Below, one piece after another: positions 1 through 63,072 of a stretch of 63,072 bases of DNA. The translations under genes were made by a program, and so were the position numbers. Within the stretch, counting starts at the first letter, position 1; the number at the start of each line of letters is the position of its first letter. Under the pieces are notes generated by a model that worked only from the letters and a program-made list of their open reading frames with translations, was not told the origin of the DNA and did no database searches. The stretch comes from a virus. The stretch covers positions 1-63,072 of the IMG/VR virus record IMGVR_UViG_3300025660_000448; one strand, written 5' to 3'.

Positions 1-978
1 TTATAACTTTTTAGCCATCACTTGTAATGCTTTACCAATAGCCTTTCCCATTAAAACTGGCACTGCATTTCCAAGTTGACGATATTTATCTCTAGTTTTT
101 CCTTCAATAATCCAATCATCAGGAAAACATTGTATACGTTTATACTCCTCTATACTCAGAGGTCTATTTTTTGATGGATGACAAAGTGTAGTTGCTCTTT
201 GCACTGGAGAAGTCAGCAATGTGGGGGACGGACGATTCCAACTAAGGCGTCGATAAAATGCTGTTAATCCACCGCTTTTAAGATTAGCATTACCCATTGC
301 TTTTTTATGGTCTTTTTTAGGTAAAGATTTCCAACATCCTCCTTCTGGTATTTTTGGCATAAACCTCCCTATCGAGTTGGGAAAATTTACCCATTCCCCT
401 TGGTCTTCAAGGTCAGCTATTGCATCTTCCAACGTTAGTAAACATGTATTTTTTATAGGAAATATCACATCACCATGTAAATTACCTATAAGCAAAAACC
501 GTTTTCTAGTCTGAGGCACACCATACTGTGAAGAATTGACTATTTCCCATTTACATTTATATCCGGCCTTCGTAAAACGACTAATCAACTCCCCTACTAT
601 CTTACTACTTCCATATGTAATTCCCGGTACGTTTTCCATGACGAAAAATGTAGGCTTTACATCTTCAACAATTTGTACAAAACCAAGCAATGCCGCTCCA
701 CGCTCATCATCTAAGAATTTCCTCTTCCCTATGGTACTAAATGACTGACAAGGAGGTCCGCCTACAATAACATTTACATGTTTTTCCCTTGCGAATTGCG
801 GCAAATTCTCTGAAAACACATTGTCAAAAATTATAGATTTTGGACGATTTGCCTGTATTGTTAGTTGGCATATTTTGTCTCGCTCCGCATATCCAACAAC
901 TTTAATTCCAGCCATCTCAAGTCCTAGGTCAAGCCCAAGACATCCAGAAAATAACGATAAAGCACGTAATTTAGGCAT
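1..978 (-). CDS. C5-cytosine DNA methyltransferase
   Basis: Transfers a methyl group from SAM to carbon 5 of cytosine in duplex DNA. The 325 residues show the family motifs in order: motif I near residues 7-20 (LSLFSGCLGLDLGLE), the catalytic PCQ loop in GGPPCQSFS near 75, ENVPGI near 116, QTRKRFLLIG near 156 and the C-terminal RQLGNAVPV. Length is typical of a complete Dcm-type enzyme, and both start and stop lie inside the window. It sits 57 bp downstream of a second methyltransferase and a probable restriction enzyme on the same strand, so it probably belongs to that modification system; a stand-alone anti-restriction role is also possible. The target site cannot be read from sequence. Confidence 0.93.
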   Translation of the reverse strand: MPKLRALSLFSGCLGLDLGLEMAGIKVVGYAERDKICQLTIQANRPKSIIFDNVFSENLPQFAREKHVNVIVGGPPCQSFSTIGKRKFLDDERGAALLGFVQIVEDVKPTFFVMENVPGITYGSSKIVGELISRFTKAGYKCKWEIVNSSQYGVPQTRKRFLLIGNLHGDVIFPIKNTCLLTLEDAIADLEDQGEWVNFPNSIGRFMPKIPEGGCWKSLPKKDHKKAMGNANLKSGGLTAFYRRLSWNRPSPTLLTSPVQRATTLCHPSKNRPLSIEEYKRIQCFPDDWIIEGKTRDKYRQLGNAVPVLMGKAIGKALQVMAKKL

Positions 979-1035
979 ATATGACCCTTTAAAGAACGAT
1001 TATCCAATTCAACGGGTCGTATATTACCAATTTTT

Positions 1036-1854
1036 TTACAACTGTTCAAGGTGTTTTTTAATTCTTTCTTGTGCTATCGCAGAATATTTTTCATCTAAAT
1101 CTATGCCAATATAATTCCTGCCAAGTTCTACCGCAGCAATCCCGGTCGTTCCGCCACCCTCAAATGGGTCAAGAACCAAGTCATCTTTGTCGGTGAATAA
1201 TTTAATAAAAAAAACTGGTAGGGATTTAGGGAACGCTGCTGGATGTTTTTTGTTTCCACATTCAGTAGCAAAATGCAACACATTAGTTGGATAAACTAGT
1301 TTCTTACCGACCCAATTTGACACATTTTTGCCAAACGAGCTACCAGATTTAGAATTATCTCTTTGTTTATCAGTCTTGCTTAAGTTTTTTAGACGACCTT
1401 CAGCCCAATCTCCAATTGGAACTCGCACGCTGTCTTGATTCATTTTGAATTTCTTTTGCAAATTAAACTGCAAACATCGTTCCCAAGAATCTCTAAAACG
1501 ATTAGGCCACTTTCCGGGGAAACAATTCTTCTTGTGCCACATCCATTCCTCCGTCCATAACCACTGTTTTTTTCGCATAGCTTGTATTAATTCTAAAACA
1601 TAAGTATGCCTTTCTCCAGAAACAACTTTTTCTTTGATGTTTATTATAAATGTGCCAGTAGGTTTTAAGACTCTTTTAATTTCTTCTGCTATAGGCAAAA
1701 ACCATTCTACATATTTATCAGCACATGGTCCAGAATATTGCTTTTTTCTTGCATCAGCGTATGGCGGAGATGTAATTACTAAATCTATAGTTTCTGAATC
1801 AACTCCTTTTAAAATTTGTAAGCAATCTCCAACATAATTTTCAATTTTATTCAT
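1036..1854 (-). CDS. Beta-class N4-cytosine/N6-adenine DNA methyltransferase
   Basis: SAM-dependent amino-methyltransferase of 272 residues. The catalytic motif IV comes first (TSPPYADARKK near residue 29) and the SAM-binding motif last (DPFEGGGTTGIAAVELGR near 234), the order of the beta class. TSPPY is commonest in N4-cytosine enzymes, but DPPY/SPPY enzymes of the same class make N6-adenine, so the product is left open. Its start overlaps the stop of the upstream nuclease-like gene by 4 bp (ATGA), which implies translational coupling, as expected for a restriction-modification pair. Confidence 0.9.
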   Translation of the reverse strand: MNKIENYVGDCLQILKGVDSETIDLVITSPPYADARKKQYSGPCADKYVEWFLPIAEEIKRVLKPTGTFIINIKEKVVSGERHTYVLELIQAMRKKQWLWTEEWMWHKKNCFPGKWPNRFRDSWERCLQFNLQKKFKMNQDSVRVPIGDWAEGRLKNLSKTDKQRDNSKSGSSFGKNVSNWVGKKLVYPTNVLHFATECGNKKHPAAFPKSLPVFFIKLFTDKDDLVLDPFEGGGTTGIAAVELGRNYIGIDLDEKYSAIAQERIKKHLEQL

Positions 1855-2624
1855 TTTATATCCATTATTTTTTTCATCCAGTTATCATTATCTTTTTTAT
1901 TTCCACAACTATTTTTTGCTATAGATTTCCATGCATCAATTGTTGATATAAAGATGTCACCACCATATACTTGCTCATATTCTTTCAATAATCTAACACA
2001 AGATAATTCAATCTCATTATTGAATATCTGTTCAAATTCTGTAGCTCCTACGGATGTTACATCTAAAATTTCTTGATAAAAATTCTCTTCACCATCAGTA
2101 ATAAGACACCAAAAATTCTGGCCACTAATTTGCACATCAGCATATTGAAGGTCTTTAGTTGGCGAATTACCACAACAAATACCCATAACTGATATTAAGT
2201 CATGGTTTGTGTCATTTTGATTTATAGTCTTTTTGGCCTTCTTAAATTGGTCTCCTTGCTTTGCTATACTTTGACTATTCCCCCATTTATCACTGCTTTT
2301 TATCGAAATTAGTAAACGACGTTTCCCTTTAAGTAAATCTAAATCAATGCCACTCATTCCTGTTTTTACATTTTCTCCATACGCCAAACTACAAACCTTA
2401 ATACTAATATCTTCAAAAAGCGAACCAAACTTAGTTTGGTTTGATTTTCCCATGAACCCATTAAGTGAATATTTTATTGCTTCTTTTGGACTACCACATA
2501 CAACAGAAGGAAGATATGGGTTTATCGTTAAATTTTTTATTCTTACCTCTTCTAATCGTTGCAATACTGATTTTCTAAATTTACATACTGCTACTCCGAT
2601 AAATTGTTTTATTTCGTTTTTCAT
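1851..2624 (-). CDS. Probable type II restriction endonuclease (PD-(D/E)XK, PmeII-like)
   Basis: A 257-residue protein whose middle carries a plausible PD-(D/E)XK core: an acidic strand in SGIDLDLLKG near residue 91 followed by LLISIKSSDKWGNSQ near 103, giving the D...(x)xK spacing of type II endonucleases. The IKS..WGNSxxIAK..xxFKKAKK stretch resembles the PmeII-like restriction enzyme family as I remember it; this is a recollection, not a search. A restriction role is supported by the 4-bp overlap with the methyltransferase immediately downstream. It could instead be a non-restriction nuclease. A sigma70-like promoter sits just upstream of its start. Confidence 0.55.
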   Translation of the reverse strand: MKNEIKQFIGVAVCKFRKSVLQRLEEVRIKNLTINPYLPSVVCGSPKEAIKYSLNGFMGKSNQTKFGSLFEDISIKVCSLAYGENVKTGMSGIDLDLLKGKRRLLISIKSSDKWGNSQSIAKQGDQFKKAKKTINQNDTNHDLISVMGICCGNSPTKDLQYADVQISGQNFWCLITDGEENFYQEILDVTSVGATEFEQIFNNEIELSCVRLLKEYEQVYGGDIFISTIDAWKSIAKNSCGNKKDNDNWMKKIMDIK

Positions 2625-2647
2625 ATAAAGTATTTTACTAAAAAAAC

Positions 2648-2676
2648 ATAATAAAGTCGAGAACTTAATTTTTCAA
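2648..2676 (-). promoter_or_regulatory. Sigma70-like promoter for the restriction-modification operon
   Basis: Read on the - strand: TTGAAA, a 17-nt spacer, then TATTAT, ending 24 bp before the ATG at 2624. The spacing is exactly optimal and the site points into the nuclease-methyltransferase operon. Confidence 0.5.
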
Positions 2677-2817
2677 TCATTAATTTTTATTTTTTTCTTT
2701 GGGACAAAATTAGAATAATCATTGTTTGGAAAATTTACAAAACAATTTTCAATACCAAATAAATTAATAGCATGATAATCATAATTCATAGCAGCAATGC
2801 TTTGTTATACATTTTTG

Positions 2818-3807
2818 TCAATTAGACTCAGTTTGTATCCTCTTATTTCTTATAAGTATTCTAAAATATGGGCACTTTCCATTGATCGACAAGTCCTTTT
2901 CATCATCCCCTTTTCTGAATTTAATTATTTCAAATTGATCGGGGTTAAATTTATGTAGGAATGTTATTGGTACCCCCATAGCTCCCTTGTAGTCTAATGG
3001 TATGTCTTTTGTCTTATTAACATTAATCCCATCATAATTATCATATTTCGGGTATTCAGTTTCGTTTCCAAAGTATTCCCTTGTAAGAACAATATCTTCG
3101 TGTCGTTTGTAAGTGTCTAAATTGGTTAGCCATAAGCAGTTATTAGGAGAAACTATTCTGTTTCCTAGACCATCAATCCGAGCCTCTGTTCCATAGAGTT
3201 CATAATGCTTAGGAACGATGAAACCAGAGACACCTCTACCAAGATTTATGCCCAACCACGCCTTATTTTCCTTGATTAGCTTGAAAATGTCTTTATAAGT
3301 TATCGCATTTACATTTCCAATTATTAAAAACTTTTTATCGTGTTTAACAAGTTGTTCAACATATTTCCTGAATAATGAAAACGGTGGATTAGTAACAACA
3401 ATATCTGACTTCTTCAGCAAATCAATGCTCTCCGAACTACGGAAATCCCCGTCTCCTTTAAAGTGCAAAATTTCAGGCACGCTTAGTTTATTTTTTTCAT
3501 CAGCTGTATTTCTATATTCAAAGAAAAAACCAGTTTCTTCACTCTCTTCACTAAATAAATCTCCCGATTGCTCTTTGTAGCAAGATGTTAATATCTTCTT
3601 GATTCCTAGATCTTCAAAGTTATCAGTAAAATATTTAAAGAAATTGCTTATTCTAGGGTCGTCACAATTGCAAAAAACAACTTTGTCTTTAAAGTGTGTT
3701 TTATAATGCTTCAATTCACTTTCAATATCGCAAAGCTGGGTGTAAAACTCATCACTTTTTGACTTCTTTGCTTTTTGCAATAATTGGTTTGTTGCGTTTC
3801 TTGCCAT
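2818..3807 (-). CDS. ecoRIM: Adenine-specific DNA methyltransferase, M.EcoRI family
   Basis: This 329-residue protein closely resembles M.EcoRI (326 residues), which methylates the second adenine of GAATTC. Recognisable stretches are the N-terminus MARNATNQLLQKAKKSKSDE, CNCDDPRISNFFKYF near 47, the catalytic VVTNPPFSLFRKYV near 136, IGNVNAITYKDIFKLI near 160 and the C-terminal KGDDEKDLSINGKCPYFRIL. It looks intact and full length. It lies 39 bp downstream of the remnant of an EcoRI-type endonuclease on the same strand, the same R-then-M order as in the EcoRI system. With the nuclease destroyed it would act as an orphan that protects phage DNA: GAATTC sites remain, for example at 9771, 10068, 28919, 31025 and 58965. 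Confidence 0.93.
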   Translation of the reverse strand: MARNATNQLLQKAKKSKSDEFYTQLCDIESELKHYKTHFKDKVVFCNCDDPRISNFFKYFTDNFEDLGIKKILTSCYKEQSGDLFSEESEETGFFFEYRNTADEKNKLSVPEILHFKGDGDFRSSESIDLLKKSDIVVTNPPFSLFRKYVEQLVKHDKKFLIIGNVNAITYKDIFKLIKENKAWLGINLGRGVSGFIVPKHYELYGTEARIDGLGNRIVSPNNCLWLTNLDTYKRHEDIVLTREYFGNETEYPKYDNYDGINVNKTKDIPLDYKGAMGVPITFLHKFNPDQFEIIKFRKGDDEKDLSINGKCPYFRILIRNKRIQTESN

Positions 3808-3846
3808 TGATAACCTACCTCTATTTATGTCTTCGCTAACATTCGG

Positions 3847-4119
3847 TCACTTATTAGTTGTAATCTGGGTAAATAAATCACTTCCCAATGCTTTAAGGGA
3901 AGATATGGAAACCTCAATCATAATTTTAAACATTTCTTTGACATTCCACTTTTCTCCACACCCTTGAGAGTATATTGATGCCGCCTGAAGCATAATTGCT
4001 TTATCTTTATACTTGACGACTTTATTTACACATAAATTTTTATTTATTGGCATTCCATAATTTGCAGATGTCAATCTATCTAATCTGTTTAACATTCCTG
4101 AATTGTATTCAAGATTTAC
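3847..4119 (-). pseudogene. C-terminal remnant of an EcoRI-type restriction endonuclease
   Basis: An open 82-codon stretch beginning at 4095 reads like the last third of R.EcoRI: LNRLDRLTSANYGMPIN, then KDKAIMLQAASIYSQG and SLKALGSDLF, each nearly matching my memory of the R.EcoRI C-terminus. The same frame continues past that ATG to 4119 with VNLEYNSG, also R.EcoRI-like, and then meets two stop codons where the GIY-YIG gene ends. The catalytic part of R.EcoRI (Asp91, Glu111, Lys113, and the Glu144/Arg145 recognition arm) lies upstream of this fragment in the family and is absent here. The piece is therefore nuclease-dead; whether the 82-residue peptide is made is unknown. Confidence 0.85.
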
Positions 4120-4886
4120 ACTTCTACTTCATCATGAAACGAGCCTAAATTTATATCTTTATGATTAAAATTAATTCTAGATTGCCATGTTTTGCCTTTT
4201 CTTTTTTTAACTCCTTTATATTTATTTTTAGGAGGTTTTAATCTTATTGCTTTGTTTTTTTTACAAATAGATTCTTGAGATTGTTTTCGTCCCATTTGAC
4301 TACGAGATATTTTTCTTTTTGTTTCTTCAGTATGTTTTCTTTTACCACCACTCTTTTTGCCCAAATTTCCTTCCGATATTTTTCTTTTTGTTTCTTCAGT
4401 ATGTTTTCTTCCCAATTGAGCTTTTCTTCTAGCTTCTCTTACACTATTGGGTGTTCCAAATTTTAAATATCTTTCTTTTTGAGATTTGCTTAATTTTAAT
4501 TTAGATTCATATGTCCAAACTCTAATTCTATTTGCGTTTCCTATTTTGAGTTTTGCTTCTTCAGTATGCTTTCTTCCTCTTGGACTTCCGCCCGCTGTTG
4601 GTTGTATATTATACTGATGTCCCCATACTTGGTCTATCCAAAACTGCTCTCTTTCATCTAATTTATTTTCATCTAAAACTTCTTCTAATAAATAAAACAA
4701 AAAATTAATTTTCTCATATTTATTCCACGCTGCTTGCAAATGTTTATTATAATGTTTATTGTTTACAAGAAGTGATTTATGTTCCATAAACCTTTGGTTC
4801 ATTCCTTTATTTTTACAAACTTGTCCAACATATATCTTTCCATTAATCTTATTTTTAATCGCATATATTCCTTGAATTTTTTCCAT
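4116..4886 (-). CDS. GIY-YIG homing endonuclease with NUMOD3 repeats and truncated AP2-like tail
   Basis: From ATG 4886 (MEKIQGIYAIKNK) the protein opens with a GIY-YIG nuclease domain: GIYAIKNKINGKIYVGQVCK, a downstream MEHKS.L helix and the catalytic-type Glu region EREQFWID. Several NUMOD3 DNA-binding repeats follow (HTEEAKLKIG, HTEETKRKISEGNLGKK, HTEETKRKISRSQMGRK), then YKGVKKRKGKTWQSRINF, which starts an AP2-like domain. That domain stops short at GSFHDEVEV, exactly where EcoRI-endonuclease homology begins in another frame, so the C-terminus is probably clipped. An upstream ATG at 4931 is in frame but would overlap the HTH gene more. It is a selfish DNA-cutting gene, now fused against the restriction gene. 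Confidence 0.85.
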   Translation of the reverse strand: MEKIQGIYAIKNKINGKIYVGQVCKNKGMNQRFMEHKSLLVNNKHYNKHLQAAWNKYEKINFLFYLLEEVLDENKLDEREQFWIDQVWGHQYNIQPTAGGSPRGRKHTEEAKLKIGNANRIRVWTYESKLKLSKSQKERYLKFGTPNSVREARRKAQLGRKHTEETKRKISEGNLGKKSGGKRKHTEETKRKISRSQMGRKQSQESICKKNKAIRLKPPKNKYKGVKKRKGKTWQSRINFNHKDINLGSFHDEVEV

Positions 4887-5037
4887 ATAATATTTTTTCC
4901 AAATCAGAAACATTGTATCTTCGATGCCCACCTAATGTTCTAACAGGGCAGAATTTACCAGACTTATCCCAATTCCTAAGTGTTGTTGTTGTTACTCCTA
5001 ATAATTCAGAAGCAGCTTTAATAGTTATAAGTTGCAT
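4855..5037 (-). CDS. MerR/excisionase-type helix-turn-helix protein
   Basis: A 60-residue protein made almost only of a winged HTH: TIKAASELLGVTTTTLRNWD, then TLGGHRRYNVSDLEKIL. The GGHRRY wing is typical of the MerR-like domains at the N-terminus of IS607-family serine recombinases and of excisionases. No recombinase domain follows; instead the gene overlaps the start of the GIY-YIG gene. A similar HTH gene precedes another nuclease-like gene at 17649. It may help target or regulate the neighbouring endonuclease, which is inference. Confidence 0.75.
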   Translation of the reverse strand: MQLITIKAASELLGVTTTTLRNWDKSGKFCPVRTLGGHRRYNVSDLEKILYGKNSRNICD

Positions 5038-5057
5038 AATATTATATAGTAAATTTA

Positions 5058-6452
5058 TTATAATTTTTTATAAGATTTTATAATTTTATCAATAATTTTT
5101 GTTGTAGAAATTCCGTCAACAAGAGGAGCAAAGCATAGCTCATTAACATTTTCAGGTTTTTCCATTTTGCCTTGCCAATCCATTCCTTTTACTAAAACAT
5201 CAGGTTGAATTATTTTAATTATGTCATTCGGAGTATCTTCATAAAATGGTATAACATAATCAACAACATCCAATGCAGCTATCATTTTTATTCTTTGTTC
5301 TAATGGAATAATAGGTCTGGTGTTTCCTTTTAATCTTTTTACGCTTTCATCGGAATTAACCAACACCACAAGTTTATCTCCTTTGGATTTAGCAAACTCA
5401 AAGGTAGATATATGAGCAAAATGACAAAAATCATACACTCCATTTGTCATAACCAATTTAAAAGCCCTATCTTTCAAATCATAAGGGGATACAAATTTAG
5501 CTTTTATTGGGTCATCAATAGCTAATAATTCATAAGGAAGAACAGGCTTATTGTGTTTTTTCTGAACATATATCGACCCAGCCTTCCAAGCTAACTCTAC
5601 TGATTTTACGATATCTATACAATGAGTTTGGGTCATTGCTAAAAATGCCGCAAAACAATCACCAGCACCTATGACCGATTCACAGGGTACATGAAAATCA
5701 GGTGTGTATTGGAAATGACCATTAAGTGTCTTTCCAACAACACCTTTTTTGCCCTGAGTAATTACTACTGCTGGACACCCTAAAACAAACATAAAATAAT
5801 CACACTGCTTTTTCCAATCTTTCAATCCGCTAAGTTCATAGGCTTCTTTCTCATTTGGTTTGAATATGGAACATCCTTTCCACTTTTCTATCGGACCATT
5901 TTTAGGGTCTACAATAGTTAATAAATCTTCATTACACATCCAATTTAAATCACTATTAAACAATCCCTTTCCATAATCAGAAAAAATTACTACTCCAGAT
6001 GCCTCTTTACAGAATTTTTCATGCAACTCCCTTTGAAAATTTGTCAATGATTCATTCGATAGACCAAAATTATTAGATTCTATATCCCATCTACAAAGAG
6101 GGAAATTATCTTGATAAATTCTTTTTTTTACAGGATTTTTACCTTCCATTAAAATGCATGATTTAGAACTAATAGAAGATGAATTTAAAACGTCAAAACC
6201 ATGTGTGTCAATTAATGAATAGAACTCCACATCTACATTAAACTGTTCCATTTGACGACATACATTTCCTGCACCACCCGGAACTGCTATGTTTGGTGCA
6301 TTATTAGAAGATAGCATGACAGGTATAGGAAATTCAGGAGAAACCCTATCTGCCAGTACGTGAAAGTATTCATCTAATAAGTAATCTCCTACAACGGTTA
6401 TTTTAGACCTTGTAGAATCATTCATTTCCAAAAAGGTTTCTATATCTGTCAT
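5058..6452 (-). CDS. hldE: HldE-like bifunctional sugar kinase / nucleotidyltransferase
   Basis: Two fused domains, as in HldE, which makes ADP-heptose for lipopolysaccharide. Residues about 1-310 are a PfkB/ribokinase-type kinase: TVVGDYLLDEYF near 19, FSDYGKG near 152, and the phosphate-transfer signature VIGAGDCFAAFLA near 261. Residues about 330-464 are a cytidylyltransferase-type domain: MTNGVYDFCHFAHIS (the TNG.FD..H.GH motif), VLVNSDESVKRLKG and DVLVKGMDW. Length (464) fits a complete HldE. In this phage it may supply activated heptose, or a related sugar, to the GT9-like transferase at 53864 for glycosylating virion or host surface; that link is inference. It diverges from the tail-fibre operon at 6492. 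Confidence 0.8.
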   Translation of the reverse strand: MTDIETFLEMNDSTRSKITVVGDYLLDEYFHVLADRVSPEFPIPVMLSSNNAPNIAVPGGAGNVCRQMEQFNVDVEFYSLIDTHGFDVLNSSSISSKSCILMEGKNPVKKRIYQDNFPLCRWDIESNNFGLSNESLTNFQRELHEKFCKEASGVVIFSDYGKGLFNSDLNWMCNEDLLTIVDPKNGPIEKWKGCSIFKPNEKEAYELSGLKDWKKQCDYFMFVLGCPAVVITQGKKGVVGKTLNGHFQYTPDFHVPCESVIGAGDCFAAFLAMTQTHCIDIVKSVELAWKAGSIYVQKKHNKPVLPYELLAIDDPIKAKFVSPYDLKDRAFKLVMTNGVYDFCHFAHISTFEFAKSKGDKLVVLVNSDESVKRLKGNTRPIIPLEQRIKMIAALDVVDYVIPFYEDTPNDIIKIIQPDVLVKGMDWQGKMEKPENVNELCFAPLVDGISTTKIIDKIIKSYKKL

Positions 6453-6491
6453 GCTATTATATTAGTAGTAAAGACTATATATTCCTGAACC

Positions 6492-9400
6492 ATGAGTAGA
6501 GAAATAAAGCAATCTAAAATCGAGAAAGATGGTAAAACAGTTATTGTTAATAAAATAGATGGGGCTATCGTTCCAAATGTTACAACCAATAATACATCTG
6601 AATCTTCCGCCACATCATCATCAGTAGCGGGGGGAACCCCAACAACTCCCATTCCTGTTTCTACCCCTACTGTGGCACAACCTACCACAACAAATAATAA
6701 TGGTATTCCAAAAACAAAAATAAAAGATGGCCTTGTTCCAAACATAACCGCACAATCTGAACTACCAGAGGCAACAGAAAATACAAATCTCCCCTCAATT
6801 TCTTCATCGGCCTCTACGGTTTCTGGAGCTTCTATACCAACAACTGATGAGGAAATAGAAAAAAAGAGACTTAGAAGTAAATTTGGTGTATATGACCAAA
6901 ATAAAATAAAAGATGGAATAATTCCACTTATCACAGCGGCCCAAGTTAATCCACCTAATGTTCCTCCACAAATATTACCACCAGATGTAAACCAATTTAC
7001 AGCCTTTACAAGTGCGTTAGCTGGAATACCTGAGCCATTAAGTATATTTGTTCCTTATATTGGTGCTTTAAAAGACGTTGATTTAGGGCCACAAAGTTTA
7101 AGCACCGATGTGTGTATAACAGCAGGATGTCTATCTGATGGAATTGTTACACTAACTGGCGGGGTATTTGATGTGTTCCCTCAAACGCCAACTGCTGCGC
7201 CATTCGCACAATACGATATAGCAAATAAAAAATATGTAGATGATGCTGTTTCTAGTGTGGATACATTCTTAGAGCTTACCGACACAATCAATTCTTACAC
7301 AAATACACGTATTCTTTTTGAATCCGGGGCGGCTGTAGTAGATTCTGCTAATCTTACATTTGATGGAACTACATTAACCGCTACGTCTTTATCTGATGGG
7401 ACTGCCACATTAACAAGTGGTGATTTAACAGGACTGACCTCTCTTGTTGTTGATAATATAACAATAGATGCAGCAACAATAACAAGTGATACAGGAACTA
7501 TCAGCTTAAATAATGATAATTTAACGACTACTGGTGCTATAGATTGTGCTGAAATATCCAACACTCTCGGAGATTTAAAGATAGAACCTGATATACAAGG
7601 TAACGTCATATTATTCTCGGATACTGACGTGGCCAGTGGAACAACAGATGGTAATCATCTGATTATCCATAGAAAAGCCGCTGAAGGCGATGCGTCTATG
7701 GATTTTTACGTTAATGAGTTTAATCAAGGAGTGTGGAGTGCGGGGGCTGGCATGGTGTTCACTCAGTCGTCTGGCATTATGTCTTTTGAAAATCAAACTG
7801 GTAACTACGCACATTTCCGATGTAAACAAGGCTATTATTTTGATATCTATAATACTACTGGCAATGATTTCTTTGTAATTAGGGATAGGGTTGGGTCTGC
7901 TGAAAGGTTTAAAGTATATCGTCAAGGACAAATCGAAATTCCTCAAGACAATGCTAAAATGGGATTTGGACTTACCACAACAGATTTAGAATTATATTCT
8001 GATGGAACTGATGGACACATTGACACAACTGGAGACTTGTTAATCTCTGGTAATATAACAACAACTGGCACAGGCACATTTGACGATGTTATCGTTAGTA
8101 ATCTAGCAATTGATTCAGCGGTTTATACTGATGGGTCTAGTCAACTAACAACAACCGCACCAACAAGTGGAACTATAGGATATTGGGATAGAACTGGAAC
8201 AATACTATCTCCTGCAAATGGTCCGGGCAGTGATGACATAACAACAAGTGGGGCTATAGGTATTGGTGCTATAGCTAGGATAGGCAACCTTGGCAGCGGT
8301 TACATAGAGGTGTATGATGATGCCAATACGTCTACTAGGAACTTCGGTGTCAGCGGTATCTATTTTGAGAATGCTATTGCTAGACTAAATAATTCTCACG
8401 TAAGAACAAGAACATTTAATTCTGCTTCAGACATTGACCTACAAGCTGGTAATGGTGCTGCATACGAGACTGTCGCTACCATACAATCAGAGACAGGCGG
8501 TGACCCAACATTCGATTTGTTAAAAGGAAGACTGATTGGTGATTTAAACGGTCAAAGCTATAATATAACAACAACTGGTATAGCAGGTGCTTCTTCTTTA
8601 GATTTAGGAGTTACAGGAGCAACGACTGGGGTTTTAAGAATGGATGGTTCTACTTCTGGAACCGTTACAATTCAGCCTGCTAATTCCGCAGGAACTTATA
8701 CATTAACTTTACCTACGGATGATGGTGACCCTGACGAATTTCTCCAGACTAACGGAAGTGGAGTCCTCACTTGGGCAGCAGGAGGGGGCATTACATTTGG
8801 CACAGATAATCAAATTCCTTATTGTAATGCCACTGGAGATGATTTCGATTACTCTGCGGATTTCACTTTCGATGGGTCGACTTTAACAACTACTGGCAGG
8901 CTGTCAGTGAGTTCTGGAACATTGGCTTTACCGGGAATATATTTTGATAATGATACTAATACCGGAATTTATAGAATCTCAGAAAATGCAATAGGATTAT
9001 CCGCCGGGGGAGTTGCATTAACTTGGAATGGAGGCAATTTAGAACTAACGAATGGCATATCTGCGTTTGTTGCTAGTGCTAGTGCTGCGTCAGCGGCAGA
9101 CCCTGCTTTCCAAATGAGTACACACACTTCAGGGATGTATAGAACAAACGATGGAACTTCTAATATACAGTTCGGGACTAGTGATTTAGGTAGATTATCA
9201 ATTGATGCTGCTGGCGACTTTGACTTCCAAGCTGGAGATATAACAACTTCTGGGACCATAACTTCTACAGATGGAACCGCTGGACAATCTTTAATAGCAA
9301 GTGGTTTAGTCGTTAACAATGATGGTAATGGTACAGATGATGATGATTTTAGAGCAGCCACAACAAGCGTATCAACTGCATTCGTTGTAGATGCTTCTGC

Positions 9401-10127
9401 TGACGAAATACTTGTCAATGTAGATATGCAAATAGCTTCAGACACCAAAAAGCTATTCTTTGGAGCAAGCGATGATGTCTCAGCATATTATGATGGAACA
9501 GATTTTATATTAACGACAGATTTACAAAATGCTTCTGATTTTGTTATTGATTGTGGCGCAAATAAAACATTAGAATTGACTGAAATTGTATGGGACGACC
9601 TTAAAATTGTACCGGGAGCCTTTCAATTTGGAGGAAGCACTGACCCAACAATCCGAAATTGGCAACCGACAGGAGCGGGGACAACATTTAAAGTCTATAA
9701 ATTTGACAAAAATGATGAAGTCTTTGCAACATGTCAGATGCCCCATATGTACAAAGAAGACTCAGACCTTGAATTCCACATACATTGGACTCCATGTGAT
9801 AGAGGAACTGCTGAAAGTGGAAGTCTCGTTGGTTGGAAAGTTGATTATACCGTAGCTAATGTTGACGGAACCTTCCCTGTTTCCGCAACTGTTGATTTAA
9901 GCGATGCTTGCACAGGAACCGACGATTATCACGAAGTAACTTCATCAGTAACAGTTTCGGGAACTGGATTAAATGTTTCTCATATATTAATGCTTAGGAT
10001 ATACAGAACTGATACTGGAGGGGATGATACTTGGAGCGGAACAACAACACAAGCTCCAGCATTATTAGAATTCGACATACATTACCAAAAAGATACAATG
10101 GGGTCAAGACAGGAGTATATTAAATAA
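6492..10127 (+). CDS. Large tail-fibre-like structural protein
   Basis: At 1211 residues this is the longest gene in the window. The N-terminal 170 residues are Ser/Thr/Pro-rich and hold three copies of a short motif (KIDGAIVPNVT, KIKDGLVPNIT, KIKDGIIPLIT). YDIANKKYVDDAVSS near 248 is a signature of many phage tail-fibre and baseplate proteins. The middle is a long run of beta-rich TTG/SDGT repeats such as LTSGDLTGLTSLVVDN, and the C-terminal ~200 residues form a distinct domain beginning about GSTDPTIRNWQP, with HIHWTPCDRG, that is likely the terminal or trimerisation unit. It heads a + strand operon with the next three genes, so a host-recognition fibre is most likely. The exact position on the virion is unknown. 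Confidence 0.75.
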   Translation: MSREIKQSKIEKDGKTVIVNKIDGAIVPNVTTNNTSESSATSSSVAGGTPTTPIPVSTPTVAQPTTTNNNGIPKTKIKDGLVPNITAQSELPEATENTNLPSISSSASTVSGASIPTTDEEIEKKRLRSKFGVYDQNKIKDGIIPLITAAQVNPPNVPPQILPPDVNQFTAFTSALAGIPEPLSIFVPYIGALKDVDLGPQSLSTDVCITAGCLSDGIVTLTGGVFDVFPQTPTAAPFAQYDIANKKYVDDAVSSVDTFLELTDTINSYTNTRILFESGAAVVDSANLTFDGTTLTATSLSDGTATLTSGDLTGLTSLVVDNITIDAATITSDTGTISLNNDNLTTTGAIDCAEISNTLGDLKIEPDIQGNVILFSDTDVASGTTDGNHLIIHRKAAEGDASMDFYVNEFNQGVWSAGAGMVFTQSSGIMSFENQTGNYAHFRCKQGYYFDIYNTTGNDFFVIRDRVGSAERFKVYRQGQIEIPQDNAKMGFGLTTTDLELYSDGTDGHIDTTGDLLISGNITTTGTGTFDDVIVSNLAIDSAVYTDGSSQLTTTAPTSGTIGYWDRTGTILSPANGPGSDDITTSGAIGIGAIARIGNLGSGYIEVYDDANTSTRNFGVSGIYFENAIARLNNSHVRTRTFNSASDIDLQAGNGAAYETVATIQSETGGDPTFDLLKGRLIGDLNGQSYNITTTGIAGASSLDLGVTGATTGVLRMDGSTSGTVTIQPANSAGTYTLTLPTDDGDPDEFLQTNGSGVLTWAAGGGITFGTDNQIPYCNATGDDFDYSADFTFDGSTLTTTGRLSVSSGTLALPGIYFDNDTNTGIYRISENAIGLSAGGVALTWNGGNLELTNGISAFVASASAASAADPAFQMSTHTSGMYRTNDGTSNIQFGTSDLGRLSIDAAGDFDFQAGDITTSGTITSTDGTAGQSLIASGLVVNNDGNGTDDDDFRAATTSVSTAFVVDASADEILVNVDMQIASDTKKLFFGASDDVSAYYDGTDFILTTDLQNASDFVIDCGANKTLELTEIVWDDLKIVPGAFQFGGSTDPTIRNWQPTGAGTTFKVYKFDKNDEVFATCQMPHMYKEDSDLEFHIHWTPCDRGTAESGSLVGWKVDYTVANVDGTFPVSATVDLSDACTGTDDYHEVTSSVTVSGTGLNVSHILMLRIYRTDTGGDDTWSGTTTQAPALLEFDIHYQKDTMGSRQEYIK

Positions 10128-10390
10128 TGGCTAAAATAGAAAAAGAAAAAACAGATAAAGAAAAGCTTGAGGAATCAGAAGAAAAACTCAAGAAATCAGA
10201 AGAAAAACTTAAGAAATCAGAAGAAAAACTCAAGAAGTCAGAAGAAAAACTCAAGAAAGTGGACGACTATATAGAATTAGAACTAAGAGAAGAAGTAATA
10301 GACCCGGAAAACCCTCCAAATGAAATGGATTTGTTTGCTGATGATGTGACTAAGAATGTTCTTAGAGAAGTTAAGGAGAAAATGAAATAA
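10127..10390 (+). CDS. Small coiled-coil protein with perfect heptad repeats
   Basis: An 87-residue, highly charged protein. Residues about 15-45 are four near-identical heptads (EEKLKKS), encoded by a tandem 21-bp DNA repeat, which predicts a short stable coiled coil. Its ATG overlaps the stop of the fibre gene (TAATG) and the next gene starts directly after its stop, so it is translated with two fibre proteins. A role as fibre connector or chaperone is possible but not shown. Confidence 0.7.
   Translation: MAKIEKEKTDKEKLEESEEKLKKSEEKLKKSEEKLKKSEEKLKKVDDYIELELREEVIDPENPPNEMDLFADDVTKNVLREVKEKMK
10170..10258 (+). repeat. Tandem 21-bp repeats, four copies
   Basis: Four nearly identical 21-bp units reading gaagaaaaactcaagaaatca, with one or two substitutions each, encode the EEKLKKS heptads of the small coiled-coil protein. 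Such arrays change copy number by slippage, so coiled-coil length may differ among relatives. Confidence 0.85.
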
Positions 10391-12250
10391 ATGGCAACTT
10401 TTACGTTTGGTACACTTTCTACTTCAAGGATACAAATAGCTACTGGGACAGGAACAGTAGCCCAGCTATATACAGATTGCGAAGCTGCTTATCCAGCAGG
10501 GATGTCTAACCCCGGAGCGAATATTTATGCACTTGAGGGAAATCGTGAATTGTATTTCAATGCCGGAGTTAATCTTACTTTAAGCGCCGGGGATACTCTT
10601 AGGTGGGATAATCGAACAGCCAGTGATGTTTCAGTTACAATGGCAAGTGGTTCAGTTTTCAATGCAGAGGCAGGCTCAACAATAGATGGAGATTTTTCTG
10701 GTGATGGGACTAATGCTAGATATAGTTCTTTTACTTCCGTTGGAGCCACTAATATTATTGGGACTTTGGGGAATGAAGTTACAGTAAAGCACATTTATAG
10801 GTGGTTATTGTATGGTTACGAAGGAGAAAATCACACTTGGGACCATGTTATCGTTGAAGACGTTGCCTATGGCAATGGTGGTTTGCTTTATCTATTTGCT
10901 ACTCCCCTTCATAAACCATCCCATTCATTAACGAATATAACCTGCCGAGACACAAGAACAGAAACAAATGTTCGTGGTTATGGCTTATATTTCCGTGATG
11001 GGGACTACTCTGATTGTACTTTTGATAATTTTTATGTTGATGGGATAAATGCAACTTATGGCTGTACTTCTGGGACAATAGCAAAAATTACCAATAGCAC
11101 ATTTAGGAATTGTTATGGCTCAGGTGGAACTAAAAACGGCGGATTCTCTAGGCAATTTTACCACGTAAATTCATATGATGCTACTGAACCTTTTCTTAAT
11201 GGAATGAATCAGGGCAAAATGACATTAGAAAATTGCGTGTTCGAAAACAACTATAGGGCAAGGGCAGCTGGCTATTGGTTAGTATATCAAGTCTCTGGGG
11301 GCATAACTAAATTCAAAAATTGTACCTTCCAAGGAACTAGTGGAACGATAACAAGTACTGCACATGATACGTATTTTCAAGCTACTACTGGTTCAACTCA
11401 TTCTACTTGGGAAGTGGGAGATATTGTTCAGAATAATACTGGTGCTGGCGATGATTGGACTGGGACCATTTATTACATAACTAGCACTAAAATTTTTAAA
11501 ATTGCTTTAACTTCAGGCACATATACCACTGTTGACAATGCTGATGGCATACACAATGTTACCAAATCTCAGACTGATTCTTCTCTTACGAAAGCCGATA
11601 TGGTGGAAGCCACTTGTTCCGCATCGCACGGGCTTCTGGATAATATGTATGTGACTATTACTGATACAACAGACTATAATGGCAATGAAGAAATAACAGT
11701 AACAAGTGACACTACTTTTGCATTTGTTGATACTTATGTGTCAGACCAATCTGGTTCTTGGTACACGATTGTAACATATGGAGTGATGTCTTATTATCGT
11801 GCAGCAGTGTTATATGAAGGGACCACTACAAAGACACAGGTTTCAAGCCCATACTATCATTCAACTGGTGGGACTCATTACGACTGTAAAACTCTGACCT
11901 TAACCGTTAAAGACGGAGGCGGAACTGGCATTCAAGATGCCATAGTAAAGGTTAGAGAAACAGACGGAAAGCATCAAGATGTATTTATTACAAATTCATC
12001 TGGAGAGGTTAAAGATATGCTTGGGGATGACCCAGTATTCCCTTGGAGAGAAATTACGAATAATACTGGGACTTCATTTAATAACTGGAGTACTTATGAT
12101 ATTACAATAAGTAAAGCTGGTTATATCACTGACTCAACTACAGGGGTGGATATGACTAGTGACCAGACTTTTGTAAAAACACTCGGCGTAAATCCAGCGG
12201 GAACAACAACCATTCATGACAGTACAATTTATGGTTCAACAATATATTAA
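10391..12250 (+). CDS. Beta-helix-type tail-fibre/tailspike-like protein
   Basis: 619 residues, beta-rich and poor in charged helix formers. Residues 1-320 look like a right-handed beta-helix: repeated short strands with N, G and S turns (LTNITCRDTRTETNVRGYGL, ITNSTFRNCYGSGGTKNGGF, FKNCTFQGTSGT). Residues about 500-590 resemble a carboxypeptidase-regulatory-like beta-sandwich (TLTVKDGGGTGIQDAIVKV, ITNSSGEVKDML). The tail ends in TTTIHDSTIYGSTIY. A fold of this kind near a fibre gene suggests a receptor-binding or glycan-binding spike; no catalytic residues can be assigned. It is translationally adjacent to the coiled-coil gene and precedes two small genes. Confidence 0.65.
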   Translation: MATFTFGTLSTSRIQIATGTGTVAQLYTDCEAAYPAGMSNPGANIYALEGNRELYFNAGVNLTLSAGDTLRWDNRTASDVSVTMASGSVFNAEAGSTIDGDFSGDGTNARYSSFTSVGATNIIGTLGNEVTVKHIYRWLLYGYEGENHTWDHVIVEDVAYGNGGLLYLFATPLHKPSHSLTNITCRDTRTETNVRGYGLYFRDGDYSDCTFDNFYVDGINATYGCTSGTIAKITNSTFRNCYGSGGTKNGGFSRQFYHVNSYDATEPFLNGMNQGKMTLENCVFENNYRARAAGYWLVYQVSGGITKFKNCTFQGTSGTITSTAHDTYFQATTGSTHSTWEVGDIVQNNTGAGDDWTGTIYYITSTKIFKIALTSGTYTTVDNADGIHNVTKSQTDSSLTKADMVEATCSASHGLLDNMYVTITDTTDYNGNEEITVTSDTTFAFVDTYVSDQSGSWYTIVTYGVMSYYRAAVLYEGTTTKTQVSSPYYHSTGGTHYDCKTLTLTVKDGGGTGIQDAIVKVRETDGKHQDVFITNSSGEVKDMLGDDPVFPWREITNNTGTSFNNWSTYDITISKAGYITDSTTGVDMTSDQTFVKTLGVNPAGTTTIHDSTIYGSTIY

Positions 12251-12261
12251 AAGGAAATTAA

Positions 12262-12504
12262 ATGGCAATATTAGAAATTAACATACCAGCCGATAAAGTA
12301 GACAGAGTGTTAGCTGCAATTAAAGGAATTTACCCAATACCACAAATAGAAGACCCGGAAAACCCCGGAGAATATATTAACGAATTTGGTGATTTAGCAT
12401 GGTCAAAAAAGATAGTTATCGACCATCTTAAACGTACTATCAATAGATATGAACGAAAAATAGCTCAAGATGCTATCGTTGTAGAAAATATTGACCTTAG
12501 TTAA
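12262..12504 (+). CDS. Small conserved-looking phage protein
   Basis: Eighty residues, starting MAILEINIPADKVDRVLAAI after a GGAAATTAAATG context 11 bp behind the fibre-like gene. The composition (helical, mixed charge, IDHLKRTINRYERKI near the C-terminus) suggests a compact alpha/beta protein. Genes of this size often follow tail-fibre genes in phages, but I do not recognise the family. Function unknown. Confidence 0.6.
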   Translation: MAILEINIPADKVDRVLAAIKGIYPIPQIEDPENPGEYINEFGDLAWSKKIVIDHLKRTINRYERKIAQDAIVVENIDLS

Positions 12505-12535
12505 TTTTTTTTAAAAAATATACTATACTAATTTC

Positions 12536-12760
12536 ATGTTAAAAGAATTATACTCACAATACGGCGAAATAATGGTACAGATGGAAGTTCTTCAGGCTAG
12601 ATTGAATCAGGTAAAATCCGCAATCTTTGAGGAATTGAAACCTAAACAGGCAGAACAGGCAGAGCAGACTGAAGCAATGCTGGCACCACCCGAACGAGCA
12701 TCAGGATGTTGTCTTGAAACAAATGGTGTTTGCGGTGGCCCTCCAGCAGTAGAAAACTAA
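12536..12760 (+). CDS. Small hypothetical protein with Cys-rich tail
   Basis: Seventy-four residues: an N-terminal helix (LKELYSQYGEIMVQMEVLQARLNQV, heptad-like) and a C-terminal stretch with three Cys (GCCLETNGVCGGPP). It starts behind an AT-rich tract with TATACTATACTAA, a possible -10. Its stop codon overlaps the end of the opposite-strand duplicated guaB tail. Not recognised. Confidence 0.5.
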   Translation: MLKELYSQYGEIMVQMEVLQARLNQVKSAIFEELKPKQAEQAEQTEAMLAPPERASGCCLETNGVCGGPPAVEN

Positions 12761-12855
12761 ATTATAGTCCAATCTGAATTTTTTTGATATTCCGCAATGG
12801 TTCTAGAGTTCATATAACTCATAGAACTTCTAAGACCATTGCGGAATCGGTGTAA
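12757..12855 (-). pseudogene. Second, diverged copy of the IMPDH/GMP-reductase 3' end
   Basis: Directly after the TAG stop of the C-terminal fragment (12856-12858), and in the same frame, the DNA codes 32 more residues beginning LHRFRNGLRSSMSYMNSRTI and then a second TAG. They match the preceding C-terminal residues (QRFINGLRSSMSYLNAKTLD) at most positions. This is a tandem, non-identical duplicate of the gene's 3' end, likely left by recombination with another allele. Readthrough would give a longer protein but need not occur. Confidence 0.75.
12789..12847. repeat. 13-bp inverted repeat (stem-loop)
   Basis: Arms at 12789-12801 (ATTCCGCAATGGT) and 12835-12847 are perfect reverse complements. 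The loop holds a further short palindrome (GAGTTCATATAACTC). No T-tract follows on either strand, so it is not a classical terminator. It lies within the duplicated tail of the fractured gene. Confidence 0.7.
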
Positions 12856-13431
12856 CTAAACTATACAAATTATGGCATTATTCCTATACTCATCTAAAGT
12901 TTTTGCATTTAGATAACTCATACTACTTCGCAGTCCATTAATAAATCTTTGTATAACTGAATTTATAGATGGGCCTAAATCTACAAGATATTCCATACCT
13001 TCAACGTAAGTCGGTTTTTCTCCTTTATAATCCAACTGAGTAGAGTAAGAGGCCGCACCTCTAAACACTTTTTTAAGACGCCCATCTATTTTTACAACTC
13101 TTGCAGGACTTTGTGGACATTGAGCGAAGACGCCCCCTAGCATAGTTATATCAGACCACATAAGTGCTTTATTCATATCGGCAGGAGTTTTTATCCCTCC
13201 ATCAGATATCACAATAGCATCCCCAATTTTATTTTCATAAACCTCCATTAATGTACTTACCATTGGACGATAAATTCCCGTTTCAAATCTTGTCGTACAA
13301 GCAGAATTATGGACAACAATTTCATCTTCCACACAGAAAGAATGGTTGTTTTCTACTTCTAAATCATAAACGATTTCGCCTGTTGTGTTATATGAATCTA
13401 TTTTTTCTATTGGTATCAAGTCAAATTGCAT
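12856..13431 (-). CDS. guaB: Split-intein C-half fused to C-terminal part of IMP dehydrogenase/GMP reductase
   Basis: Residues 1-42 are an intein C-domain: IVYDLEVENNHSFCVEDEIVVHN with the terminal His-Asn needed for cleavage, followed by Ser as the +1 residue. The host extein then continues SACTTRFETGIYRP, the IMPDH/GMPR active-site loop with its catalytic Cys, and on through DGGIKTPADMNKAL and FRGAASYSTQ, both family motifs. Trans-splicing with the N-half encoded at 14403-15221 would restore a whole enzyme. The arrangement matches the fractured IMPDH genes with IMPDH-1-type split inteins described from ocean metagenomes. The start overlaps the homing-nuclease stop by 11 bp. Confidence 0.9.
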   Translation of the reverse strand: MQFDLIPIEKIDSYNTTGEIVYDLEVENNHSFCVEDEIVVHNSACTTRFETGIYRPMVSTLMEVYENKIGDAIVISDGGIKTPADMNKALMWSDITMLGGVFAQCPQSPARVVKIDGRLKKVFRGAASYSTQLDYKGEKPTYVEGMEYLVDLGPSINSVIQRFINGLRSSMSYLNAKTLDEYRNNAIICIV

Positions 13432-14353
13432 TGTAATATTCCTGTAAACTATCTAAAACTCGTAAGTTTCCTTCTTTGACATCTTTTTCCCATATATGAA
13501 ACAATTTAAAATTATGTTTTTCTGCAAATTCAATCTTAGTCTTATCTTTATTTTTGTTTTTCATTTGCATGTCATTAAATTCTTTATATATCTTCGGATT
13601 ACCATGCCAATAATCACCTTGAACTTCCAATAAGATTCTTTTAGATTTACACCCGAAATCATATTGTTTATAATCTAATATAACAGAATATTCAAAATCA
13701 TTCAAGCCTCTTTTGATTAATTCATCTTTTACAATTTTTTCTAATTTGTTAATTTTATATTTCTCATGTTTAGTAGCTGCAACCTTTCCTGCTTTAGACC
13801 TTAATGCCTTATATTTTTCCGGGTCTTTTCTAAACAGTTTTTTTTGACTATTAGAAAATAATTTAGAACGAACGACCTTTTCTTCTTTAGTTAAAGACGC
13901 CTGATATACTCTATTTTTTTCTGCTATTCTATCTAAAATACATTGAGGATGCTTTTTGCCATAAAAAGGATTTTTTTCACCTTTAAATTTCCCCTTTAAA
14001 CTTTCAGATAGCTTTCTCAAAGATTCCTTCGTATGTTTTTTACCATAAAAAGGGCTTATGTTACCTTTATTTTTACTTCCTATTTTATCTTTTGTTTCTT
14101 GTGTATGTTTTTTACCATAAAAAGGGTTTCTGTTACCTAAGCTATTGCAATGGCAACATCTAGGAATTTTATTTATTAAATACCAACTAAGAGTTTTTAC
14201 AAAACGAAGCTTTTTACAATCTGGACATTCTGCCTCTATTTTTTTTATATCTTTAAATGTTATTTCAACACCATTTTCTAACAAATAAACATTTTCCCTT
14301 TTTCTAGAATTTTTACTTACAACTCTTGAACCGTTTAAAAATATATGATGCAT
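13421..14353 (-). CDS. VSR-like (EDxHD-type) homing endonuclease between split-intein halves
   Basis: 310 residues. The N-terminus carries a CPDC/CCHC zinc-binding pair (ECPDCKKL, RCCHCNS), then three NUMOD3 DNA-binding repeats (NPFYGKKHTQETKDKIG, SPFYGKKHTKESLRKLS, NPFYGKKHPQCILDRI). The C-terminal ~100 residues resemble the very-short-patch-repair fold: FEYSVILDYKQYDFGCKSKRI, LLEVQGDYWHGNPK, and HNFKLFHIWEKDV. This domain order and position between split-intein halves are those of the nuclease family described with fractured phage genes (Dassa et al. 2009). A ribosome-binding site AGGAGA precedes ATG 14353. It presumably drives spread of the split-intein allele. Confidence 0.85.
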   Translation of the reverse strand: MHHIFLNGSRVVSKNSRKRENVYLLENGVEITFKDIKKIEAECPDCKKLRFVKTLSWYLINKIPRCCHCNSLGNRNPFYGKKHTQETKDKIGSKNKGNISPFYGKKHTKESLRKLSESLKGKFKGEKNPFYGKKHPQCILDRIAEKNRVYQASLTKEEKVVRSKLFSNSQKKLFRKDPEKYKALRSKAGKVAATKHEKYKINKLEKIVKDELIKRGLNDFEYSVILDYKQYDFGCKSKRILLEVQGDYWHGNPKIYKEFNDMQMKNKNKDKTKIEFAEKHNFKLFHIWEKDVKEGNLRVLDSLQEYYNAI

Positions 14354-14402
14354 AAATTTCTCCTATATAAATATTTATGCATCAAATCAGGATTAACCAT
14401 GG

Positions 14403-15221
14403 CTATTCTTTGATTTTTACAAGAAAAAAGTCTTCAGACAAGTCCTCTGCTGACACCCATTTTGCGTACTTTTCTAAATTAATTTTATTGACTTTATCTT
14501 TATCATTTTTATGAACAACATAAAACTCATGATTTTTTGTACATTTAATTCCATTTACATCTATTATTGTTTCAATTTCTTCCCTTGAAGAAACTCCGAC
14601 CACCTTTTGGTAACTTGAATCATGAGTTAAAACTTCTTCTCCTATCTTAATTTTTTCAATTGATTTTCTACCATTTTTAGTTTTTACTTTTGTACCACTG
14701 ATAAAACACCCGCCAGCTATTCCTACTCTAATGGCGTGAACACCCAATTGAGATAATTCATTAAACATTTTCGATGAATGCACATTGCCAACTGTCAAAT
14801 AACAATCCCCAACTATCTCTTTGGCTACATTTATCACCCTTCTGGAAGCGCCATTAGCACAATCAATTAAAAAAGAATTACAACCATGTTTTTTTAAAGA
14901 TGTATACCTTTCTTCCCAGTCATTTAGTGGAATAGCACATCCGGCATACCCACCATTTTCAACTACATGATTATAATCTTTAATTTGTTCTTTTACAGAT
15001 TGAAAACGATGTATAAATCCATAACATTTCAATCTAGATAATTCTAAAGCCATTTTGCCATCACACACATCTGGCATAGGGCTTCCAATCATTGGGTAAA
15101 CATAGTGTCCACAAAATTCTACTAGAGGCTCTATATCAGAACGACTGTTTATTTCTGATATTACGTCAGATACAATTCCAATATCATCATACGACAATGA
15201 ACTTTTTTTTTCTATACGCAT
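14403..15221 (-). CDS. guaB: N-terminal part of IMP dehydrogenase/GMP reductase fused to split-intein N-half
   Basis: Residues about 1-170 are the TIM-barrel N-part of IMPDH/GMPR without CBS domains (LSYDDIGIVSDV at the start; NSFLIDCANGASRRVI; RVGIAGG at the end). At Gly-Gly the intein begins: CFISGTKVKTKNGRKSIEKI (block A, catalytic Cys1) and, about 50 residues on, GIKCTKNHEFYVV (block B with TxxH). It ends with a stop after about 102 intein residues, with no endonuclease insertion. The enzyme acts in guanine nucleotide synthesis or salvage. It overlaps the upstream receiver-domain gene by 10 bp. Confidence 0.9.
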   Translation of the reverse strand: MRIEKKSSLSYDDIGIVSDVISEINSRSDIEPLVEFCGHYVYPMIGSPMPDVCDGKMALELSRLKCYGFIHRFQSVKEQIKDYNHVVENGGYAGCAIPLNDWEERYTSLKKHGCNSFLIDCANGASRRVINVAKEIVGDCYLTVGNVHSSKMFNELSQLGVHAIRVGIAGGCFISGTKVKTKNGRKSIEKIKIGEEVLTHDSSYQKVVGVSSREEIETIIDVNGIKCTKNHEFYVVHKNDKDKVNKINLEKYAKWVSAEDLSEDFFLVKIKE

Positions 15222-15667
15222 TCTATATCTCCGTCATCCTCAGACTCATAAATATAAAAACTATCACAATCAAAATCTGTATCTTCGCAATCCTTAAACT
15301 CACTAGAGAGGCTATCATAATCCAACTCTGAAAATGGGGTATACTCTGCCTTATATCCCGCAGTATTTAACTTTTCTACCATGGACTGAGCAGCATCATA
15401 GTTAAAAGAATGAACAACAAATCTTTGGACATCAGGTTTGTTTTTAACTATCCACCTAACAACTTCCATGCCCGTTTCTTTGTTGGATGGGTCAACGTAA
15501 ACTAGCCCTCCCAAATCATGGTCTAAAAACACACATTTAGCAGTTTCTTCTAATTCAAAAAGCAATTGTATCATTTCTTCCGCTGTTGCCGCTAAAACAG
15601 CAGATGGTATATTACTTTTAAACTCGAACAGACGTTTAGGGTTATCATCTAAAAATAAAACTTTCAT
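15212..15667 (-). CDS. Cyclic-phosphate-processing receiver-like (cREC) protein
   Basis: A 151-residue CheY-like fold: VLFLDDNPKRLFEF holds the acidic pair, VFLDHDLGG the phospho-acceptor-type strand, and FVVHSFNYDAAQSMVEKL a conserved His. The DHDLG and HS.N motifs distinguish the cREC family predicted to act on cyclic phosphates from ordinary two-component receivers. No kinase or output domain is present. In phages such proteins are proposed to take part in RNA end processing or counter-defence, which is inference here. Translated in an operon with the DnaQ-type exonuclease (3-bp gap) and the fractured guaB. Confidence 0.65.
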   Translation of the reverse strand: MKVLFLDDNPKRLFEFKSNIPSAVLAATAEEMIQLLFELEETAKCVFLDHDLGGLVYVDPSNKETGMEVVRWIVKNKPDVQRFVVHSFNYDAAQSMVEKLNTAGYKAEYTPFSELDYDSLSSEFKDCEDTDFDCDSFYIYESEDDGDIECV

Positions 15668-15670
15668 TTA

Positions 15671-16222
15671 TTAAGCCTCAATAGGAAATTTTTTTCTTAT
15701 AAGTTTTACAATAACTTCAGCATCTTCTAACGCTGTATGTGCTGGTTCGCCTTCTATCCCCGCTCTCTTCATACATTCTAAAGTATCTGGTATCTTTATG
15801 TCCCCCGGTTCCCAATAAAGGATTGCAGGGTCTAAAACACGACTTGATATATGTAGATTAAAACGAGGAAGCTTTCTGAGGAATTGTAAATCAAAAGCGC
15901 CAAAACATTTTCCGGCTGCTGTTATTGACCCTTTTACCCCATTTTCTTCCAACCAACCTACAAACTTTTTTCCAAAATGTTTAGGTTCAATATATGAATA
16001 TGGCTTTTCTTTTGTAGCAATACGACGAAGAATAACAGGGTGCATAGACAATGCATATGGATGTCCTATAAGTTCGTCATAAGTAAAATAAGTATGAAAC
16101 CTAGGTAATTCTTCAATGGGCTTCTGGTCCATAAGGTCATCTATAATTGCCCCAACTTCCAAAATCTGGTGAGTGTCGTGGTCAATTCCTGTTGTTTCAA
16201 TATCTATCGAAATTATTTTCAT
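15671..16222 (-). CDS. DnaQ-like 3'-5' exonuclease (DEDDh)
   Basis: 183 residues with the DEDDh exonuclease signature: SIDIETTGIDHDTHQILEVG at the N-terminus (Exo I, Asp and Glu), GKCFGAFDLQFL near 108 (Exo II Asp), and HTALEDAEVIVKLI near 164 (Exo III His and Asp). Length and lack of other domains fit ExoX or stand-alone proofreading-type nucleases. It may trim 3' ends in DNA metabolism, or proofread for the family A polymerase at 37437, whose own exonuclease motifs are not obvious. Confidence 0.85.
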   Translation of the reverse strand: MKIISIDIETTGIDHDTHQILEVGAIIDDLMDQKPIEELPRFHTYFTYDELIGHPYALSMHPVILRRIATKEKPYSYIEPKHFGKKFVGWLEENGVKGSITAAGKCFGAFDLQFLRKLPRFNLHISSRVLDPAILYWEPGDIKIPDTLECMKRAGIEGEPAHTALEDAEVIVKLIRKKFPIEA

Positions 16223-16231
16223 AGGTTATCC

Positions 16232-17068
16232 TTAGTAATCAGTAGTAATAGTCAAATGGAAATTATTATCACATGATTTCCTGTTTAGCCACAGCCAATA
16301 ATCTACAACACTTGGATTCTTTCCAGATTTTTCACAGAGCGTTTTACACGCAGCAATCATAGATGCTCGTATCTCACACTCCATAAGAGAACCAGAAGGA
16401 ATTAATATTCCTTCATCTATAATATTTTTCAATTCATCACTATACTGCAAAATCCCCATGTGTTCTAACATCTTGGGAATCTGATAATCGGCGGGAACTG
16501 GCAGCATGTCAACTTGTGATTTAAACATGTCAGATTTTCTTGCAACTTGCATAAAGAATAATGATGCTCGTTTCAAAAACATATCATTTGCATAACCCGG
16601 ATAAACAAGAACACTTTCTAAACAGTCCTCTAAATCATCTCGGGCATCATATAATTGGACCGCTACCATTTTGTAATCTGTATATAATAACTCCATCAAA
16701 TGAGATGAACGTTCGCTCATAAGAGGGAACCTACTTAAAGATAATGCTGAGATAAGGTTCGGTATAACATCTACTCCACTCGGGTCATATACCTCATTTA
16801 AAACGTCATACATAGCCCATGCGTTAGCACCACATGGTCTTATCTTAGAAGACCCATACCAATAACAATAATTAATTGCACCAGCTATAAGTTCATATTC
16901 TAACAACTCAATATCATTACTGACTTTCGGAGGAAGAGCTTCATTTTTTATTTCCACTTCCTTCAATTTGTCAATCCAAGATTCAATTGCTAAATTACTA
17001 ATTTCTACATATTTTGGATTCTTAGTAAACTGACCGACTAAATCCCATACGTTTTCTAGAGCTTTCAT
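16232..17068 (-). CDS. Queuosine-salvage-like N-glycosidase (Qng1/DUF2419 family)
   Basis: 278 residues. The C-terminal half matches my memory of the DUF2419/Qng1 queuosine 5'-phosphate N-glycosidase family: MLPVPADYQIPKMLEHMGIL, YSDELKNIIDEG, PSGSLMECEIRASMIAACK and VDYWLWLNRKS, with a near-terminal FHLT. The mid-protein AINYCYWYGSS resembles the family's N-F/Y-C-F/Y-W helix. The enzyme releases queuine for tRNA modification; a phage copy could tune tRNA-Q or a 7-deazaguanine base. It is coupled by a 4-bp overlap to the upstream small gene. Family identity needs a profile search. Confidence 0.55.
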   Translation of the reverse strand: MKALENVWDLVGQFTKNPKYVEISNLAIESWIDKLKEVEIKNEALPPKVSNDIELLEYELIAGAINYCYWYGSSKIRPCGANAWAMYDVLNEVYDPSGVDVIPNLISALSLSRFPLMSERSSHLMELLYTDYKMVAVQLYDARDDLEDCLESVLVYPGYANDMFLKRASLFFMQVARKSDMFKSQVDMLPVPADYQIPKMLEHMGILQYSDELKNIIDEGILIPSGSLMECEIRASMIAACKTLCEKSGKNPSVVDYWLWLNRKSCDNNFHLTITTDY

Positions 17069-17325
17069 ATTTGTGCCTTATATCCTAAACATTCTTGTTT
17101 ATCACTCACATTAACTCGATAGCTAACCCCACAATAAGGAGAAGAGATAAGAATAAATCCTCTTTTGGCTCGTTCTTTGTCATATGTTTCTGTGGTCATA
17201 TCACCAACTGGCATTGGTTCATCACAAAAGGGAACAAGTTCTTCTTTGGCTTTTTCAATTGCTGCTAAAAGCTCATGTAATAGTTGTTCTGATATTTGTA
17301 TTTCGGCATTCTTAACATGTATCAT
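17065..17325 (-). CDS. Small hypothetical protein
   Basis: The start chosen is ATG 17325 (MIHVKNAEIQISEQLLHELL), because it overlaps the stop of the preceding small gene as ATGA; an in-frame ATG at 17337 is 12 bp earlier. The 86 residues show an amphipathic N-terminal helix and a Cys pair (FCDEPMP, SPYCGVSYRV). Its own stop overlaps the queuosine-salvage-like gene by 4 bp. Function unknown. Confidence 0.6.
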   Translation of the reverse strand: MIHVKNAEIQISEQLLHELLAAIEKAKEELVPFCDEPMPVGDMTTETYDKERAKRGFILISSPYCGVSYRVNVSDKQECLGYKAQI

Positions 17326-17501
17326 TTTTGCTCCCACTCACCATAATGCATATCAAGTTCTTTAAATAGCTCTTGAGCCTCTTCCCAAGATATGTTACCA
17401 GATTTATTTTCTTCATTGATACGATTTATGGCTTCATCTATTCCTATTGTTTCATTATTCAGATTTTCCCATAATTCATTTTTTAAATCTTCTATGTTCA
17501 T
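17322..17501 (-). CDS. 59-residue hypothetical protein
   Basis: Starts MNIEDLKNELWENLNNETIG and ends MHYGEWEQK. Acidic, helical, possibly EF-hand-sized but without a clear loop. It begins the operon that runs down to the fractured guaB and is linked to the next gene by an ATGA overlap, which supports translation. Not recognised. Confidence 0.5.
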   Translation of the reverse strand: MNIEDLKNELWENLNNETIGIDEAINRINEENKSGNISWEEAQELFKELDMHYGEWEQK

Positions 17502-17648
17502 TTTATTTCTCCATCTTAATTTTAGAAAATTATACTTACAATTACATAATTATAAAAAATAACACAAAAAAAGCAACTATATTTTCATAAAAATATCAAA
17601 CATACTCATATATAATGAGGGATAATAAAAGATAACAAAGGATAATAT

Positions 17649-17831
17649 ATGATAAAAATAAAATGTGAAAAATACTATACTCCACAAGAAGTAGCTGAAA
17701 AATTTAACGTGAGCACAAATACCGTTGCTAGGTGGAGAAAAAATGGAAAATTATCTGCCCATAACATTAGCGAAAGAAAATTTATGTATTCTGAAACAAG
17801 TATAGAAAAATTCATCACGGGGAACAAATGA
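17649..17831 (+). CDS. Excisionase/MerR-type helix-turn-helix protein
   Basis: Sixty residues, essentially one winged HTH: YTPQEVAEKFNVSTNTVARW followed by RKNGKLSAHNISERKFMYSE. It overlaps the next gene by 4 bp (ATGA) and lies on the + strand amid - strand genes, so the two form an inserted unit. Compare the HTH gene at 4855, also coupled to a nuclease. Repeated GATAA words upstream (17609-17645) may hold its promoter or an operator. Confidence 0.7.
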   Translation: MIKIKCEKYYTPQEVAEKFNVSTNTVARWRKNGKLSAHNISERKFMYSETSIEKFITGNK

Positions 17832-18934
17832 TAATAAATGGAAAAGAATACTTAAAACCTAAAGAAGAGCACCGTCTGACAAAAAGCAGTATAAACAAAA
17901 GAATCCTATCTAAAAATATACAACTAATAGGCAGCTTCAAAGGGGTCCATACAACATCTACATTCAAATGTTTAGTTTGCGGACATACAAGAAATATGGC
18001 AACAGTAAATGTTTTATATGAAAATTACAAATGCAAACAATGCAAACTAAACAAAGAAAAAGAAAATGTTAATAATAAACTTATGTCCAAGTCATTTAAA
18101 TTAACAGAAACATTTAAAGGAAACACAAAAAAACAAAATATAACATGTATGAAATGTAATTATATATTTCATGTAGCTCCAAGGAGAATTTTAGAAAGCG
18201 ACAGAAAATGTCCTAAATGCTCTACAAGGGCTGCTAGAACTCAAAAACGATTTGAAAATAAAATAAAAAAATTAAAAATAATAATGCTGTCTGCTTATAA
18301 AAATGGAAAAACTAAAGTAAAAATAAAATGCACAAAATGTAACACAATATCACAACCTACCCCAACTAACCTATTAAGACCGGGAGCCGGTTGTCGCCAT
18401 TGCTCGATAATTATACCATTAAATATTGCTAAAAAAAGATTATCGAAAAAGAAAATAGACATTCTCCAATATATTAGCTTCTCTGAAAAAGCTCTGTTGC
18501 GATGTGAGAAATGTCAATATATTTGGAAAGCGTCCCCAGACCAAATCTTTCATACCTCTGGATGCCCTGTGTGTAACGCTAGAAAAAACGAGAAATTGAC
18601 ACTTAAATACCTAAAAGAAATGTTAAAAAATATTACTATTGAATATCAATATAGCGTAAAATATGATATTAAAAAAAGATTTATTATAGATTATGCTTTT
18701 AAAACAAAAAATAAACAATATTACGTAGAATACAATGGGGTACAACACTATAAACCAGTTAAATTTTTTGGTGGCGAAAAAAGATTTAAAAAACAAAAAT
18801 CAAGAGATGAAAATCTTATGAAATATTGTATAAATAATAATATAATATTGATAGAAATAGATGGAAGAAAATATACAGATGATAAAATTAAGACTTACTT
18901 AAAAAATAAACTTTCTTCCTATAATTTAATCTAA
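17828..18934 (+). CDS. Zinc-ribbon PD-(D/E)XK-like mobile endonuclease
   Basis: 368 Lys-rich residues. Four or five CxxC zinc-ribbon units come first (FKCLVCGHTRN, YKCKQCKLN, ITCMKCNYIFH, RKCPKCSTR, IKCTKCNTISQ, LRCEKCQYIW, CPVCNARKN). The C-terminal ~100 residues look like a restriction-like nuclease core: FIIDYAFKTKNKQYYVEYNG (D...ExN), VQHYKPVKFFGG, and IILIEIDGRKY. That architecture occurs in free-standing homing-type nucleases. Its orientation against neighbours and its HTH partner suggest a mobile insertion. Very AT-rich codon use. Confidence 0.65.
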   Translation: MIINGKEYLKPKEEHRLTKSSINKRILSKNIQLIGSFKGVHTTSTFKCLVCGHTRNMATVNVLYENYKCKQCKLNKEKENVNNKLMSKSFKLTETFKGNTKKQNITCMKCNYIFHVAPRRILESDRKCPKCSTRAARTQKRFENKIKKLKIIMLSAYKNGKTKVKIKCTKCNTISQPTPTNLLRPGAGCRHCSIIIPLNIAKKRLSKKKIDILQYISFSEKALLRCEKCQYIWKASPDQIFHTSGCPVCNARKNEKLTLKYLKEMLKNITIEYQYSVKYDIKKRFIIDYAFKTKNKQYYVEYNGVQHYKPVKFFGGEKRFKKQKSRDENLMKYCINNNIILIEIDGRKYTDDKIKTYLKNKLSSYNLI

Positions 18935-19827
18935 AGTAAACTTTCTAAATATGCCTTGCGTTGACGAACCTTTTCTTTTTTGCCTTCTGGCATATCTTCC
19001 TCTGCCAATAAGGTGTCACAAGCTTGCACAAAGAAAGGTAAGGCATCTTCGGTATTATAAACTAAATCTTCAGGATTTCTATTTTTTGTCATATTAATAA
19101 AACCCTTAAATTCATCAAAACAACTTCCGTAAATATGAAAACTAGAAGCTATATGAATGTATTCTCCAACATCAACACCGACCTGTTCCGCTACCATTTT
19201 TTGAAGTTCGGTTAGAGCAAATGCATTAAAGAAGGCACCACGATATGCGTCATTACTTCTAAAATCGACTGTCATGTTAAGTTTATCTTTTCCGTTTTCT
19301 CTTTGAACCCTAAACCATACCCTTTGAAGACATGCTGGGTCAGAAATGCCTAAATCTTTCCATACTTTCCACGTTACAGCCTGAGCACGTCTAGTATATC
19401 CATTTTGTTTAAGCAAATCTACACATTTATCTATTTGATTAATTATCGTTTCTTTAGGAGAAGAACTTCCAGTTAGAGCACCATATTCTACATCAGCAAT
19501 AGTCTCAGTTACATTATATTCAAATAATCTTTCGTGATAAGTGTATTCCCATTTTCCAGCATCAGGGTCTATCCAATGGTTATGAACTCCGTACAACATT
19601 TCTGAGCGGTATTTTTCTAAATCGTCCAAAGAACCGGGAAATGCACGATGTATTCTAGGTTCTGCCATTGGGTTTTTAACATGAATAAGGGCGGTAACGT
19701 CCCGGCTATTTGGGTCGTTTTCTTTATCATATTCAGTAGGGAAATTCTCGCCCTCTTCCCAACAAGCTAAAACAGCCTTTTCCCATGCTACAGGTAATGT
19801 ATCTTCTACAATGTGTATTGATTTCAT
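18931..19827 (-). CDS. thyA: Thymidylate synthase / pyrimidine hydroxymethylase family protein
   Basis: Start at ATG 19827 (MKSIHIVEDTLPVAW), giving 298 residues. Motifs of the ThyA fold: DPACLQRVWFRV near 165 with the nucleophile-type Cys, VDFRSNDAYRGAFFNAFAL near 185 (the RS.D...G.PFN segment), and HIASSFHIYG near 220 (the GD.HIY segment). It would methylate dUMP, or hydroxymethylate dUMP or dCMP to make a modified base; the deciding residues are uncertain. A promoter lies immediately before the ATG with almost no leader. Its stop overlaps the nuclease gene at 17828-18934 tail to tail. Confidence 0.75.
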   Translation of the reverse strand: MKSIHIVEDTLPVAWEKAVLACWEEGENFPTEYDKENDPNSRDVTALIHVKNPMAEPRIHRAFPGSLDDLEKYRSEMLYGVHNHWIDPDAGKWEYTYHERLFEYNVTETIADVEYGALTGSSSPKETIINQIDKCVDLLKQNGYTRRAQAVTWKVWKDLGISDPACLQRVWFRVQRENGKDKLNMTVDFRSNDAYRGAFFNAFALTELQKMVAEQVGVDVGEYIHIASSFHIYGSCFDEFKGFINMTKNRNPEDLVYNTEDALPFFVQACDTLLAEEDMPEGKKEKVRQRKAYLESLL

Positions 19828-19833
19828 AAAAAG

Positions 19834-19862
19834 ATTATATCTTAAACCAAATTGAATTACAA
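19834..19862 (-). promoter_or_regulatory. Sigma70-like promoter for a leaderless thyA transcript
   Basis: On the - strand: TTGTAA, a 17-nt spacer and a consensus TATAAT, which ends just 6 nt before the ATG at 19827. Transcription would start at or next to the A of the start codon, and no Shine-Dalgarno sequence can be placed. This suggests a leaderless mRNA. Confidence 0.5.
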
Positions 19863-19866
19863 AACA

Positions 19867-19904
19867 AAAACCCACTTAAATCATTTTTTAAGTGGGTTTT
19901 TTAT
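19867..19904. terminator. Rho-independent terminator (bidirectional)
   Basis: A perfect 14-bp stem (19867-19880 with 19887-19900, core AACCCACTTAAA) and 6-nt loop. T-tracts follow on both strands. It separates the operon at 20089-21224 from the thyA promoter. Confidence 0.85.
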
Positions 19905-19963
19905 TTTTTTAGGAATTTCATCTTTGCCTCAGTATAGTCTTCAGCATCAACTTTAAAATTTTC
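19898..19963 (-). CDS. Possible 21-residue peptide
   Basis: ATG 19963 follows an AGGA ribosome-binding-like sequence and encodes MENFKVDAEDYTEAKMKFLK plus one Lys before TAA. The stop lies inside the terminator stem. The rest of the 19964-20088 gap can form a stem (CAAG/CTTG with AGTGTT/AACACT). It may be a real micropeptide, a truncated gene start, or chance. Confidence 0.25.
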
Positions 19964-20088
19964 CATTTATCCTATTCACTTGTAAAATACTGCAACAAAA
20001 GTCGGCTTCCACAACCGCTGACACGGGTATGCCAAGTTTAGTGTTGGTGCTGTTATCCAAACACTGCTTGTATAATAGCCTATTTTAT

Positions 20089-20787
20089 TCAACTATTCTT
20101 CTTTTTCTTCTTGAAAAACGGGTCTTCGTCCCCCCAAGGAGGGAATTGCCTCTTAATTTGTCCGGGTATAGTCATTCTCTTAAAAGCCGCTACATCACCT
20201 GTGCTTGTTCCTACTTCTTGTAACTTCACGAACTGCTTGAAACTTAAACCTTCTTCCCACTCGCTTCCGTGCATATCTTTTGCAATCTCAAACTCATCCA
20301 TAGGCTCTTTGCTTTTAGAAGGAACAACCTTTGTAGCACTTATTGACCAATAAAAATTATGTGGGCCATCTCCCTCTAGCTCTGCCTCTTGATGCGTGTT
20401 GTTAAGAACATGATAATAATGATTGCCACTATCAGGTTTCACAATAACATAAGGAAAAGCACTTGTGGGGTCGTCAACATAAACAATCCTCCCTGAAATA
20501 GAATTTTCTGCTTCGTTGCCTAAATCATAAGCCACCTTTATGCGTTGTCCTTTTTTAAGACCACCCTCCCACTGCTTATCATGAGCATCGTCTTTCCAAT
20601 TAGAAAACTTTCTTTTTCTATCGGCATCGGCGAACTTCAAACGTCGCTCTCTGTCTTTCATGTGTCTTTGGAAATCAGCCTGAGCTTTCCCTGTTAAAGG
20701 ATTTGGTGCTCTTTTTTTTAAAGCCTCAAGTTCTTCTGGTGATGCGAATTCCGGCTTTTCTCTAGGTATGTCTACATACTCTCTCAT
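20089..20787 (-). CDS. Hypothetical virion/head-associated protein
   Basis: 232 residues, strongly charged, with Lys-rich C-terminus. Residues about 80-150 have an SH3-like sequence (KKGQRIKVAYDLGNEAENSI, GRIVYVDDPTSAFPYVIVKP). Near residue 180 is GLSFKQFVKLQEVGTSTGDV: the LSFKxF..L part matches the leader motif shared by other window proteins, and GTSTGDVA resembles a tail seen in phage internal proteins. It is preceded by a gene whose N-terminus has the same motif. Function unknown. Confidence 0.6.
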   Translation of the reverse strand: MREYVDIPREKPEFASPEELEALKKRAPNPLTGKAQADFQRHMKDRERRLKFADADRKRKFSNWKDDAHDKQWEGGLKKGQRIKVAYDLGNEAENSISGRIVYVDDPTSAFPYVIVKPDSGNHYYHVLNNTHQEAELEGDGPHNFYWSISATKVVPSKSKEPMDEFEIAKDMHGSEWEEGLSFKQFVKLQEVGTSTGDVAAFKRMTIPGQIKRQFPPWGDEDPFFKKKKKNS

Positions 20788-21224
20788 TACATCATTCCTC
20801 CGGGCATTCCTCCGGGCATACCACCCGCTTGCTGTTGTGGTTGGTTCATCCCTTGCGTCATCATGTCGTTTAAGGTTTTTCTATCTACAGTAATTTCTCT
20901 TCCCTCTTCTGGGTCATTATCAGGGGTGCGAATAGTATGACCGTCTTTATCTTGATAATACGCACGCTGGGTATTTGCTGCTGGCATTGCAACTAAAACA
21001 GCACCAGTTATTTCATCATCAGATTTTGGGTCTTCAGGAAGGAAATTTTTAATTCTATATGTCATCCCATTATAATAAAAACTACCGAATTGGGCTGCTC
21101 CGAGCCATAGTGGGGCCGCTTTAAAGCTCTTAGGGTCTATAGCTAACTCATCTGCGGTCTTACTTAGAAAATCTGGCTCGACCTTCTCTAATTCTATAAA
21201 CTTTCTAAACGATAGCTGTCTCAT
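20787..21224 (-). CDS. Hypothetical protein with capsid-targeting-like leader
   Basis: 145 residues. The N-terminus MRQLSFRKFIELEKVEPDFL carries the F-[KR]-x-aromatic-[ILV] leader found on several window proteins. The body is mixed alpha/beta with DKDGHTIRTPDNDPEEG; the C-terminus is low complexity (QPQQQAGGMPGGMPGGMM). It shares one base with the next gene's start. It may be an internal or prohead-associated protein; that is inferred only from the leader. Confidence 0.6.
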   Translation of the reverse strand: MRQLSFRKFIELEKVEPDFLSKTADELAIDPKSFKAAPLWLGAAQFGSFYYNGMTYRIKNFLPEDPKSDDEITGAVLVAMPAANTQRAYYQDKDGHTIRTPDNDPEEGREITVDRKTLNDMMTQGMNQPQQQAGGMPGGMPGGMM

Positions 21225-21271
21225 ACCTCTATATAGTTTTTATTTTTATTAAAAACCTCAATATATAAGAT

Positions 21272-22246
21272 ATGAGATTTAAAAAATATCTTCTGGAGCA
21301 AGAATATAAAAAAAGCTTATCCGATTCTGCTCTGTTAATGCTGGAAAAGGATATTTCCCCTGATGCGTTAAACGAATTATCCGTAATTTTACGTGAGGGT
21401 ATTTTAGGTACGGCTGGTGCCATAGGTGGTGCTATGCTTGGTGGGCCACTAGGTGCTGTTGGAGGGGGAATGGTCGGACAAAAAGTTGGACAAAAAGTTG
21501 GAAATTGGTTCAAATCAGCCCAAGCAACACAAATAACCCCGCTTTTCCAACAAGCACAAAGTTCTGTTGATAATTTAGTAAAAGCTTTAGCTTCGATTCA
21601 GCAACAACCTCAAGGCCAACAACCTCAACCTCAACAAGGCCAAAGTCAACAGCCTCCCCAACAGCATCAACCCAAAAAGCCCGGATTCTTCCAAAGCATA
21701 AAACAAGGATTTAACCAAAGTAGAAAAAATTATAATAAGAGCGAATCCATTGTTAACGAAGAAGGTATTCCGCTTCAAGATTTACTACAACAAGCCCAAC
21801 AATTACAAACTACTTTGACTAAACTTGAGCCTAGTATTACACAAGTAGATTCACAATTATCATCACAACATGCACAACAATCTGGTAGTAAAGGCGGGAT
21901 TCGAAGAGCAGTTGCTAATACGGGAGATAAAATAAAAGGCTGGGCTAAAAAACACCCAACTTTAGCAAAAGGTTTAGCTACTGGAGCTACTGTCGGAGCC
22001 GCTTATGGATTAGGTCAACTTATGGGCGGCGGCGGTGGAGAAGGTGGCGAAGGTGGAGAAGCGGGAGCAGAAACCGGACAACAACCAACTGGAGCACAAG
22101 GTGACCCAGTACCAGATTATGGTACAGAAGCAAACCCAGCAAACACAGGAGCAACAGCCGCACCTGATTATGGACCGGGCGACTCAGGCTATCAACAAAG
22201 AGCACTGGGCATAAAACAAAGACTAAACCAGCGATGGAACAAATAA
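21272..22246 (+). CDS. Probable internal head protein, Gly-rich with capsid-targeting-like leader
   Basis: 324 residues. The leader MRFKKYLLEQEYKK has an LxE site like that cut by T4-type prohead protease. A glycine-zipper-like hydrophobic segment (LGTAGAIGGAMLGGPLGAVG, near 49) and a second one (LAKGLATGATVGAAYGLGQL near 235) could insert in or cross membranes. Between them lie Gln/Pro-rich linkers, and a Gly/Glu-rich run precedes the C-terminus. Such composition fits a packaged protein ejected with DNA, comparable to phage internal proteins, but no homologue is recognised. Confidence 0.6.
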   Translation: MRFKKYLLEQEYKKSLSDSALLMLEKDISPDALNELSVILREGILGTAGAIGGAMLGGPLGAVGGGMVGQKVGQKVGNWFKSAQATQITPLFQQAQSSVDNLVKALASIQQQPQGQQPQPQQGQSQQPPQQHQPKKPGFFQSIKQGFNQSRKNYNKSESIVNEEGIPLQDLLQQAQQLQTTLTKLEPSITQVDSQLSSQHAQQSGSKGGIRRAVANTGDKIKGWAKKHPTLAKGLATGATVGAAYGLGQLMGGGGGEGGEGGEAGAETGQQPTGAQGDPVPDYGTEANPANTGATAAPDYGPGDSGYQQRALGIKQRLNQRWNK

Positions 22247-22596
22247 TGAGTAAAAAAACGTCACCATATTTCTCGTCTTTTCGTGAACTACTCGATAAGT
22301 GGGATGAGAATATTGAAAAAGATAAAAAATTAGAAAAGATGGCTGATGATGATAATATCTCTTTCTTCTTTACATTAGACGATAATGTATATGGGGGAAC
22401 AGAAGATAGCCGACTAGCTTTTGCACGAATGAAATCTCCTGAAGAGGAAGATGAATCATGGGTTAAAGATGCCACGTTCATTGGGATTAATCTTGAAAAA
22501 TTAGAACAAGGCCATAAAGAACAAAAGATTTTTTCTAAATCTGATTTAAAAAAAATAAAACCTATTTCTAAAGAAAATGCATTTAGAGACCTTTAA
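22246..22596 (+). CDS. Acidic hypothetical protein
   Basis: Start at ATG 22246 (MSKKTSPYFSSFRELLDKWD), which overlaps the previous stop as TAATG; an in-frame ATG lies 12 bp earlier. 116 residues, acidic, with FSSFRELLDKWDENI near the start, loosely like the leader motif. The next gene starts at its last base. Function unknown. Confidence 0.6.
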   Translation: MSKKTSPYFSSFRELLDKWDENIEKDKKLEKMADDDNISFFFTLDDNVYGGTEDSRLAFARMKSPEEEDESWVKDATFIGINLEKLEQGHKEQKIFSKSDLKKIKPISKENAFRDL

Positions 22597-23267
22597 TGCC
22601 ACTACCATTCGATATCCCAAATAAAAACAAACGCAAATATTCTTGTTTTATATGTGGTGTTAAATTTGAAACATTTAAAGAGTTTCAAAGCCACATCATA
22701 GAAGAACATGAAGAGGGTAGAGACTACATTATATGCCCTCTAAAACGTTGCCAAGCTCCTGTGCGTTGTCTTCGAAGCCATTTCAAGTGCAAACACCCTA
22801 GTGAAAAAATTCCTAAAATAGGGATGATGAAATCTATTGTGTGGCATGATATAGCAGCAAAAAAAAGAAAAAAAACTCGTAAACCCAAATTTAGAGAAGG
22901 GTATCACCAATCTTCTAAAATGAACAAGCCTCTCCATTATCGTTCAGGATATGAAAAAACAATATATGAATGCCTAGATGTAGATGCTGAAGTAAATGCC
23001 TTCAATGTAGAACCCTTTAAGATTTCCTATCTTCACAAAGGAAAAGAGCATAAATATATCCCAGATTTAATTGTGCAATTCATAGACGGTAGTACTGAAG
23101 TTTGGGAAATTAAACCAGCTAATCAAACTTTTCTAGAAGTGAATCAAAACAAATGGCGTGCTGCTAATAAAGCATGTCAAAATAGAGGGTGGAAATTTAT
23201 AGTGATAACCGAAACTGGAATCGACAAACTAAAGAAAAAGATTAGGAATCAAAAGAACAATCTTTAA
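22596..23267 (+). CDS. C2H2 zinc-finger PD-(D/E)XK nuclease, TnsA/gp4-like
   Basis: 223 residues. Residues about 15-65 hold two zinc-finger-like units (YSCFICGVKFETFKEFQSHI; CPLKRC..VRCLRSHFKCKH). Residues about 105-205 form a nuclease core: YRSGYEKTIYECLD with the first Glu, HKYIPDLIVQFIDGSTEVWE (PD then E), and IKPANQ as the xK. The same layout occurs in T4 gp4/gp50 head-completion proteins and TnsA. Next to head-protein candidates, a head-completion or DNA-end trimming role is plausible. Confidence 0.65.
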   Translation: MPLPFDIPNKNKRKYSCFICGVKFETFKEFQSHIIEEHEEGRDYIICPLKRCQAPVRCLRSHFKCKHPSEKIPKIGMMKSIVWHDIAAKKRKKTRKPKFREGYHQSSKMNKPLHYRSGYEKTIYECLDVDAEVNAFNVEPFKISYLHKGKEHKYIPDLIVQFIDGSTEVWEIKPANQTFLEVNQNKWRAANKACQNRGWKFIVITETGIDKLKKKIRNQKNNL

Positions 23268-23710
23268 GTTTTGAAGTGATTCGGCTCCTGAACGTGCCAA
23301 TAATCAGCCTTCTTTGGAATCACCCATCTAATCCCACCTTTCGGGTCAGGAACGTCACCTTTATATCGTGGAATCACATGTATATGAGCATGAGGGACAG
23401 TTTGCCCAGCAGCCCATCCATCGTTAACGCCAATATTGAAAGAATCTGGATGTAATTCTACGGAAATATTATGACGTATTTCAGTCACGAAGGCCCATAT
23501 AGATTGCTGAATTTCTGAGGACAAACTAAACAAACTGACTACATGCTGTTTTGGAACAATTAGCGTGTGCCCTTTAGAAACAGGAAATCGGTCTCTAAAA
23601 GCAATAGCGTATTCATTCTGGTGTAACACATCTATTTCTCCAAAATTACAAAATGGACAACTTATTATAACTTCTTTATGACCTACTACAATTTCTTCTT
23701 TATTAATCAT
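23264..23710 (-). CDS. HIT-family nucleotide hydrolase/transferase
   Basis: Start at ATG 23710 (MINKEEIVVGHKEV), since upstream in-frame sequence overlaps the preceding gene. About 148 residues. Cys pair CPFCN near 20, FRDRFPVSKGHTLIVPKQHV near 45, and the histidine triad PHAHIHVIPR near 120 place it in the HIT superfamily (Ap4A hydrolase or AMP-lysine hydrolase type). It closes a four-gene nucleotide operon. Substrate unknown. Confidence 0.85.
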   Translation of the reverse strand: MINKEEIVVGHKEVIISCPFCNFGEIDVLHQNEYAIAFRDRFPVSKGHTLIVPKQHVVSLFSLSSEIQQSIWAFVTEIRHNISVELHPDSFNIGVNDGWAAGQTVPHAHIHVIPRYKGDVPDPKGGIRWVIPKKADYWHVQEPNHFKT

Positions 23711-23885
23711 GATATTTGGGTGTCCAACCTTGTCCTTTGAATATGACTGCTGGTGGTGAAGTAATAATACGAACCAATTGTTTCTTGCCACATTTAGGAC
23801 ATTTCTTTTTTGGTTTATCCATCATTGAGTGAAATATTTCCAAATCTTCCTCACAGGATTTACAACGATATTGATAAGTTGGCAT
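23703..23885 (-). CDS. FmdB-type zinc-ribbon protein
   Basis: Start at ATG 23885 (MPTYQYRCKSCEEDLEIFHS), 60 residues. CxxC pairs RCKSC and CPKCGKK with the MPTYxYRC opening match the FmdB regulatory zinc-ribbon family, often of unknown function in bacteria. It begins 2 bp after the dCMP deaminase stop and overlaps HIT by 8 bp. Confidence 0.75.
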   Translation of the reverse strand: MPTYQYRCKSCEEDLEIFHSMMDKPKKKCPKCGKKQLVRIITSPPAVIFKGQGWTPKYHD

Positions 23886-23886
23886 A

Positions 23887-24375
23887 TTATGGACTCCAAA
23901 TTTGACCAGAATGACGTACTTCCGGCCCACCTATTTTTCCGTGATAATCTAATACTTCCACCCCTGCTTCTTTTAACTGTTGATTCGCAACTCGTATCTC
24001 TTCAGCCCAAAATTCTGGAGACCTTTTCTCTGCATCTTTATGCCTAACTAAACATTTTATTCCAGCTTGTATAATAGCTCTGGCACAATTAGTACAGGGT
24101 GCCCACGGAGAAACCATTGTTAATCCATCAGTAGCAATCCCTTGTTTCGCTGCTTTATAAATTAAATTTCTCTCTGCATGTTCCACAAATTGATACTTAA
24201 GAGGTCTTTCCCATCTTTCTTCTGTATATAATACGCCAACCGGGAACTCGTTAATAGCTGCTAAAATAATAGACCCATCATCTATCAATAAAGCCGCATT
24301 TTGAGTTGATGGGTCTGGGCTATTTGTAGATTCCTCATATGCTACTTTTAATAATTCTTTCCAACTACTTCTCAT
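23887..24375 (-). CDS. Deoxycytidylate (dCMP) deaminase family protein
   Basis: Start at ATG 24375 (MRSSWKELLKVAYEESTNSP), 162 residues. Zinc-dependent deaminase motifs: VEHAERNLIYKAA (HAE) near 70 and SPWAPCTNCARAII (PCxxC) near 98, with STQNAALLID near 24. The enzyme would convert dCMP to dUMP, feeding the thymidylate synthase-like gene. It directly follows the DUF5664-like gene with one base between. Confidence 0.85.
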   Translation of the reverse strand: MRSSWKELLKVAYEESTNSPDPSTQNAALLIDDGSIILAAINEFPVGVLYTEERWERPLKYQFVEHAERNLIYKAAKQGIATDGLTMVSPWAPCTNCARAIIQAGIKCLVRHKDAEKRSPEFWAEEIRVANQQLKEAGVEVLDYHGKIGGPEVRHSGQIWSP

Positions 24376-24376
24376 A

Positions 24377-24817
24377 TTATCCTTTTTTCTTCTTATTGTT
24401 CTTTTTCTTATCGGTTTTCTTGGAGGGCGTAACCTTCTTTGTTTTTTTATCATTTAAACCTTCTGTAGAAAATGTTTGTAAATCATCTAACTCTTTAGGT
24501 AAAACCCCTCTTTTAATCATTTCTTCATAATGAATAATAGCCATGGCATTAAACATAACTGCCGAAAGATGGTCTTCATCCTTCTTTCCTTGTTTAAACC
24601 ACATTAAATGTCTATTTAAAGAAGCGAGAGTGCGAGACATAGGCATCCCCTTTTCCCAATTCCTCTCAGCATATCGTTTGGCCCCTAATCGCAACCACTC
24701 CCCCAACCGTTCTTCAGCGAACGGGGAAATTAAATCAGGTCTTGGTTTGGTCTCGGCTACATCCCGAACAGCACCAGTTTCAAATTGTTCATCACTACCA
24801 GATTGTTTAAGTTTCAT
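24377..24817 (-). CDS. DUF5664 / dATP-dGTP diphosphohydrolase-like protein
   Basis: 146 residues. FETGAVRDVAETKPRPDLIS, GAKRYAERNWEKGMPMSRTL and SLNRHLMWFKQGKKDEDHLS match the DUF5664 phage family as I remember it, annotated as a dATP/dGTP diphosphohydrolase domain. The C-terminus is a Lys-rich tail. It opens the nucleotide operon with dCMP deaminase, FmdB and HIT. The biochemical activity is not certain. Confidence 0.65.
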   Translation of the reverse strand: MKLKQSGSDEQFETGAVRDVAETKPRPDLISPFAEERLGEWLRLGAKRYAERNWEKGMPMSRTLASLNRHLMWFKQGKKDEDHLSAVMFNAMAIIHYEEMIKRGVLPKELDDLQTFSTEGLNDKKTKKVTPSKKTDKKKNNKKKKG

Positions 24818-24885
24818 ATTTCTCCTAAAATCTCTTTTACATTACTCAATTAGTTTAACATAAAATAAAATATGTTTCTATAAAA

Positions 24886-25233
24886 ATGCAAAAGAAAATA
24901 ATAAAAATAAAAGAAATCTTCAGTAAAGAAAAAGAAATAAAACCTATATGTGGAAAATGCAGATTATTTGATTCAAAAGAAAATATCTGTCGTGTAATTA
25001 TTCTCCATGAGGGAGAAAAAATTAATCTACCTGTAGCGAAGAATGATTCTTGCTTCTTTGAAAACGAATTTCTGGCTTTGAACGAAGAAGGATATAAAGA
25101 ATCATTTAAACCAGAAGTTCAGCAAGTCAAATTTTGGGTAGAAGATAAAAAAGGAAAAAAAACAAAAGGGGACGGGACTGTTAAAATTGAATATCCAGAG
25201 GGGTTTTTCGGAAACGGAGACAAACAATCATAA
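24886..25233 (+). CDS. Hypothetical protein with Cys cluster
   Basis: 115 residues. ICGKCRLFDSKENICRVIIL and NDSCFFENEF supply four Cys in a CxxC...C...C pattern that could bind zinc or a cluster. It directly precedes the DUF642-like gene (7-bp gap). Not recognised. Confidence 0.55.
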   Translation: MQKKIIKIKEIFSKEKEIKPICGKCRLFDSKENICRVIILHEGEKINLPVAKNDSCFFENEFLALNEEGYKESFKPEVQQVKFWVEDKKGKKTKGDGTVKIEYPEGFFGNGDKQS

Positions 25234-25240
25234 ATAAAAT

Positions 25241-26347
25241 ATGGCACTTATTCCTATCACTAACGGGGCGGCAATTGGAAACGCTATCAAAGCATGTTTA
25301 CTTCAAGACCCATGCTGGACCATGCTGTGTGAATGTTGCGATTGTGGGGAATTATTAATCAATGGAGGGTTTGAACAAGGATATGATGGAGGTGATTTTG
25401 CGTGGATAGACGATTCGCTTGTAAATGGTTGGAGTACAGCCACCCCCGGAACCAATGCGGGAGAGACAGACATAGAATTTTGGCATACCGGGAAAACGAC
25501 TCCAGTGGACCCGTCTGGTGTTGATGCTTATGAAGGTAGTTATTTCATAGAACAACAAGGTCACAACAACCACGGGTGGGGCGTCACCCAAGATGTCACA
25601 CTCTCAGTTGGAACCGAATATACTTTAGATTTTTATTATAGGTCTAGGACTGAAACTGCGTCGAATGAAGAATTTACAGTGGATATTACCGGAGAGTCTA
25701 CAACCACTATAAGCGACTCTTCAACTGGTTCATGGACAGCAGGACAGATAGTATTTACAGCATCGGCCTCTACAACAACAATAACGTTTGACCCTACCAA
25801 TCAGGTTAGTACAGGTTGTTTTTTAGATGGTGTTAGTCTAAAAGGCCCATGTTGTGAAAACGGACCACCAGCAGAAGAAATACTAGATATGCTCGCTCTC
25901 TCTTTGTCAAAGATAAAAAATCATTATATTCCAATTGAAATAGGGGATGATGTATTTAAAGCTAAAGCAAATGTAAATATTATTGACCCAGAAGATACCA
26001 TCCAAAGAAATGATAATTTAATAAACTGGGATAGCAACTCTGTAGACCATTTTGTGTTCACAAGTACTAAAAACCCTATAGTGTTTAAAAAAGATAAACA
26101 TATTTTTCAATATAAAGATAAGTGGATTGCTTTATTGCTTATTAATCTAGAACAAATACCATGTCCTATCTGTACTTACGAATATGTATTAAATACTAGA
26201 AAAACAAACGAGAACAAACCCAGTGGGTTTATTCTCGTTGTAAAAGATGGAATTTATAAATCGTCCGACTTCACGCTTAAAAACCTATCCAATGCGGAAA
26301 AGCTTGAAAACGTGAACCTAGTAAGCTCACCAAATAACATCTTCTAA
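25241..26347 (+). CDS. Virion-associated protein with DUF642/CBM-like beta-sandwich
   Basis: 368 residues. Residues 1-36 are Cys-rich (CWTMLCECCDCGELL). Residues about 37-205 form a DUF642/galactose-binding-like domain: LLINGGFEQGYDGGDFAWID, then GSYFIEQQGHNNHGWGVTQD, YTLDFYYRSRTE and GCFLDGVSLKGPC. The C-terminal ~150 residues are unrelated and carry CPICTYEYV. DUF642-like domains usually bind cell-wall or surface glycans in secreted proteins, so a host-adhesion role is likely. No signal peptide is present. Confidence 0.6.
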   Translation: MALIPITNGAAIGNAIKACLLQDPCWTMLCECCDCGELLINGGFEQGYDGGDFAWIDDSLVNGWSTATPGTNAGETDIEFWHTGKTTPVDPSGVDAYEGSYFIEQQGHNNHGWGVTQDVTLSVGTEYTLDFYYRSRTETASNEEFTVDITGESTTTISDSSTGSWTAGQIVFTASASTTTITFDPTNQVSTGCFLDGVSLKGPCCENGPPAEEILDMLALSLSKIKNHYIPIEIGDDVFKAKANVNIIDPEDTIQRNDNLINWDSNSVDHFVFTSTKNPIVFKKDKHIFQYKDKWIALLLINLEQIPCPICTYEYVLNTRKTNENKPSGFILVVKDGIYKSSDFTLKNLSNAEKLENVNLVSSPNNIF

Positions 26348-26589
26348 CGGTCTAGCTTCCTGCTTTTGTATGATTCAGCAATTATTTTTGCCAACTTTTC
26401 AAACATCACATCCCATTCATCATAACTTTTTGCTGATGCTAACCACCTATCTACTTCTCTGCTTCTAGCCAAAACTTGGCTAATTTCTTCTGTGTCACCA
26501 CCTAAACGCTGTTGAAAACGAATGTACAAAAAAGAAACATCCGTATCAGATAAAGTTTTTGCATACTCTCTTAAATTCGAATCATTCAT
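26344..26589 (-). CDS. Small helical hypothetical protein
   Basis: 81 residues beginning MNDSNLREYAKTLSDTDVSF, predominantly helical and ending SYKSRKLDR. Its stop overlaps the end of the DUF642-like gene tail to tail. It diverges from the 26602 gene with a 12-bp gap. Function unknown. Confidence 0.5.
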   Translation of the reverse strand: MNDSNLREYAKTLSDTDVSFLYIRFQQRLGGDTEEISQVLARSREVDRWLASAKSYDEWDVMFEKLAKIIAESYKSRKLDR

Positions 26590-26601
26590 AGGTAAATCCT
26601 C

Positions 26602-26874
26602 TTGCTACTTAACCTAGACAAAATTGAAAACTTATTATTAACTTCTTGGACTCAGTTCACGAACTATCGTGAATTACTCTCTCTTTGTGCCGAGTCTTCT
26701 CATGAACACCTTGATATACAAGGAACTATACATACTCTTAAGATGACAAGATTTGAACTCACATCTAAGGGATTTATATTATGGGTTGAGTATTCTATAG
26801 ACAACAAAAACATAACTAGCGAATTTATGCTATCTGATTCAGAATTTACTCATCTACAAACTAAAGAAGCCTAA
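26602..26874 (+). CDS. Small hypothetical protein (TTG start)
   Basis: 90 residues if translation starts at TTG 26602; no ATG lies near the 5' end and no clear ribosome-binding site is seen. The body (KMTRFELTSKGFILWVEYSI) looks protein-like with alternating strands. Its end overlaps the opposite gene by 4 bp. Function unknown. Confidence 0.4.
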   Translation: MLLNLDKIENLLLTSWTQFTNYRELLSLCAESSHEHLDIQGTIHTLKMTRFELTSKGFILWVEYSIDNKNITSEFMLSDSEFTHLQTKEA

Positions 26875-27170
26875 CAAGCTTGTAGGGCCATTATAGGTAT
26901 CCCTTCTTTTTCAAACTTATCTTCGATTAACATTTTACCACTTTGTTCAGGGTATTGCAAATATAAATTATTATATGAATCTATATTTACTGAATTATTA
27001 TTTTGATTAGCTGTCACCCAGCAATAATCGTCGGTATTCTGGAGACCGTGTTTTCCCTCTTGAAGTATTCCTACTTCTACAGACATTCCTCCCGGTAACA
27101 ATAAAGATATTTGTCCTTTTTCCAGAAGATGGTCGATTAAAAGATGTTGAATCTTAGTGACTTTATCCAT
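26871..27170 (-). CDS. Hypothetical protein
   Basis: 99 residues (MDKVTKIQHLLIDHLLEKGQ at the start). The middle has a small beta pattern (ISLLLPGGMSVEVGIL, YCWVTANQ). No family recognised. Followed by an AT-rich 73-bp gap with no feature. Confidence 0.5.
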   Translation of the reverse strand: MDKVTKIQHLLIDHLLEKGQISLLLPGGMSVEVGILQEGKHGLQNTDDYCWVTANQNNNSVNIDSYNNLYLQYPEQSGKMLIEDKFEKEGIPIMALQAC

Positions 27171-27243
27171 AACTTTTCCTCCCGTATAGATTAAACTCTA
27201 AAGATATCTACGTCAAATAATCAGTTAAAACATATAAAAAATA

Positions 27244-27699
27244 TTAATAAAAATTTATAAATTGAGCATCTATGTATGCGTATTCAAAACCCTCAAACTC
27301 AAGAAATTTAGCTTCTTCATGGGCTGAAGGAAGTGGATGACCCTCCGCATCCACAGTTATAGTCCAGCAATAAATTTTCCTATTATCTCTTAATATCTCA
27401 GATAAGGATAAATGGTGAGACCCCAAAAACTTCTTAGCCAATTTGACAACTAGGTTAAAAGGAAGAAACGGAACCTTCTTCCCTAATATCTGTAAAGTTT
27501 CTAAATAATAGTCATTATGAAAAGCTTTACTAAAATGTATGATTACATGATATCCATCCACACATAACTCTTGCGTCTTCAAGATGCCCATCTCATCTTC
27601 AAGTTGAGGGTCTGCTTGGGGGAAATTATATGGAACTAATTGTTCCCCTACATTCCTTATATGTTCTATAGCAACGTCTAATTCTTTATACTCTGTCAC
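27244..27699 (-). CDS. Hypothetical protein
   Basis: 151 residues (MTEYKELDVAIEHIRNVGEQ). It has YHVIIHFSKAFHNDYYLETL and YCWTITVDAEGHPLPSAHEE. It is on the same strand as the upstream amidoligase (27-bp gap), so the two may be co-transcribed. Function unknown. Confidence 0.55.
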   Translation of the reverse strand: MTEYKELDVAIEHIRNVGEQLVPYNFPQADPQLEDEMGILKTQELCVDGYHVIIHFSKAFHNDYYLETLQILGKKVPFLPFNLVVKLAKKFLGSHHLSLSEILRDNRKIYCWTITVDAEGHPLPSAHEEAKFLEFEGFEYAYIDAQFINFY

Positions 27700-27725
27700 A
27701 ATTTATATACGATTATGAACGTCCT

Positions 27726-28757
27726 TTATAAAGCAGTTTCTTTTGAATATAATGCCTCTTCCAAATTTTCTGGCACAAGCCATTTTGAAAGGTCGCCAAG
27801 TCCTTGTTGAGATATAAAATCTTCAACCTGTTGAGCACAAATGCCTCGTGCTTTTTCAGATAAAGAACCAGATAAATTTTCACGTATATTTTTCTGTATT
27901 CTGGCGATAAACCAGTTTCTTGTTTCTTCCAACCCTTTTGACAAAGGTTTGTCAAATCCTAGAAACTTCATTACATCACTAAAATCTAACCATAAATATC
28001 CAGTCCAAGGATTGCCTTCTTTATATTTTTTAGGCCATGGTGCGTTTTTAGCCATCTCTATAAAATGAATGAGTAACCTCATCCAATTTTTTATCAGATA
28101 AGAATCAAGACATCCTTCGCCCTCAATAATTCGGAACTCTATAGTCTTTCTTTTACCTTTGCATAAGTGATACGTGTTGATGGTGTAATACTTCATTACA
28201 CCTAACAATTCGACAAGCCACTCTCCATCAATTTTTGTATCATGTTGGAATTCTGCACTCAGCCCCACCTGTTCACAATACTTGTTTCTTTTTCTTCTCG
28301 CTGGAACGGAATCCATAAACACAGATTCGCATTTAACAAACCAAGCAAGGGCTTTGCCTAAACTTCTGTTGTCAAAATCGGCCACTTCAACATGGATATG
28401 AAATCCACATTTATCATCAACAGCTACTTCAGGGTTCGTTTTCATCAATTCGACGGCTGTGCATACATCTCTGATGCCACGCCATCCTTTAATGACAGGA
28501 GAACAGACCTCAATACCAGCCGATGAATCGGGCTTCAATACCCATGATTCATTATTATGGGTATGTTCCCACTTATTGACGACAACCTGAGCGTTCAACC
28601 CTTCCATTAGGGTTTCTGCAACTTCGTCAATACCCACAGGCATTTCGTTACCTTGAAGAGGGTTAGTTTTGAAATCCCGATGGTCAAAAGAGCATATTTC
28701 TATTTCCGCTCCAAACCTACGGCACGAATCGAACTTTAGAACATTTTCTGAATCCAT
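27726..28757 (-). CDS. Amidoligase-family (COOH-NH2 ligase) protein
   Basis: 343 residues. The N-terminal FGAEIEICSFDHRDF, WVLKPDSSAGIEVCSPVIKG and KCGFHIHVEVADF match the putative amidoligase family (PF12224), an ATP-grasp-like ligase group that joins carboxylates to amines. The predicted catalytic Glu/Asp/His residues appear retained in these motifs. Homologues occur in phages and beside peptide-tag genes; possible targets are cell-wall or peptide substrates, which is inference. Confidence 0.7.
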   Translation of the reverse strand: MDSENVLKFDSCRRFGAEIEICSFDHRDFKTNPLQGNEMPVGIDEVAETLMEGLNAQVVVNKWEHTHNNESWVLKPDSSAGIEVCSPVIKGWRGIRDVCTAVELMKTNPEVAVDDKCGFHIHVEVADFDNRSLGKALAWFVKCESVFMDSVPARRKRNKYCEQVGLSAEFQHDTKIDGEWLVELLGVMKYYTINTYHLCKGKRKTIEFRIIEGEGCLDSYLIKNWMRLLIHFIEMAKNAPWPKKYKEGNPWTGYLWLDFSDVMKFLGFDKPLSKGLEETRNWFIARIQKNIRENLSGSLSEKARGICAQQVEDFISQQGLGDLSKWLVPENLEEALYSKETAL

Positions 28758-28834
28758 TTATCTAATTCCTAATTTTGAGCTTTCATTCTACTCGATATTG
28801 TGTAGAATGCAATACAGAAATAAGGAGTTTCACC

Positions 28835-29503
28835 TTGAAAACTAAAAAATGTATGATGATTGAAGATTGCGATGGCTATAAGTATTTCACGTTTGTCAAA
28901 AATTACCGACAGCTTATAGAATTCGCAAATAAACTAAACGCAGAAATATCTATGGTGACTGTAGCTGCCGACGTTATGCCACCACTGCTCGACCTTGTTG
29001 ACCTAGCTAAAGCGTTAACAAACCAAGATTATAAGGTCGATGTTCCTTATACTGTAATCGAAACTAAAATCAAAAAGCATCTTCGTAACAAAACTAAAAC
29101 CGCCACAGCCGAAAAAACAAGAAAAGCAGAAACCATTAGGAACCATATTAGAGAACTATTTTTATGCCAAAAACATGTTTCTGCTACCGATGTCGCCTAC
29201 CATTTTAAGACATATGACTTCCTTCTTGCAACTTATAAAAACCATATTTTGGCAGTGCGAAAAGAATTATCAGAAAAAGGCTATAATGTAGCGAAGACTT
29301 CACCGGGACGTTATAGGATAATCGAAGATGATAAACCGAAAAAAAGAACATTGTCCGTGATGGATTGCATCAAAAAGAAACAGTTAGCTAAAAAACCAAA
29401 GAAGAAGAAGAATAAGTTAAGTGAATCGACTGTAAGAAGACTAAAGAGAGCAACCAGTGCAACCCGTAAGAAAAGAAAGTACCCTGAAGATAGATGGGAA
29501 TAG
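28835..29503 (+). CDS. Basic protein with predicted winged-helix region (TTG start)
   Basis: Start placed at TTG 28835, because TAAGGAG sits 7 nt upstream; the reading frame is open further 5'. 222 residues beginning (M)KTKKCMMIEDCDGYKYFTF. A segment near 115-175 (ATDVAYHFKTYDFLLATYK, HILAVRKELSEKGYNV, SPGRYRI) looks like a winged helix-turn-helix. The C-terminus is a Lys/Arg-rich tail, suggesting DNA or RNA binding. A strong terminator follows. Confidence 0.55.
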   Translation: MKTKKCMMIEDCDGYKYFTFVKNYRQLIEFANKLNAEISMVTVAADVMPPLLDLVDLAKALTNQDYKVDVPYTVIETKIKKHLRNKTKTATAEKTRKAETIRNHIRELFLCQKHVSATDVAYHFKTYDFLLATYKNHILAVRKELSEKGYNVAKTSPGRYRIIEDDKPKKRTLSVMDCIKKKQLAKKPKKKKNKLSESTVRRLKRATSATRKKRKYPEDRWE

Positions 29504-29513
29504 TGTTACCAAT

Positions 29514-29543
29514 AAAAAAGCCCACCTTTTGGTGGGCTTTTTT
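29514..29543. terminator. Bidirectional rho-independent terminator
   Basis: Perfect 13-bp stem AAAAAAGCCCACC with a TTTT loop. A and T tracts at the stem base serve both the + strand gene ending at 29503 and the uvsX gene ending at 29559. Confidence 0.9.
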
Positions 29544-29558
29544 TTATAGGCAGATAAA

Positions 29559-30764
29559 TTATGAAAGGTCTAATATTTCATCTATATCTGGTTCGTCAGC
29601 AGAATTATCATTTGCCATATCTTTTTCCACTAAATCATCCGACATAGATAATTTGTATGCATCAGAATAAACAGCTAAATAATCTTCTACCTCTTTTTTT
29701 GAATCAGCATCTACTAAAGCTGGGCATCTTAAAATCAAATCCATTGGCACATCATTTCTTTCCTTCGATGCTTTGAATTTAATTTCTTCACCTCCAGCCC
29801 AAGGCTGTTGAACTGTATACGTACCTTTTCCAACTACTCGACCAGCGCCTATCAATACTTCTAAAAGACCACCAAGAGGGTTAATTCCACTCGCAAAATA
29901 TAGCTGTACGTTAGTTGTCCCTAAAAACGGACAAAACGAACGACTCTTCTTATTTTTTAAGTTAATATTAACTCCAATTGGAATTTTTCTTTCTTTATGT
30001 TCAATTTGTTTTCTTGGCCAAGTTCTAACACGACAATTGGCATAGAACGGAAGTGCCTTACCACCGCCTGCTGTAACTTCAGGGTCACCATATGCACCTA
30101 TCGCAACTCTAGTTTGGTTGATAACAAACAAAGTAGCATTGTTTTCATCCAAGAACGGATTTACTTTTCTTAACAATCGACCCGCTGCTTTCGCACGTTC
30201 TCCGGGCTGTTCTTTTCCACCAACAATCTTTTTGAATTGTTCTTGGGTATATTCTTCAGGAAGGTTTGTCTCTTTCCATTCCCGTTCACAAGAAGATACT
30301 CCAATAGAATCCCATGCAAAAAATATTGGAATGTCATCACCTTTTTTATCCCTAATAAGTTTTGTCATGCTATAAATCTTTCTCTCCACCTCTTCAATAA
30401 AAAGTGGTGTTTGAATAATTAATTGATTTTCATCTACATGACCAGCACTAACGGCAAACCTTTCATTTGCTGCACGCTCACAGTCCAAGAGAATAGATAT
30501 TCCTCCCATTCTCTGGCAAGCCCCCAATGCTGCATAAGCAAATAAACTTTTTGCGGATGCAGGAGGACCAAAAATCTCTATAATTCCTGTAGGCCAGCCA
30601 CCACCCATAAAACGCCCCGAATTAATATAATTCAAAGCTAAATTGCCACTATCTACAAAATATCTACTATCACCCAATCCTTTTAAAACACGACCACCTG
30701 TATGTTCTGCTAAATCAGCAAAAAAATCCGTATCTTTTTCTTTTTCTTTCTTTTTCTTTGGCAT
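29559..30764 (-). CDS. uvsX: UvsX/RecA-type recombinase
   Basis: Start at ATG 30764 (MPKKKKEKEKDTDFFADLAE), 401 residues. A RecA-fold ATPase: Walker A reads GPPASAKS near 70, ISILLDCERAANERFAVSAG follows, Walker B IPIFFAWDSIGV near 150, and a DNA-binding-loop-like GERAKAAGRLLRK near 190, with LFVINQTR near 215. The Walker A is the degenerate kind seen in T4 UvsX rather than bacterial RecA. The acidic C-terminus is typical. It forms filaments on ssDNA for recombination-dependent replication, working with the gp32-like and UvsY-like proteins of this cluster. Confidence 0.9.
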   Translation of the reverse strand: MPKKKKEKEKDTDFFADLAEHTGGRVLKGLGDSRYFVDSGNLALNYINSGRFMGGGWPTGIIEIFGPPASAKSLFAYAALGACQRMGGISILLDCERAANERFAVSAGHVDENQLIIQTPLFIEEVERKIYSMTKLIRDKKGDDIPIFFAWDSIGVSSCEREWKETNLPEEYTQEQFKKIVGGKEQPGERAKAAGRLLRKVNPFLDENNATLFVINQTRVAIGAYGDPEVTAGGGKALPFYANCRVRTWPRKQIEHKERKIPIGVNINLKNKKSRSFCPFLGTTNVQLYFASGINPLGGLLEVLIGAGRVVGKGTYTVQQPWAGGEEIKFKASKERNDVPMDLILRCPALVDADSKKEVEDYLAVYSDAYKLSMSDDLVEKDMANDNSADEPDIDEILDLS

Positions 30765-30802
30765 ATTTTTCCTTTTTATTTTCAATACATTCATTCAGAA
30801 AA

Positions 30803-30832
30803 AGGGCCATGGGCTTCCGTTCCCATGGCCCT
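30803..30832 (-). terminator. Rho-independent terminator after gene 32
   Basis: An 11-bp perfect stem (AGGGCCATGGG) with an 8-nt loop. On the - strand it is followed by CTTTTTC, between the gp32-like gene and uvsX. Confidence 0.75.
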
Positions 30833-30856
30833 CATGTTAGCATTCACAAAACACTA

Positions 30857-31819
30857 TTACATGTTTTTCAACGCTTCAATGAACTCATCTCCATCTAACG
30901 CATCATCTTCCGGCTCCGGTGTTGCTGGCGTTGCCGCTTCCGGCTGTGCCGCTGGCTCCGGTGTTGGCTCCGGTGTTTTAGCTTCTGTTACAACAGGAGC
31001 TTCTTCAGCGGGTGCCTTCTTCTGGAATTCCGAAGGGTCGAAATCATCATCAACATCCTTCTCAAGTCCTAGATGAACCTTAAGCTCATGCTTCAACTCT
31101 TCTTCACCCTTAAGAACACGAAGAAGTGAGAGGTCGTGAAGACCATTCAACCATTTTTCTACATCTTCACCCTCTCCCAATGGAGATTCGTCAAGGAATT
31201 TAGAATCACTATAGTTTGGATAACTATTTTGACCCGACTGCCTCATCGTCTTCATCAGTTTGAAATCACGACCACCCTTGACATCCGTAACATCGCCAAG
31301 AGGCTTTTCCTCAAGTTCCTTATCACCGCAAATAGCTCTAACAATCATTCCGTAAAGAGTCTTGCCGCAACTGAAAATCTTAGGACCAACATTCTGCTCT
31401 ACTGCCTGCTTTTCTTCATTAAACTGAGAACGCACTAATACATTGTAGTAATAACGCTCAATTGGCTTAATGTCCCTTGCTTTTGCCTGCATTGCTTCTG
31501 CCTCAGATGGGTCTTTCTTCTTCGACTCATTCCAAAGCCAATGGTAATAACGACAAATCGGGCATTCTCCAACCCAACGTCTACCATCCAACTCTTTTGG
31601 ACAATGCAAACTCTTACCATTTACACGGTGAATTCTTGTTCTTACAACGAAAGGATTCGTCTCTTTCTCAAACATGCCATCGTCAGCGGGGGGAAGAAGG
31701 CGAAGTGTTAAATGTCCATTACCATCAGGCATTCTTACGAAATTCTCTAGGAATTCATTCTTACCGCCTGCTGCCAGTCTCTCTTTCTCGTTTTGTATTT
31801 CTGCTAAATTTAGTCCCAT
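30857..31819 (-). CDS. 32: gp32-like single-stranded DNA-binding protein
   Basis: 320 residues. The N-terminal basic/LAST-like region is followed by an OB-fold with LTLRLLPPADDGMFEKETNP and a zinc-binding cluster LHCPKELDGRRWVGECPICR (His/Cys positions as in T4 gp32), then RYYYNVLVRSQF. The last ~70 residues are acidic and Ala/Pro-rich, ending DGDEFIEALKNM, the tail that in T4 contacts replication partners. It protects ssDNA at the phage replication fork. It has its own promoter and terminator, as expected for a highly expressed gene. Confidence 0.88.
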   Translation of the reverse strand: MGLNLAEIQNEKERLAAGGKNEFLENFVRMPDGNGHLTLRLLPPADDGMFEKETNPFVVRTRIHRVNGKSLHCPKELDGRRWVGECPICRYYHWLWNESKKKDPSEAEAMQAKARDIKPIERYYYNVLVRSQFNEEKQAVEQNVGPKIFSCGKTLYGMIVRAICGDKELEEKPLGDVTDVKGGRDFKLMKTMRQSGQNSYPNYSDSKFLDESPLGEGEDVEKWLNGLHDLSLLRVLKGEEELKHELKVHLGLEKDVDDDFDPSEFQKKAPAEEAPVVTEAKTPEPTPEPAAQPEAATPATPEPEDDALDGDEFIEALKNM

Positions 31820-31866
31820 TTTTTTGTTTCTCCTTGTTAAAAGTTAAGTTAATGGTTTACTTGTTT

Positions 31867-31894
31867 ACTATAACTATAATCGTTTAAAATGCAA
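31867..31894 (-). promoter_or_regulatory. Sigma70-like promoter of the gene 32 homologue
   Basis: On the - strand TTGCAT, a 16-nt spacer and TATAGT, about 47 nt upstream of ATG 31819. AAGGAGA precedes the ATG as ribosome-binding site. Confidence 0.45.
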
Positions 31895-31945
31895 GTTAAT
31901 TAAGCTAAAAATAAAATTAATAAAAAAAAAGTAAATTATTATTAC

Positions 31946-32359
31946 TTATTTTTCTACCTCTTCTACTTCAGCTTCGGCAATATTTTCAGCATTAGCAGCG
32001 TTCTTTTTAGCTATTGCTTTCAACTTCTCTTGTATAGTTACATTTCCTTGGTCTTCAAGTTCTTTGTTTAATTCTTCTCTTTTTGCCTTTTCCGCATCAT
32101 ATTCTTTTTCAAGGGCTTCTAGAACTTCAAGATTATGTTGCAACTTAGCCTTAATTTTTTCATCCTTCTCCGCTTGTTTTTCCGGTGTCAAAGGATGACG
32201 GAATGGCTCTCTTTTGGGTTCAGCATCCCTTATTCTTTTTTCGATATCTCGTTCCTTCTTTTTTTCAGCACGGTCTTTCATTCTCTTTTTAAGAAACATA
32301 GATTTATTTTTCTTTGTTCTATCTTTTTTCTTCTTATCTTTTTTTCTTGTTTTATTCAT
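31946..32359 (-). CDS. Lys/Glu-rich coiled-coil protein
   Basis: 137 residues. An extremely basic N-terminus (KKDKKKKDRTKKNK) changes into a long heptad-rich acidic helix (EVLEALEKEYDAEKAKREEL). Likely an extended coiled coil or scaffold-type protein. It sits between the gp32-like gene and an unknown gene with only 6 bp to the latter. No family recognised. Confidence 0.6.
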   Translation of the reverse strand: MNKTRKKDKKKKDRTKKNKSMFLKKRMKDRAEKKKERDIEKRIRDAEPKREPFRHPLTPEKQAEKDEKIKAKLQHNLEVLEALEKEYDAEKAKREELNKELEDQGNVTIQEKLKAIAKKNAANAENIAEAEVEEVEK

Positions 32360-32365
32360 TTTTTT

Positions 32366-33121
32366 TTACCTTAAAGCTGGGATATTATCATTTTGGGCAC
32401 CAGACCAAACCAACCCTGAATCAGATAATCCTCCGTCTGTTTTTCCTGTTAAATCTCCTCTTGGTATTACCATCGAAAACAACTTATCAACACACCACAT
32501 CAAGCTGCCCTTATCATCTCTAGTTTTATATAAAATATTACGACCTTCTGCCTCATTTTTTTCAGCATATATAGGATACGCTTTTTTTAGAGTAAATGAC
32601 ATATTAGGATTAGTACCTCTAGCATAGTTCACCCAACTCTCATCATCAGGCCAATAATATTCACGTCTTATAGGCTGTTCACTGGTTTTATGGGGGGCTG
32701 ACACCACTTTCTCATTAGAGTGGCTTACAGCCTGTTGTGGGGCTGCTGTAGGGACTACTGCAACCCCTTCTAAGAACTCTGGATGGGCCTTAATAATGGC
32801 TTGAAGCTGTTCTTTTACATCATTCTCTTCGGAGCATTGAACAGGTGGTCCATCATCAAACTTAAATTTTTTATTCTTAATCTTGATTCCATTTTCCTCT
32901 TCCGAAAAACTTATTTTTTTCTTTTTATATTCATAAGTTTCTATTTCTGTAACCAAGATGTTTCTTCGAGCAAGAAGGGACATAACCTTTCCAGCTAGAT
33001 TATCCAGTGGTAAATCTTCATAAGGAGAACCTACTTTAATGCTTCCTTCTTTAGTCTCATCTGTATCATATTCACCATCTTCATCTTTGGTGTAATATTT
33101 ATATTTTACTTCGTATCCCAT
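32366..33121 (-). CDS. Hypothetical replication-cluster protein
   Basis: 251 residues. The N-terminal part has beta-strands rich in K/E (YEVKYKYYTKDEDGEYDTDE). The C-terminal half has RREYYWPDDESWVNYARGTN and LMWCVDKLFSMVIPRGDLTG. The upstream region has TTTTTATACTAAG as a possible -10. No family recognised. Position in the replication cluster suggests DNA metabolism. Confidence 0.55.
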   Translation of the reverse strand: MGYEVKYKYYTKDEDGEYDTDETKEGSIKVGSPYEDLPLDNLAGKVMSLLARRNILVTEIETYEYKKKKISFSEEENGIKIKNKKFKFDDGPPVQCSEENDVKEQLQAIIKAHPEFLEGVAVVPTAAPQQAVSHSNEKVVSAPHKTSEQPIRREYYWPDDESWVNYARGTNPNMSFTLKKAYPIYAEKNEAEGRNILYKTRDDKGSLMWCVDKLFSMVIPRGDLTGKTDGGLSDSGLVWSGAQNDNIPALR

Positions 33122-33158
33122 TTTATTACCTCAAAATAACTTAGTATAAAAAACATGT

Positions 33159-33761
33159 TTATTTTTGAATTATTCCAATTCCATATCTTGTATTAAAAAT
33201 AATAGGCACACGATTTTTTATATGACAAAAATCATCAAATCCACAATTAGACCCTATGTAATCAACTACTATTAACCCATCTAATTTAATGTGCTCCCAT
33301 AAAATATCTAATCTGGCTATTTGCTCTTCACTAGAAACTTCCCCGTTTACAATAGCAATATCCCATGAATCTTTAGATAATCCCTCTTGAACTTCCTCGA
33401 TAGTTCCTTCACAGATATCAAATTTTTTATGATAATTATTCTTTATGTTGGAAACCCCCATACGTGAAGAATAAAACTTCTCTGTATTCTCATGAAATAC
33501 AAACATATTCTCCACTGTATTATTTCCCTTCAAAAAACAACCACTATAAAGACCCAAATTAAAATTCCACTCAATCAAACTCTTAGCATCTACTCTTTTC
33601 CCTAAATGATAATATAAAGGAAAATATAAAGGGTCTTGATAAGCTCCGGTTAATCTAGGTTTGTCTGAAAGTAATCGAAAATTACCAAGCAAAACGCTGG
33701 AACTTATTGTTTGTTTTTTCAGGTCTTCCTGTAATTCGAGTTGTAACGATTGTATATCCAT
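33159..33761 (-). CDS. Class I methyltransferase-like protein
   Basis: 200 residues. LIEWNFNLGLYSGCFLKGNN could hold motif I; DSWDIAIVNGEVSSEEQIAR followed by LDILWEHIKLDGLIVVDYIG matches the motif IV-VI region of class I (Methyltransf_24-like) enzymes, including the L..G G..V.D pattern. The SAM-binding Gly motif is weak, so it may be a degenerate member. A strong terminator ends in its 5' leader. Confidence 0.4.
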   Translation of the reverse strand: MDIQSLQLELQEDLKKQTISSSVLLGNFRLLSDKPRLTGAYQDPLYFPLYYHLGKRVDAKSLIEWNFNLGLYSGCFLKGNNTVENMFVFHENTEKFYSSRMGVSNIKNNYHKKFDICEGTIEEVQEGLSKDSWDIAIVNGEVSSEEQIARLDILWEHIKLDGLIVVDYIGSNCGFDDFCHIKNRVPIIFNTRYGIGIIQK

Positions 33762-33975
33762 AAAAAAAGGGAACCCAAAAGAAACAATCTTTTGAACCCC
33801 CTTACCTCGGCCCGAGATTTTGTATATCTCTTTGCGATTCCATTGAGTTGTGCCTTACAAAGCATCCAACCCTCGTGTTAACTTCTCGCTGCCCTAACAA
33901 AACGATGTGCCATCCACACGAACAGGCACATTCGCCTTCTTTATTAAAGCTGAAGACGAAACTAACCAAGGCATA
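33762..33975 (-). ncRNA. Candidate structured small RNA (~200 nt)
   Basis: A 240-bp gap without a convincing gene ends in a strong terminator. On the - strand a TATAAT box lies at 33975-33980, and another (TATAGT with TTCAAA 16 nt upstream) just above it. Inside are stems ATGTGCC/GGCACAT (about 33903-33933) and GAGAT/ATCTC (about 33814-33830). A 26-codon frame starting MPWLVSSSALIKKANVPVRV is present and might be a leader peptide. It could be a trans-acting RNA, an attenuator for the next gene, or decayed coding sequence. Confidence 0.4.
33769..33801 (-). terminator. Rho-independent terminator of the putative small RNA
   Basis: A 14-bp stem with G-U pairs (33769-33782 with 33788-33801) is followed on the - strand by seven Ts (33762-33768), immediately before ATG 33761. 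Confidence 0.8.
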
Positions 33976-34002
33976 TTATATATTCTTAATACTATAATTT
34001 TT

Positions 34003-34518
34003 TTAATCATCTTTTGAAGAAGCTATAATTTCATCTACTTCTTGGTCTAAACTGCCATCCATCTTATTTTTTGCAAAGGTATCACGATTTAACTTATCTA
34101 TTTCTTTTCTAAGCATGTGTCCTCTACTTTGTGCATTTTCATGGCATTTATCCCACGCACGTAAATGCTGCTGTAATACCTTAACTTTATGTCGAGCAGC
34201 AATTTCATGGTCCTTGGCCTTCTTGACTTCATCATCACTTTTTACCCGTGCCTCAACAAATTTATCTGAGCCACCTTCTGATTTGAATTGGGCAAACTTT
34301 TCTGAACTCATTTGGTCATGTTTAGCAGAAAAAACCTGCCACTCCGCATCAGCGTCCGCAAGCCGTTGGCCAAAATAATTATACCACACACCTTCTTCTT
34401 CTGTGTATTTGGTAAGTGTTACCTCTGAAAACGTGAGCTTTTTAGGGTCTATAACCACGTCCTGCCCAGCCACTTTTATTGTTCGTAATCCATCTAAAAT
34501 ATCATCTAATTTTGTCAT
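34003..34518 (-). CDS. uvsY: UvsY-like recombination mediator (tentative)
   Basis: 171 residues, mostly charged helices. The C-terminal pattern VKVLQQHLRAWDKCHENAQS followed by RGHMLRKEIDKL resembles the end of T4 UvsY, where a helix with ..SRG.. is conserved. N-terminal DPKKLTFSEVTLTKYTEEEG also fits. Its place next to helicase, gp32-like and uvsX-like genes supports a loader of UvsX onto gp32-covered ssDNA. Similarity is weak by eye. Confidence 0.5.
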   Translation of the reverse strand: MTKLDDILDGLRTIKVAGQDVVIDPKKLTFSEVTLTKYTEEEGVWYNYFGQRLADADAEWQVFSAKHDQMSSEKFAQFKSEGGSDKFVEARVKSDDEVKKAKDHEIAARHKVKVLQQHLRAWDKCHENAQSRGHMLRKEIDKLNRDTFAKNKMDGSLDQEVDEIIASSKDD

Positions 34519-34520
34519 TT

Positions 34521-36104
34521 TTATCCTTCCATTCTAAAATTCACTTCCCTCTGATTGTTATCTATAAAACTTCTTACTTTCTGGTCATCATTCATTACAC
34601 TTGTTGTAGTTTCTTCTTTAGTATTACGATATTCTTTCAATATCTTTGAGTATTTCTCATAACTAATTTCTTTAATTGCTAACGTGTCATAATTAATTTC
34701 CACATGGAAAGAAAACCTACTCTTTCCTGACCTATGTTTAGCCACATATATTCGAGCAAGACCGCAATCTTTCTCTTCTTGCAATTGGTTTATGGTCCAC
34801 ATAGCGTCAAGAGGTTTTATCTGTGCATAAGAATCGCCTAGATTTTCATCGTCAATCAACTGACCACTTCTAATAACTTCTTTAGCAGACCTATTCGGCT
34901 GCATTGCTGTCAAAACTAAAACATTTTCTTCTACAGCAAACCCACGTAAATCTCTTGTCATTCTATATCTTGATTCATGCGTCGGAATCCCGGCATAATC
35001 TTTCATTTCTCCAATATAATCAATTATGACTAAATCAGGATGAAACCCACGTAACCCTAGCTGAGAGTGATATGCACGAAATGAAGCCATATCCATCTGA
35101 CCACCGGGGAACTGTTTAATTACCAACATTCGTTCTTCTTCGCAAACATCATCTTGGTATTCTTTAACAAAATCAAAAACAAGTTGTTTTTTATCAAGTA
35201 AATTATTTATCGTAATTTTATCTTCTTCCCCAACATCGGGATTTTGAATCATACTAGATAATTCAGCATCAAATCTTTCTGCGACACCATCTTGGTCAAT
35301 CTCAAGTGAAATATATAATACCTTTTTCTTCTTAGTGATATTAGCAATTGCCGCCACTTTTAAAGCTAAAGATTTACCAGTCCCACTTAATCCAACCCAA
35401 GAACCAATTTCTCCTCGCTTCATCCCTTCACCAGCAAGAGCCATGTCAATAGCTGGGAACCCAGAAGTAAATCGGTCTTGCATTTCCACATCTTTATTCA
35501 TCCTATCATATCTTTCTTCTATCGTCTGAAAATAATCTAAACCAAAATCAAAATTATGTTCAACAGTCAATGCTTCTCTAAGCACATCGTGAATAGTTTC
35601 CCATGTATCATCTGATTCTGGGTCTTCTTTGATGGCCTGTAAAGATTCACGAAATGCTTGCTTTAAAGCTTGTGTCTTTGCAAAATTAACAATCTTATCC
35701 CTATAATAATCTCTCGACTCCATACCGGGAAGATAATCTAAGATAATTTCGTTATATCCTCCAATATGAAGAACTTTAATCTCGTCTGCTTTACCATCAA
35801 GCTTCCCGTTAAGCTCATTAATCATTTGAACTCTACTGGGAAGCGTTTGATACTTATCAAAATGTTTGAAAAGAATTTCACAAATATGACGATGATTTTC
35901 ATTTATGAAATAATTAGGTTTTATAATAGCTAAACTTTCTAATAAGAAATTTCGGTCATGCAAAAGAAGACCGAGTAATTCTTTTTGAAAATCCTCATCC
36001 CATTTATAGGCATTAGTTTTCTCTGCATCAGGATTAACTAGTTTAGATAATTCTGCCGCTTCTTCTTTAGTTAACTCTATGGGTAATTGTTCAATTCCAT
36101 CCAT
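34521..36104 (-). CDS. 41: DnaB/gp41-type replicative helicase
   Basis: 527 residues. The N-terminal domain has the DnaB-type helical bundle (ELLGLLLHDRNFLLESLAII, NYFINENHRHICEILFKHFD). The RecA-like motor shows Walker A WVGLSGTGKSLALK near 235, LYISLEIDQDGVAERFDAEL near 262, Walker B DLVIIDYIGEMKDYAG near 355, LTAMQPNR, and the Arg-finger-like YVAKHRSGKS near 465. It unwinds DNA at the fork as a hexamer. The UvsY-like gene follows after 2 bp. Confidence 0.9.
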   Translation of the reverse strand: MDGIEQLPIELTKEEAAELSKLVNPDAEKTNAYKWDEDFQKELLGLLLHDRNFLLESLAIIKPNYFINENHRHICEILFKHFDKYQTLPSRVQMINELNGKLDGKADEIKVLHIGGYNEIILDYLPGMESRDYYRDKIVNFAKTQALKQAFRESLQAIKEDPESDDTWETIHDVLREALTVEHNFDFGLDYFQTIEERYDRMNKDVEMQDRFTSGFPAIDMALAGEGMKRGEIGSWVGLSGTGKSLALKVAAIANITKKKKVLYISLEIDQDGVAERFDAELSSMIQNPDVGEEDKITINNLLDKKQLVFDFVKEYQDDVCEEERMLVIKQFPGGQMDMASFRAYHSQLGLRGFHPDLVIIDYIGEMKDYAGIPTHESRYRMTRDLRGFAVEENVLVLTAMQPNRSAKEVIRSGQLIDDENLGDSYAQIKPLDAMWTINQLQEEKDCGLARIYVAKHRSGKSRFSFHVEINYDTLAIKEISYEKYSKILKEYRNTKEETTTSVMNDDQKVRSFIDNNQREVNFRMEG

Positions 36105-36161
36105 ACGATTTATTTTACCTTATTTTTATAAATAATCAAACAATTAATTCTAATTTTGATA

Positions 36162-36839
36162 CTAATTTTGATGTTTTGAAACCATATGACACATGTTAAT
36201 GAAATATTCCTGAGCATATCTGTGTTTCATTATGTTTATATGCTTGTGTACCCATTGAATATTTTCTTTTGTATATCCTTTTTCATTTTCAATACGGTCA
36301 ATAGAGGCAGTCATTATTGGTTTAAAAGTTAATTCTATGCCCGTTAAAGTGCATTTATAATTCTGTTTCTCCAACACTTCTATAGCATCTTCTTCTGTAA
36401 TAGACCATTCTCTTTTTCTTGTTTGTGCCTGTTTCATCGTTTTGTACCACCAACTTGACGGTATGATTTCTGTTTCTACGGTTTTATTGTGACCACATTC
36501 AAAACAACACTTAGATGAATGTCGTATTAAATTATTCCCACCTACACTTCGTTCATTCCCACATTTACATCTACATAACCACATGCTCTTCCCATGTCTA
36601 TCATTTGGAAGCCTTTTTAATACTGTCCAATCACAAATCTGTTCTCCTTGGAGTTTTAATGCTCGACAATTTTTACATCTCTTTGTTTTTCCATGAAATA
36701 CCCTCGATGCCACTAAGCTTGTTTCATAACCACATTCACATTGACAAATATAGCGACGACGCCGCCTTTCATCTACTTTATCAAAAGAAATAATTAACCA
36801 ATCATTATATTTCTTTCCTACCTCTAAAATTGTTCTCAT
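36162..36839 (-). CDS. HNH homing endonuclease with zinc ribbons
   Basis: 225 residues. Two CxC...CxxC ribbons (YICQCECGYETSL with RCKNCRALK; LCRCKCGNERSVG with CCFECGHNK) bind DNA, followed by an HNH-type core: NYKCTLTGIELTFKPIMTAS, then IDRIENEKGYTKENIQWVHK with His replaced by Asp-Arg as in many phage HNH enzymes, and HINIMKHRY. It lies between helicase and the 36857 gene without splitting either, so it is a free-standing mobile gene. Confidence 0.82.
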   Translation of the reverse strand: MRTILEVGKKYNDWLIISFDKVDERRRRRYICQCECGYETSLVASRVFHGKTKRCKNCRALKLQGEQICDWTVLKRLPNDRHGKSMWLCRCKCGNERSVGGNNLIRHSSKCCFECGHNKTVETEIIPSSWWYKTMKQAQTRKREWSITEEDAIEVLEKQNYKCTLTGIELTFKPIMTASIDRIENEKGYTKENIQWVHKHINIMKHRYAQEYFINMCHMVSKHQN

Positions 36840-36856
36840 ATATTATCCCTTTGTTA

Positions 36857-37444
36857 TCATATATGAGTACGAGTGGTTAATTTTGAAGAAGAAAGATAAT
36901 CAAATTCAGAAAGCGAGACCATTGCTTGTCTAATTCCTTTTTCCCTTGTTATCTTTTTTCCCATAGATTTCTGGGCATTCCACGTAATAGCCTTACAATA
37001 TGTGGTAAATTTCCCATCAATCTCCAAAGGCGCTTTTCTGGAAGGTCTCTCCTTAGCTGGGACCACCTTCCTAAGAATTTTATTTAGAATTTTTTCTTGA
37101 TATGGTCCGAATTTTTGACGACTAGCACCATGACGTGTTTTATTAGCCCAAAGGTCTTTTAATTCTAAAACAATTAGCGTCAACAATTCATCTTCATCTT
37201 TTACAAATTTATAACATAAATCAAGAGACTTTTCGATATAAATTTGTCTTTTGTAATATGACCCTGCTCGGATTAATGCTATTGTTAGCTCCTGAGCGAT
37301 GTCTTCTTGTTCATCCGTATGATTATTTCTGCTATTTTTTTTATAAAGCTGCCAAGCAATATAATGATTCAAATCACCGAACTTTTTGTGCAACGTCGAA
37401 TACTCTTCCTCTCCTATTGGGAAGGACTTACATATTTCATTCAT
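36857..37444 (-). CDS. Hypothetical protein, possible sigma-like factor
   Basis: 195 residues. DEQEDIAQELTIALIRAGSY and, after an ~80-residue insert, GKFTTYCKAITWNAQKSMGK then ITREKGIRQAMVSLSEFDYL recall region 2 of sigma factors and T4 gp55 (helix, aromatic-rich helix, basic helix, S-L-E/D). The resemblance is weak and the insert unusual. It overlaps the polymerase stop/start by 8 bp. Could equally be a replication accessory protein. Confidence 0.4.
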   Translation of the reverse strand: MNEICKSFPIGEEEYSTLHKKFGDLNHYIAWQLYKKNSRNNHTDEQEDIAQELTIALIRAGSYYKRQIYIEKSLDLCYKFVKDEDELLTLIVLELKDLWANKTRHGASRQKFGPYQEKILNKILRKVVPAKERPSRKAPLEIDGKFTTYCKAITWNAQKSMGKKITREKGIRQAMVSLSEFDYLSSSKLTTRTHI

Positions 37445-38744
37445 CTATCCTCATTTCTTTTAATTCGTCTAAATTATCTCCAATTTTACATGAAACTTTT
37501 AACCTGAGACCTTTGAAAAATCTGTCCTCAGATTCCAATACTTCTTTAGCTCGTCTCGCTACTTTCATACTATTTTCTTTTGGCACATATAAAACATAAC
37601 CATCATGAATATGAAAAGCAACCTCGGCAAGCCCTCTCATTGCATCATATAACTCAACCAACTTGTGCAAACACAATAATGCTGCTGGGGATTGTACGAT
37701 AAAATTACGCACCTTATACGTTTGGTCAAATTCTCGGCATCTTCCGTGTATATCAATCCCCACTCCATCTACTAATAAGTTTTGTTGTGCTTGTATCCAA
37801 TCCATCGCCATTGGTAAGCGAGCATAGATTCTCTCCACCAATTTTTTTGCTGTTTCTTCCGATATTTTGTTAGCCTTTGCTACAGAAGCAACCCCTTGTC
37901 CATATACTACAGGAAGAAATAACCCTTTACATTTTTCACGAAACTTTGGTGTACTTTCCAATGCCGTGATAATCGTCCATACGGCCTCATAAATATCTTT
38001 CCCTGAATCTAATATACTTCCTAAAACTTCATCATCACTTAACCACTGGAGAACTGAGACCTCCATGTGTTTATAATCTAAATACATAAACGTTCGGTCA
38101 AAACCAATTGGTCTTAATGCTCGTCTGTCTTCAAGGCCCATTGAATGTGGGTTAAAACCATCTTGAAGAATTTTTGAGCATTTCATTCGGCCATTGACTT
38201 GGCCGTTTATTTCATAATGACTATGAAGCCGTTTTTTAAGTCCCCGGTGATTAACACCGATAGTCTCCATAGCCGGGACGACTCGTGTTATCAAAGGTAT
38301 ATATATCCCCTCATAAACTTTTTGAAGCTTTTCCCAAGAAGAATGTTGTACCACTTTAGCAAGTCTATCTTTTGCTTCTTTTAAGGATGTGGGGGCATTT
38401 TTTTCAATCCCCAAATACCATTCAAGAATTTTTAAATCATATATTTTCGAATTAAGCTCAAATGGGGCTTTTGTTTTACCTAGAATATAACTGAACAATT
38501 CTTTAAGATTCCACCCAATAATTACATTTGGTTTATCTTTACCGGAAATGTAAGTTAAGATTTGTGCTCGTATCTTCTTGAGTCCATTAAGAGCAGAAGG
38601 CCATGGAAGCTTAATATTCCCATCACCAGCCCAATGTATGTTGATGTGTGTAGGTTTATCACCTGTAAAATCACCGACATCAGGCTGAAACTCAACAAAG
38701 AGTGTTTGGCCCCATATTTTATTTAAAGCAGACGCAAAAGACAT
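37437..38744 (-). CDS. polA: Family A DNA polymerase
   Basis: Start at ATG 38744 (MSFASALNKIWGQTLFVEFQ), about 435 residues. Polymerase motifs: motif A YLDYKHMEVSVLQWLSDDEV, motif B with KGLFLPVVYGQGVASVAK, motif C FHIHDGYVLYVPKE (catalytic Asp kept; the usual following Glu is Gly). The fingers and palm end in SPAALLCLHKLVELYD. The N-terminal ~150 residues match a shrunken exonuclease-like fold without clear catalytic acids (VIIGWNLKELFSYIL), so proofreading may be missing. The presumed replicase works with T4-like helpers although T4 itself uses family B. Confidence 0.88.
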   Translation of the reverse strand: MSFASALNKIWGQTLFVEFQPDVGDFTGDKPTHINIHWAGDGNIKLPWPSALNGLKKIRAQILTYISGKDKPNVIIGWNLKELFSYILGKTKAPFELNSKIYDLKILEWYLGIEKNAPTSLKEAKDRLAKVVQHSSWEKLQKVYEGIYIPLITRVVPAMETIGVNHRGLKKRLHSHYEINGQVNGRMKCSKILQDGFNPHSMGLEDRRALRPIGFDRTFMYLDYKHMEVSVLQWLSDDEVLGSILDSGKDIYEAVWTIITALESTPKFREKCKGLFLPVVYGQGVASVAKANKISEETAKKLVERIYARLPMAMDWIQAQQNLLVDGVGIDIHGRCREFDQTYKVRNFIVQSPAALLCLHKLVELYDAMRGLAEVAFHIHDGYVLYVPKENSMKVARRAKEVLESEDRFFKGLRLKVSCKIGDNLDELKEMRIDE

Positions 38745-38805
38745 TAAGAAATTATAACAAAAATGAAACTGATAATCAACCCCTTTAATTGAAAAATAAA
38801 ACTTT

Positions 38806-39237
38806 TTACTTTCGCCTCTTTCTGACCAACATGTGACCGACCTGTTTATTCCCTGCAAATGATTTGGGGAAATATCTTTTAAACAGATTCAAACTCCACC
38901 GACAAGCACCTTTTTCATTTCGGCCCATAGCATGAGCAAACTCATGTAAATATGTAACTACAGAACAATCCTCTAATACAATTAAATTCAGACTAGGTTT
39001 ATAACAACTTGGAGTTTGCCTGTTGAATACTATCCTGACATTTATTCCATATATTCCACATAACTGGCGATTTAAATATCTAAGTTTGGCCCTTCTTTCC
39101 CGTACAGTTCCCCTCCAAGGGAGAAACCTTTTAAACCTGTTAATCTCATTAATAGTGTCTTTGCGAAATTTCAGTGTGTCATCAATACACTCTTCTACCG
39201 TATCTGGATAGACTGGTTTTTTCCGTCTCTTTTTCAT
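38806..39237 (-). CDS. HExxH metalloprotease-like protein 1
   Basis: 143 residues. VVTYLHEFAHAMGRNEKGAC near residue 103 has the HEFAH zinc-binding signature. Upstream, FLPWRGTVRERRAKLRYLNR and IVFNRQTPSCYKPSLNLIVL form a compact SprT/M78-like layout. It is a paralogue of the neighbour at 39250 (shared PWRGT.RERR, LHEFAHA.GR.EKGA.RWSLNLFKR). A third zinc ligand is not certain. Target unknown. Confidence 0.65.
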   Translation of the reverse strand: MKKRRKKPVYPDTVEECIDDTLKFRKDTINEINRFKRFLPWRGTVRERRAKLRYLNRQLCGIYGINVRIVFNRQTPSCYKPSLNLIVLEDCSVVTYLHEFAHAMGRNEKGACRWSLNLFKRYFPKSFAGNKQVGHMLVRKRRK

Positions 39238-39249
39238 GTTTTTGTTTGT

Positions 39250-39807
39250 TTACTTTTCGACACTATCATTAAAGATGTCAAAAGCAACGGCGGCATTCAT
39301 GACAACTGGTGAGATTGGTTTTTTTATTATGACAGGCAAGTTCTTTTTAACAAGTGCTTGTCTAATTTGGTTATTTTTTTCAAAAGATTTAGGGAAACAT
39401 CTTTTGAATAGATTTAAACTCCAACGATTCGCACCCTTTTCATCTCTTCCCCTTGCGTGAGCGAACTCGTGCAAGAACGCCAAAACAGAACAACTCTTTA
39501 ATACAATTAAGTTTTCATCGGGAAGATACACGTTTTTCTTTACAGCAATATCAAATGTTATACCAATATCTATTCCATATATTTCACAAAGATGTCGGTG
39601 TAAATATACTAGCTTGCTTCTTCTCTCTCGTATCGTTCCCCTCCAAGGCTTCATAGTTTTAAATTCATTTATAGCATTAAGAGTATCTTTGCAAAACTTC
39701 AACGTGTCATCAATGTGGTCATCTATCTTAGGATAGATGACTACCTTGCTTTTCTGTTTCTTCTTTTTGTTCTTGTTTTTATTTTTATTTTTGTTTTTCT
39801 TACTCAT
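39250..39807 (-). CDS. HExxH metalloprotease-like protein 2 (paralogue)
   Basis: 185 residues starting with a Lys/Asn-repeat tail (KNKNKNKNKNKKK). MKPWRGTIRERRSKLVYLHR and LAFLHEFAHARGRDEKGANR match the protein at 38806, followed by RWSLNLFKRCFPKSFEK. A C-terminal extension (PISPVVMNAAVAFDIFNDSV) is extra. The tandem pair arose by duplication. Confidence 0.65.
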   Translation of the reverse strand: MSKKNKNKNKNKNKKKKQKSKVVIYPKIDDHIDDTLKFCKDTLNAINEFKTMKPWRGTIRERRSKLVYLHRHLCEIYGIDIGITFDIAVKKNVYLPDENLIVLKSCSVLAFLHEFAHARGRDEKGANRWSLNLFKRCFPKSFEKNNQIRQALVKKNLPVIIKKPISPVVMNAAVAFDIFNDSVEK

Positions 39808-39818
39808 CTTCGAAAAAC

Positions 39819-40301
39819 CTATTTTTCACTTCTAATTTCAGCAATTATTCTTTTTGTCTCATTTCCGGCCATAACGTCACATTCTTCATTCTCTTGATGT
39901 CCAGTGTGCCCTCGAACCCAAGATGTTTCCACATCATGTTTTAATATAAGGAGGTGCAATCTTTTCCACAAATCCTTATTAGCAACCTCTTCTAATTCCT
40001 TGGTTTTATAATTTCTCTTTTTCCAACCCGCACGAACCCATTTAGGTAACCACTCAGAAATACCCTTGGTCACATACTGGCTGTCAGATGTTAGTATGAT
40101 ATTAAGCGATTTACCCACAAAAGACAAGTCTTCTAAGGCTTTTATTGGCCCCATTAACTCCATTCTATTGTTTGTAGTGCGACGTTCCCCTCCCGCACTT
40201 CTCTTTTCAGCCCCTTTGATTCGCATAATATAAGCCCACCCACCACAACTTCCGGGGATAGGGCATGACCCATCTGTAAAAATTTCTACTCTAGGCTTCA
40301 T
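39819..40301 (-). CDS. rnhA: Ribonuclease HI
   Basis: Start at ATG 40301 (MKPRVEIFTDGSCPIPGSCG), 160 residues. The four-acid RNase HI active site is visible: DGSC near 10, TTNNRMELMG with Glu near 47, SDSQYVTKG with Asp near 70, and the late DVMAGNET with Asp near 136. SWVRGHTGHQENEECD supplies the conserved His. It removes RNA primers from Okazaki fragments and RNA:DNA hybrids. It overlaps the HExxH gene at 40291. Confidence 0.92.
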   Translation of the reverse strand: MKPRVEIFTDGSCPIPGSCGGWAYIMRIKGAEKRSAGGERRTTNNRMELMGPIKALEDLSFVGKSLNIILTSDSQYVTKGISEWLPKWVRAGWKKRNYKTKELEEVANKDLWKRLHLLILKHDVETSWVRGHTGHQENEECDVMAGNETKRIIAEIRSEK

Positions 40302-40920
40302 ATCGCTCCTTAAACTCATTGAAATAATTAGAGAACACCTTGGGAATATACCAACTCTTCTTAAAATCATATTCTGAAAGGGTTTCTCTATCTGATGTAG
40401 CTAAGTATGCCTGTATTTCATCTACGACAACACTTTTATCATACCCCATATCTCGTATCCACTTTGCCACTTCATTCTTTCTTTTGTAATTCTTAACCAA
40501 CTTCCTCATTGTTTTACGATATGCAGGAGAAAGTGAAAAATATGCATGTGCTTCTTCGTGAATAATATCTTCATCCTCAAATGTGCCTATTAAATAAAAA
40601 TCATCCTCCCCGTGTTTTATCACCTTTTCTACAAGGGCAATCATCTTCTTTTCTTTATCAAGTAAATCTAAAGAAAACATCTTTATAAATTTTTGATACA
40701 CTTTTCCGGGGACATTAAAACCGGACCAATCAGAACAATAAGTAAAATCACCTGTCATAAAAGCATATTCATCCATAAACTGCTCTAATGTGAAGTATTT
40801 ACCTCGTATCTTTTTAGAAGGAGATTCGTTAAACTCTTGTAATCTCATAAAAGTTGATGTTACTTGATACCTTGAATCAAATGAAATATAAATAATTTTA
40901 TCTTTTCTTTCAATTTTCAT
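40291..40920 (-). CDS. HExxH metalloprotease-like protein 3
   Basis: 209 residues. IIHEEAHAYFSLSPAYRKTM near 119 is an HExxH zinc motif, and VVVDEIQAYLATSDRETLSE about 40 residues later offers the Glu third ligand typical of M48/IrrE-like or gluzincin-type enzymes. Not obviously a paralogue of the tandem pair at 38806/39250. It heads the leftward operon that ends in the RNase H gene. Confidence 0.6.
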   Translation of the reverse strand: MKIERKDKIIYISFDSRYQVTSTFMRLQEFNESPSKKIRGKYFTLEQFMDEYAFMTGDFTYCSDWSGFNVPGKVYQKFIKMFSLDLLDKEKKMIALVEKVIKHGEDDFYLIGTFEDEDIIHEEAHAYFSLSPAYRKTMRKLVKNYKRKNEVAKWIRDMGYDKSVVVDEIQAYLATSDRETLSEYDFKKSWYIPKVFSNYFNEFKERYEA

Positions 40921-40982
40921 TAACTTATCATAACATTAAGAAAATAATTTTCAAGTAATAAAGAAATGATAAAAAAAAGCGC

Positions 40983-41011
40983 TTGAAATACTATACTGTT
41001 TCTGATATAAC
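40983..41011 (+). promoter_or_regulatory. Sigma70-like promoter with long structured leader
   Basis: TTGAAA, a 17-nt spacer, TATAAC. Transcription from here would give about 355 nt of leader before the ATG at 41373. Confidence 0.45.
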
Positions 41012-41017
41012 TTTCTC

Positions 41018-41372
41018 TAACATTAATTAACTAAATTTGGGTATGCGAAAGATGAAAAACTCCCGTCCATACCTACTATTAACCAATTTCAACTAACCAC
41101 TAATTCACAAAGCAATGGGATAAGAATGACTCCCCGACACATTGCATAACATTTTGTGGTATAGACGTGGGAGATGCAAGGCCGCTTGCATAGTTTATTC
41201 GTCTAAAAAAAATAAACATCGAGTAAAAGGGATAAAGAAAAACTTATTCCAGAGATTCCCCTCTTGTTATTTCTTCGTTTAAAGCGTGGAACAAGGGGAG
41301 TCTCCGGGGATTTAACCTACTGTAAGATTAATAGAAATAAGTAGATACTAAGTAAATACGAGAGATTTCAAA
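41018..41372 (+). ncRNA. Candidate structured leader or small RNA (or origin) in divergent gap
   Basis: The 452-bp gap 40921-41372 has no gene. Downstream of the promoter lie: GGTATG/CATACC (41040-41073); a nested stem TAGACG/CGTCTA (41162-41205) enclosing ATGCAAG-GCCG-CTTGCAT (41174-41191); and a long stem 41252-41268 with 41290-41304. No T-tract follows the last one. Divergent flanking operons and strong hairpins suit a regulatory leader, a small RNA, or a replication origin; sequence alone cannot decide. Confidence 0.4.
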
Positions 41373-41891
41373 ATGTCAGATAAAGTGTTACTAACGCAAG
41401 CTATTCTCGAATCTCTAAGAACTCAATCTGGTGGTTTCAATAGAGATACTCTGATGCTAATAGGTGTTGGATGGCCACCATATAAAAAATGGAAAAAGAA
41501 GTTAGTCGGCACAGAAATAGATTCTGAGTTACTATCTTTAGCATTACGCTCATCTGAAAACATAGTTTCTGAAGAAATACTTTATAAATCTGCTAAGGCT
41601 CTTAGTCCTCCTTCTTATCCACAACAAGAATCTAAATTTGAAATTCAATCATTCATATATTCTTCTTTAAAAGACCATTTTGATATTAGAGGGGAAGTGT
41701 ACTTAGGTTACAATACTCTTGACCTTGTAATAATATTTTCTGATGATAAAGCAGTAATGATTATCAATGTTCTAAGAGAAGGAGAAGAAGTTGTGTATCA
41801 TGGTCGGCTTCCTATTCGAATAATCCGAAATATGGTAGATGCCGAAAAACTTATTAGTGTTTTTATGAAGAAAAGCCTAGGTTTAATCTAA
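41373..41891 (+). CDS. Hypothetical protein, possible nuclease-like fold
   Basis: 172 residues. First gene of the rightward operon. A strand pair GEVYLGYNTLDLVIIFSDDK then AVMIINVLREGEE gives a loose D...x-N/E pattern but no convincing catalytic Lys. IGVGWPPYKKWKKKLVGTEI is distinctive. Not recognised. Confidence 0.55.
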   Translation: MSDKVLLTQAILESLRTQSGGFNRDTLMLIGVGWPPYKKWKKKLVGTEIDSELLSLALRSSENIVSEEILYKSAKALSPPSYPQQESKFEIQSFIYSSLKDHFDIRGEVYLGYNTLDLVIIFSDDKAVMIINVLREGEEVVYHGRLPIRIIRNMVDAEKLISVFMKKSLGLI

Positions 41892-41913
41892 GGTTTATGG
41901 TATCATCTCCGAA

Positions 41914-42618
41914 ATGAATCCGGCAGAACAAATTATCAAGTACAAAATGACCCAAGACGAGATTTCTGCATATAAACTGTGCATCTTATGGGATTCAATT
42001 TGTGAAAAAGAACTACCTCGTTACAAACGTATCAAATCAAAACAAACGGGCGACCCTCGAAAATCACTTTTATTCAGATATTGTTATAAACTTCTTAAAG
42101 AAACTCGTGGGTTGATAGAATATAAGAATTATAGGTTGTATATCACCGCACAAATACATGTTTTACGGAATATTAGTGATGGTAATGTACATGCGTTAAT
42201 TGAACCGGGGTGTTTAACTGGAGATGGTGCGTGGCGAAGATGGAAATTGTGGAAAAAACGTTATGATAAAGCGAAGATTGCACAAGCCGTTCCACATAGT
42301 GATGGAAAATCTAGTTTTTCCCAAATTCAATCTGCCCTTATACGTACAAAGAAGTTTCTGTTCGAAAAGTTTGATGGACCACCTAGTTCAGACCAAATAC
42401 ACGCAGCAGTACAGGAATTTTTGATTGTAAAGTGGTTAACTCTCGGTAAAATCTCACCTTACTACGTTTTATTATCGCCATTTGTGGCTAACTCTATTGA
42501 CAAAAAGAGTTTTGAAGAGTATTTTATGTTCGACCTCAGTATTTACAAATCTTCTGTGACGGACGAAGTTAATAATTTGTTTTTGAAAGAATTTGATTAT
42601 GAGTATGACAAAAAGTAA
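41914..42618 (+). CDS. Hypothetical protein
   Basis: 234 residues, helical and basic (MNPAEQIIKYKMTQDEISAY; LPRYKRIKSKQTGDPRKSLL; WRRWKLWKKRYDKAKIAQAV). It overlaps the next gene by 26 bp in a different frame if that gene starts at its first ATG. Basic character suggests nucleic-acid binding. Not recognised. Confidence 0.55.
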   Translation: MNPAEQIIKYKMTQDEISAYKLCILWDSICEKELPRYKRIKSKQTGDPRKSLLFRYCYKLLKETRGLIEYKNYRLYITAQIHVLRNISDGNVHALIEPGCLTGDGAWRRWKLWKKRYDKAKIAQAVPHSDGKSSFSQIQSALIRTKKFLFEKFDGPPSSDQIHAAVQEFLIVKWLTLGKISPYYVLLSPFVANSIDKKSFEEYFMFDLSIYKSSVTDEVNNLFLKEFDYEYDKK

Positions 42619-43834
42619 ACAGCTTAAGAAACCAATGAGTATTGAATTCACTGCATGGAATCGTGATGGAGAATTTGGCATTGTTTCAAAGCATCCTGTA
42701 GCTAACACGCTAACACACCAAGTTCTGAATACTTACACTTGTAGGGAAACATTTGCGACTCAATGGGGCCGAGCCGTTAGGAATGGCTCGGGCAAAATGA
42801 GTCTAACAGCTTCTACGAAGAATCGTGAAAAAATAGTAAAATTTTTCGAAAAACTAGAAGATAAACTGGAGCTTAAAGACCGAACTACTTTTCATTGTAT
42901 TGCCAATCGCTCCACTGGTTTGATAATAGAACCATCTAAGTGGTGGCTTAGGTCAGCGATGAGACGTTCTATTTTTACGATTTTTCTCCGAGCAGGAAAA
43001 CATTATACAAGTAATTTTGATGCAGCAATACAGTCACAACAATATTTCCAACGAACCAAAAATGCTGTGGACCGATTTTTAGACGGCCATACTTACTATA
43101 GGGGAAGAAGTGGTGGTTGGGTAAATGTATTTAATTATGCTGGAAAGGCAAAAGTGAAGCAACAATTAAAATCAGAAGCCGAAAAACAACCAAGAGTTCC
43201 TATTTTCGGAAAACAAATAGACATCACTTTTCATTCTTTAAGCAGGGCAGAGGCAGGAAATTATGCTCCTTTAAAGTTAAACAAAAGAAAACCACCAACT
43301 CGTCACAGAACAGAATACTGGTCTTATTGTAGAGAAAAAATGGATGGTCGTAAATGGACTTCCATTGTGTTTTGTCATAAAAGAGCAGAAGGAAAACACG
43401 TCGCAGCTTTTATTCGACGTATAGAAAAAAAACTACAAATTCCAAAACTCTCAACATGTGGTCCAACTAATAGAAAAGGGGTTATGTGGATTAAAGTATC
43501 TCCATTTTGGCGTAGCACAAAGATGCGAAAATCTTTTTTCACTGCTATGCTTCGGGCTTCTCTAGTCTACAATCCAAACAAATTAGGAACATGGACAAAA
43601 GCACTAACAAAAACTAAGTATTTCAAACCAACCGCATTTGCGGTAAAACGATTTTTACAAGGGTATACTGGGTGGAATGGTAAAGCAGTAACACGGCGTC
43701 GGCGATTTGGCCAACGTGTGCAGAAAAAAGCCCCTCGCAGAAACAAGTCGTTTTCAGGATGGGTTGATGAGTTTTCAGACAACAAGAGACACAATGAAGA
43801 TATTAAACAAATGATGAAGAGAGTCGTAATATGA
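42593..43834 (+). CDS. Basic protein with internal domain duplication
   Basis: 413 residues. Two copies of a unit are visible: around 120-175 (WWLRSAMRRSIFTIFLRAGK ... TKNAVDRFLDGHTYYRG) and around 305-362 (FWRSTKMRKSFFTAMLRASL ... TAFAVKRFLQGYTGWNG), each preceded by strands ending in IxP. The C-terminus has RRNKSFSGWVDEFSDNKRHN, where SFSGWVDE resembles the leader motif of the proposed internal proteins. Starts within the previous gene; next gene overlaps by 4 bp. Not recognised. Confidence 0.6.
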   Translation: MIMSMTKSKQLKKPMSIEFTAWNRDGEFGIVSKHPVANTLTHQVLNTYTCRETFATQWGRAVRNGSGKMSLTASTKNREKIVKFFEKLEDKLELKDRTTFHCIANRSTGLIIEPSKWWLRSAMRRSIFTIFLRAGKHYTSNFDAAIQSQQYFQRTKNAVDRFLDGHTYYRGRSGGWVNVFNYAGKAKVKQQLKSEAEKQPRVPIFGKQIDITFHSLSRAEAGNYAPLKLNKRKPPTRHRTEYWSYCREKMDGRKWTSIVFCHKRAEGKHVAAFIRRIEKKLQIPKLSTCGPTNRKGVMWIKVSPFWRSTKMRKSFFTAMLRASLVYNPNKLGTWTKALTKTKYFKPTAFAVKRFLQGYTGWNGKAVTRRRRFGQRVQKKAPRRNKSFSGWVDEFSDNKRHNEDIKQMMKRVVI

Positions 43835-44325
43835 GCGAGAATAATCTTTATCTAATCATTGAAGATTTAATGTCTAATCACTTAGCTATAAGTTTAGAAC
43901 GTAATTCTATTACGGCATTTGTTGATTTTGATGCACCGGAGTTAATTTTTAGTATATCTAATTTGTGCGACCTTAAAAACTTTTTGGCGGAAGCAATCTT
44001 GGTATTACGTTCACGCATGAAAGGTATTGTTATTGAGCCAAGACGACATAAGATTAAAACAGGGAATACTACTCTTAATTGGGCACAACTTAAATTATCT
44101 CCATCACCGCCACCGATGTCGGCCCCAGCATCTCCAAATTCTGTTTATATGTCTTTGAAAAATCTCATGCAATCTAAACGAAACATTACAAATTGTATTG
44201 TAGAAATGATGTTAAACAAAAAAAAAGAAGATGCGTATCGAAAAAGATTAAAAGCACTTGATGATGGTCTGGCAGGTTGTGGGCATAAAATTCGCAGGGC
44301 TTCCGGTATAGGCTGGGGTGGTTAA
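43831..44325 (+). CDS. Hypothetical protein
   Basis: 164 residues. Begins MSENNLYLIIEDLMSNHLAI, then a Pro/Ser linker (SPSPPPMSAPASPNS) and a helical C-terminus (CIVEMMLNKKKEDAYRKRLK). Translationally coupled to the previous gene (ATGA). Ends 4 bp inside the opposite gene. Not recognised. Confidence 0.55.
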   Translation: MSENNLYLIIEDLMSNHLAISLERNSITAFVDFDAPELIFSISNLCDLKNFLAEAILVLRSRMKGIVIEPRRHKIKTGNTTLNWAQLKLSPSPPPMSAPASPNSVYMSLKNLMQSKRNITNCIVEMMLNKKKEDAYRKRLKALDDGLAGCGHKIRRASGIGWGG

Positions 44326-44531
44326 TTATTTTGAACCCATTCTTTGAATGATAATTTTCTTACTCTATTTAATGGTTTATTAGGGTGAAGTAATAAATCA
44401 TCTAGCGTTTTATGTCCTTTATCTGTCATTAAACCATGCCAAGCTCTTTTACGAGTTATAAGAGGATATTTTTTGAAAACAGTTGTTAATGCTTTCACCA
44501 TATCTTGTGCTGCTTTTTTAGCTGTTGCCAT
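44322..44531 (-). CDS. Small basic protein with C-terminal leader-like motif
   Basis: 69 residues: MATAKKAAQDMVKALTTVFK at the start and RVRKLSFKEWVQNN at the end. The final LSFKEWVQN is the same pattern that opens the neighbours at 44541, 45357 and 45629, but here at the C-terminus. It may be a C-terminal capsid-targeting tag or a processed remnant. Confidence 0.55.
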   Translation of the reverse strand: MATAKKAAQDMVKALTTVFKKYPLITRKRAWHGLMTDKGHKTLDDLLLHPNKPLNRVRKLSFKEWVQNN

Positions 44532-44540
44532 ATCTACCTC

Positions 44541-45323
44541 TTAGTACATCTCGAACATTACCACATTAGCTTTTACAATTTCATCAATAGATTGTGATGG
44601 AACAAAATGCATATCCCACTCACTTGGACGTATTTTCCAATCATAACCCCGGCCAGCTTCGGAACCTATATCAGAGGCCCAACATCTGATTAATCCTTTT
44701 TCTGGATAATATGTTGTATTTAAACTGAATTGTTCTACTCTTCTTTGAGATGGTGCCTCGACACCCATTCCAGCCATTTGCCAACTTGTCAGATAACTAT
44801 TTTCTTTTACCTTTTTCACACCCTTAAAAATGAATTTTTCTTGGGCATTAAGTCTCATATAATAACTTATTTTTGATACTAAGTTTTCAATTTTCGTGAA
44901 ATCTTTTGATGGCATATCAACCATTTCGTTATCAATTTTTTTACATTCATCTATCATCCCATTTGCTATTTCTGATTCTTGCCCTTTTTTAGTTTCAAGA
45001 ATAGAAACTACTCGCTTTGTAATCCACACAGGACTTCCTTCTAAATCTTCAATTTTTCTTTTTACCACTAAAGAAAAAGAAGCAGGATAAGATTCTACTT
45101 TGATAGCACCTGTGAAATAACCCCATTCAACAATATTAGACCAATTTTGACGACCAGCCTTTATCCCTAGGTCGAACTTTGTGATTTCTTTAAGTACATC
45201 ATCCACACGTAAATTGTCCGCAGGGTCTTGAAGCTTTTTCCATTTAATTGGTTCTATTTTCTTATCAAAACCAAATATGTCAGCTTTTTCGTTAAACAAC
45301 CAAGATTTAAAACTTTTATGCAT
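44541..45323 (-). CDS. Putative internal protein, leader MHKSFKSWLFNE
   Basis: 260 residues. The leader MHKSFKSWLFNEKADIF carries the F-K-x-W-L motif. The body is a globular alpha/beta protein with IVEWGYFTGAIKVESYPASF, SPVWITKRVVSILETKKGQE and KGLIRCWASDIGSEAGRGYD; no catalytic motif is clear. Together with 44322 it forms a - strand pair facing the + strand operon. An injected effector is a hypothesis from the leader. Confidence 0.55.
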   Translation of the reverse strand: MHKSFKSWLFNEKADIFGFDKKIEPIKWKKLQDPADNLRVDDVLKEITKFDLGIKAGRQNWSNIVEWGYFTGAIKVESYPASFSLVVKRKIEDLEGSPVWITKRVVSILETKKGQESEIANGMIDECKKIDNEMVDMPSKDFTKIENLVSKISYYMRLNAQEKFIFKGVKKVKENSYLTSWQMAGMGVEAPSQRRVEQFSLNTTYYPEKGLIRCWASDIGSEAGRGYDWKIRPSEWDMHFVPSQSIDEIVKANVVMFEMY

Positions 45324-45356
45324 TATATTATTTAGGCCTCACTAAATAGATTTGTT

Positions 45357-45632
45357 ATGATGAAATTTAAGACATGGGTAGAAGAGAGAAATTCAGAGCA
45401 ATCTGGGATACAAAGTGGGCTTCTAGAATTTTTGAAATCAAAGACGGGAATTGACGATGATGAGCAACTTCTTTCTATGAATACGAGTGAATTTACGCCC
45501 GAATTAATATCCGATTTACAACAATGGGGACCAGTAAACACGGCGGCTGACCCAGAAATACTTGATAGAATTAAGAATGGGATAGAAATCAAAGAATTGG
45601 CTGATGCATTAAGCGGAATTCATGGTATTTAA
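45357..45632 (+). CDS. Small putative internal protein, leader MMKFKTWVEE
   Basis: 91 residues, acidic and helical. The first 14 residues (MMKFKTWVEERNSE) share the F-K-x-W-V-x-E leader. The rest (DDEQLLSMNTSEFTPELISD) suggests a small helical domain. It overlaps the stop of the opposite 45629 gene by 4 bp. Confidence 0.55.
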   Translation: MMKFKTWVEERNSEQSGIQSGLLEFLKSKTGIDDDEQLLSMNTSEFTPELISDLQQWGPVNTAADPEILDRIKNGIEIKELADALSGIHGI

Positions 45633-46027
45633 TTCGCAAATACTGAAGATTTACCTTCTTTACTTACACCAATTATCATTTGATTATTAAAAGTCCGTTC
45701 ACCGGGTTTTGCAAAATATGGTCTTTGTGTTAATCTTTCATCTGGAATCTCATCATTAGCTTTTTCTATATATTTTATTGTTACTTCATAGATAAAATCA
45801 CCCTCAACTTTAGATTTTTTCCAATCGCTTCCATATCCTGAAATTTTTACAATTTTCAAAATCTCGGCTGATTTTCTCACTTGTTGTACGTGTGCAATTC
45901 CTTCTGGAGTACTACATGGACCCAAACCTTGTGTTTCGCATGAGATAATATCATCTAATTCAAATGGAAACTCCTCAATGTTGATTTGCTCTTCTTGTTC
46001 CACTATAAATTGTGTAAATGTTTTCAT
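45629..46027 (-). CDS. Putative internal protein, leader MKTFTQFIVEQ
   Basis: 132 residues. The leader MKTFTQFIVEQEEQ is the closest in the window to the T4 capsid-targeting sequence (MKTYQEFIAEA), with an IxE site for a prohead protease. The body has DDIISCETQGLGPCSTPEGI and a beta-rich end (DFIYEVTIKYIEKANDEIP). Function of the mature part unknown. Confidence 0.6.
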   Translation of the reverse strand: MKTFTQFIVEQEEQINIEEFPFELDDIISCETQGLGPCSTPEGIAHVQQVRKSAEILKIVKISGYGSDWKKSKVEGDFIYEVTIKYIEKANDEIPDERLTQRPYFAKPGERTFNNQMIIGVSKEGKSSVFAN

Positions 46028-46031
46028 ACAA

Positions 46032-46469
46032 TTATATACGCTTTTTTCTTAATAATGGCACGAACAAAACAGAAAATAGAATTAAAGTAGCTGGTTCTGG
46101 AATTGGCTCTATTTCAAATGGAGTTATTTCTTGATTGTAATATGCTTTAAATCTTACTCTATACCAAGAAGCTCTTAATCCATTTTCTATCTCTAAGTCC
46201 ATATCTTCGTAAAAACTTAAAGTATATAATTCTGATATACCATAATATTCATCTGGTAAAATAGATATTGAATCAAATCTTTTGTACGTGTGCGTAAGAA
46301 AAATATTCACATGAAGTGGTGATGTTAAATTTCTATTTATCTCAGTATTTCCGTCTGCTTGCCATGGAATTACAAATTCTTTTCTAGGTCGAAAGTCATT
46401 TCTAATGACATCAGCATTTATAACTGAGCAAAAACATAAAATAGACAATATGAATAATATTTTCATCAT
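46032..46469 (-). CDS. Secreted PEP-CTERM sorting-signal protein
   Basis: 145 residues. An N-terminal signal peptide (MMKILFILSILCFCSVINAD; cleavage likely after NA), an ~100-residue mature part, and the tripartite PEP-CTERM tail: IPEPATLILFSVLFVPLL followed by RKKRI. Such tails are recognised by exosortase of the bacterial host and link proteins to surface or exopolysaccharide export. A phage copy is unusual and implies a host with exosortase. Function may be surface decoration or exclusion during infection. Confidence 0.75.
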   Translation of the reverse strand: MMKILFILSILCFCSVINADVIRNDFRPRKEFVIPWQADGNTEINRNLTSPLHVNIFLTHTYKRFDSISILPDEYYGISELYTLSFYEDMDLEIENGLRASWYRVRFKAYYNQEITPFEIEPIPEPATLILFSVLFVPLLRKKRI

Positions 46470-46500
46470 TATATTATACTAAAATTACTCTAATAATGAA

Positions 46501-47361
46501 ATGATTAATCAACTTAACATACCAAAAAAACTTAGAAAAAGAATGGGTGTGGACTCTCTTTCTATATCATTTAATGAAAATGAAGGTAAAATTGAGCGGT
46601 CGATAAAAGATACTCAGCAATGGGAACCTCATATTCAAAATGTTTTAGGAAATATACTTAAACCAGAGGATATATTTTTAGATATTGGTGCAAATATTGG
46701 AATTCATAGTGTTTTTGCATCTAAATTAGCCAAAGAAGTTATTGCTTTTGAACCTAGCAAAAAAACTTTTAAACACTTATTAAAAACTGTTGAATTAAAT
46801 AATTGTGATAATATAACTTGTCACAACATAGGCTTATGGGACCAAGATGAAACTAGATTGTTTTGTCACCTTAAAGATGACCATGGTGGAAGTCATTTTA
46901 CTACTGTCGATTATCATGAATCTAACGCTATAAAAAGTGATGTTGAGGTAAAAAGATTAGATAATTTAAAAATTCCTCATGTAGATGTAGTAAAAATAGA
47001 CGTAGAAGGTGTTGAAAAATTTGTTTTAAGAGGCGGCGGAAAACTCTTTGACGAATGCCCAATCTTATTCATCGAATTCAATGGGAAGGCATGTTTAAAA
47101 CATACAGGTAAAGACCTACTTGATACTTTATATCAAATAATGTCATTTGGTTATAGAAACATCTATTATATGGCGCAAGGAAACAGTGATAAATCAATAA
47201 TAATTCCGCCCCACCCAGATTCTACACCCAGCACTTTTTGGAAAAAAACAAATTTTGATTATTTCCAAACAGTGATAAAAAACAATGCCGCTCACGGTAA
47301 TTTAATTTTCACCGATGTTATATTTTTGCCACCCGAAAAAGTTATATCAGGATTAGTATAA
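46501..47361 (+). CDS. FkbM-family SAM methyltransferase
   Basis: 286 residues. IFLDIGANIGIHSVFASKLA near 60 is the SAM motif I (DxGANxG), IAFEPSKKTFKHLL follows (E on strand 2), and VDVVKIDVEGVEKFVLRGGG near 160 is the signature KIDVEG..E.VL of FkbM enzymes, then CPILFIEFNG. Family members O-methylate sugars or small molecules. It sits among surface-glycan genes, so methylation of a host or virion glycan is likely. Confidence 0.88.
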   Translation: MINQLNIPKKLRKRMGVDSLSISFNENEGKIERSIKDTQQWEPHIQNVLGNILKPEDIFLDIGANIGIHSVFASKLAKEVIAFEPSKKTFKHLLKTVELNNCDNITCHNIGLWDQDETRLFCHLKDDHGGSHFTTVDYHESNAIKSDVEVKRLDNLKIPHVDVVKIDVEGVEKFVLRGGGKLFDECPILFIEFNGKACLKHTGKDLLDTLYQIMSFGYRNIYYMAQGNSDKSIIIPPHPDSTPSTFWKKTNFDYFQTVIKNNAAHGNLIFTDVIFLPPEKVISGLV

Positions 47362-47413
47362 ACAAATATAAATAATATTTGAAAATAGTTGTTTTTTATT
47401 GTAAACTAATGAT

Positions 47414-48088
47414 ATGGAATTATTGATAATTAGACACGCAGAAAGTCGCCGTAATATGGGGGTTACTTATAACCTAGATAGCACTATAACAGATGAAGGA
47501 ATGTCCCAAGCTTGTAGAACAGCAGCTTGGTTGTATGAAAATTTCAAATTTGAGGGTTACAAAGGGCTTGTTAGCCCCTATCATAGGACTTTACAGACCG
47601 CATCTGTTTTATCTGAAGTATTGGAAACTGAATTTTGTATAGATGATAGATTAGCTGAATATAGATTTCAAAATCCAGATGTTGTTAATATCCCAAATAG
47701 GTCTTTACTTTTTCAAAATATTGGTTGGCCTAATGATTGGCTCGATGAGAAGGAAAGACCATTTGCCCCAGAAGCTATTGATTTATTCATAGACCGTTCT
47801 CTTGAATTACTTCTTGACCTAAAAAAATCTGGACATGATAAATATATATTGGTGACACACGGTGCTCCATCTGTTATGCTTTCTAAGCTGGCAATTGGAA
47901 ATACCAGAGAAGAAATAAAGCAAGAATGTGAGAGAGCCAATAAAATACTGGAATCTCATGAAGTAAAGGATTTTTTAGAAGAAGTAGCAAAACAAAGTAG
48001 TGCATTCATAAGCGGTATGAAAAATTGTGGAATGACTTGGATTGTTGAGGAAGAACCTATGTGGTTCTCAAAAGTGGTGTATAAATGA
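47414..48088 (+). CDS. Histidine-phosphatase (phosphoglycerate-mutase-like) protein
   Basis: 224 residues. LLIIRHAESRRNMGVTYN supplies the RHG/RHA catalytic His, LVSPYHRTLQTASVL the second Arg, RLAEYRF the acid region, and ILVTHGAPSVML the second His. Fold and length are those of the histidine-phosphatase clan; substrates range from sugar phosphates to phosphoproteins. Overlaps the next gene by 4 bp (ATGA). Confidence 0.85.
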   Translation: MELLIIRHAESRRNMGVTYNLDSTITDEGMSQACRTAAWLYENFKFEGYKGLVSPYHRTLQTASVLSEVLETEFCIDDRLAEYRFQNPDVVNIPNRSLLFQNIGWPNDWLDEKERPFAPEAIDLFIDRSLELLLDLKKSGHDKYILVTHGAPSVMLSKLAIGNTREEIKQECERANKILESHEVKDFLEEVAKQSSAFISGMKNCGMTWIVEEEPMWFSKVVYK

Positions 48089-48774
48089 GCAAAAGTAAAA
48101 TGAGATTTGTAAATTATGTAGACAGAAAAGAACAAAAAGTCTGCGTTATGATGAGAGGTATTTCAGGAAGCGGCAAAAGCTATACTGCCAAACAAGTTTT
48201 AAAACAGTATGGCGAAGACCTAATCCCTGCGAATCACATCTTTGGCTCGGATGATTTTTTCATATCTGATATCCTTAAAGAAAAACAGGGAAAGCGTGAC
48301 CGTGGTGAAGAAATTGATGATGAATACTACGCAGAGCTAGAACCAGAAACTTATAAGGATAATTGGAGTGCAGATAAATTACGCACTGCTCATATGTGGA
48401 ATTTCCGTAGATTTGAAGATGCTTTATCTCGTGATGTCACTCCTGTTATCATTGATAATACTAATGTTCAAGCATGGGAAATGGAAAATTATATTAAAAC
48501 CGCTAAAAAAGCGGGATATAAGATTTATATACAAGAACCAACTTCTCCTTGGTGGCAAGACCATGCTCATATGTTTGCTGATAAAAAGAAATATGGGAAA
48601 CAATTAGAAGATTTTGCAAGATTCTTAGCAGGACATCATCATGGGATGGCTGATAAATATGGAGTTAAAGGTGGAAATCAACATAGTGTCCCTCTTCATA
48701 CTCTCAGAAAAAAAATCAGACAATGGCAACCCAATTTGACTCCAGAAGAAGTTTTGGAAAAGAAGAAGAGATGA
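48085..48774 (+). CDS. P-loop polynucleotide-kinase-like NTPase (N4BP2-type)
   Basis: 229 residues. VCVMMRGISGSGKSYTAKQV holds Walker A; IFGSDDFFI and TPVIIDNTNVQAWEMENYIK (strand with D and N) are typical of the T4 PNK/N4BP2 kinase group; KAGYKIYIQEPTSPWW follows. It likely phosphorylates a nucleic-acid 5' end or small substrate. Coupled to the phosphatase gene, it resembles a kinase + phosphatase pair acting on one substrate, perhaps RNA-end repair. Confidence 0.78.
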   Translation: MSKSKMRFVNYVDRKEQKVCVMMRGISGSGKSYTAKQVLKQYGEDLIPANHIFGSDDFFISDILKEKQGKRDRGEEIDDEYYAELEPETYKDNWSADKLRTAHMWNFRRFEDALSRDVTPVIIDNTNVQAWEMENYIKTAKKAGYKIYIQEPTSPWWQDHAHMFADKKKYGKQLEDFARFLAGHHHGMADKYGVKGGNQHSVPLHTLRKKIRQWQPNLTPEEVLEKKKR

Positions 48775-48775
48775 G

Positions 48776-49966
48776 TTAAATCAACCCGCTCATCTTCACA
48801 GCGATTGTCCCTTGTTTTGCTTCAACTTTGATTATAGTGGGAGTATTTGAATCTGGTGCAGTGATGTATATGTTTATATAACTTTTTGTTCTTCTTACGC
48901 CAATTTCTGAATTTGGTTTAATAAGTATTTTATTTCCATCTTGATAAGAAATTCTAAAGTTTTTACGAATTGCAGGAGCAAAACCAGCTTCTCCTTTTCC
49001 TCTAATATAATTCCTAAATGCAGGAACCGTATTAGAAATTTCTCCGGTTTCTTCTGCACCAAGAAGAAGTTTGTTAATTACATAATTCAATTTAACTGGT
49101 TTATCAACAAGTTTCTTAATCAAACCTTCCAAACTATCTAATACAAATTTTGATTCTTCTTTGCTGCCTTCTTCATATTCTTTTAATTTGTCTGAGAATG
49201 TGACTATCTTTTTCCCACCAAACATGATGTAAGATTGTTTGTTCCACAGATGAGCTATTGTAGGCATTGTCTCACTTGTAAATTTAAGAGAATGACCTAC
49301 ACTTTTTTTGCTACAACCTAGAATCATATCAGCAGTTTGCCTATGGGTTCCATATGTTTTAAAGAACTCCCCACCACTAAAAACAATATAATTTACTTCA
49401 CAATCCTTAAGCATTTGTTGTGTACGTTTCAACATACTTGTGGCTAATTCTTTGGCATGATGTCTTATTAACATTACAAGTTGGTCAGCAAGAGTTTTAC
49501 TTGTTTTCTTTTTTATTGTTTCGTATTGAACCGCATTTTGTGTTCTTACCCAACCCGGACCACGTTCGCCTCTAGGTTGAAGATTAGATATCTCAACTAA
49601 ATATAAATAAACTTCTAATTCAAAAAGAAGTCCCATTTCTTTTCCGACTACTTTAGGACTTTGTTGCATTCTTTTTTGAAACATATCAGCTTGTTGAGCA
49701 TCCAAATCTGGAAACACTTGTCCTTGGACAGCTTTAAAAGCTAAAGTCCCTTTTCCATATTTTCCTTGTTGTCCATATCCCTCGTATAAAATATTTCCTT
49801 TTGGTTTATGGTTAGCAGCAAGAGCTATTGGTTGTGATTCAGAAGATGGAAAATTAAATGATACCTTTCCATCTTCCATTTTAATGGAATTTAATACAGA
49901 ACGTTTAATGCCATCTAGAAAAGAAACGACATCATTATTCTCTAACCATATTTTGAATTCAACCAT
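48776..49966 (-). CDS. Putative large internal protein, leader MVEFKIWLEN
   Basis: Start placed at the ATG near 49966 (MVEFKIWLENNDVVSFLDGI), because it brings the F-K-x-W-L-E leader to the N-terminus; an in-frame TTG at 50050 exists further out. 396 residues of mixed fold: GMGKEMGLLFELEVYLYLVE region, YIVFSGGEFFKTYGTHRQTA, and a terminal beta sandwich (SYINIYITAPDSNTPTIIKV). No catalytic motif recognised. It diverges from the ADP-ribosyltransferase-like gene. Confidence 0.6.
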   Translation of the reverse strand: MVEFKIWLENNDVVSFLDGIKRSVLNSIKMEDGKVSFNFPSSESQPIALAANHKPKGNILYEGYGQQGKYGKGTLAFKAVQGQVFPDLDAQQADMFQKRMQQSPKVVGKEMGLLFELEVYLYLVEISNLQPRGERGPGWVRTQNAVQYETIKKKTSKTLADQLVMLIRHHAKELATSMLKRTQQMLKDCEVNYIVFSGGEFFKTYGTHRQTADMILGCSKKSVGHSLKFTSETMPTIAHLWNKQSYIMFGGKKIVTFSDKLKEYEEGSKEESKFVLDSLEGLIKKLVDKPVKLNYVINKLLLGAEETGEISNTVPAFRNYIRGKGEAGFAPAIRKNFRISYQDGNKILIKPNSEIGVRRTKSYINIYITAPDSNTPTIIKVEAKQGTIAVKMSGLI

Positions 49967-50003
49967 CATTACAGTATTTATGCTTATATGAATATATATT
50001 TGC

Positions 50004-50498
50004 ATGAGATTTAGGATGTGGCTAGAAGGAGAGGTAACAGAGGACACCAAGAGTGCTATTTATAAGAAAGCAACTACAACTGGTATCCCTGCTCGTCATG
50101 GTGAAAGTCCTAATAGACATAACCGACCTTATTCTACTGACCCCGGAGATTTTGGACGTGGAATTTATTATGACACCAGTTATCACCGTGCAGCATCATA
50201 TGGCCGTGATGTTGAAAAAATAATTCTTAAATTTAAAAATCCTCTAGTTGTTACAGCAGATGAAGCCTATAAATTATCTGATAAATTCGAAACAGTAAGA
50301 TTATCAGATGAAAAATGGGACAAATTAGCAGGCGTAGGAGTTGAAAGAAAACATGATATGATTAGCGAACAGTTACTAAAAAACGCAGAAGCTATGACTA
50401 AAAATATGTTATCAAATGGAAATGATGGATTAATTGTAATCCATATCCGTGGGAACTTAGAAATGGTGGATTATAGACCTTATGAAAACACTACTTGA
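50004..50498 (+). CDS. ADP-ribosyltransferase-like protein with capsid-targeting-like leader
   Basis: 164 residues. The leader MRFRMWLEGEVTED has the shared motif. The body has the PARP/ART-type layout: GIPARHGES (candidate first-strand His/Arg), GDFGRGIYYDTSYHRAASYG (the G.YF.....A..Y signature), VEKIILKFKNPLVVTADEAY, and near the end NDGLIVIHIRGNLEMVDYRP, where polymorphic ARTs carry D-G-(I/V). T4 delivers the ADP-ribosyltransferase Alt from the head through a similar leader, so an injected toxin-like effector is attractive. The catalytic Glu is not identified with confidence. Confidence 0.55.
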   Translation: MRFRMWLEGEVTEDTKSAIYKKATTTGIPARHGESPNRHNRPYSTDPGDFGRGIYYDTSYHRAASYGRDVEKIILKFKNPLVVTADEAYKLSDKFETVRLSDEKWDKLAGVGVERKHDMISEQLLKNAEAMTKNMLSNGNDGLIVIHIRGNLEMVDYRPYENTT

Positions 50499-50853
50499 AT
50501 ATAACATAGAAAAAGAAGCAGGCTTATGGTCAGACCAATATGAAAAGGGGCATCCCGGTCATGGAGAAGCTTCTGAATTTAAATGGACATTTCATCCAGC
50601 TTTTCCACTTTCTGAATTAGGAAATCCAAAAAATTGGTCTGATTGGATGAAAGATGAATTAAAATGGGCTGAAGAGGATGGGTTTGGATATAGATATAAA
50701 TCATTAATGGAAGACCCTAAAATTTTGGAACCTGTATTTATAGTTCAAGGCGTCGATGGGGAATATCATATCTGGGATGGACATCACCGAGTGGGAGCAT
50801 CTTTTTTAAGAGGATTTAAAACAATTCCGGCTAACGTAGGAATTAGATTGTAA
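50482..50853 (+). CDS. ParB/Srx-like protein
   Basis: 123 residues. EPVFIVQGVDGEYHIWDGHH followed by RVGASFLRGFKTIPANVGIR is the ParB/sulfiredoxin core (DGHHR with adjacent strand), often a nuclease or NTPase-linked domain in phages. The start (MKTLLEYNIEKEAGLWSDQY) weakly recalls the targeting leader. It overlaps the ART-like gene by 17 bp and may be delivered with it. Role unknown. Confidence 0.6.
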   Translation: MKTLLEYNIEKEAGLWSDQYEKGHPGHGEASEFKWTFHPAFPLSELGNPKNWSDWMKDELKWAEEDGFGYRYKSLMEDPKILEPVFIVQGVDGEYHIWDGHHRVGASFLRGFKTIPANVGIRL

Positions 50854-50929
50854 AAGAATTCTATATGACTTTATTTCTCTTTCATAGGAGCATACATATC
50901 TTTAGGGAACAAATAAGTGAGGGTAAAAT

Positions 50930-52543
50930 ATGCCTGATAATGCGTATACAGAAAATGATATTAGTTCGGTAACATTAGACAAAATTGCTAGTGATAATAG
51001 TGTTGATGATATGTCTCTGGCTCAAGGAACGGGAGTTACCGCAACGGGGATACAAGGCTCTTTCGCTCAAGGAAGTAATGCTACGGCATCAGGACGCCTT
51101 GGCTCTTTCGCTCAAGGAAGTAATGCGATAGCATCAGGTACAGGAGGGGCTTTTGCCCAAGGTGCCGGAGCACATGCATTAGGAATAAAAGGTTCTTTTG
51201 CCCAAGGCTTGTCAACTACGGCATCGGGTACGGCAGGGGCTTTTGCTCAAGGAAGTGGTGCTGTGGCTACTGGGCACCATGGTTCTTTTGCTCAGGGAGC
51301 GACTGTTACAGCGGGTTCAGGTATAGCGGGTGAGATTTCCGGTGCTTTTGCTCAAGGAAAAAGTGCTACGGCATCAGGAATAAAAGGTTCTTTTGCACAA
51401 GGCACAGGAGTTACAGCATCAGGTACAGCAGGAACTTTTGCTCAAGGAAGTCAGGCGACAACAACAGGAAACATAGGTTCTTTTGCTCAAGGTGCTGTTG
51501 TCGCTGCGGGAAGTAACGGTTCTTTTGCTCAAGGTAATAGTGCTATAGTATCATCAGGCAATGGTGCTTTTGCTCAAGGTGTTAGTGTTGCGGCAGCAGG
51601 AAACGGTTCTTTTGCTCAAGGTGCCTACGTTATAGCATCGGGAATAAAAGGTTCTTTTGCTCAAGGTTCGTCTACGAAAGCCTATGGTACAGCAGGGTGT
51701 TTCGCTCAAGGAAGCGAAACTCAGGCATACGGAAATTTAGGTTCTTTTGCTCAAGGAGAAGCTGCTCAGGCATCAGGAAGTGTAGGTTCTTTTGCTCAAG
51801 GAAATACGGTCACAGCGTGGGGACATATTGGTTGTTTTGCTCAAGGGCAGAATATCTACAGCGGCCAGAACAACAGTGATTCTTTTGGTTGTTTTGCTCA
51901 AGGAGTCTCCTTAGAAGCTTCAGGGACTAAAGGTAGTTTTGCTCAAGGAAGTAATGCTACAGCAAGCGGTAATTACGGTAGTTTTGCGCAAGGTGGAGCC
52001 TGCAGCGCATCAGGTGTCGGCAGTTTCGCTCAAGGTAAAAATTGTACTGCAACTGGTAACTACGGCACTTTTGCTTCAGGAACTAACGCATACGCACTTA
52101 ATACCCCCTCTTTCGCTCTAGGTTATAATGTTAATGCGTCCGGTTCGGGTTCTTTTGCTTTAGGAAAGAATTGTGTGTCGTCTGGTGATTATTCATTTAC
52201 TCTTGGTTTAGATTGCAAAGCGTTAAACACGACTTCCTTTGCTCAAGGCTCTGGGGCGTCAGCATACGGTTCAAGCTCTTTTGCTTTTGGCAATGGAGCC
52301 ACAGCCTCGGCTGACTACTCTATACAATTCGGAAATGGCCAAAATAGTAATAGTAATAGTTTATATTGTTCAACTATAAATGCTGCTACTTTATATGGTA
52401 GTTATGTGAAATGTGGTAGCAGTGGCTTCAGCGCAAATGGCACTTCAGGGGCCTTTGGCACGTCTTTTTGGGTGGCTGGGACTGCCGGAGGTTCGTATTA
52501 TATGACTATAAAATACGGTATTGTTACCGGGGTGTCAAACTAG
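50930..52543 (+). CDS. YadA-head-like repeat adhesin / tail fibre
   Basis: 537 residues. After ~35 N-terminal residues, about 25 units of 13-17 residues follow with the core GSFAQGxxAxASG (for example GSFAQGSNATASG). This is the left-handed beta-roll of YadA/Hep_Hag head domains, which trimerise. Units drift toward SFALGxNxxASG near 380-430, then a unique end (STINAATLYGSYVKCGSSGF, SFWVAGTAGGSYYMTIKYGI). GAGGGTAAAATATG gives a good ribosome-binding site. It is a likely host-binding fibre or head decoration. Confidence 0.75.
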   Translation: MPDNAYTENDISSVTLDKIASDNSVDDMSLAQGTGVTATGIQGSFAQGSNATASGRLGSFAQGSNAIASGTGGAFAQGAGAHALGIKGSFAQGLSTTASGTAGAFAQGSGAVATGHHGSFAQGATVTAGSGIAGEISGAFAQGKSATASGIKGSFAQGTGVTASGTAGTFAQGSQATTTGNIGSFAQGAVVAAGSNGSFAQGNSAIVSSGNGAFAQGVSVAAAGNGSFAQGAYVIASGIKGSFAQGSSTKAYGTAGCFAQGSETQAYGNLGSFAQGEAAQASGSVGSFAQGNTVTAWGHIGCFAQGQNIYSGQNNSDSFGCFAQGVSLEASGTKGSFAQGSNATASGNYGSFAQGGACSASGVGSFAQGKNCTATGNYGTFASGTNAYALNTPSFALGYNVNASGSGSFALGKNCVSSGDYSFTLGLDCKALNTTSFAQGSGASAYGSSSFAFGNGATASADYSIQFGNGQNSNSNSLYCSTINAATLYGSYVKCGSSGFSANGTSGAFGTSFWVAGTAGGSYYMTIKYGIVTGVSN

Positions 52544-52577
52544 TTTCAATTAAAAAAGAATAAATAAGGAGAAAAAA

Positions 52578-52853
52578 ATGGCAGAAGGAAACGTTTTATT
52601 AGATTTTGAGGTTGAAAGAGCTGTAGATATAACTGCGGGTGCAGACCAGCTAGTGAAAAACTCTCAAAGATTGTTAAAAGGAGCAGAGAACTATCTTAAA
52701 AATGTAAGAGATGCTGTGGCTAAATATGGCAAACCTGAATTGGTAGCAGTTTTAGGAGGCCCAGTGGTGACAGAAATGCAAGCGTTGTATAATAGAACTA
52801 AAGCTTTTATCGAAGCAACATCGACCTTAGTAGTTGTACCAGATATGGAATAA
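52578..52853 (+). CDS. Small virion-type protein, paralogue of 62000
   Basis: 91 residues. Strong ribosome-binding site (AAGGAG) and paired with a near-perfect terminator. GNVLLDFEVERAVDITAGAD, AVAKYGKPELVAVLGGPVVT and EMQALYNRTKAFIEATSTLV align with the 95-residue protein at 62000. Compact helical; probably an abundant structural protein. No family recognised. Confidence 0.65.
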   Translation: MAEGNVLLDFEVERAVDITAGADQLVKNSQRLLKGAENYLKNVRDAVAKYGKPELVAVLGGPVVTEMQALYNRTKAFIEATSTLVVVPDME

Positions 52854-52862
52854 TAATAAAAT

Positions 52863-52903
52863 AAAACCTCATTGATAACTAAGTTATCAATGAGGTTTTA
52901 TTT
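52863..52903 (+). terminator. Rho-independent terminator
   Basis: A perfect 17-bp stem (52863-52879 with 52883-52899, core AACCTCATTGATAAC), 3-nt loop, then a T-rich tail running into the ATG at 52904. Confidence 0.88.
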
Positions 52904-53860
52904 ATGAAAGAAATAATATATTTATCAGGTCTTCCGAGAAGTGGTTCAACCCTACTTTGCAATTTATTAAATAAACATTCTAAAATTTTATCTACTCCAT
53001 CTTCTCCTTTATGCGAATTAATTAACAATTTACGAAGGATTTGGAGTGATGACCCTTTTCTTTTGGCTCAATTAGATTCTAATTTTGAAGTTGTTTATGA
53101 CCGTCTTCAACGGTCTATTAAAGCTTTTATAGAAGAATGGTCTGCTAATGATGGTCCTATTACTATAGATAAAAATAGAGGATGGTGTAATGCTGCTCCT
53201 ACATTACAACATCTTTATCCTGATTTTAAAATGATAATATGCCTCAGAGATTTAAGAGGTGTATTTTCAAGTATAGAAAAAAGACATAGAGAAACACTTC
53301 TTTTAGATTTCCCTGACCATACTGAACATCACATTGTAGATAATAGAGCCAACACACTCTTTGATGATAATGGGGTGGTGGGTAGTTCATTAAAGGCAAT
53401 TTATAATCTTGGTGATATCCCTGATATAATGAAACATATCTATTTTTGGAGGTTTGAAGATTTTCTAAAAGAGCCTCAAAAATCCATGGACGAATTATTC
53501 ACATGGATTGGAGTTAGTCCTCAAAAGATGGATTTTGACAATATTAAACAAACAACTCAAGAATCAGATTCTTATTATCGTTTTAAATATACTCATAAAA
53601 TCAAACCTAAACTAGAGATACCAGAAACATTAGAAGATAGGAAAATATCTCCACGCATAATAAATTCTATTTTGGAAAGATTTAAATGGTATTACGAAGC
53701 TTATTACCCAGAGCTTTTCGTCCAGAGGGGTCTGGGTAATGATGTTGAGAAACAAGTTAAGAGTGAAATTGATGAAGAACTTTCTAAGAATAATATTGTA
53801 AAAGAAGAAGTTATAAGCGATAATGATATTATTATCCCACCTAGAAAGAGAGTAAGATAA
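52904..53860 (+). CDS. Sulfotransferase-family protein
   Basis: 318 residues. IYLSGLPRSGSTLLCNLLNK at the N-terminus is the 5'-phosphosulfate loop of PAPS-dependent sulfotransferases; FKMIICLRDLRGVFSSIEKR gives the 3'-phosphate-binding Arg/Ser; YFWRFEDFLKEPQKSMDELF is the next conserved block. It would sulfate a sugar or protein, perhaps on the cell surface. The C-terminus adds a charged tail. It directly precedes a GT9-like glycosyltransferase. Confidence 0.85.
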   Translation: MKEIIYLSGLPRSGSTLLCNLLNKHSKILSTPSSPLCELINNLRRIWSDDPFLLAQLDSNFEVVYDRLQRSIKAFIEEWSANDGPITIDKNRGWCNAAPTLQHLYPDFKMIICLRDLRGVFSSIEKRHRETLLLDFPDHTEHHIVDNRANTLFDDNGVVGSSLKAIYNLGDIPDIMKHIYFWRFEDFLKEPQKSMDELFTWIGVSPQKMDFDNIKQTTQESDSYYRFKYTHKIKPKLEIPETLEDRKISPRIINSILERFKWYYEAYYPELFVQRGLGNDVEKQVKSEIDEELSKNNIVKEEVISDNDIIIPPRKRVR

Positions 53861-53863
53861 TTT

Positions 53864-55009
53864 ATGTTCTGGACGTGGACAAAAAAGGAAGACCAAAAAA
53901 AATACATAAGTTGGGGTAAGCCTCGTTCAATACCCTCAGACAGCTTTAGCGAAGAAGCTCCAGATTTTGAGGTTCCAATATATTCTGGATGTCCTATAAA
54001 ACCAGAAGAGTCAGTCGTGTATATGATGCAAGGTGATGCCACTCTTGGCATGGGCGATTCTATCTGGCTCATCTCTTTTTTGAGAGATGTATATAGACTT
54101 AAAGGTAGAGGGCGATGTAGATTGGACATATGTTCTTCTACCTCTATTAATAAATTTTATTCTAACTTTCTTCCTTCAAGTATGAATCTTAGAGAAGAGT
54201 ATATCACGAAAGAAGAATTTGATACGTTTACATATAAACTACCTGCCATGTATTATTGGAAAGATGAAGATGGGGCCGACAGGTCTTGGGTAGATAATCA
54301 AAGTATTATACAACGTTTATATAATAATGTAGGTATGGAATATAAAGGTCTTCCTGATTTCGGAGATTTCACAAATGAAGAGATATTATATCCAAACAAA
54401 AATTATTATGAAAGACTTAGTATAGACAATAATGATAAGTATGTTTTATTCCAATGGCATTCAAGTGGAGAGTGTAAAAACCTTCCTCCTAAAACAAATA
54501 TAAAACTAATTAAACATATATTAAAACAATATGGATTAAAAGTTTACGTTTTTGGTCGTTTAAACTGTTTAGATAGATTAGAAGAAATAGAAGGAGTAAA
54601 AAATCTTTCTGGAAAAATAAATGCAGAAGATGTTTTCTCTTTAGCCTATCATTCAGAATTTATTGTATCTCCTGATTCTGCTGGAATACATCTTGGAGAA
54701 GCATTTAGAATCCCATCTGTTGGTATTATGTCTACTCTCCCTCCTAAATATATTGCTCATAAATATAAAATACCAAGCTTCATGTTTGGTGCTGGATTTT
54801 GCGAACATAAGCCATGTGGTGTTGTAGCAAAACTTCCTTTAAATAAATGTCCAAAAGGAACAAAAAAATATTGTGCTGTTTTACAAGACATTGACTTAGA
54901 GTTATTCGATATGTGTGTGAGAAGGAGTGAAAGAAATAGATACCTATATCGCAGAACACCTGAAGTTCCTTTTTATTGTTCACAGAAATTACCTATAACA
55001 ATACATTAA
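53864..55009 (+). CDS. GT9/heptosyltransferase-like glycosyltransferase
   Basis: 381 residues. DATLGMGDSIWLISFLRDVY near 65 resembles the GT9 N-terminal G.GD motif. The C-terminal half has KYVLFQWHSSGECKNLPPKT, GLKVYVFGRLNCLDRLEEIE and the donor-site signature FIVSPDSAGIHLGEAFRIPS. GT9 enzymes use ADP-heptose; the phage's HldE-like enzyme could supply it. Target glycan unknown. Confidence 0.7.
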   Translation: MFWTWTKKEDQKKYISWGKPRSIPSDSFSEEAPDFEVPIYSGCPIKPEESVVYMMQGDATLGMGDSIWLISFLRDVYRLKGRGRCRLDICSSTSINKFYSNFLPSSMNLREEYITKEEFDTFTYKLPAMYYWKDEDGADRSWVDNQSIIQRLYNNVGMEYKGLPDFGDFTNEEILYPNKNYYERLSIDNNDKYVLFQWHSSGECKNLPPKTNIKLIKHILKQYGLKVYVFGRLNCLDRLEEIEGVKNLSGKINAEDVFSLAYHSEFIVSPDSAGIHLGEAFRIPSVGIMSTLPPKYIAHKYKIPSFMFGAGFCEHKPCGVVAKLPLNKCPKGTKKYCAVLQDIDLELFDMCVRRSERNRYLYRRTPEVPFYCSQKLPITIH

Positions 55010-55689
55010 AAATCAATTTTGTATATCACACCATCTGACCATATAGTAAATATTTCTTCTGTGCCATTAGCATCTATTCTTTTTTCCATTCTTTTATCAA
55101 ACCCATCTATTAAAGAATGCCCACGGTGCTGATTTGTTATTCGTTGTTTCACAACAGCTAGTTTACCATTTTTCCCCAATACTTGACTCAACCACCTATC
55201 ATAAGGTTGCCAATCTTCATTTTGGAATAATTCTAAAATAGCTTTTTTATGTTTAGATGAATATAACATACATTGGGTACAAACTATTTCTTCACAAATG
55301 TATAACTCTTTTGTTTCTTTTTTTACTATATTGCAAAAAGAACCAATCCCTAAACATGCAATATTATTCTCTTCCATATCTTTGATATAAAATGGTAATA
55401 TATCAACAAATTGTTTCGGTGGAACAGATATCATACAATCACATTCACACACCAAAAGATAGTCTGTATCAAACTCATTAAAAGATTTTTTGTGAGAATC
55501 ATAACACCCATATGCCGCCTTATTTAACGGACCTTCACATGATGGCCATTTGCTTTGTGGGGACTCGCCAGTAAATACTGGGTTTACATGTTGAATGTAA
55601 GGAATATCCAATTTATTTATAGAATAAATAGAATTAACTTCCCTTTCTTCTTCAGGGTGTGAAAGAAGATGTACTATTTTAATATTCAT
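55006..55689 (-). CDS. Glycosyltransferase-like protein
   Basis: 227 residues. KAAYGCYDSHKKSFNEFDTD then YLLVCECDCMISVPPKQFVD contains the E-x-D-type metal site of GT-A/GT25-like enzymes, and TQCMLYSSKHKKAILELFQN a further block typical of that group. It overlaps the GT9-like gene tail to tail. A 79-bp piece of this gene is repeated at 62335-62413. Confidence 0.6.
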   Translation of the reverse strand: MNIKIVHLLSHPEEEREVNSIYSINKLDIPYIQHVNPVFTGESPQSKWPSCEGPLNKAAYGCYDSHKKSFNEFDTDYLLVCECDCMISVPPKQFVDILPFYIKDMEENNIACLGIGSFCNIVKKETKELYICEEIVCTQCMLYSSKHKKAILELFQNEDWQPYDRWLSQVLGKNGKLAVVKQRITNQHRGHSLIDGFDKRMEKRIDANGTEEIFTIWSDGVIYKIDF

Positions 55690-55720
55690 CTTTCTTAATA
55701 GAGAAAGTGGAATTTAATTA

Positions 55721-56536
55721 TTACACATCAAGTAAAGTGCCTCTAATTATGAAGTATCCAGAATGAGTTGTTGCTGTGCTACCAACAGTTATTCCTCCAG
55801 AGATAGTGGTTCCAGCTATAATACCATGTTGCGGATTACCAACAACATGTCTGAAATTCAAAGAGTTAGATGTGGTTACTGTTGGTCCCCAATTCTTGTC
55901 TCTATCTACACTACTTCCGAATCTTACAGTTGGTGCAGTGCCAGCACCCGTGATGGCAGTAGTAATTATTTCCATTGAATCAATTAAAAATATTTTATCG
56001 GCTGGAACAACATATAATGTATAATCTGCAACCGTCTTAAAGTTTAGTGCAGAGGACATAATTGCTTTATAAGCAGATGACTCGCTACTTTCGTCAGGAT
56101 GATACCACGCAGTAATTGCCCATTCTGCTCCCGTGGACATTACTTGAACCCCAATTCTAGATTGTACAGTTTGCCAGCTAGACGCACCTTCTATAGTGTA
56201 TCCTACAGGTGGGGTTAAAGTAAGTGAGCTAGTAGCACTATTTATTCTTTTAACAATAAATCCCCTACCAGTATGGGTTGTAGGGTCAGGAAGAGAAACA
56301 GTTACATCGCTAGTAGCTGTTACAATAATAAGAGCATCATCATCTTCGGCTGTTATTGAAGTACTAGAGGTGGTTCTGGTTTCTAACACTTCTTTTTGGA
56401 ATTGTGCGCCATTATTTGTAGTAGAGGGAGTTTGACCATCAGAAGCAAGTACTCTATGTAAATTATCTAGAGTAAGACCTCTTAATGCACCTGCTGCCGA
56501 ACCAGCGCCCGACCCCTCTGTTGTTGTAGCTCCCAT
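55721..56536 (-). CDS. Phage structural protein (tail/fibre-type)
   Basis: 271 residues, Thr/Ser/Gly-rich beta protein (ITAEDDDALIIVTATSDVTV, SLPDPTTHTGRGFIVKRINS, LTPPVGYTIEGASSWQTVQS). The NxxxGFIVKR and SLPDP patterns are common in phage tail-fibre heads. The second half (VPADKIFLIDSMEIITTAIT) looks like a beta-jelly domain. Exact virion role unknown. Confidence 0.6.
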   Translation of the reverse strand: MGATTTEGSGAGSAAGALRGLTLDNLHRVLASDGQTPSTTNNGAQFQKEVLETRTTSSTSITAEDDDALIIVTATSDVTVSLPDPTTHTGRGFIVKRINSATSSLTLTPPVGYTIEGASSWQTVQSRIGVQVMSTGAEWAITAWYHPDESSESSAYKAIMSSALNFKTVADYTLYVVPADKIFLIDSMEIITTAITGAGTAPTVRFGSSVDRDKNWGPTVTTSNSLNFRHVVGNPQHGIIAGTTISGGITVGSTATTHSGYFIIRGTLLDV

Positions 56537-56564
56537 ACAGAATATATATGACTTATTTATTATA

Positions 56565-56600
56565 AAAAAAGAGACACTATTTAAATAGTATCTCTTTTTT
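56565..56600 (-). terminator. Rho-independent terminator after uvsW
   Basis: A 16-bp stem with one mismatch (AAAAAAGAGAcACTATT), closed by a 2-nt loop; an oligo-T tract follows on both strands. Confidence 0.75.
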
Positions 56601-56616
56601 ACACCAATTGTATGGG

Positions 56617-58053
56617 TTAAACCATAAAAGAATCTTTTATGGTTATTTCGTGACCTTCCTTCTTTAATATTTTGATTCTATTTCTACTATGTCCTTCTAA
56701 GTAATCATTAATTTTAAACACAAAATCATAATAATCTAAATATTCTTTATCATCAGCAATTCTCAATCCTCTGCCAAATCTTTGAATAATAATATGTTCG
56801 GCTTGGCCACCTGCGGCATTGATAAGATTGTGTATTTTAAAGTTAAGACCAGTATTAAGGATTCCCTGAGTAGCAATTGCAATTACATCATCTTGAAATT
56901 CCTGCAATCTATCAATAACTATCTTTCTAGTTTTTAGGTTATCTTTTCCTTGAATCCATAAGGATTCCTGCATGAGATTATGTAACAAATCTCCATGAGG
57001 TAATCTCTCAACCAGAACAAGAGTTCTTCCCTTCAAACTTCTTGCAAGTTTACAAACCATATTGTTAAAAGATAAATTTTGTGAAATTCCTTTTTCAACT
57101 GCGTCCATATAAATTGCATATGGAATTTGAGGTTCTGTAACTGGGAAGAAGGTGCATTTTGTTTTTGATAGCCTTCCATGCTCTTGCAATTTTTTTGTAG
57201 TCAATACACCATTTTCGGAAACTGCTGACTTAGTTTTCATAACAGGGCCAAAATATCCCTTCACAGAATATTTCTGTGGCTTATCTTTCCCACCAAATTT
57301 AAATGGCGTTGCACTAACTGCTACTCTCACACATGCTCCTTTGAGTTTATTATAAAACTTTTTAGGACCATTAGACATCATTTCATGAATTTCATCCACG
57401 ATAACAACACGCACATAAGGAAGTAATTTCTCTAATCTATGTAACGATTGCCATGTGGCACAAGTAATAATATTAGGTTTCTTACAGTCTGAATGTAATA
57501 CACCAGCCCGTTCGATTCCAAGCTCTTGCATTTCTTCATAGTTTTGTTGAGCAAGACCTTTTTTATTTGTTAAAACTAAAGCGGGTGTTTTTTCATTAAG
57601 ACATTTGAGAATGCACATCATCACCAGAGTTTTTCCACTAGCAGTTGGTGCTAGTATAATTCCCCGTCTGTGCTTTAGAATTTGATTGGTATAATCTACT
57701 TGATAATCTTCAAGCTCAATAGGACGACCACCCTTACTAAAATCACCTAAGAAATTTTTATCTATTTCATTATGTTTTAGAGATATAGTGTTTCGTTCGT
57801 CTCCAATTTTATATGAAACACCCAAATATTTTAATGCTGCTTTTACTTCTGGAAGTAATCCCGTAAGAAATCTACCACTAATTTTCTTGTAGAATTCAGT
57901 ATAACCATCCCATTTTCTTTGTTTATACAACCTACTATGGAAAAAGTTTTTCTCTCTGAATCGCAATGCTTTCCAAAGAACAGTACTTACTTCATCACTA
58001 TTGGTGGTTAACCATGAATAGGTGTTTTGAGTTTTAATAAAAGCTTTTTTCAC
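56617..58053 (-). CDS. uvsW: UvsW-type SF2 DNA helicase
   Basis: 478 residues. Superfamily 2 motifs in order: Q-like LEDYQVDYTNQILKHRRGII, I LAPTASGKTLVMMC near 130, Ia LVLTNKKGLA, II VRVVIVDEIHEMMSNG (DEIH) near 218, III VSATPF, V ATQGILNTGLNFK and VI HIIIQRFGRGLRIADD. Together with an N-terminal RNA/DNA-binding region (LWKALRFREKNFFHSRLYKQ) this matches T4 UvsW, which resolves R-loops and branched DNA and helps end origin-dependent replication. Confidence 0.88.
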   Translation of the reverse strand: MKKAFIKTQNTYSWLTTNSDEVSTVLWKALRFREKNFFHSRLYKQRKWDGYTEFYKKISGRFLTGLLPEVKAALKYLGVSYKIGDERNTISLKHNEIDKNFLGDFSKGGRPIELEDYQVDYTNQILKHRRGIILAPTASGKTLVMMCILKCLNEKTPALVLTNKKGLAQQNYEEMQELGIERAGVLHSDCKKPNIITCATWQSLHRLEKLLPYVRVVIVDEIHEMMSNGPKKFYNKLKGACVRVAVSATPFKFGGKDKPQKYSVKGYFGPVMKTKSAVSENGVLTTKKLQEHGRLSKTKCTFFPVTEPQIPYAIYMDAVEKGISQNLSFNNMVCKLARSLKGRTLVLVERLPHGDLLHNLMQESLWIQGKDNLKTRKIVIDRLQEFQDDVIAIATQGILNTGLNFKIHNLINAAGGQAEHIIIQRFGRGLRIADDKEYLDYYDFVFKINDYLEGHSRNRIKILKKEGHEITIKDSFMV

Positions 58054-58060
58054 AAGGTTA

Positions 58061-58342
58061 TTATATACTAAATTGTTTATTTTTTAAATCTTCATTAGCT
58101 ATTTTATAAAGAAAATCTCCATGACAACGTTTTGGAGAACAGAAGCAGCCTAGAATTTTTCCATGTAATTCTTGCTTACATTCTTCAACTAATTCGGGTT
58201 GTTTAAGAAACCATTCTTCAAACTTGTCACAAACTTCATCTCTTGTTCCATCTCGACCAATAGTGAAGGGGTTACCCCATTTTGAAGGACGACCAATATA
58301 AACATCATATTCACTTTTTCTACAATTTACTACCATTTTCAT
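58061..58342 (-). CDS. DUF4326-family protein
   Basis: 93 residues. VYIGRPSKWGNPFTIGRDGT, then LHGKILGCFCSPKRCHGDFL match the DUF4326 phage family (GxPSxWGNP, GCxC.P..CHG). Cys/His residues could form a metal site. Its promoter is a perfect sigma70 consensus. Function unknown. Confidence 0.8.
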   Translation of the reverse strand: MKMVVNCRKSEYDVYIGRPSKWGNPFTIGRDGTRDEVCDKFEEWFLKQPELVEECKQELHGKILGCFCSPKRCHGDFLYKIANEDLKNKQFSI

Positions 58343-58349
58343 TTGTATA

Positions 58350-58378
58350 ATTATAAACTATTTAGTATAAAATGTCAA
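58350..58378 (-). promoter_or_regulatory. Consensus sigma70 promoter for the DUF4326/uvsW operon
   Basis: On the - strand TTGACA, exactly 17 nt, TATAAT: a full match to the bacterial housekeeping consensus, 7 nt before ATG 58342. Host RNA polymerase should use it early. Confidence 0.75.
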
Positions 58379-58390
58379 GTATATATTTGT

Positions 58391-58852
58391 ATGGGGAAAT
58401 TTATAATAATTAGTTCAGCATTTGTTCTCTTAATGTTTTGTGTTAACACATCTTCCAAATCTGTTTTGACTATATTCCAAGAATGTACACAAATCAAATA
58501 CATAGAAGAAGATTTCAAGAAGGATGAATGGCAAAGTCCTGAAAAACACAAAAAATAAAAAAAGGAGATTGTGAAGATATTTCTATACTTTTTGCTTTCT
58601 TTATTACGCCAAAATGGGTATGATGCTAATGTTGTCTTTGGATTGACACATGTAAAATCCAAAAAATTTCATGCGTGGGTAGAACTTAAGTTCAAAGGCA
58701 ACGTTTATGTTATGGACCCCACAGTAGGGTTTATCGCTCAGAGAAATGGAATGCCGAACCAAACATATATTCAAGTTTTAGGAATTCCTAAACTCTTAGA
58801 AAAAATAACCGAATATGAAAAACGAACTGGGATGAAAATAAGAAATCCCTAA
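58391..58852 (+). pseudogene. Transglutaminase-like cysteine protease, broken by frameshifts
   Basis: Three pieces in two frames compose one protein: a secretion-signal-like start at ATG 58391 (MGKFIIISSAFVLLMFCVNT) through FKKDEWQSPEKHKK (stop 58558); in another frame GDCEDISI (58564-58587), the catalytic-Cys block; then, back in the first frame, LLRQNGYDANVVFG, FHAWVELK and YVMDPT (to 58852), the catalytic His and Asp. Family members have these contiguous, so two indels in A/T runs separate them. It is a decayed gene, a sequencing error in homopolymers, or rare recoding. If intact it would be a secreted transglutaminase-like cysteine peptidase. Confidence 0.6.
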
Positions 58853-58861
58853 GAAAAAAAC

Positions 58862-58881
58862 GGGAAAATGCTAGTTTTCCC
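58862..58881 (-). terminator. Weak hairpin, terminator-like on the - strand
   Basis: GGGAAAA / TTTTCCC around a 6-nt loop, followed on the - strand by CG and seven Ts. No - strand gene reads into it nearby; on the + strand it simply lies before 58906. Confidence 0.35.
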
Positions 58882-58905
58882 CTAGTAAAACAGGTATACT
58901 ATCAC

Positions 58906-59754
58906 ATGGCTAAATATCGACAAGGCGGCTGGAACAAGACGCCGAAACCAACTGGATATAAAATGAATTCATTCAAGCACAATTTTCTTAAATGCTCTTG
59001 TGGAAAAAAGCATTGTAGGGTTTGTTCTAAACAAATAGAAAATGTTTGTACTAAATGCGGATTATCAAAGGAAACACTAACCACAAGTTGCTGCGGCAGT
59101 CCTTTAACTAAGGAAAGTTTTGAAAGCGTTCAAAACGGCACTTTAGATTATCACGTAGAAAAAGGAGGGTGGATACACATCAATAAAGATGGCGAATCAG
59201 ATGGCACAGCAATCGAACCGTCTGAAGCTGGGATTCCTGAAGTTGGGACTCCTGAAGCTGGGAATCCTGAAGCTGGGAATCCTGCTGGCAGAATTACAAC
59301 TGGTAGAATTATTTCAACGAATCCTTGCGGTGAACAACCACTAACTGTAAATGGCGGCTATAGCGCATGGAGAGCTAATCGGGCTTCAAATCAAAATTCA
59401 GTCTATGTAAGTAATGAGTCAGATTATCCTCAAGGGAACCTAGGTAGCATTCAGGAAGAAATAGGTGGCGGTCCTTATGATTCTGTAGATGAATATGATG
59501 GATGTGATGATGAATATGATGGATGTGATGATGAAACTGATGATGTTGTTGCAATAAATGAAATCAAAAGAAAAGTCATTAAAAAAGTTAGGAAATCGAA
59601 ATCTCTCCACGGCCTCAATGAAGCTAAAAATAAAGACTTATATGGTTATAATCCTATCTCGGCAGAACCAGACCCACGCCGAAGAAGACGCTCAAAATCT
59701 CCTAAATTAGAAAAACCTAAAAAGATAAAAATAAAACCAAGGAAAAAGGCATGA
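58906..59754 (+). CDS. Zinc-binding low-complexity hypothetical protein
   Basis: 282 residues. The N-terminal 75 residues hold two zinc clusters (LKCSCGKKHCRVCSKQ, NVCTKCGLSKE, SCCGSPL). Next come PEAGNPEAGNP repeats, an acidic repeat (DEYDGCDDEYDGCDDE, from a tandem 21-bp duplication around 59491-59532) and a very basic tail (RRRRRSKSPKLEKPKKIKI). Domain layout suggests a DNA- or RNA-binding protein. Preceded by TATACT as a possible -10. Not recognised. Confidence 0.6.
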   Translation: MAKYRQGGWNKTPKPTGYKMNSFKHNFLKCSCGKKHCRVCSKQIENVCTKCGLSKETLTTSCCGSPLTKESFESVQNGTLDYHVEKGGWIHINKDGESDGTAIEPSEAGIPEVGTPEAGNPEAGNPAGRITTGRIISTNPCGEQPLTVNGGYSAWRANRASNQNSVYVSNESDYPQGNLGSIQEEIGGGPYDSVDEYDGCDDEYDGCDDETDDVVAINEIKRKVIKKVRKSKSLHGLNEAKNKDLYGYNPISAEPDPRRRRRSKSPKLEKPKKIKIKPRKKA

Positions 59755-60194
59755 CCTTATCTAACACAATACGAGAACAAATTATTCAAGCAATGAAGTC
59801 GGGGGATACATTTGCTAGGGATGTTCTAAAATATGCAGTTAGCGAAATACAAGCGGCTCAGAGCAGGGCCAAGAATGGAATTTCCGAAGAAGACGAACAA
59901 AGAATTATTCGTAAAATAATTATTATGAATGAGGCAAATTTTGAGTATGCTGATTCTGAAGAAAAATTAGATACACTCAAAAAAGAGAATGAAATACTTA
60001 CAGCATTTCTTCCCGCTATGATGGACGCAGAAGAAATAATTGAACTTCTTAATCCACACCACCCAGACATAAAAAATTGTCCTTCAGATGGACAAGCAAT
60101 AGGGATTGCAATGAAGGCTTTAAAAGGTGGTGATAAAAAAGCTGATGGTAATATGGTCGTTAAAATTGTTAAAGAAATTAGAAGTGATATTTAG
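59751..60194 (+). CDS. YqeY/GatB-domain protein
   Basis: 147 residues. MTLSNTIREQIIQAMKSGDT, RDVLKYAVSEIQAAQSRAKN and a GatB-tail-like end (SDGQAIGIAMKALKGGDKKA) match the YqeY family (N-terminal helical and small GatB domains). YqeY proteins are tRNA-related of unknown exact function. Overlaps the previous gene by 4 bp. Confidence 0.78.
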   Translation: MTLSNTIREQIIQAMKSGDTFARDVLKYAVSEIQAAQSRAKNGISEEDEQRIIRKIIIMNEANFEYADSEEKLDTLKKENEILTAFLPAMMDAEEIIELLNPHHPDIKNCPSDGQAIGIAMKALKGGDKKADGNMVVKIVKEIRSDI

Positions 60195-60259
60195 AGGAAA
60201 GTTTTTACAAAAAATATACTCCGAAATACTATATAATTACAAGAAAGGAATTGTATAGT

Positions 60260-60841
60260 ATGCCAAGTAATTCTAAAGAATGGAGACGTAAAAAACTAGA
60301 AAAAGGATTATGTTATACATGTGGGAAAAACCCACATAATCCTAATAGAAAAGAATGTGAATCTTGTCGAAAAAAAAGAAACAAAAGACAAAGAGAAGAT
60401 TATCACAAAGGGACCAAAAGTACTAAAACAAAAAAAGCTTTATCTGACAAATATCAAAAGTTGAAAAAACAAGGATTATGTACTAAATGTGGCAAAAAAG
60501 AAACGATAAAAAATAAGACAACATGTAAACTATGTTCAGAAAGAGTGAAAATTCGTTATAACGAATTAAAAGATACTGTATTTGAAGGATATGGCGGTTA
60601 TTCTTGTAAATGTTGTGGAGAAACTATTAAAGAATTCCTCACATTAGACCATATCAATAATGATGGGGCTGAACATAGAAGAAAAATTTTTGGCGAAAAT
60701 GGTCGTCGGTGTGGGTCTGGAAGAACCTTATATCTTTGGATAATTCGAAATAACTTTCCTCCAATTTTTCAAGTATTGTGTTCTAATTGCAATTGGGGAA
60801 AAAGAATGAATGATGGTATATGCCCCCATGAATCGTATTGA
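60260..60841 (+). CDS. HNH endonuclease with zinc ribbons
   Basis: Start at ATG 60260 (MPSNSKEWRRKKLEKGLCYT), 193 residues. Three CxxC units precede the nuclease (LCYTCGKNPHN, CESCRKKR, LCTKCGKKE with CKLC). The HNH core is YSCKCCGETIKEFLTLDHIN, then NDGAEHRRKIFG and FQVLCSNCNWGKRMNDG. Such genes are free-standing mobile endonucleases. It overlaps the start of the next gene by 14 bp, an insertion-like position. Confidence 0.82.
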   Translation: MPSNSKEWRRKKLEKGLCYTCGKNPHNPNRKECESCRKKRNKRQREDYHKGTKSTKTKKALSDKYQKLKKQGLCTKCGKKETIKNKTTCKLCSERVKIRYNELKDTVFEGYGGYSCKCCGETIKEFLTLDHINNDGAEHRRKIFGENGRRCGSGRTLYLWIIRNNFPPIFQVLCSNCNWGKRMNDGICPHESY

Positions 60842-61817
60842 AATAACAAAAACAGGAATCAACTTCCTTTATCACGATGATGTGATTTTAAAAGAAACTG
60901 GAAATTGGTTCTATAGAACAACAGAAATAAAAAATGCATGGCCTTACTTCCGTGAGCTATGCACAATTGCCAATGGGGTAACATGGGAAGATTTGTTGAA
61001 TGTCATTTTAACAAACGAGTCTCTTAAGTATTTTGTAGAAACATGCTATCCACATTATCTTTTCGTCGCCCCTCTTAATGTTATTTCAAGAAATGTAATT
61101 GTTAAAAATCACAGCATTAGAATAGAACCCGTTTTATGCCCATCATCCGCAACAGATAAACCACTTATATTAGATGATAAAATAACAGTAAAAAACAATG
61201 ATAGAACCCCACTCCCAGCTTCTATGAAATGGACTCTTCTTGAAATTCTTGATATTTTATTCTCAAGTGCCAAATCTACATACTCCTGTTTTCTTTCTTA
61301 TGACGGTCTTAGGGATGAAGGCTATAATTTAATTCCCCATTCCGACACAATGACGTGTCTTATGTCTCATTGTGCAATATCTTCACAAACTACTCTGGGT
61401 GATATTTTTAGATTTGTAAATAACAATAAAATGTTAAAAGCTTTCATGAGCGAATATTCGTTATGCAACATAGCCCAGTTCCATAAAGCAGCCAAAACAA
61501 AACCTAATAGATTTTCTACCGATGTTAGATATTTACAAATAGGTTTATATGGGGAATTTTTCAGCAAAAAATTCTATATTGGAAGCAAATTTTATGGCGT
61601 AGCAAAGAAGCCAACCGGAACAGAAATAAGCGTTACAACAACTCCTTTGAATGAATTGGTCCATCTTCCCGTTTTAACAGATAATAAATTTACGATTAGA
61701 TTCGCTAGAAATTCCAAAACATTTGCTAGTTGTTTTAAAGATTTCACCATTCTAGATATTCTTCACGCCATTTATTGGGACATTGGATTACTATCCCCCG
61801 AAAGGTGCAGCAGATAA
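60828..61817 (+). CDS. Hypothetical phage protein
   Basis: Start at ATG 60828 (MNRIEITKTGINFLYHDDVI), 329 residues. ETGNWFYRTTEIKNAWPYFR and KWTLLEILDILFSS are distinctive, with another LGDIFRFVNNNKMLKAFMSE and FTILDILHAIYWDIGLLSPE suggesting a repeated helix pair. It ends in two terminator hairpins. No family recognised. Confidence 0.55.
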   Translation: MNRIEITKTGINFLYHDDVILKETGNWFYRTTEIKNAWPYFRELCTIANGVTWEDLLNVILTNESLKYFVETCYPHYLFVAPLNVISRNVIVKNHSIRIEPVLCPSSATDKPLILDDKITVKNNDRTPLPASMKWTLLEILDILFSSAKSTYSCFLSYDGLRDEGYNLIPHSDTMTCLMSHCAISSQTTLGDIFRFVNNNKMLKAFMSEYSLCNIAQFHKAAKTKPNRFSTDVRYLQIGLYGEFFSKKFYIGSKFYGVAKKPTGTEISVTTTPLNELVHLPVLTDNKFTIRFARNSKTFASCFKDFTILDILHAIYWDIGLLSPERCSR

Positions 61818-61837
61818 GGATTAGCTTATCTGCTGCA
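61806..61837 (+). terminator. Hairpin over the stop codon
   Basis: A 13-bp perfect stem (TGCAGCAGATAAG) around a 6-nt loop, overlapping the stop codon of the preceding gene. Confidence 0.6.
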
Positions 61838-61838
61838 T

Positions 61839-61895
61839 AAGAGGCCCGTTTCAATTATTGTGGTCATCCACACCCGTTCGTGTTGGGCCTCTTTT
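61839..61895 (+). terminator. Second terminator-type hairpin
   Basis: AAGAGGCCC at 61839-61847 pairs with GGGCCTCTT at 61885-61893; the 37-nt interval includes a small ACAC/GTGT stem, and TTGGTTT follows. With the preceding hairpin it isolates the 62000 gene. Confidence 0.55.
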
Positions 61896-61999
61896 GGTTT
61901 CCTTAAAGAAAACGCTTTATTTATAAACATCAAAGGTGGCTTTTAATTCAAAAAATAATAATAATCTATATATACATTTAAGTTAAGGAGAAACCAAAA

Positions 62000-62287
62000 A
62001 TGGCAGACAAAGGCAATGTTTTATTAGATTATGAAATTACCGATAATGAAATGGCATTCATCGGGGCAAACCGTCTTATAAAAGTATCAAATACAATGTT
62101 AGAGCAAGTTGAAAATTATCTTAGAGAGGTGAGAAAGATAGTTTCAACTTACGGTAAAGCCGAATTAATATTAGCTTTAGGGGCTACAGCGGCAACAGAA
62201 ATGCAAGGTCTATATAATAGAAGTACCGCTTTCATAGAAGGAACAGCGGCCGAAATAGTAGTGCCGCCAATAGAACCTGTTGTTTAA
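62000..62287 (+). CDS. Small virion-type protein, paralogue of 52578
   Basis: 95 residues. GNVLLDYEITDNEMAFIGAN, STYGKAELILALGATAATEM and YNRSTAFIEGTAAEIVVPPI align with the 91-residue protein at 52578. TTAAGGAGAAACC gives a strong ribosome-binding site and terminators insulate it. Likely an abundant small structural protein. Confidence 0.65.
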   Translation: MADKGNVLLDYEITDNEMAFIGANRLIKVSNTMLEQVENYLREVRKIVSTYGKAELILALGATAATEMQGLYNRSTAFIEGTAAEIVVPPIEPVV

Positions 62288-62334
62288 AGTTTATGTGATT
62301 CCCATACATAAAAACAAAAACTATTATGTGCGTC

Positions 62335-62413
62335 TATCAACAAATTGTTTCGGTGGGACAGATATAATGCAATCACACTCACACACCATGAGATAGTCTG
62401 TATCAAACTCATT
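62335..62413 (-). pseudogene. 79-bp fragment of the 55006 glycosyltransferase gene
   Basis: This segment matches 55401-55479 base for base apart from about 9 changes; on the - strand it would read NEFDTDYLMVCECDC and SVPPKQ. It abuts the metallophosphoesterase stop. It is a remnant of duplication or recombination. Confidence 0.75.
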
Positions 62414-63072
62414 TACCAATCTACACCTTTTAATTCTACTCTTTGATTAATGCCAACACACTGAAACCTCGTTTTACCAATATCAGCATGTTTAGTGAGG
62501 TGGTAATGTCCAAAGTACCATCGTTCCGGTTGCCATTTATCAAAGGCACATTCCAAAGCAAATTGGGTAGTTGTTTGCCAATGCCTTTTTGTCGAACGTG
62601 GAAATAGAGTGTATTGAGCAGTTGAGGGACACTCATGAGAAACCACAATGCGTGGTTTTATGTCTGCAAACATTTCAATCATTTTAAGAAGAGCTTTATA
62701 TTTAAGCTGCTCATAGTCCCACCAATCTATACCAATAGTTCTTCGCTCAAAATCAATAGAAAAAGCCCCGCTGATATAAAAGATTCCCGAATTCTCATCA
62801 TATCCATAATCTCCAACATAGTTGGGATGATTAGCAACAAACTTCCTATCGTCATGATTTCCGCATAAAAACTTGTGTTGTGGCATTGCAGGAATAGATT
62901 CTAAATCTTTACTCATTAGAGATTCCGCCAGAACTTTTCCCCGCTTGTTTTTTTCTGGAGGAAATCCCCAACCAAAATCACCAAGCTGAATAGAGCTACT
63001 AGCAGCCTTGATTCCTTTAGCCAAGTACCAATTAAAAGCACCGTGTATGTCACCTATAAAATACATAATCAT
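62413..63072 (-). CDS. Calcineurin-like metallophosphoesterase
   Basis: 219 residues, complete at the window edge if the ATG at 63066 (MYFIGDIHGAFNWYL) is the start; an earlier ATG at 63072 cannot be excluded, nor a start beyond the window. Dinuclear-metal motifs: GDIHG, QLGDFGWGFP, CGNHDDRK, VSHECPS and WYFGHYHLTKH are the classical order. It would cleave phosphodiesters or phosphomonoesters, such as cyclic nucleotides or nucleic-acid ends. Confidence 0.85.
   Translation of the reverse strand: MIMYFIGDIHGAFNWYLAKGIKAASSSIQLGDFGWGFPPEKNKRGKVLAESLMSKDLESIPAMPQHKFLCGNHDDRKFVANHPNYVGDYGYDENSGIFYISGAFSIDFERRTIGIDWWDYEQLKYKALLKMIEMFADIKPRIVVSHECPSTAQYTLFPRSTKRHWQTTTQFALECAFDKWQPERWYFGHYHLTKHADIGKTRFQCVGINQRVELKGVDW

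Follow-up and report, generated by a model that had tools for sequence, protein, structure and literature searches.

How did a phage come to carry an M.EcoRI-type methyltransferase gene behind the 3' third of an EcoRI-type endonuclease gene, which itself starts exactly where a GIY-YIG homing endonuclease gene ends? This question is raised by a locus in a single IMG/VR virus record, IMGVR_UViG_3300025660_000448, the 63,072 nt of which are referred to here as the window. We propose that a fragment consisting of the tail of the nuclease gene (R) and the methyltransferase gene (M) was, most probably, inserted by illegitimate recombination into the homing gene of a T4-like phage, giving rise to an orphan methyltransferase.

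Organization of the locus

The T4-like replication genes of the window encode a UvsX-like recombinase, a DnaB-like helicase, a phage single-strand binding protein, a DNA helicase and a DNA polymerase. The features of the locus are listed in Table 1. All genes from the helix-turn-helix (HTH) gene through the C5 methyltransferase gene share one direction, and the HTH gene (4855-5037) shares 32 bp with the beginning of the GIY-YIG gene. The layout of these two genes at 4116-5037 recurs at 17649-18934 (+ strand), where a small HTH gene overlaps the beginning of an endonuclease gene of homing type (HNH family). An IMP dehydrogenase/GMP reductase-like gene (12856-14353, - strand) is apparently split by an intein with NUMOD3/homing-endonuclease features.

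Table 1. Features in and around the proposed insertion.
Feature	Position	Strand	Remarks
HldE-like gene	5058-6452	-	
MerR/excisionase-type HTH gene, 60 aa	4855-5037	-	PF00376, E 1e-13; phrog_66 (excisionase and transcriptional regulator), E 1.5e-9
GIY-YIG homing endonuclease gene, 5' part (GIY-YIG, three NUMOD3, first AP2 part)	4116-4886	-	ATG 4886, TAA 4116-4118
AP2 5' (beta-sheet) part, ending ...LGSFHDEVE	4122-4235 (start approximate)	-	AP2 N-half profile, E 6e-10
Proposed inserted piece, 1326 bp: R.EcoRI 3' third, M.EcoRI and 22 bp	2796-4121	-	AP2 halves on both sides
R.EcoRI-type endonuclease gene, 3' end	3847-4119	-	residues ~189-277; startless, catalytic part missing
M.EcoRI-type adenine methyltransferase, 329 aa	2818-3807	-	apparently intact; PF13651, E 8e-131
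AP2 3' (helix) part and natural GIY-YIG gene end, AAMNYDYHAINLFGIENCFVNFPNNDYSNFVPKKKIKIND, then stop	2676-2795	-	AP2 C-half profile
EcoO109I-family endonuclease	1851-2624	-	
N4/N6 methyltransferase	1036-1854	-	
C5 methyltransferase	1-978	-	

The R.EcoRI remnant

The - strand translation of 3847-4119, VNLEYNSGMLNRLDRLTSANYGMPIN...TQITTNK followed by a stop codon, comprises 90 residues with no internal stop. It had been predicted from the sequence to be EcoRI-endonuclease-like, and the alignments bear this out: it matches residues 189-276 of the 277-residue R.EcoRI chain 2oxv (E 3e-37) and positions 173-257 of the 257 in the Pfam profile PF02963 (EcoRI; E 4e-40). In an unfiltered six-frame search with a full-length R profile, the remnant covers 183 to 277 of 277, and no other piece of R turns up in the whole window. 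The active site of R.EcoRI lies upstream of the retained tail. Neither a functional R.EcoRI-type endonuclease, with a full PF02963 domain and its catalytic residues, nor a complete type II restriction-modification (R-M) system is encoded here, the R gene being without residues ~1-188 and without a start codon. The original prediction of a lost nuclease and a kept methyltransferase agrees with the presence of the R tail only beside an intact M.EcoRI homologue, and an intact R gene, as it suggested seeking, is carried by the phage contig L002 in an intact R-M pair.

The R tail shows 80% identity to the intact R of L002 and 69% identity to the E. coli plasmid copy, and at the DNA level similarity to the L002 contig is confined to 2816-4120, at 82% identity. 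The dN/dS of the tail against L002 is ~0.12, with no clear relative-rate excess. Being free of stops and having this low ratio, the remnant would be either young or still under constraint; it may be too young or too short for decay to be told.

The interrupted homing endonuclease gene

The GIY-YIG gene product matches PF01541 (E 4e-6, above its cut-off) and PF07460 (NUMOD3, E 2e-14) in Pfam and the homing endonuclease family phrog_314 (E 2e-27) in PHROG, and its end is AP2-like (phrog_99). By eye, the nuclease domain shows its GIY, YVG, R, E and N residues, so the GIY-YIG domain is present; the C-terminal DNA-binding part is not intact, the AP2 domain being cut by 1326 bp. The protein ends in ...NFNHKDINLGSFHDEVEV, with one extra codon past the split before the stop, and its RB16 homologue runs on as ...IHLGYFDDEVEAAKAYDAKAIEIGGQYARLNF. 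Directly past the M stop, the third frame of the - strand reads ...AAMNYDYHAINLFGIENCFVNFPNNDYSNFVPKKKIKIND up to a stop codon, and the RB16 segment FDDEVE-AAKAYD is matched in the window by FHDEVE on one side of the split and AAMNYD on the other.

Half-domain HMMs of AP2 were used to search for the two parts, the C-terminal one being built from six other phages. The window yields 2333 six-frame fragments, of which the C-half HMM matched one (2676-2804, E 2.7e-5; the next at 4.8), and the N-half HMM was significant in the window only within the GIY-YIG gene (E 6e-10). When joined, the halves match PF00847 over positions 2-53 of 54 with E 0.0012, at a score of 19.6 bits, below the Pfam gathering score of 33.3; neither half alone nor the control matches, and the search of the window itself with PF00847 gave no match because the AP2 domain is split. 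Joining the halves also improves the phrog_99 E-value from 8e-7 to 5e-10, and in tblastn the joined stretch matched phage homing endonucleases across the join, none of which was matched by the 5' half alone. The stop codon of the GIY-YIG gene, a TAA, is located at the same join as the R tail, as first noticed. The earlier view that the gene was truncated there holds in that it ends at the join; deletion did not shorten the AP2 domain, the rest of which is at 2676-2795.

Because the AP2 halves flank the R tail and M, we infer that the homing gene took up a 1326-bp piece and, as read from its two halves, is the host of the insertion and not the invader. The join has a 1-bp ambiguity (G); no target-site duplication and no terminal microhomology of more than 1 bp was found at the ends of the insert, and the predicted uninterrupted site is GATGAAGTAGAAGCTGCTATGAATTATGAT. 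No relative with an uninterrupted GIY-YIG gene came to light: searches with the GIY-YIG gene, the AP2 remainder and the gene next door (only 42% identity) gave no close relative of the region and no second contig across the join, and the near-identical contigs L136 and L137, found via UvsX, have no match to it.

The donor would have been a fragment of an EcoRI-type R-M locus extending from nuclease codon ~189 to 22 bp beyond the M stop. It is proposed to have entered the 3' end of the GIY-YIG/NUMOD3/AP2 gene by illegitimate rather than site-specific recombination, perhaps when DNA close to the homing gene suffered a double-strand break. Such genes are known to mark exchange boundaries between phages (PMC10448857). 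By this insertion the homing gene would have lost its last AP2 helix, and the phage would have gained an orphan M.EcoRI-type methyltransferase, most likely protective.

GATC avoidance as a relative clock

The whole contig contains 3 GATC sites against 201 expected; all of them (2884, 2937 and 3609) lie inside the M gene, and two are common to L002. Outside the insert (61.7 kb) there are none against ~197 expected, with none at 1-2795 and none against 6.7 expected at 1-2817; the probability that three randomly placed sites all fall in the insert is 9e-6. The confinement of GATC to the M gene points to a foreign and recent insert, and the two flanks, both being free of GATC, would share one GATC-avoiding phage history. 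Judged from these counts, the insertion is recent relative to the duration of GATC avoidance in the phage. CGCG is absent from the window (~30 expected), and the near-total avoidance of GATC and CGCG is probably a response to host restriction.

Two further observations concern site counts. L142, a contig of 10.5 kb that comes from another T4-like phage and bears an R tail, has no GATC against 34 expected. RGGNCCY, the EcoO109I site, occurs once in the window against 25 expected, and among 32 similar patterns none is more depleted once flanks are taken into account; the window encodes an EcoO109I-family endonuclease (1851-2624), whose gene overlaps the N4/N6 methyltransferase gene by 4 bp, with the C5 methyltransferase gene adjacent.

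Alternative origins of the junction

A single deletion that fused the GIY-YIG gene to the interior of a complete downstream R gene, an origin near to the illegitimate recombination of the original prediction, would explain by one event why both genes are truncated and end at one point, and phage contigs with intact R-M genes do exist; however, the second half of that AP2 domain, found beyond M, would not be expected from a simple deletion, and we regard this origin as unlikely. Insertion of the full R-M piece into AP2 and a later internal deletion that ran precisely back to the GIY-YIG side could also give the join, at the cost of two events. The original prediction also entertained an imperfect homing event, in which the GIY-YIG gene invaded R.EcoRI by homing, with later loss of the R 5' part. 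Although the homing gene does lie directly at the break in R, R 5' sequence is absent beyond it, where the HTH gene is separated from the next gene by 20 bp; the AP2 halves show the homing gene to be the interrupted one, and by its GATC sites the R/M side is the later arrival. This idea had to be given up as highly improbable.

That two genes stop at one join, with the contig end 4.1 kb away, might also reflect an assembly chimaera of the phage contig and another genome at ~4117. Yet both sides of the insert are GATC-free and carry AP2 halves, 1-4119 does not stand out from the contig in tetranucleotide usage or GC, and a long word common to both sources is not seen at the join, all of which make a chimaera very unlikely. 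The clean position between two codons and the length of 1326 bp, a multiple of three, would suit an intron-like or programmed element whose removal restores the homing endonuclease, but an Rfam search returned no intron family, and the insert starts in R.EcoRI coding sequence, ends 22 bp past M and has no end repeats; such an element is hardly credible. Insertion of an R-tail and M fragment into the homing gene is therefore the reading followed below.

The methyltransferase and its expression

The M.EcoRI homologue covers positions 2-344 of the 345 in PF13651 and contains the NPPF motif (VVTNPPFSLF), which together assign it to the M.EcoRI-type adenine methyltransferases. Comparison with L002 gives dN 0.089 and dS 0.95; as read from these rates, M is under purifying selection, the values mostly mirroring its history before capture. 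GAATTC occurs 19 times in the window against 28 expected, so its avoidance is not strong. The captured M would methylate GAATTC and shield the 19 sites of the phage, and the advantage of keeping it would be protection without the lethal nuclease.

The M gene may be expressed by read-through from the GIY-YIG gene, from a promoter within the R tail, or both. In the EcoRI system M promoters lie inside R, where strong reverse promoters repress them (PMC3874152), so by analogy the R tail of the captured piece could act as a promoter for M; read-through from the GIY-YIG gene, which points the same way, would serve equally well. A sigma-70 consensus scan of the region gave one weak site, below the shuffle mean, so the sequence itself lends a promoter in the tail no support; the same scan gave zero sites on the sense strand of the R gene in the E. 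coli plasmid copy and is thus not informative on this point. The R breakpoints at residues 84, 153 and 183 place no constraint on the promoter idea.

Other M.EcoRI and R.EcoRI loci

Most of 33 viral M.EcoRI loci, found by M, have no detectable R. Among the IMG/VR contigs in which R can be detected, the gene is complete or almost complete in L002, L003 and L004 (identical R-M), L011, L129, L130 and L132, and 5'-truncated in the window, in L007 (from residue 153) and in L008 (from residue 84). The L002 contig carries phage baseplate genes and the L007 contig T4-like head and tail genes; L008 is a 258-kb contig with a terminase-family match. The bacterial set consisted of the best 80 of 242 matches, 76 of which had enough upstream sequence; among these 76 loci one is 5'-truncated (L113), about 11 have frameshifts or stops, and the rest are full length. 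With small counts, chosen post hoc, and with L003 and L004 counted separately, Fisher tests of 5'-truncation gave p 0.004 for 3/10 IMG/VR loci against 1/76 of these best-matching bacterial loci, and p 0.03 for 2/9 against the same 1/76 when the window is left out. The truncated R of L036, a Helicobacter phage record, was excluded from the counts, its neighbour genes looking chromosomal.

These loci raise the tentative and rather doubtful possibility that phages repeatedly capture a 5'-truncated R together with M, because the 3' part of R carries the M promoter(s) and has shed both antisense control and toxicity, with homing-gene loci as landing sites and the window, L007 and L008 as three independent cases.

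In L129 (3436-5267) and L130 (790-2557) the R.EcoRI homologues are preceded by a DPPY-type methyltransferase, and M.EcoRI is absent nearby. The region 3' of M in L007 (~1975-2045) resembles an integron attC end (TAAC...GTCGTTAG); this candidate was rejected, its folding being no better than that of shuffles.

Comparison with known systems and significance

The locus shares with the EcoRI R-M system (PF02963, PF13651) the R-then-M order and orientation and a short gap between the genes (39 bp in the window, ~30 bp in the E. coli plasmid copy), but it lacks the first two-thirds of R, active site included, and is phage-borne, within a homing endonuclease gene. M.EcoRI-type methyltransferases are also annotated in other phages, for example the Mycobacterium phages Marchy, Hami1 and Norz and the Flavobacterium phage laban6-1; the R tail has no match in these four records, and their homologues therefore look like orphans, whereas the window retains the R tail and its insertion point is known. 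The homing gene has the same domain order as the phage GIY-YIG/NUMOD3/AP2 homing endonucleases (phrog_314, phrog_99; e.g. Xanthomonas phage MK21), with the nuclease motif present, but its AP2 domain is cut and the remainder lies 1.3 kb downstream. As at the exchange boundaries described previously (PMC10448857), foreign DNA is found at a homing gene; in the window it lies inside the homing gene itself.

Phage orphan methyltransferases are already known and are common, and what is new is a split-gene, datable example. The route by which a phage obtains the protective half of an R-M system without the lethal half is usually invisible; here the end points of the donor, the landing gene and a relative clock, GATC avoidance, can all be read from one sequence. 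This opens two questions, namely whether R tails are kept as promoters of M and whether homing-gene loci are favoured sites for anti-restriction genes.

What the first reader, a model, noticed from the sequence alone, without database searches (positions are those of the whole stretch)
12757..15221. Fractured IMPDH/GMP reductase gene joined by a split intein, with homing nuclease in the gap
Seen: Cys1 block A and TxxH block B at the end of one gene; block F/G ending VVHN then Ser at the start of the other; intein sits in the active-site loop (GIAGG / SACTTR). Known: the arrangement with a VSR-like nuclease matches the fractured genes of Dassa et al. 2009. This copy gives full local context and a diverged split intein for protein engineering.
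Basis: partly seen in the sequence, partly recalled or inferred. Interest (0 to 1): 0.82.

Follow-up and report, generated by a model that had tools for sequence, protein, structure and literature searches.

The report
Phage enzyme gene split by intein
A phage carries a nucleotide-metabolism enzyme gene broken in two, with a DNA-cutting "homing" gene in the gap and a split self-splicing intein predicted to rejoin the two protein halves; the arrangement is already known, but this copy and its relatives show the package moving between distantly related enzymes.

Summary
The finding is real. On the minus strand lie an N-half (14403-15221: 171-aa IMPDH/GMPR-superfamily extein plus 101-aa IntN), a homing endonuclease (13421-14353) and a C-half (12856-13431: 42-aa IntC plus 149-aa extein). 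All class-1 intein catalytic residues are intact, and the split falls two residues before the catalytic Cys. It is a new, diverged member of the "fractured gene" kind (Dassa 2009; IMPDH-1), with an EDxHD/VSR-fold nuclease.

Corrections: the spliced enzyme would be 320 aa, 35.4 kDa (not ~42).

Added: about 18 distinct viral loci share the layout. The window's cassette (IntN, nuclease, IntC) is closest to L017's (51-67% identity), yet the exteins are only 24-37% identical and the trees conflict (AU p=0.003), so the cassette moved between distant enzymes. One relative deleted the nuclease but kept the split; another (L045) appears fractured twice. Splicing, cutting and homing are untested. A known kind, with informative evolutionary detail.

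The parts
14709..15221 (-). N-extein, 171 aa: IMPDH/GMPR superfamily N-terminal part, ends ...VGIAGG
   Evidence: PF00478 E=4e-18; model matches IMPDH structures, Z up to 18.6
14406..14708 (-). IntN, 101 aa, CFISGTKVKT...FFLVKIKE; Cys1, block B TKNH; stop TAG 14403-14405
   Evidence: Hint_2 E=1e-7; aligned with IntN of relatives, Cys1, Thr and His invariant
13421..14353 (-). Homing endonuclease, 310 aa: CxxC...CxxC zinc-finger-like part, three NUMOD3 motifs, C-terminal EDxHD/VSR-fold nuclease domain
   Evidence: NUMOD3 E=2e-16; fold match to I-Bth0305I and VSR; D232, E243, H250 invariant
13306..13431 (-). IntC, 42 aa, MQFDLIPIEK...YDLEV...IVVHN; penultimate His and terminal Asn present; start overlaps the HEG end by 11 nt
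   Evidence: Intein_splicing E=6e-4; aligned with relatives; overlap
12859..13305 (-). C-extein, 149 aa, starts SACTTR (Ser+1, catalytic Cys at +3); stop TAG 12856-12858
   Evidence: PF00478 E=8e-25; catalytic Cys and Thr aligned with E. coli GuaB and GuaC
12757..12855 (-). Second, diverged copy of the last 32 codons plus stop (LHRFRNGLRSSMSYMNSRTIAEYQKNSDWTII*), in frame after the C-half stop; probable remnant of a replaced guaB-like gene
   Evidence: 17/32 aa identical, 25/32 similar, 60/99 nt; second codon positions most conserved

Best explanation
A phage guaB/guaC-like gene is fractured into two cistrons by a class-1 split intein. After translation IntN and IntC associate, Cys1 and Ser+1 carry out the acyl shift and trans-esterification, the terminal Asn cyclises, and the two extein halves are ligated into one 320-aa enzyme. 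The split lies in the catalytic loop (GG|SACTTR), so neither half should be active before splicing. The gap cistron encodes an EDxHD/VSR-fold homing endonuclease that most likely cuts intein-free guaB/guaC alleles at that conserved loop, so that repair copies IntN-HEG-IntC as one cassette. Shown by computation: anatomy, intact motifs, nuclease fold, recurrence, cassette/extein incongruence. Inferred: splicing, cutting, homing, and the tail copy as a scar of gene replacement.
For: Domain matches; junction and catalytic residues conserved across relatives; same N-half/HEG/C-half order in about 18 distinct viral loci; nuclease fold; window and L017 share the cassette (IntN 58, HEG 51.5, IntC 67% identity) but not the exteins (24 and 37%), intein and HEG trees pair them with strong support while the extein tree rejects the pairing (AU p=0.003); DNA identity falls within about ten codons of the intein ends; window proteins find no homologue in the L017 locus apart from the fractured gene's parts.
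Against: No experiment; splicing, enzyme activity, cleavage specificity and homing are not shown. The window extein is a long branch, so its tree position is unsure although the pairing with L017 was tested. The C-half lacks the C-terminal stretch that several relatives have.
Confidence: 0.9

Rival explanations
1. A contiguous intein with a nested endonuclease in one ORF that only looks split because of sequencing or assembly frameshifts.
For: Contiguous IMPDH inteins exist at the same site in other contigs (L035, L038, L041, L019, L040) and in actinobacterial genomes.
Against: Three ORFs in three frames with their own starts and Shine-Dalgarno-like sequences and an 11-nt overlap; the same split in many independent assemblies, also where no nuclease is present.
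Confidence: 0.03
2. The halves are decayed: the phage has lost the enzyme and the intein no longer splices.
For: The C-half is shorter at its end than several relatives, and a tail copy follows its stop.
Against: Both halves are open throughout; Cys1, TxxH, Asp of block F, His-Asn, Ser+1, and the enzyme's Cys and Thr are all kept. Other members (L023, L038, L041, L048) also end early.
Confidence: 0.07
3. About the tail copy only: 12757-12855 is an in-place tandem duplication of the gene's last 99 nt (perhaps kept as a hairpin between convergent genes), not the remnant of a replaced gene.
For: The two units are exactly 99 nt each including the stop, adjacent and in frame; the second forms a strong hairpin, z=-5.8, between convergent genes.
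Against: Second codon positions are the most conserved (25/33 against 16/33 at third), amino-acid changes are mostly conservative, synonymous sites are saturated and there is no stop or frameshift, as between two selected genes rather than a drifting copy. No other locus examined has such a duplicate.
Confidence: 0.25

Closest known systems
IMPDH-1 split intein and the fractured genes of Dassa et al. 2009 (NAR 37:2560, doi 10.1093/nar/gkp095)
   Same: Two cistrons joined by a split intein with a homing endonuclease gene in the gap (arrangement from my knowledge of the paper; title confirmed through citing papers); IMPDH-1 is listed with IntC of 42 residues, Cys1, Ser+1, class 1 (PMC11766414), as here.
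   Different: Diverged: about 45% (IntN) and 42% (IntC) identity to IMPDH-1 as recalled from memory (a lead only); different extein; tail copy behind the C-half.
I-Bth0305I and VSR endonuclease (EDxHD / very-short-patch-repair fold)
   Same: The C-terminal nuclease domain has the same fold: Foldseek E=7e-4 to 3r3p, VIA Z=13.0 to 1cw0 and 12.3 to 3r3p.
   Different: About 20% identity; carries NUMOD3 motifs and a CxxC...CxxC part; activity and target untested.
Contiguous IMPDH (GuaB) inteins of actinobacterial genomes (L074-L078, L084)
   Same: Same insertion point...VHN|SICTTR.
   Different: One ORF, not split; found in the cellular genome collection.

Membership tests
Fractured gene with split intein (Dassa-type) | Two separate cistrons, N-extein-IntN and IntC-C-extein, at one insertion site | tested here: met
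Fractured gene with split intein (Dassa-type) | Free-standing homing endonuclease gene of VSR-like type in the gap | tested here: met
Fractured gene with split intein (Dassa-type) | Protein trans-splicing yields the ligated protein | not testable with these tools
   needs co-expression
Class-1 intein | Cys1, block B TxxH, block F Asp, block G His-Asn, nucleophile at +1 | tested here: met
   C..., TKNH, YDLEV, VVHN|S
EDxHD / VSR homing endonuclease | VSR fold with conserved acidic and His residues | tested here: met
   Z=13.0 to 1cw0; D232, E243, H250 invariant in 13 homologues
EDxHD / VSR homing endonuclease | Site-specific cutting of the intein-free allele | not testable with these tools
   needs purified nuclease
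IMP dehydrogenase (GuaB) | Catalytic Cys and Thr in the active-site loop | tested here: met
   SACTTR aligned with E. coli Cys305 and Thr307
IMP dehydrogenase (GuaB) | Arg-Tyr pair of the mobile flap (E. coli 401-402) | tested here: inconclusive
   aligned residues are Pro-Thr, but the flap aligns poorly
IMP dehydrogenase (GuaB) | Groups with GuaB in a tree | tested here: inconclusive
   long branch outside the GuaB group, support 92/91
GMP reductase (GuaC) | Groups with GuaC and has its catalytic Thr and Glu | tested here: inconclusive
   Thr and Glu aligned, but GuaB has both too; tree position outside the GuaC group on a long branch

The most novel reading that the evidence does not exclude
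The window preserves the scar of a homing or replacement event between distant phages: a fractured gene arrived, and the 3' end of the replaced resident guaB-like gene was left behind its stop codon. Together with its relatives it shows that IntN-HEG-IntC moves as one cassette between IMPDH and GMP-reductase lineages.
Probability: 0.5. Interest if true: 0.6.

Novelty: new member of a known kind. Interest (0 to 1): 0.5.

Why it matters
Fractured genes are the source of some of the fastest split inteins used in protein engineering; this is a diverged natural pair with full local context. The loci collected here form a natural series at one insertion site (contiguous, split with nuclease, split after nuclease deletion, possibly doubly split), so models of how split inteins arise and spread can be tested. 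The conflict between cassette and extein trees suggests that a conserved active-site loop lets one cassette cross between paralogous enzymes.

Tried and rejected
Close relatives of the spliced extein in viral contigs: none found. TAG recoding or suppression to explain the in-frame tail: no suppressor tRNA found, ordinary TAG stops. Tail hairpin as an intrinsic terminator: no T-run after the stem, and not listed by the scan. Relatives of the tail among phages: one weak hit at E=0.01, the rest at chance level. Solved homologue of the nuclease by sequence: none convincing; the fold search succeeded instead. Intein sequence against PDB: gp41-1 only at E=0.005. Reading Dassa 2009: not held. First piece of a doubly fractured gene in the L071 record: no match in it. 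More doubly fractured loci: besides L045 and the single-site L049 record, the new loci examined carry the intein at site a only. The joined intein (IntN plus IntC) was not folded, because only unaltered proteins may be submitted.

Full report
OBSERVATION. The window is a virus record of 63,072 bases. On the minus strand three ORFs follow each other: 14403-15221, 13421-14353 and 12856-13431. The first is an IMPDH-superfamily N-part (PF00478, E=4e-18) that runs into a Hint domain (Hint_2, E=1e-7); the last begins with an intein C-part and continues as the IMPDH C-part (E=8e-25); the middle one has three NUMOD3 motifs (E=2e-16). Joining the exteins at GG|S gives 320 aa, 35.4 kDa, not the ~42 kDa proposed. 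The intein parts are 101 and 42 aa.

REALITY OF THE SPLIT. The three ORFs are in different frames, each is preceded by a Shine-Dalgarno-like sequence, and the nuclease stop overlaps the C-half start by 11 nt. TAG, which ends both halves, is a normal stop in this phage and no suppressor tRNA was found.

RELATIVES. Scans of viral contigs and profile searches gave about 18 distinct loci with the same order N-half, nuclease, C-half and the same split point (window, L017, L009, L010, L011, L034, L042, L024, L036, L026, L023, L033, L058, L043, L025, L128, L130, L133; in L034 and L043 the nuclease ORF is interrupted or partial). Others have the split without a nuclease (L013, L016, L021, L027, L039, L047, L048), and some have one contiguous ORF (L035, L038, L041, L019, L040). 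In the cellular genome collection the same scan found IMPDH inteins at this site only as contiguous forms in actinobacterial records; the scan is pattern-based, so absence of split forms there is weak evidence.

NUCLEASE. A model built from 13 homologues (pLDDT 86) matches the I-Bth0305I catalytic domain (Foldseek E=7e-4) and VSR endonuclease (Z=13.0, rmsd 2.4 over 110 residues). D232, E243 and H250 are invariant in the alignment. The EDxHD/VSR assignment rests on fold and conserved residues, not on activity.

MOBILITY. Segment by segment, the window's nearest cassette is that of L017: IntN 58%, nuclease 51.5%, IntC 67% identical, while N- and C-exteins are only 24% and 37% identical. Intein and nuclease trees both pair window and L017 with strong support. 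The extein tree puts L017 with GMP reductases and the window elsewhere, and rejects their pairing (AU p=0.003); that pair was chosen after seeing the cassette identities, not the extein tree. DNA identity falls within about ten codons of the intein ends, and window proteins find no homologue in the L017 locus apart from the fractured gene's own parts. A second conflict is L025/L035, whose exteins are GuaB-like while their inteins group with those of guaC-like loci. The best reading is that IntN-HEG-IntC spreads as a unit between distant members of the superfamily, using the conserved active-site loop. Homing is the likely mechanism but was not shown.

NUCLEASE LOSS. L027 and L033 have 92% and 90% identical DNA on either side of the gap, but L027 has lost most of the nuclease gene, keeping about its last 70 nt, while the split intein remains.

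TAIL COPY. Directly after the C-half's stop, in frame, 12757-12855 encodes LHRFRNGLRSSMSYMNSRTIAEYQKNSDWTII*, aligned end to end with the gene's own last 32 residues: 17 identical, 25 similar, 60/99 nucleotides. Second codon positions are the most conserved and synonymous sites are saturated, as expected between two selected genes rather than a drifting duplicate. No other locus examined has such a copy. The simplest reading is a remnant of a replaced guaB-like gene; a tandem duplication is not excluded. The segment also forms a strong hairpin (z=-5.8) between convergent genes, without a terminator-like T-run.

ENZYME. The catalytic Cys and Thr are present in SACTTR. There is no room for a CBS domain (320 aa against 488 for E. 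coli GuaB). The window extein is a long branch joined to neither GuaB nor GuaC, so the substrate is undecided. Because the intein interrupts the loop two residues before the catalytic Cys, activity should depend on splicing (inference).

COMPARISON WITH THE KNOWN. The arrangement is that of the fractured genes of Dassa et al. 2009 (title and reference confirmed through citing papers; the paper itself is not held). IMPDH-1 is listed with IntC of 42 residues, Cys1, Ser+1 (PMC11766414). Identity to IMPDH-1 as recalled from memory is about 45% and 42%, a lead rather than a test. This is a new member of a known kind; what it adds is the context, the tail copy, and the evidence on how the cassette moves.

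Noticed in passing
L045:1-2398 (IMGVR_UViG_3300035698_024753): An IMPDH-like gene that appears fractured twice: end of a VSR-like nuclease, IntC(a)-middle extein-IntN(b), a second nuclease (EVKS motif, PD-(D/E)xK-like), IntC(b)-C-extein. The first piece lies off the contig. L049 has the site-b split intein alone.
   Followed up: partly
L027 versus L033: Near-identical fractured genes, one with the homing nuclease and one in which it was deleted down to its last ~70 nt while the intein stayed split.
   Followed up: yes
window 12789-12847: Strong hairpin (19-nt arms, 89% complementary; z=-5.8) inside the tail copy, between convergent genes, without a T-run.
   Followed up: partly
window 4116-4931 and 17828-18934: Two further putative homing nucleases: GIY-YIG with NUMOD3, and an HNH/treble-clef-type protein whose end abuts the convergent thymidylate synthase gene at 18931-19875.
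   Followed up: no
window 1-3807: Restriction-modification-like cluster: C5 and N6/N4 DNA methylases, an EcoO109I-type restriction enzyme and an EcoRI-type methylase, in a phage record.
   Followed up: no
window 15212-17068: Genes upstream of the fractured gene: cyclic-phosphate processing receiver domain, an RNase T-type exonuclease and a queuosine salvage protein.
   Followed up: no
L058 and L039 C-halves: The residue after the intein is Cys rather than Ser (VHN|CVCRTR, VHN|CLTTVQ) at the same site.
   Followed up: no

What the first reader, a model, noticed from the sequence alone, without database searches (positions are those of the whole stretch)
12757..13000. In-frame duplicate of the guaB 3' end behind an amber stop
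Seen: after TAG at 12856-12858 the same frame codes LHRFRNGLRSSMSYMNSRTI, nearly repeating the QRFINGLRSSMSYLNAKTL just upstream, then a second TAG. Two alternative C-termini therefore sit in tandem. It looks like allele replacement by recombination next to a homing nuclease, leaving the old 3' end, or a built-in alternative by readthrough.
Basis: seen in the sequence. Interest (0 to 1): 0.72.

Follow-up and report, generated by a model that had tools for sequence, protein, structure and literature searches.

The report
Leftover gene end from homing invasion
In this phage a gene for a nucleotide-making enzyme was swapped for a foreign version that carries a selfish DNA-cutting element, and the last 33 codons of the original gene were left behind right after the new one, showing where the exchange stopped.

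Summary
After guaB's TAG (12856-12858, minus strand) the same frame carries a second guaB 3' end (12757-12855). A sister phage contig in IMG/VR (L010) has an uninterrupted, intein-less guaB at the same locus. Its last 33 codons match this second tail at 95 of 99 bases; the window's own guaB tail matches L010 at 59 of 99. Both flanks match L010 at about 90-95%. The guaB between them is foreign from start codon to stop: 47% amino-acid identity, and 12 of 53 four-fold sites the same against 75-92% in neighbours. The incoming allele is a 'fractured' gene: N-extein plus N-intein, a NUMOD3/EDxHD (Vsr-like) nuclease, C-intein plus C-extein, of the IMPDH-1 kind. The second tail is thus a relic of the displaced resident allele. 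The first TAG is the normal end of guaB, so readthrough is not needed. Inferred, not shown: nuclease-induced break repair whose 3' joint was illegitimate. The relic contains a very strong hairpin starting about 8 nt inside the joint, which may have set or preserved it. Precedent: fungal mitochondrial genes with displaced native C-termini. None of six other distinct fractured loci checked has such a relic.

The parts
12757..12855 (-). Relic: last 33 codons (stop included) of the displaced resident guaB, in frame behind the new guaB stop; not attached to a start of its own, not expected to be translated
   Evidence: 95/99 nt identical to the end of intact guaB in L010; alignment
12789..12847 (-). 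Hairpin inside the relic (arms 12789-12807 and 12829-12847)
   Evidence: the repeat finder; z -6.3 for 12755-12880; the 60-base window at 12791 is the second most stable of 6302 in the contig, plus strand, step 10; also present in L010's coding sequence, -28.5 against -29.9 kcal/mol
12856..12858 (-). TAG, normal stop codon of the incoming guaB C-extein; the 3' recombination joint lies at 12854/12855
   Evidence: blastn homology with L010 starts at 12854; alignments
12859..13305 (-). C-extein of the incoming IMPDH/GMP-reductase-like enzyme (149 aa)
   Evidence: PF00478; extein length
13306..13431 (-). C-intein (42 aa), ends HN before Ser+1
   Evidence: TIGR01443 intein_Cterm; Intein_splicing (below cut-off); sequence
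13421..14353 (-). Free-standing homing endonuclease gene between the two guaB halves (NUMOD3 plus EDxHD/Vsr-like nuclease domain)
   Evidence: NUMOD3; fold best hits I-Bth0305I then Vsr
14406..14708 (-). N-intein (101 aa), Cys1, TKNH block B
   Evidence: Hint_2 above cut-off, Hom_end_hint below; 43-48% to other phage inteins at the same site
14709..15221 (-). N-extein of the incoming enzyme (171 aa)
   Evidence: PF00478; 47% identity to L010
15212..15667 (-). Upstream cREC-domain gene, resident flank; 5' break at about 15216, at the guaB start codon
   Evidence: cREC_REC; homology to L010 stops at 15216; alignment
12536..12760 (+). Convergent 74-aa gene, resident flank on the 3' side; its stop codon overlaps the relic's stop
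   Evidence: 203/213 aligned nt identical to L010

Best explanation
The second tail is the surviving 3' end of the guaB allele that this phage lineage carried before. A related phage donated a divergent, fractured guaB (N-extein/N-intein, EDxHD-type homing endonuclease, C-intein/C-extein). The exchange ran from the guaB start codon on the 5' side to the donor's stop codon on the 3' side, and there it was joined to the resident gene 33 codons before its end. The resident's last 99 bases therefore remain as an in-frame relic behind the stop, not expected to be translated. Shown: the relic's identity to the intact sister allele, the foreignness of the whole guaB ORF, both breakpoints, and the intein/endonuclease anatomy. 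Inferred: that the endonuclease cut the intein-less resident, that resection and repair with the co-infecting donor copied the cassette, and that the 3' joint was illegitimate because the donor and recipient flanks did not match there.
For: L010 has an uninterrupted 316-aa guaB ending IIHRFRNGLRSSMSYMNSRTIAEYQKKSDWTII at the same locus. Relic 95/99 nt identical to it; first tail 59/99. Four flanking genes compared are 90.9-95.3% nt identical. guaB 47% aa identity over both exteins (145/310; N 77/163, C 68/147), with 12/53 four-fold sites the same against 75-92% in five neighbouring genes and 9/10 in the relic. Homology stops at 15216 and restarts at 12854. The split-intein plus endonuclease layout at the same active-site-loop position is seen in all five distinct fractured guaB loci examined, the window included. 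The nuclease fold matches I-Bth0305I and Vsr. L010's 24.5-kb contig gave no match to the endonuclease (no positive control).
Against: Only one close relative was found, so the direction rests on one intact allele plus the relic. No donor allele was found (0 relatives of the C-extein in viral contigs), so microhomology at the joint cannot be measured. Six other distinct fractured loci show no relic, so relics are not a regular result. Endonuclease activity and splicing were not tested. L010 carries its own insertion (TnpB) about 45-50 bp upstream of guaB, so the locus has had other rearrangements.
Confidence: 0.85

Rival explanations
1. Tandem duplication of guaB's own 3' end followed by rapid divergence of the upstream copy, with no horizontal replacement.
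For: The two tails are homologous, adjacent and in the same frame.
Against: Divergence from L010 covers the whole guaB ORF, not only the tail (47% and 46% in the two exteins), and silent four-fold sites are randomised (12/53, against 75-92% in neighbours). Fast protein evolution alone would not do that.
Confidence: 0.03
2. Programmed alternative C-terminus made by readthrough of the first TAG.
For: The second tail is in frame and its reading frame is intact.
Against: The first TAG is the normal guaB end. Readthrough would add a second copy of the terminal segment to an already complete enzyme. No tRNA gene in the window (the contig may be a fragment). The frame agreement has a 1 in 3 chance of arising anyway.
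Confidence: 0.02
3. Assembly chimera joining two alleles from a mixed phage population.
For: Both sequences come from IMG/VR records, most likely metagenome assemblies.
Against: The relic and the cassette share at most 10 consecutive bases, and L010 guaB and the cassette at most 12, too short for an ordinary de Bruijn join. Both flanks carry fixed differences from L010 of about 5-10%.
Confidence: 0.04
4. The fractured guaB is ancestral to the window's lineage, and the downstream flank (with the resident-type tail) was imported from an L010-like phage by a crossover at the guaB stop.
For: The same 3' joint would result.
Against: The upstream flank is equally L010-like (cREC 91.6%, exonuclease 92.8%), so separate exchanges would be needed on either side of guaB; one replacement of the middle is simpler.
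Confidence: 0.06

Closest known systems
Fractured genes with split inteins and EDxHD endonucleases (Dassa et al. 2009, recalled and seen only as a citation; IMPDH-1 split intein described in PMC11766414, passages read)
   Same: Two ORFs with N- and C-intein halves flank a free-standing endonuclease gene in an IMPDH-family gene. Intein halves of 101 and 42 aa with Cys1 and Ser+1; the table in PMC11766414 gives IMPDH-1 106 and 42, Cys1, Ser.
   Different: Here the invaded locus kept a scrap of the displaced allele, and an intact sister allele shows the pre-invasion state. The window intein was not aligned to the published IMPDH-1 sequence.
Fungal mitochondrial gene hybrids with mobile endonuclease ORFs (atp6, atp9, cox2, nad3; PMC3630166, passages read)
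   Same: Foreign C-terminus attached to the gene, endonuclease ORF with it, and the native C-terminus left downstream and closer to relatives than the attached one.
   Different: There only the C-terminus is foreign and the endonuclease lies between the two C-termini. Here the whole ORF is foreign, the endonuclease sits inside a split intein, and the relic is 99 bp directly behind the stop. Phage, not mitochondrion.
[quoted passage not shown]
   Same: A homologous junction on one side and an illegitimate one on the other is the inferred path.
   Different: Laboratory td-intron system; here a natural footprint, without proof of the break.
I-Bth0305I (EDxHD/Vsr-like homing endonuclease; PMC3943268, passages read)
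   Same: Best fold match of the model (3r3p, E 8.8e-4, TM 0.77 by target length); NUMOD-type DNA-binding modules beside a nuclease domain.
   Different: 18% identity; I-Bth0305I is treated among group I intron endonucleases in PMC3943268, this one lies between intein halves.

Membership tests
Fractured gene with split intein (IMPDH-1 kind) | Host gene split into two ORFs ending and starting with complementary intein halves | tested here: met
   ORFs 14403-15221 and 12856-13431; Hint_2, Intein_splicing and intein_Cterm matches
Fractured gene with split intein (IMPDH-1 kind) | Catalytic residues Cys1, TxxH, C-terminal His-Asn, +1 Ser | tested here: met
   Sequence: GG|CFISG, TKNH, VVHN|S; that these are the defining residues is recalled
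Fractured gene with split intein (IMPDH-1 kind) | Free-standing homing endonuclease gene between the halves | tested here: met
   ORF 13421-14353 with NUMOD3; same layout in L006, L008, L009, L013
Fractured gene with split intein (IMPDH-1 kind) | Trans-splicing gives an intact enzyme | not testable with these tools
   Needs expression
EDxHD (Vsr-like) homing endonucleases | Vsr-like catalytic fold | tested here: met
   Foldseek best hits 3r3p and 1cw0; overall pLDDT 65.9, last 110 residues 79-93 by blocks of ten
EDxHD (Vsr-like) homing endonucleases | The E-D-x-H-D active-site residues | not tested
   Not mapped residue by residue onto 3r3p
EDxHD (Vsr-like) homing endonucleases | Site-specific cleavage of the intein-less allele | not testable with these tools
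   No activity assay; empty site identified in L010
Endonuclease-linked gene hybrid with displaced native C-terminus (fungal mORF kind) | Detached C-terminus matches the close relative, attached C-terminus is foreign | tested here: met
   95/99 against 59/99
Endonuclease-linked gene hybrid with displaced native C-terminus (fungal mORF kind) | Endonuclease ORF lies between the two C-termini | tested here: not met
   The relic follows the stop directly; the endonuclease lies upstream in the intein

The most novel reading that the evidence does not exclude
The strong hairpin that already existed in the resident guaB's last codons (it begins about 8 nt inside the surviving sequence) decided where the exchange stopped. 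It may have blocked resection of the broken resident DNA, or been kept because it serves as the 3'-end structure shared by the two convergent genes. The relic would then be a coding scrap turned into an intergenic RNA/DNA element, and such hairpins would predict homing-tract ends in phages.
Probability: 0.2. Interest if true: 0.6.

Novelty: new variant of a known kind. Interest (0 to 1): 0.45.

Why it matters
Fractured genes are mostly seen as finished arrangements, and their spread is inferred. Here a sister phage with the empty allele and a relic in the invaded one give both ends of the exchanged tract, its likely direction, and the natural target site. The target of this endonuclease family and the homology rules of its homing become testable with defined DNA. 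It also warns that in-frame 'duplicates' after a stop can be scars of gene replacement rather than readthrough signals, and brings to phages a pattern described for fungal mitochondria.

Tried and rejected
Readthrough and suppressor tRNA: no tRNA in the window; the first stop is homologous to the normal end. Intrinsic terminator at the relic hairpin: none found by the pattern scan. Donor of the window-type guaB: none in viral contigs, and only under-60% relatives in 47 phage records. Wider phylogeny: in a 9-sequence tree the window and L010 enzymes group together (90/93), no branch reached the tool's strong threshold, and three rows were long, so the donor's clade is not placed. GC3 does not clearly mark the cassette as foreign (0.18-0.23 against a mean of 0.26, sd 0.05, in 43 window ORFs of at least 200 aa). 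IMPDH or GMP reductase could not be decided: both families match, none reaches its NCBIfam cut-off. More relatives of the locus: all returned only the L010 contig. Relics in other loci: none in L006 (L007, with the same ORFs, also scanned, none), L008, L009, L013, L018 (L019 and L020 show the same ORFs there and were not scanned) and L024; L021-L023 have contiguous inteins and were left out; L025-L027 were not examined. One search printed a relic/L010 DNA identity of 29 because the two stretches were out of register; one search gives the right count, 95 of 99.

Full report
What was claimed and what is there. The window is a 63,072-base virus record of IMG/VR. On the minus strand a guaB-like gene ends at TAG 12856-12858. 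The same frame then reads LHRFRNGLRSSMSYMNSRTIAEYQKNSDWTII and stops at TAG 12757-12759. The two tails share 17 of 32 residues and 60 of 99 bases; 0 of 100,000 shuffles of the second tail reached 17. A local DNA alignment scored 84 against a maximum of 70 in 1000 shuffles.

The gene in front. guaB is in two ORFs. ORF 14403-15221 holds 171 residues of an IMPDH/GMP-reductase-like enzyme followed by 101 residues of intein. ORF 12856-13431 holds 42 residues of intein followed by 149 residues of enzyme. Between them lies ORF 13421-14353, with three NUMOD3 stretches and a C-terminal domain; the best structural matches of the model are the homing endonuclease I-Bth0305I (3r3p, E 8.8e-4) and, after its second chain, the Vsr endonuclease (1cw0, E 3.8e-3). 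The model is confident mainly in its last 110 residues. This is the 'fractured gene' layout. A search with the intein brought four further guaB loci with the same layout, two of them with the same ORFs (L006 and L007), and an alignment search added L013. In all five distinct loci, the window included, the intein sits at the same place in the active-site loop, before a Ser or Cys.

The decisive comparison. A neighbouring exonuclease gene led to one close relative, L010, a stretch of a 24.5-kb IMG/VR contig. Four flanking genes compared are 90.9-95.3% identical in DNA to the window's. Its guaB is one uninterrupted ORF of 316 residues without intein or endonuclease, and the endonuclease gave no match in that contig (no positive control). 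L010's guaB ends in IIHRFRNGLRSSMSYMNSRTIAEYQKKSDWTII. The window's second tail matches those last 33 codons at 95 of 99 bases; the window's own guaB tail matches them at 59 of 99. Blastn homology between the two contigs runs to window 15216, at the start codon of guaB, fails over guaB except for one 113-column stretch at 73% (15081-14971), and starts again at 12854, at the first TAG.

The guaB in between is foreign as a whole. Its exteins are 47% identical in protein to L010's guaB (145 of 310; N part 77/163, C part 68/147). At four-fold sites of conserved residues 12 of 53 are the same, about what unrelated silent sites give, while five neighbouring genes have 75-92% and the relic 9 of 10. 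So this is not one gene evolving fast but a swap. Since both flanks and the relic are of the L010 type, the simplest history is that the window's ancestor carried an L010-type guaB and lost it, all but 99 bases, to a fractured allele from a more distant phage.

How it most likely happened. Inferred steps: during co-infection the donor's endonuclease cut the intein-less guaB; the broken ends were resected; repair copied the donor gene. On the 5' side the exchange ended at the start codon. T4 work reviewed in PMC2988022 (passages read) describes one-sided events with illegitimate junctions at microhomology and extensive degradation. I could not measure microhomology because no donor allele was found. 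The frame agreement of the relic has a one in three chance and needs no explanation.

The hairpin. The relic contains a 19-nt inverted repeat. The stretch 12755-12880 folds with a z-score of -6.3, and the 60-base window at 12791 is the second most stable of 6302 in the contig. The hairpin was already in the coding sequence of the resident gene (-28.5 kcal/mol in L010, -29.9 here). The surviving resident sequence begins about 8 nt before its stem. It is not an intrinsic terminator by pattern. The relic also ends on the stop codon of a convergent gene. Either the hairpin stopped resection, or losing it was harmful, or the closeness is chance. This is my most novel reading and is untested.

What speaks against other readings. 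Readthrough: the first TAG is at the homologous natural end of the protein, TAG ends 9 of 60 long ORFs, and no tRNA was found. Assembly artefact: relic and cassette share at most 10 consecutive bases, L010 guaB and cassette at most 12. Duplication in place: contradicted by silent-site divergence over the whole gene. Import of the downstream flank instead of the gene: would need separate events on both sides.

How general it is. Six other distinct fractured loci (L006, L008, L009, L013, and the non-guaB L018 and L024) were scanned for a second tail within 800 bases downstream: 0 of 6 scored above the best of 100 shuffles, while the window scored 91 against 43. Relics are thus occasional. In fungal mitochondria a similar outcome is described for atp6, atp9, cox2 and nad3 with mobile endonuclease ORFs (PMC3630166, passages read). 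There the endonuclease lies between the two C-termini and only the C-terminus is foreign, which is not met here. Searches of the paper library for a phage case (listings only, apart from passages of PMC2988022, PMC3943268 and PMC10448857) showed none, but the library lacks most subscription papers and the 2009 fractured-genes paper itself.

Verdict.

Noticed in passing
L010:8929-10288: The intact sister allele carries a TnpB-family gene (IS200/IS605-like) inserted in the end of the cREC gene, about 45-50 bp upstream of guaB, at the window position 15267-15270; the window has no match to it. Two different kinds of mobile-element nuclease thus border or interrupt the same gene in two sister phages.
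   Followed up: partly
window 17828-19875: A thymidylate synthase gene and a zinc-finger-rich putative nuclease gene (DUF4379; nuclease by eye) lie where L010 has only a short ORF; a 37-base stretch at the start of that region is shared. Possibly another nuclease-linked cassette.
   Followed up: no
window 4116-4931, 36162-36839, 60251-60841: Further endonuclease-like genes: one GIY-YIG plus NUMOD3; the other two look like HNH genes by eye only, with no Pfam match.
   Followed up: no
L018:5722-7647: A fractured phage gene of another kind: split intein with a GIY-YIG-looking ORF between the halves, next to head genes (domain names by eye).
   Followed up: no
L024:165-2799: A fractured gene that looks like a topoisomerase subunit, with a nuclease-like ORF between the intein halves (by eye).
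   Followed up: no
window 50930-52543: Long protein of many repeated GSFAQG-type units, probably a structural or adhesin-like repeat protein.
   Followed up: no
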